From NCBI GenBank assembly GCA_946481355.1, contig CAMLNH010000156.1:1-6763 (forward strand): a stretch of 6,763 nt of DNA, given 5' to 3'. The DNA comes from an uncultured Curvibacter sp. Lineage in GTDB: Bacteria; Pseudomonadota; Gammaproteobacteria; Burkholderiales; Burkholderiaceae. The notes beneath the pieces are model-generated. The model was not told where the DNA came from, did not search any database, and saw nothing but the letters and a program-made list of their open reading frames with translations. Of the stretch, positions 1-6,763 are shown piece after piece. Numbering within the stretch: position 1 is the first letter of the stretch; the number at the start of each line of letters is the position of its first letter. A program made the translations under genes and the position numbers.

Positions 1-551
1 CCTTCCAGGCCGCCCGCAAGCGCAACAAGAAGGTCACCAGCGTGGACAAGGCCAATGTGCTGGAGACCTTCCAGTTCTGGAAGGACGTGGTCACCGAGGT
101 GCATGCCCAATACCCGGACGTGAAGCTGGAGCACATGTACGTGGACAACGCGGCCATGCAGCTGGTGAAGGCGCCCAAGAGCTTTGACGTGATCGTCACC
201 GGCAATATGTTCGGCGACATCCTCAGCGACGAAGCCTCCATGCTCACCGGCTCCATCGGCATGCTGCCCTCGGCCAGCCTCAACAGCAGGAACCAGGGCC
301 TGTACGAGCCCAGCCACGGCAGCGCCCCGGACATCGCGGGCAAGGGCGTGGCCAACCCCCTGGCCACCATCCTCTCGGCCGCCATGATGCTGCGCTTCAG
401 CCTGAACCAGGAAGAAGCTGCCCAGCGCATCGAAGCTGCTGTGCAGAAGGTGCTGGCTCGGGGCCTGCGCACGCCCGACATCTGGAGCGAGGGCACAACC
501 AAGGTCGGCACCGCGCAGATGGGTGAGGCGGTACTCAAGGCGCTGGGCTGA
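1..551 (+). CDS. leuB: 3-isopropylmalate dehydrogenase, C-terminal half (5' end outside window)
   Basis: LeuB oxidises and decarboxylates 3-isopropylmalate to 2-oxoisocaproate with NAD+, the third step of leucine synthesis in the cytoplasm. Reading codons from base 3 gives 182 residues up to TGA at 549-551, about half of the usual ~355-360. Visible family marks are [11 protein letters not shown] (base 33 onward), which carries the catalytic lysine (codon 48-50); [10 protein letters not shown], with a metal-binding aspartate (codon 144-146); and the isopropylmalate/isocitrate dehydrogenase signature [20 protein letters not shown], with two more metal-binding aspartates. [20 protein letters not shown], typical of the cofactor-binding end, follows. 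The frame is open to the window edge, so the gene starts upstream, and GTG 42 is an internal codon, not the start. It is closed off by the terminator at 578-603, so it probably ends a leu transcript separate from asd. Identity is very secure from sequence motifs. Confidence 0.97.
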
Positions 552-577
552 TCGGCCTGCCGTCAAAATTCATCTCC

Positions 578-603
578 AGGGCAGCCGCAGGGCTGCCCTT
601 TTT
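578..603 (+). terminator. Rho-independent terminator after leuB
   Basis: A perfect 9-bp GC-rich stem (AGGGCAGCC, 578-586, with GGCTGCCCT, 591-599) closes a four-base GCAG loop and runs straight into TTTTT (599-603). It lies 26 bases past the leuB stop. This is a textbook intrinsic terminator on the + strand, and it separates leuB transcription from the asd leader region that begins about 20 bases later. Confidence 0.9.
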
Positions 604-620
604 ATTGGCAGACCATCCGC

Positions 621-626
621 TACAAT
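621..626 (+). promoter_or_regulatory. Putative -10 box for the asd leader transcript
   Basis: TACAAT matches the sigma-70 -10 consensus TATAAT at five of six positions and sits in an otherwise GC-rich region just after the leuB terminator. No good -35 exists at the usual spacing: the bases 16-18 upstream are only the terminator T-tract, and TTGGCA at 605-610 is too close (10-bp spacer). Counting about seven bases downstream puts the start of transcription at about 633-634, on the ATG of the leader frame, so the leader message could be leaderless. The position between a terminator and an open leader frame supports it, but the missing -35 keeps confidence moderate. Confidence 0.5.
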
Positions 627-633
627 GTGGGCC

Positions 634-735
634 ATGTTTGCCGCCCGCCCGTTCCCTCTGAACACCGCCTCTGCCGCCCCGGCAGGCGTGGCCGCGCGCG
701 CAACGATCACCAAAACCACGACCATTAAGGGCTGA
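634..735 (+). CDS. Putative Thr/Ile/Lys-rich leader peptide upstream of asd (33 aa)
   Basis: A 33-codon frame from ATG 634 to TGA 733-735, ending 91 bases before asd. The first 23 residues are Ala/Pro/Arg-rich and unremarkable. The last ten are [10 protein letters not shown]: five Thr (ACG ACC ACC ACG ACC), two Ile and two Lys. Known attenuator peptides, such as ThrL of enteric bacteria, load codons of the pathway product in this way. Thr, Ile and Lys are all made from the product of the next gene, Asd. No Shine-Dalgarno lies before ATG 634, and the TACAAT box at 621-626 suggests a leaderless start. A perfect 6-bp hairpin inside the frame (671-676 with 680-685, loop CCC) could pause polymerase. 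The in-frame ATG at 625 overlaps the -10 box and is less likely. I infer a regulatory rather than structural role; I do not recognise a named family, and chance composition cannot be excluded. Confidence 0.55.
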
Positions 736-826
736 TCCGGCCTGGTTCGTCGTGCGCCCTACCCGGCCAGACGAGCCGGGGCAGACAGTCCAAGAGCACT
801 GTTTTAGATACTTGAAAGGGCATGTG
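736..826 (+). promoter_or_regulatory. Possible attenuator: overlapping alternative hairpins between leader frame and asd
   Basis: Several mutually exclusive pairings can be drawn. CACGAC in the Thr codons (717-722) pairs with GTCGTG (749-754). The overlapping segment 741-751 pairs over 11 bp (two G-U) with 770-780. Segment 762-767 (CCCGGC) pairs with 775-780 (GCCGGG), competing for the same 3' strand. A weaker stem, 783-789 with 798-804, ends in a short TTTT (802-805). GCCCT (756-760), in the loop of the 741/780 stem, could also pair with AGGGC (817-821) over the asd ribosome site. This chain of competing stems is the layout expected of attenuation. However, no strong terminator with a long T-tract is present, so control could be of translation, Rho-dependent or absent. 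The pairings are directly readable; the function is inferred. Confidence 0.4.
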
Positions 827-1966
827 ATGAGCAAGGTAGGCAATGTGGTGGGTCTCGTCGGCTGGCGAGGCATGGTGGGTTCGGTCCTCCTGGACCGCAT
901 GCAGGCCGAGGGCGACTTCGCCCTGATCGAGCCCGTGTTCTTCTCCACCTCCAATGCCGGTGGCAAGGCCCCGGCCTTGGCCAAGAACGAAACCACCCTC
1001 AAGGACGCCAACAGCATCGAGGATCTCAAGAAGTGCGACATCGTCCTGACCTGCCAGGGCGGTGACTACACCAAGGAGGTCTATCCCAAGCTGCGCGCCG
1101 CCGGCTGGAAGGGCCACTGGATCGACGCCGCATCCGCCCTGCGCATGGCCGACGACGCCGTCATCATCCTGGACCCGGTGAACCGCCATGTGATCGACCA
1201 GTCGCTCGCCCAGGGCGGCCGCAACTGGATCGGCGGCAACTGCACCGTGAGCCTGATGCTCATGGGCATGGGTGGCCTGTTCAAGGCCGGTCTGGTCGAG
1301 TGGGTCAGCGCCATGACCTACCAAGCCGCATCCGGTGCCGGCGCGCAGAACATGCGTGAACTGCTGAGCCAGATGGGCGCCCTGCACGACGCCGTCAAGG
1401 CCGAGCTGGCCGACCCGGCCTCCGCCATCCTCGACATCGACCGCAAGGTGGCCGCCACCATGCGCGACGCCAGCTTTCCCACCAAAAACTTCCGCAACAC
1501 GGCCTTGGCCGGCAGCCTGATCCCCTGGATCGACGTGCCGGTCGAACACGGCCAGAGCAAGGAAGAGTGGAAAGGCGGCGCCGAGTGCAACAAGATCCTG
1601 GGCAATCCGGCCTTCCGCAGCGCCGGCAGCATCCCGATCGACGGCCTGTGCGTGCGCATCGGCGCCATGCGCTGCCATTCGCAGGGCTTGACGGTCAAGC
1701 TCAAGAAGAACGTGCCCCTGGCCGACATCGAAGGCCTGCTGGCCGGCGCCAACGACTGGGTGAAAGTGGTCCCCAACCAACGCGAGATCACCGAGCGTGA
1801 GCTGACCCCTGCCGCTGTCACCGGCACGCTGACCGTGCCGGTCGGCCGTCTGCACAAGCTGGCCATGGGTGAGGACTACCTGGGTGCCTTCACCGTGGGT
1901 GACCAGCTGCTCTGGGGCGCGGCCGAACCGCTGCGCCGCATGTTGCGCATCCTGCTGCAAGGCTGA
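827..1966 (+). CDS. asd: Aspartate-semialdehyde dehydrogenase
   Basis: Asd reduces L-aspartyl-4-phosphate to aspartate 4-semialdehyde with NADPH, the branch-point step for lysine/diaminopimelate, threonine, methionine and isoleucine. The 379-residue length fits the proteobacterial type. The N-terminal [18 protein letters not shown] (residues 8-25) is the nucleotide-binding loop. The catalytic cysteine is in [17 protein letters not shown] (Cys139). The substrate arginine and general-base histidine lie in [13 protein letters not shown] (Arg277, His284), with the same seven-residue spacing as in the E. coli enzyme. ATG 827 is chosen because GAAAGGG (814-820) stands six bases before it and the next residues match the family start; the frame is open back to GTG 752, but that would add 25 unrelated residues. 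The gene stands apart from leuB, behind the putative Thr/Ile/Lys leader. No clear terminator follows it, so read-through into fimV is possible. Confidence 0.97.
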
Positions 1967-2180
1967 TACCCCTTACCCTTTATATTCGTTGCCCCTTAAC
2001 AACAAATACTGACGGTTAGTGAGCCCCCCGGCTTAGGTCGGGAAGGTTAAGCGCTTTCTCAGCTTGTCAGGCTAACGTCTTGATGTTAAGGTACTTTTCT
2101 AGTTTCAAGGGTCATGTTCGGCGAGCTGCCGACCATGACTGATTTCGCTATTTGTCGCCCGATCATCGGAGGCCCCTAAA
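1967..2180 (+). promoter_or_regulatory. asd-fimV intergenic region, probable fimV promoter/5' leader
   Basis: This 214-base gap is clearly poorer in GC than the genes around it and has no convincing gene. It contains TATATT (1981-1986, -10-like, without a good -35) and TTGTCA (2064-2069, -35-like) with only a weak TAAGGT at 17 bp. Either could drive fimV, and neither is strong. A 6-bp stem with a TTAG loop (2027-2032 with 2037-2042) and an AT-rich stem (2073-2078 with 2083-2088, followed by a T-rich stretch near 2092-2099) are weak candidates for the end of the asd transcript. GTTAG/GTTAAG-type motifs recur at 1995-2000 (inverted), 2015-2019, 2046-2051, 2072-2076 (inverted) and 2085-2090. A strong hairpin at 2111-2139 is listed separately. 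Confidence 0.45.
2111..2139 (+). other. Strong hairpin in the fimV upstream region
   Basis: GTCATG (2111-2116) pairs perfectly with CATGAC (2134-2139). After one T-C mismatch, TCGGC (2118-2122) pairs with GCCGA (2128-2132) around a GAGCT loop. That makes 11 bp in a 12-position stem. No T-tract follows, so it is not a standard terminator. It ends 41 bases before the fimV start codon and leaves the Shine-Dalgarno free, so it may be an mRNA-stabilising or regulatory 5'-leader structure, or a dyad bound by a protein as DNA. The structure is directly visible; the role is unknown. Confidence 0.6.
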
Positions 2181-2183
2181 TTG
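2167..2183 (+). promoter_or_regulatory. Ribosome binding site that sets a TTG start for fimV
   Basis: CGGAGG (2167-2172) is a strong Shine-Dalgarno. Eight bases separate it from TTG 2181, which is in frame with the signal peptide. No usable upstream start codon exists in this frame, and starting later would lose the positively charged head of the signal peptide. The TTG start is therefore well supported and may limit FimV translation. Confidence 0.85.
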
Positions 2184-4700
2184 ATTTCCAAGTCAACACG
2201 CTGGCAAAGAACCGCCTTGGCCCTGGCCTCTGCCTCGGTTCTCGGTTTGTGGGGGTCGGGGGCGTCCGCGCTCTCGCTGGGACGGGTCACCGTCCAGTCG
2301 GCACTTGGTGAGCCGCTGCGCGCCGAGATCGAGATCCTGGAGATCAACGAAGAGGAAGCATCCTCGTTGCGGCCACGCGTGGCCCTGCCGGACTCTTTCC
2401 GGGCCAGCGGCATGGAATACAGCCAGGCCCTCAACGGCTTGCAAATCACCCTGCAACGCCGGTCTGACGGTCAACGCTACCTGCGCCTGAGCAACTCCCG
2501 TCCGGTCAATGAGCCCTATGTGGACCTGATCCTCGAGACCAGTTGGTCCTCGGGGCGTGTGGTGCGAGACTACACCATGCTGTTCGATCCACCGGTGTTC
2601 AACGGCGGGCAAGCCGTGGCACCGCAGGCGCCCCAGGTCAGCTCGGTCCCGATCCGCATCACCCCGCCGCCCGCACCTGCCGCAGAAGCACCTGCAGCGG
2701 CCCCGATTGCGACGCCAACGCCCCCCGCCCCGGTCGAATCGGCCCAGCCTCCAGCCGCCCCGGCGCCCGCAGAACCAGCCCCCAGCCCGGCTGCCGCAGC
2801 CGAAAGCAGCCCGACTCCGGCGCCCGTAGCCACCGAACCAGCCCCGAGCAGCCCGCCCGCCCCGGCCGTGGCCGGTCGCTCCAGCGTCACCGTCAAGGGC
2901 GGCGACACCGCCGGCAAGCTGGCCCTGGCGCAGAAGCCGGCCGACGTATCGCTGGACCAGATGCTGCTGGCCATGCTGCGTGCCAACCCCGAAGCCTTCA
3001 TCGGCGGCAACGTCAACCGCCTGCGCAAGGGCGCAGTGCTGGACATGCCTGACAGCGAAGAAGCCCAGGTCACTTCCGCCGAGGAAGCCCGCCAGATCAT
3101 CGTGGCCCAGAGCCGGGACTTCAACGAATACCGCCGTCGTCTGGCAGCCAGTGCCCCGGTCAGCCCCGAGACTGAGGCCGACCGCAAGAGCGCTGGCAGC
3201 GTGCAGCCCCAGGTTGAGGAAAAGAAGGCAGCGGCGCCCATGCCCGACAAGCTGACCCTCTCCAAGGGTGCCGTGCAGCCCCAGTCGGCCGACCAGCTGG
3301 CCCAGGAGCGCAGTGCCAAGGAAGCAGCAGCCAAGACCGAGGCCCTGTCCAAGAACGTCGCCGAGCTTGAAAAGCTGAGCAAGGCGGCCACACCGGCACC
3401 TGCGCCGGCCCCCGAGGCCAGCAAGCCCGCTGCGTCCGCAGCCGCCACGCCAGCTCCCACGCCAACACCCGCACCGGCTGCGACCTCGAGCCCGGCGCCT
3501 GCCCCGCAGGTTGCTGCGGCCCCGACACCACCCGTCAGCGCGCCGACTCCGGCAGCACCCGCCCCGGTAGCAGCTGCACCGACACCGGCTCCGCGTCCCG
3601 CCGCGCCACCACCACCCGCCCCCGTGGTGGAAGAGCCCTCGCTGGTTGACGAGCTGCTCGACAACCCGATGATCCCGGCCGCAGCTGGTGGCCTCATCGC
3701 CCTGCTCGCGGGCTACGCCTTCTACCGCAGCCGCCAGCGCAAAAATGCTGGGCAGGTTGACAGCGCCTACCTGGAGAGCAGACTCCAGCCTGACTCTTTT
3801 TTCGGTAACAGCGGCGGACAACGCGTCGACACCAACGACGCGAGTGTGAACAGTTCCTCGTCCATGGTCTATTCGCCCAGCCAGCTTGATGCTGGCGACG
3901 ATGTCGACCCCGTCGCTGAAGCCGATGTGTACCTGGCCTACGGCCGCGATCTGCAGGCCGAAGAAATCCTCAAGGAAGCGCTGCGTCACCACCCCAGCCG
4001 TGTCGCGATCCACCAGAAGCTGCTGGAGATCTACGCCAAGCGCCGTGATGTCAAGAACTTCAGCATCATCGCCAAGGAGGCCTACAAGGTCACGGGCGGC
4101 AGCGGCTTCGAATGGGAGCAGATCTGCGAACTGGGTCGCGGCATTGATCCGGGCAACGGGATGTACCAGCCCGGCGGCGAACCGCCGGCTTCGGCCCCGG
4201 CGCCGCTGGAGCCCTCGCCCAGCAGCTACACCTCGACCCAACCGGTACGCCAGGCCGCGCCAGTGGCGGCAGCGGCACCCGCAGCCGCCAGCGGTGTGGA
4301 CCTCGACCTGGACCTGGACTTCTCTCTCGACGAAGCGCCGGCCCGGGCCGCCGTTCCCAGCGCAGCCACGCAGCCGGCACCGATCGCCTCTGCGCCCGAC
4401 AACAGCCTGGCCTTCGAAGCCCCGTCGCTGCCCGCAAGCCCGGCCCCCTCCGCGGCGTCGCCTGCCGGCGACAACATGATGAATTTCGACATGGGCGGCC
4501 TGTCCCTGGACCTGGGCACGCCTTCGGAACAGCCCGGCGGCGACAGCGACGACCCGCTGTCCACCAAGCTGGCCCTGGCCGACGAGTTCAAGGCCATCGG
4601 CGACACCGACGGTGCCCGCGCCCTGATCGAGGAAATCATTGCCGAAGCTTCGGGCGACATGAAGTCCCGCGCCCAGAAGGCGCTCGCCGCGCTCGGCTGA
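2181..4700 (+). CDS. fimV: FimV/HubP-family inner-membrane protein with LysM-like and TPR domains
   Basis: FimV proteins anchor in the inner membrane, bind peptidoglycan with the periplasmic part, and act in type IV pilus secretin assembly, twitching and polar organisation in Pseudomonas and relatives. Here, 839 residues show a signal peptide (1-30, cleavage likely after ASA). Next is the conserved FimV N-terminal domain (31-138; LGRVTVQSALGEPLRAEIEI, then a YLRLSNSRPVNEPYVDLILE-type motif). A Pro/Ala-rich linker (149-230) leads to a LysM-like region (234-291, TVKGGDTAGKLA to LRKGAVLDMP) and a charged, possibly coiled segment (293-402). A second Pro/Ala linker (403-482) precedes one membrane helix (about 497-516) with the basic stop RSRQRK. 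The cytoplasmic side has a TPR-like region (579-640, VYLAYGRDLQAEEILKEAL), acidic DLDLDLDFSLDE (707-718) and the FimV C-terminal motif (791-839, STKLALADEFKAIGDTDGAR). The linkers are the least conserved part. Function in this organism is inferred from the family; no pilus genes lie in the window. A 31-base gap separates it from truA. Confidence 0.93.
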   Translation: MISKSTRWQRTALALASASVLGLWGSGASALSLGRVTVQSALGEPLRAEIEILEINEEEASSLRPRVALPDSFRASGMEYSQALNGLQITLQRRSDGQRYLRLSNSRPVNEPYVDLILETSWSSGRVVRDYTMLFDPPVFNGGQAVAPQAPQVSSVPIRITPPPAPAAEAPAAAPIATPTPPAPVESAQPPAAPAPAEPAPSPAAAAESSPTPAPVATEPAPSSPPAPAVAGRSSVTVKGGDTAGKLALAQKPADVSLDQMLLAMLRANPEAFIGGNVNRLRKGAVLDMPDSEEAQVTSAEEARQIIVAQSRDFNEYRRRLAASAPVSPETEADRKSAGSVQPQVEEKKAAAPMPDKLTLSKGAVQPQSADQLAQERSAKEAAAKTEALSKNVAELEKLSKAATPAPAPAPEASKPAASAAATPAPTPTPAPAATSSPAPAPQVAAAPTPPVSAPTPAAPAPVAAAPTPAPRPAAPPPPAPVVEEPSLVDELLDNPMIPAAAGGLIALLAGYAFYRSRQRKNAGQVDSAYLESRLQPDSFFGNSGGQRVDTNDASVNSSSSMVYSPSQLDAGDDVDPVAEADVYLAYGRDLQAEEILKEALRHHPSRVAIHQKLLEIYAKRRDVKNFSIIAKEAYKVTGGSGFEWEQICELGRGIDPGNGMYQPGGEPPASAPAPLEPSPSSYTSTQPVRQAAPVAAAAPAAASGVDLDLDLDFSLDEAPARAAVPSAATQPAPIASAPDNSLAFEAPSLPASPAPSAASPAGDNMMNFDMGGLSLDLGTPSEQPGGDSDDPLSTKLALADEFKAIGDTDGARALIEEIIAEASGDMKSRAQKALAALG

Positions 4701-4731
4701 GCCGCCGGCGCCCTTCAAGGCAGTTCTTCTC

Positions 4732-5514
4732 GTGCGGGTGGCCCTCGGCGTCAGCTACGACGGCCACCCCTACGACGGCTGGCAGAGCCAGCCCTCAGGT
4801 CGCACGGTCCAGGACCAGCTTGAAAAAGCCCTGGGCCGCTTCGCCGACCAGCGCATCTCCACCCTCTGTGCCGGCCGTACCGACGCTGGGGTACACGGTC
4901 TCATGCAGGTGGTGCATTTCGACACCACGGCCGAGCGCGAACCCTATGCCTGGGTGCGCGGTACCAACAGCTTCCTGCCGAGTGACATTGCCGTGCAATG
5001 GGCGCAGATCGTGCCGGCAGAGTTCCACTGCCGCGCCAGTGCCACCTCGCGCCGTTACGCCTACCTGTTGCTCGAATCGCCCGTGCGGCCCAGCATCGAC
5101 ACACACCGCGCGGGCTGGGTCTTCCAACCTCTGAACCTGGAGCAGATGCAGCAGTCCCTGCCCCACATCCTCGGCGAACACGATTTCACCTCCTTCCGCG
5201 CCTCGGCCTGCCAGGCCCTCTCGCCCATCAAGAACCTCATGCACCTGGCGATCAGTCGGCGCGGCGCCTACTGGCGCTTCGAGTTCGAGGCCAATGCCTT
5301 TCTGCACCACATGATCCGTAACATCATGGGCGTGCTCATCACCATCGGCCAGGGCAAGAAGCCTCCCGAGTGGATGGCTGAAGTCATTGCCGCGCGCAGC
5401 CGCGACGCCGCGGCACCGACTTTCTCGCCCGATGGCCTGTACTTCCTGGGTCCGCGCTACGACGCCCGCTGGGGCCTGCCGGACCGCACGCCTGCGTATG
5501 ATTGGTTGCCATGA
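4732..5514 (+). CDS. truA: tRNA pseudouridine(38-40) synthase TruA
   Basis: TruA converts uridines 38, 39 and 40 in the anticodon arm of many tRNAs to pseudouridine, without a cofactor. The 260 residues match the family length. The start MRVALGVSYDGHPYDGWQSQ is typical, the catalytic aspartate is in CAGRTDAGVHG (Asp51), the conserved tyrosine of the active site is in ATSRRYAYLL, and FLHHMIRNIMGVLITIGQGK (190-209) marks the C-terminal half. GTG 4732 is chosen because it gives the standard N-terminus. The only Shine-Dalgarno is a modest AAGG (4717-4720), 11 bases upstream, so initiation may be weak or helped by ribosomes finishing fimV 31 bases before. Its stop overlaps the trpF start. A housekeeping tRNA gene sitting between fimV and trp genes reflects a shared transcript rather than shared function. 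Confidence 0.97.
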   Translation: MRVALGVSYDGHPYDGWQSQPSGRTVQDQLEKALGRFADQRISTLCAGRTDAGVHGLMQVVHFDTTAEREPYAWVRGTNSFLPSDIAVQWAQIVPAEFHCRASATSRRYAYLLLESPVRPSIDTHRAGWVFQPLNLEQMQQSLPHILGEHDFTSFRASACQALSPIKNLMHLAISRRGAYWRFEFEANAFLHHMIRNIMGVLITIGQGKKPPEWMAEVIAARSRDAAAPTFSPDGLYFLGPRYDARWGLPDRTPAYDWLP

Positions 5515-6188
5515 CCAGCCCCATCCGGACCCGGATCAAGATCTGCGGCCTCACGCGTGAGCAGGACGTGGACGCCGTCATCGCCGCCGGCGCTGACGCC
5601 GTGGGCTTCGTGCTGTACGACAAAAGCCCGCGCTCTGTCACGCCCCAGCGCGCCGCCGAGCTGGCCCGGCGCCTGCCGGCCTTCATGACGCCGGTACTGC
5701 TGGTGGTCAACGCCAGCACAGAGCAGGTTCAGGCCGCCTGTTCCCTGATCCCCAACGCCACCCTGCAATTCCATGGCGACGAGACGCCAGAACAATGCCA
5801 GGCCCTGGCGGGCGCCCGTCCCTACCTGCGCGCCGCCCGTATTCCCCTGGGCGAGGCCGGCCGGGACTTCGACCTCGTAAAATACGTCCAGCACTACTCG
5901 GCTGCCCAGGCCATCCTGCTCGACGCCCATGTCGAGGGGTTCGGCGGAGGCGGCAAATCATTCGAATGGTCACACCTGCCTCCAAGCGTCAGCGCTCACC
6001 TCGTCTTGAGTGGTGGACTCACGCCTGCAAACGTGGCCGACGGCATCCGGCAGCTGCGGCCACGCTGTAAGTCGCTGGCCGTGGACGTGAGTTCCGGCGT
6101 CGAGGCTGCCAAAGGCATCAAGGACGCCGGCAAGATCCACCAGTTCGTTGCGGCTGTGCGTGCCGCCGACGAACCCACTGCAGGTTAA
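5511..6188 (+). CDS. trpF: Phosphoribosylanthranilate isomerase
   Basis: TrpF performs the Amadori rearrangement of N-(5-phosphoribosyl)anthranilate to CdRP, the third step of tryptophan synthesis. It is a stand-alone (beta/alpha)8 barrel of 225 residues here, not fused to TrpC as in enteric bacteria. The catalytic cysteine is in RIKICGLT (Cys12), the general-acid aspartate in [14 protein letters not shown] (Asp138), and the phosphate-binding loops are [10 protein letters not shown] (166-175) and VDVSSGVE (191-198). ATG 5511 overlaps the truA stop as ATGA, which suggests translational coupling, since there is no clear Shine-Dalgarno. TTG 5502 is in frame nine bases earlier but would only add MVA. 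trpB starts four bases after the TAA, so the two trp genes are co-transcribed. No Trp attenuator is seen in front. Confidence 0.97.
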
Positions 6189-6192
6189 CCAC

Positions 6193-6763
6193 ATGGACAA
6201 CTATCAACAGCCCGATCCCTCGGGCCACTTCGGCATCTATGGCGGCAGCTTCATCAGCGAAACGCTGACCCAGGCCGTCAACGAGCTCAAGGCGGCCTAC
6301 GCCCGCTACCAGCACGACCCGGACTTCCTCGCCGAGTTCCAGGACGAACTGGCCCATTTCGTGGGCCGCCCCTCGCCCGTCTACCATGCCGCGCGCATGA
6401 GCCGCGAGCAGGGGGGCGCACAGATCTTCCTCAAGCGCGAAGACCTCAACCACACCGGCGCGCACAAGATCAACAACACCATCGGCCAGGCCCTGCTGGC
6501 CCGCCGCATGGGCAAGCCGCGCATCATTGCCGAGACCGGCGCCGGCCAGCACGGTGTGGCCACGGCCACCATCTGCGCGCGTTACGGCCTGGAATGCGTG
6601 GTCTATATGGGCTCGGCCGACGTCAAGCGCCAGAGCCCCAACGTCTACCGCATGAACCTGCTGGGCGCCACCGTGGTGCCCGTGGAGTCTGGCAGCAAGA
6701 CCCTCAAGGATGCGCTCAACGAAGCCATGCGCGACTGGGTCGCCAACGTGGACAACACCTTCT
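6193..6763 (+). CDS. trpB: Tryptophan synthase beta subunit, N-terminal part (3' end outside window)
   Basis: TrpB is the PLP-dependent subunit that condenses indole with serine to give tryptophan, in an alpha2beta2 complex with TrpA. The first 190 residues are present, of about 400 expected. They include [14 protein letters not shown] (12-25), the PLP lysine in HTGAHKINN (Lys92), the catalytic glutamate in AETGAGQHG (Glu114) and [20 protein letters not shown] (137-156). Lys92 and Glu114 are both offset by five from the Salmonella numbering, so the N-terminus is of normal length. ATG 6193 lies four bases after the trpF TAA; the only ribosome site is a weak AGG at 6182-6184 inside the end of trpF, again suggesting coupling. 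trpA probably follows outside the window, from general knowledge of this gene order. The end at 6763 is the window edge, not a truncation. Confidence 0.97.

Follow-up and report, generated by a model that had tools for sequence, protein, structure and literature searches.

The asd gene in the window, the 6,763-nucleotide stretch of uncultured Curvibacter sp. DNA analysed here, is preceded by a short leader open reading frame (ORF) that is probably part of a translational attenuator, in which the position of the ribosome on a run of Thr, Ile and Lys codons would set asd expression. Thr, Ile and Lys are three end products made from aspartate semialdehyde. Comparison with related genomes supports the leader and its link to asd well: the sensor codons are conserved, the distance from the leader stop to a switchable hairpin is nearly constant, and asd comes next in all loci read. 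These features were taken from the sequences themselves. They support, as a prediction, what a sequence-only reading of the window had proposed, namely that the leader codons control asd expression. Judging from RNA folding, it looks likely that the output is translational, by burial of the asd start, instead of transcription termination.

Re-reading the sequence reproduced the leader as first described, i.e. a 33-codon frame that ends in ten codons for five Thr, two Ile, two Lys and one Gly and stops 91 bases before the asd ATG, with a terminator-like hairpin (578-599) and a -10-like box (TACAAT, 621-626) in front of it. The layout of the window is as follows.

3 to 551, + strand: leuB (3-isopropylmalate dehydrogenase), with its 5' end outside the window; best family TIGR00169, the fragment scoring below its cut-off.
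578 to 604, + strand: terminator-like hairpin and T run 3' of leuB (stem 578-599, tail TTTTATTGGC).
621 to 626, + strand: -10-like box TACAAT, read from the sequence, 7 bases 5' of the leader ATG.
634 to 735, + strand: leader ORF of 33 codons, predicted to be leaderless (ATG at 634, stop TGA at 733-735).
703 to 732, + strand: sensor codons (5 Thr, 2 Ile, 2 Lys, 1 Gly), from frame comparison across relatives.
739 to 782, + strand: hairpin P1 (anti-sequestor), in which mainly 741-751 and 770-780 pair; this is the predicted ON fold, from folding and compensatory pairs.
745 to 760, + strand: anti-Shine-Dalgarno strand of the predicted OFF structure, from folding; it includes part of the P1 5' arm.
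762 to 780, + strand: alternative hairpin inside the OFF structure (762-767 with 775-780, 768 with 773), from the fold with the first 9 post-stop bases masked.
783 to 804, + strand: P2, a variable A+U-rich hairpin (783-789 with 798-804), from folding.
814 to 821, + strand: Shine-Dalgarno GAAAGG and the following GC of asd, read from the sequence.
827 to 1966, + strand: asd, aspartate-semialdehyde dehydrogenase (TIGR01745).

The leuB gene of the window has an ordinary C-terminus without a Thr/Ile/Lys tail, and the hairpin at 578-604 may separate the leader-asd unit from it. The GAAAGG of asd presumably fits the anti-Shine-Dalgarno of betaproteobacterial 16S rRNA. The leader peptide matched no Pfam or NCBIfam model up to an E-value of 1, and no Rfam family matched the window at the gathering score or the segment 550-850 up to an E-value of 10.

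In the proposed mechanism, RNA polymerase would start near 634, so that the 5' end of the mRNA would lie at the leader ATG or a few bases from it. With Thr, Ile and Lys plentiful, the ribosome at the stop codon would cover about 9-10 further bases and block P1; the strand 745-760 would then pair with the Shine-Dalgarno and ATG of asd, turning asd translation off. With one of the three amino acids in short supply, the ribosome would stall on the sensor codons, leaving the region behind the stop free. P1 would then form first, because both of its arms are transcribed before the asd start, and the asd start would be open. We infer the transcript start, the stalling, the ribosome footprint and the direction of control.

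In order to follow the element through relatives, we fetched the 80 best named loci by Asd similarity. Among these, 11 (L001, L004-L011, L015 and L016) have a free leader before asd, as in the window; they include Hylemonella, Limnohabitans and Tibeticola, and one of them (L015) is titled Alphaproteobacteria bacterium (MAG). In two others, Curvibacter sp. PAE-UM (L002) and a Burkholderiales MAG (L003), the element is the tail of LeuB, a form we call fused. Loss of the run or frameshifts in close relatives would have counted against the sequence-only reading; neither occurs in the 11 loci nearest by Asd (L001-L011), which comprise nine free leaders and two LeuB tails, the contig of L004 ending before the leader ATG. 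The element is absent from the next three loci by Asd similarity, all of them Polynucleobacter.

A model built from the 11 named free-leader loci and the window (R1) matched 255 of 399 genomes of L001's family at E ≤ 0.01, in one place each, with 8 candidates scored per genome. We read 130 of these loci, 30 that were returned and 100 chosen from the listed places, a set biased towards strong matches, and asd was the next gene after the element in every one of these 130 high-scoring loci. A second sample consisted of 40 genomes with a weak R1 match (20) or none (20); asd was present in 39, and we read 30 loci. The element was present in 24 of the 30, as a LeuB tail in 23 and as a free leader in one (L270), and missing in six (L242, L244, L246, L249, L262 and L263). 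A broader model (R2) of 59 sequences, most of which come from the same genomes as it was run on, matched 302 of the 399 family genomes at E ≤ 0.001, again in one place each. Run on 399 genomes of the order, R2 gave 12 matches, all of them already in the family sample, i.e. with these filters the element was found in this family only. A direct search for the Thr/Ile/Lys pattern with up to three mismatches matched 171 of 399 genomes, but its reversed control also matched often, and we kept it for codon variants only. Full-text searches of an open-access library brought up no description of the element.

For the comparison of codons and structure we used a nonredundant set of 101 elements (6-mer overlap under 0.5), 77 free, including the window, and 24 fused; L023 and six loci with a much longer gap to asd (L103, L104, L105, L210, L215 and L232) were left out. 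The last ten codons contain on average 7.94 Thr, Ile and Lys codons in the free leaders and 7.33 in the fused ones; the two alternative reading frames give means of 0.17 and about 1.05 (0.17 and 1.06 for the free leaders). The last codon is GGC in 88 of the 101 elements, AGC in 11 and GAC in 2. Hence the leader is a short upstream ORF rich in codons for the products of the pathway, as is characteristic of ribosome-mediated attenuators. The expectation that the run would be conserved with synonymous changes was borne out clearly in the free type, where synonymous changes make up 100 of 213 single-base codon differences from the consensus, against 59.9 expected, and weakly in the fused type (22 of 58 against 17.6, n = 24), because Thr, Ile and Lys interchange.

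This interchange speaks for a run that senses tRNAs rather than one that preserves an exact peptide. If the leader were a regulated arrest peptide or a functional small protein, its residues would matter and not the tRNAs of its codons. Such an explanation could account for the well-kept end K-T-T-T-I-K-G and for the MFAARPF-like N-terminus of many free leaders. However, the order of Thr, Ile and Lys varies among leaders while their total stays near 8 of 10, and the fused type has LeuB sequence instead of the N-terminal part; we regard this explanation as very improbable. It is hardly credible that there is no regulation at all and that the run is due to chance or is a structural by-product of a conserved RNA. 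Near the window, strong conservation extends to the nucleotides ACCACGACCATTAAGGGCTGA themselves, but other genomes encode the same residues with other codons and in other orders, and the ATG and the box are kept in the free leaders. A different Thr/Ile/Lys leader (...TAKISTIKTIKTIIG-stop) was seen about 78 bases before asd in Parvibium lacunae (L023), with its own hairpin-like stretch behind it; it may be a diverged form of the element or a similar solution that arose independently.

A search 5-10 bases 5' of an in-frame ATG found a TANNNT box in 74 of the 77 nonredundant free leaders, at distances of 6-10 bases, and in 49 it reads TACAAT; applied to the two alternative frames of these stretches, the search succeeded once in 154. 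The three leaders that failed are L004, whose contig ends, L202 and L229. The peptides of the 74 boxed leaders are 28-42 residues long, with 33 residues in 32 of them. As the -10-like box sits right before the leader ATG, we predict from the sequence that free leaders are translated from leaderless or nearly leaderless mRNA. Many free leaders share an N-terminus like MFAARPFxLN (634-666 in the window), well away from the sensor codons, and leaderless initiation is perhaps the reason for it. Of the 126 free loci whose sequence reaches far enough, 41 show no LeuB signature upstream: the leader travels with asd.

Behind the stop codon comes P1. The CGTC core of its 5' arm, from which the distance was taken by an unbounded search, lies 10-15 bases past the stop in 94 of 101 elements (74 of 77 free and 20 of 24 fused). 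P1 is the sole helix found by RNAalifold in an alignment of 59 sequences, in which 94.9% of the P1 cells are paired (93.5 in shuffled alignments). Eight cells are changed on both sides, a number reached by none of 500 shuffles; three pairs are changed on both sides, which 27 of 500 shuffles reached, and the number of pair types was reached by 407 of 500. Folded from the stop, P1 formed in 65% of the 101 sequences. Two complementarities were also seen by eye. The window Thr codons CACGACC (717-723) are complementary to the P1 5' arm GGTTCGTCGTG (744-754), and GGTTCGTCGCG stands at this arm in some of the free types whose Thr codons differ; the Thr codons and the arm could possibly form a 1:2 pause hairpin. 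In the fused loci L245, L252, L253, L248, L257 and L259, the loop of P1 contains a strand (e.g. GGACCCC, ACAAACCC) whose complement lies 3' of P1 (GGGGTCC, GGGTTTGT); the two perhaps form a further helix.

P2 is a different matter. Across the family, its region shows no significant structure (mean z of -0.30 relative to shuffles), and in the window it is present in both the ON and the OFF fold. This bears on the explanation in which the leader governs termination at P2, or at another intrinsic terminator before asd, in the manner of the thr operon in E. coli. In the stretch from P1 to the Shine-Dalgarno, TTTT occurs in 54% and TTTTTT in 16% of 99 sequences, and in several loci (e.g. L212 and L267) the P2 hairpin is followed by T. 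However, a terminator-like site was found in only 14 of the 99 sequences and is thus not conserved, the T run is absent in some lineages (L193, L216, L221, L226 and L233), the window has no such site between leader and asd (only the hairpin 578-599), and its P2 belongs to both folds. A transcription terminator as the switch is therefore disfavoured, and we consider transcription attenuation unlikely.

The preferred reading, sequestration of the asd start, was examined by folding, from which the two RNA states and their dependence on post-stop masking are predicted. In the window, once P1 is blocked, the predicted OFF helix pairs 745-754 with 823-832 and 756-760 with 817-821, hiding the asd ATG and part of its Shine-Dalgarno. 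Across the 101 elements, at least three pairs between the anti-Shine-Dalgarno strand and the asd start region were present in 37% when the RNA was free from the stop; with 9 post-stop bases masked, P1 was lost and this pairing appeared in 91% (about 90% with 9 or more masked). Thus mutually exclusive structures, as ribosome position would set them, were obtained in silico, by masking behind the stop. The energy needed to open the asd start region rose from 5.7 kcal/mol with P1 formed to 8.9 kcal/mol with 10 bases masked; the change exceeded 1 kcal in 70 of 100 sequences and was below -1 in 5, L265 having given no P1. The native segment gave a higher opening cost than its shuffled version in 72 of 100 (p = 2.5e-7, a value that ignores relatedness). 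The P1 segment of another genome was nearly as good (8.16 against 8.85 kcal/mol for the native one), with the native value higher in 63 of 100 (p = 0.011, likewise ignoring relatedness).

We also tested the sequestering helix by an alignment-free permutation, which replaced a count over columns because the pairing strand shifts by two bases between types. Native pairing between the anti-Shine-Dalgarno strand and the asd start was stronger than that with a swapped partner in 76 of 101 elements, and against permuted partners it gave z of 4.0, 3.7 and 3.4 with the set thinned to 101, 59 and 31 sequences. A control window 5' of the Shine-Dalgarno exceeded its permutations too, by about 2.1, 2.4 and 0.7 standard deviations, and hence part of the pairing signal is relatedness. 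The mean unpaired probability of the Shine-Dalgarno hexamer changed little, from 0.505 to 0.453 with 12 bases masked; accessibility fell by more than 0.2 in 15 of 101 and rose in 4. With its RNA freed precisely from the stop on, the window itself has the OFF fold as its minimum, and P1 is preferred with 12 or 30 more leader bases; the ON state may therefore need co-transcriptional trapping of P1.

The RNA between the leader stop and asd is C-rich, and Rho-linked leaders are known in other systems. Untranslated RNA behind the stop could thus expose a Rho site unless the position of the ribosome prevents it. Such control by Rho alone would leave the conserved P1, its distance from the stop and the link between the anti-Shine-Dalgarno strand and the Shine-Dalgarno unexplained, and we find it quite improbable.

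Apart from the free leaders, the translational attenuator appears to exist in the fused form introduced above. In 34 unique loci, the codon run forms the C-terminal end of LeuB (e.g. ...REMGDAVVAAITTTTKTIKG) and is followed by the same hairpin. Where leuB encodes NPLATI, the sequence TACAAT occurs in 33 of the 34 fused loci, the exception being L251, in none of 82 readable free loci (of 129; 81 if the doubtful analogue L023 is not counted), and in 1 of 69 loci without the element (L246), in a comparison made without L024, L058 and L071, which have no usable stop. In 28 fused loci, GCT accounts for 125 of 1189 Ala codons of leuB and ACA for 39 of 438 Thr codons, even with the site itself counted, and thus GCT-ACA at this place is not expected from codon use. 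All 28 fused loci tested have an ATG in the LeuB frame 13 bases 3' of the box, 59-71 codons before the stop.

The evidence for a promoter embedded in leuB is this one striking sequence correlation, which is best read as a promoter that would give a short mRNA with the end of leuB as its first ORF. It is rather likely, in our judgement, that in part of the family the tail of a working LeuB enzyme doubles as the amino acid sensor of asd. A promoter hidden in leuB codons would then make the last 59-71 codons, in frame, act as the leader; the Thr/Ile/Lys tail would serve for asd regulation only, and the free and embedded forms would have been interconverted several times. On a tree of Asd the free and fused types are intermixed, and its well supported branches force at least six changes of the fused label; the tree was made quickly, from 104 of 138 thinned rows, L126 is wrongly labelled 'none' in it (it is identical to L087, which was dropped as a duplicate), and exchange of asd between lineages would mix the labels too. 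In L246, leuB retains the internal TACAAT and a short tail, NKSKG, there is no hairpin, and asd begins 3 bases after the leuB stop; this looks like a decayed element. On the same tree, the Asd proteins near that of the window (L001, L002, L004, L005, L007-L010 and L016) cluster with those of Rhodocyclales and Polynucleobacter and stand apart from many Asd proteins of the family. The leader is present in both groups, and asd may have been exchanged behind it.

The element resembles several known systems in part. The thr operon leader of E. coli and its relatives (ThrL; Thr_leader in Rfam, RF00506) is likewise a peptide rich in end-product codons before an aspartate-family gene. In contrast to it, the asd element precedes asd alone and not thrABC, contains Lys codons too, has no conserved terminator, is predicted to use a leaderless ORF and start-site sequestration, and does not match the RF00506 covariance model. 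In trp-type attenuators, the leader stop lies a few bases before segment 2, and a ribosome standing there keeps the 2:3 hairpin from forming. The arrangement of stop and hairpin is the same here, with the asd start region as the competing partner instead of a terminator; the prediction amounts to a trp-type attenuator in which the asd start site has taken the terminator's place. In translational attenuators of the erm and cat type, a Shine-Dalgarno is opened or hidden depending on where the ribosome stands on a leader ORF, and the signal is an antibiotic; the asd element would set Shine-Dalgarno access in the same way, with amino acid supply as the predicted signal. The LEU element before leuA in Actinobacteria combines a leader peptide ORF with an RNA structure involving the Shine-Dalgarno; the strand that pairs with the Shine-Dalgarno there is the run of Leu codons, in a structure with a pseudoknot (PMC1262725). 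In the window, the predicted partner is not the codon run but the strand 756-760, past the leader stop.

If this reading is true, the element is a family-wide attenuator of the branch-point enzyme for Lys, Thr, Ile and Met synthesis, which would read three end products at once, act on translation and use a leaderless ORF. The LeuB-embedded form would mean that sensor codons have been built into the tail of an unrelated enzyme, and enzyme tails are a place where leader peptides are not usually sought. It would also constitute a natural experiment on the origin or absorption of leader peptides.
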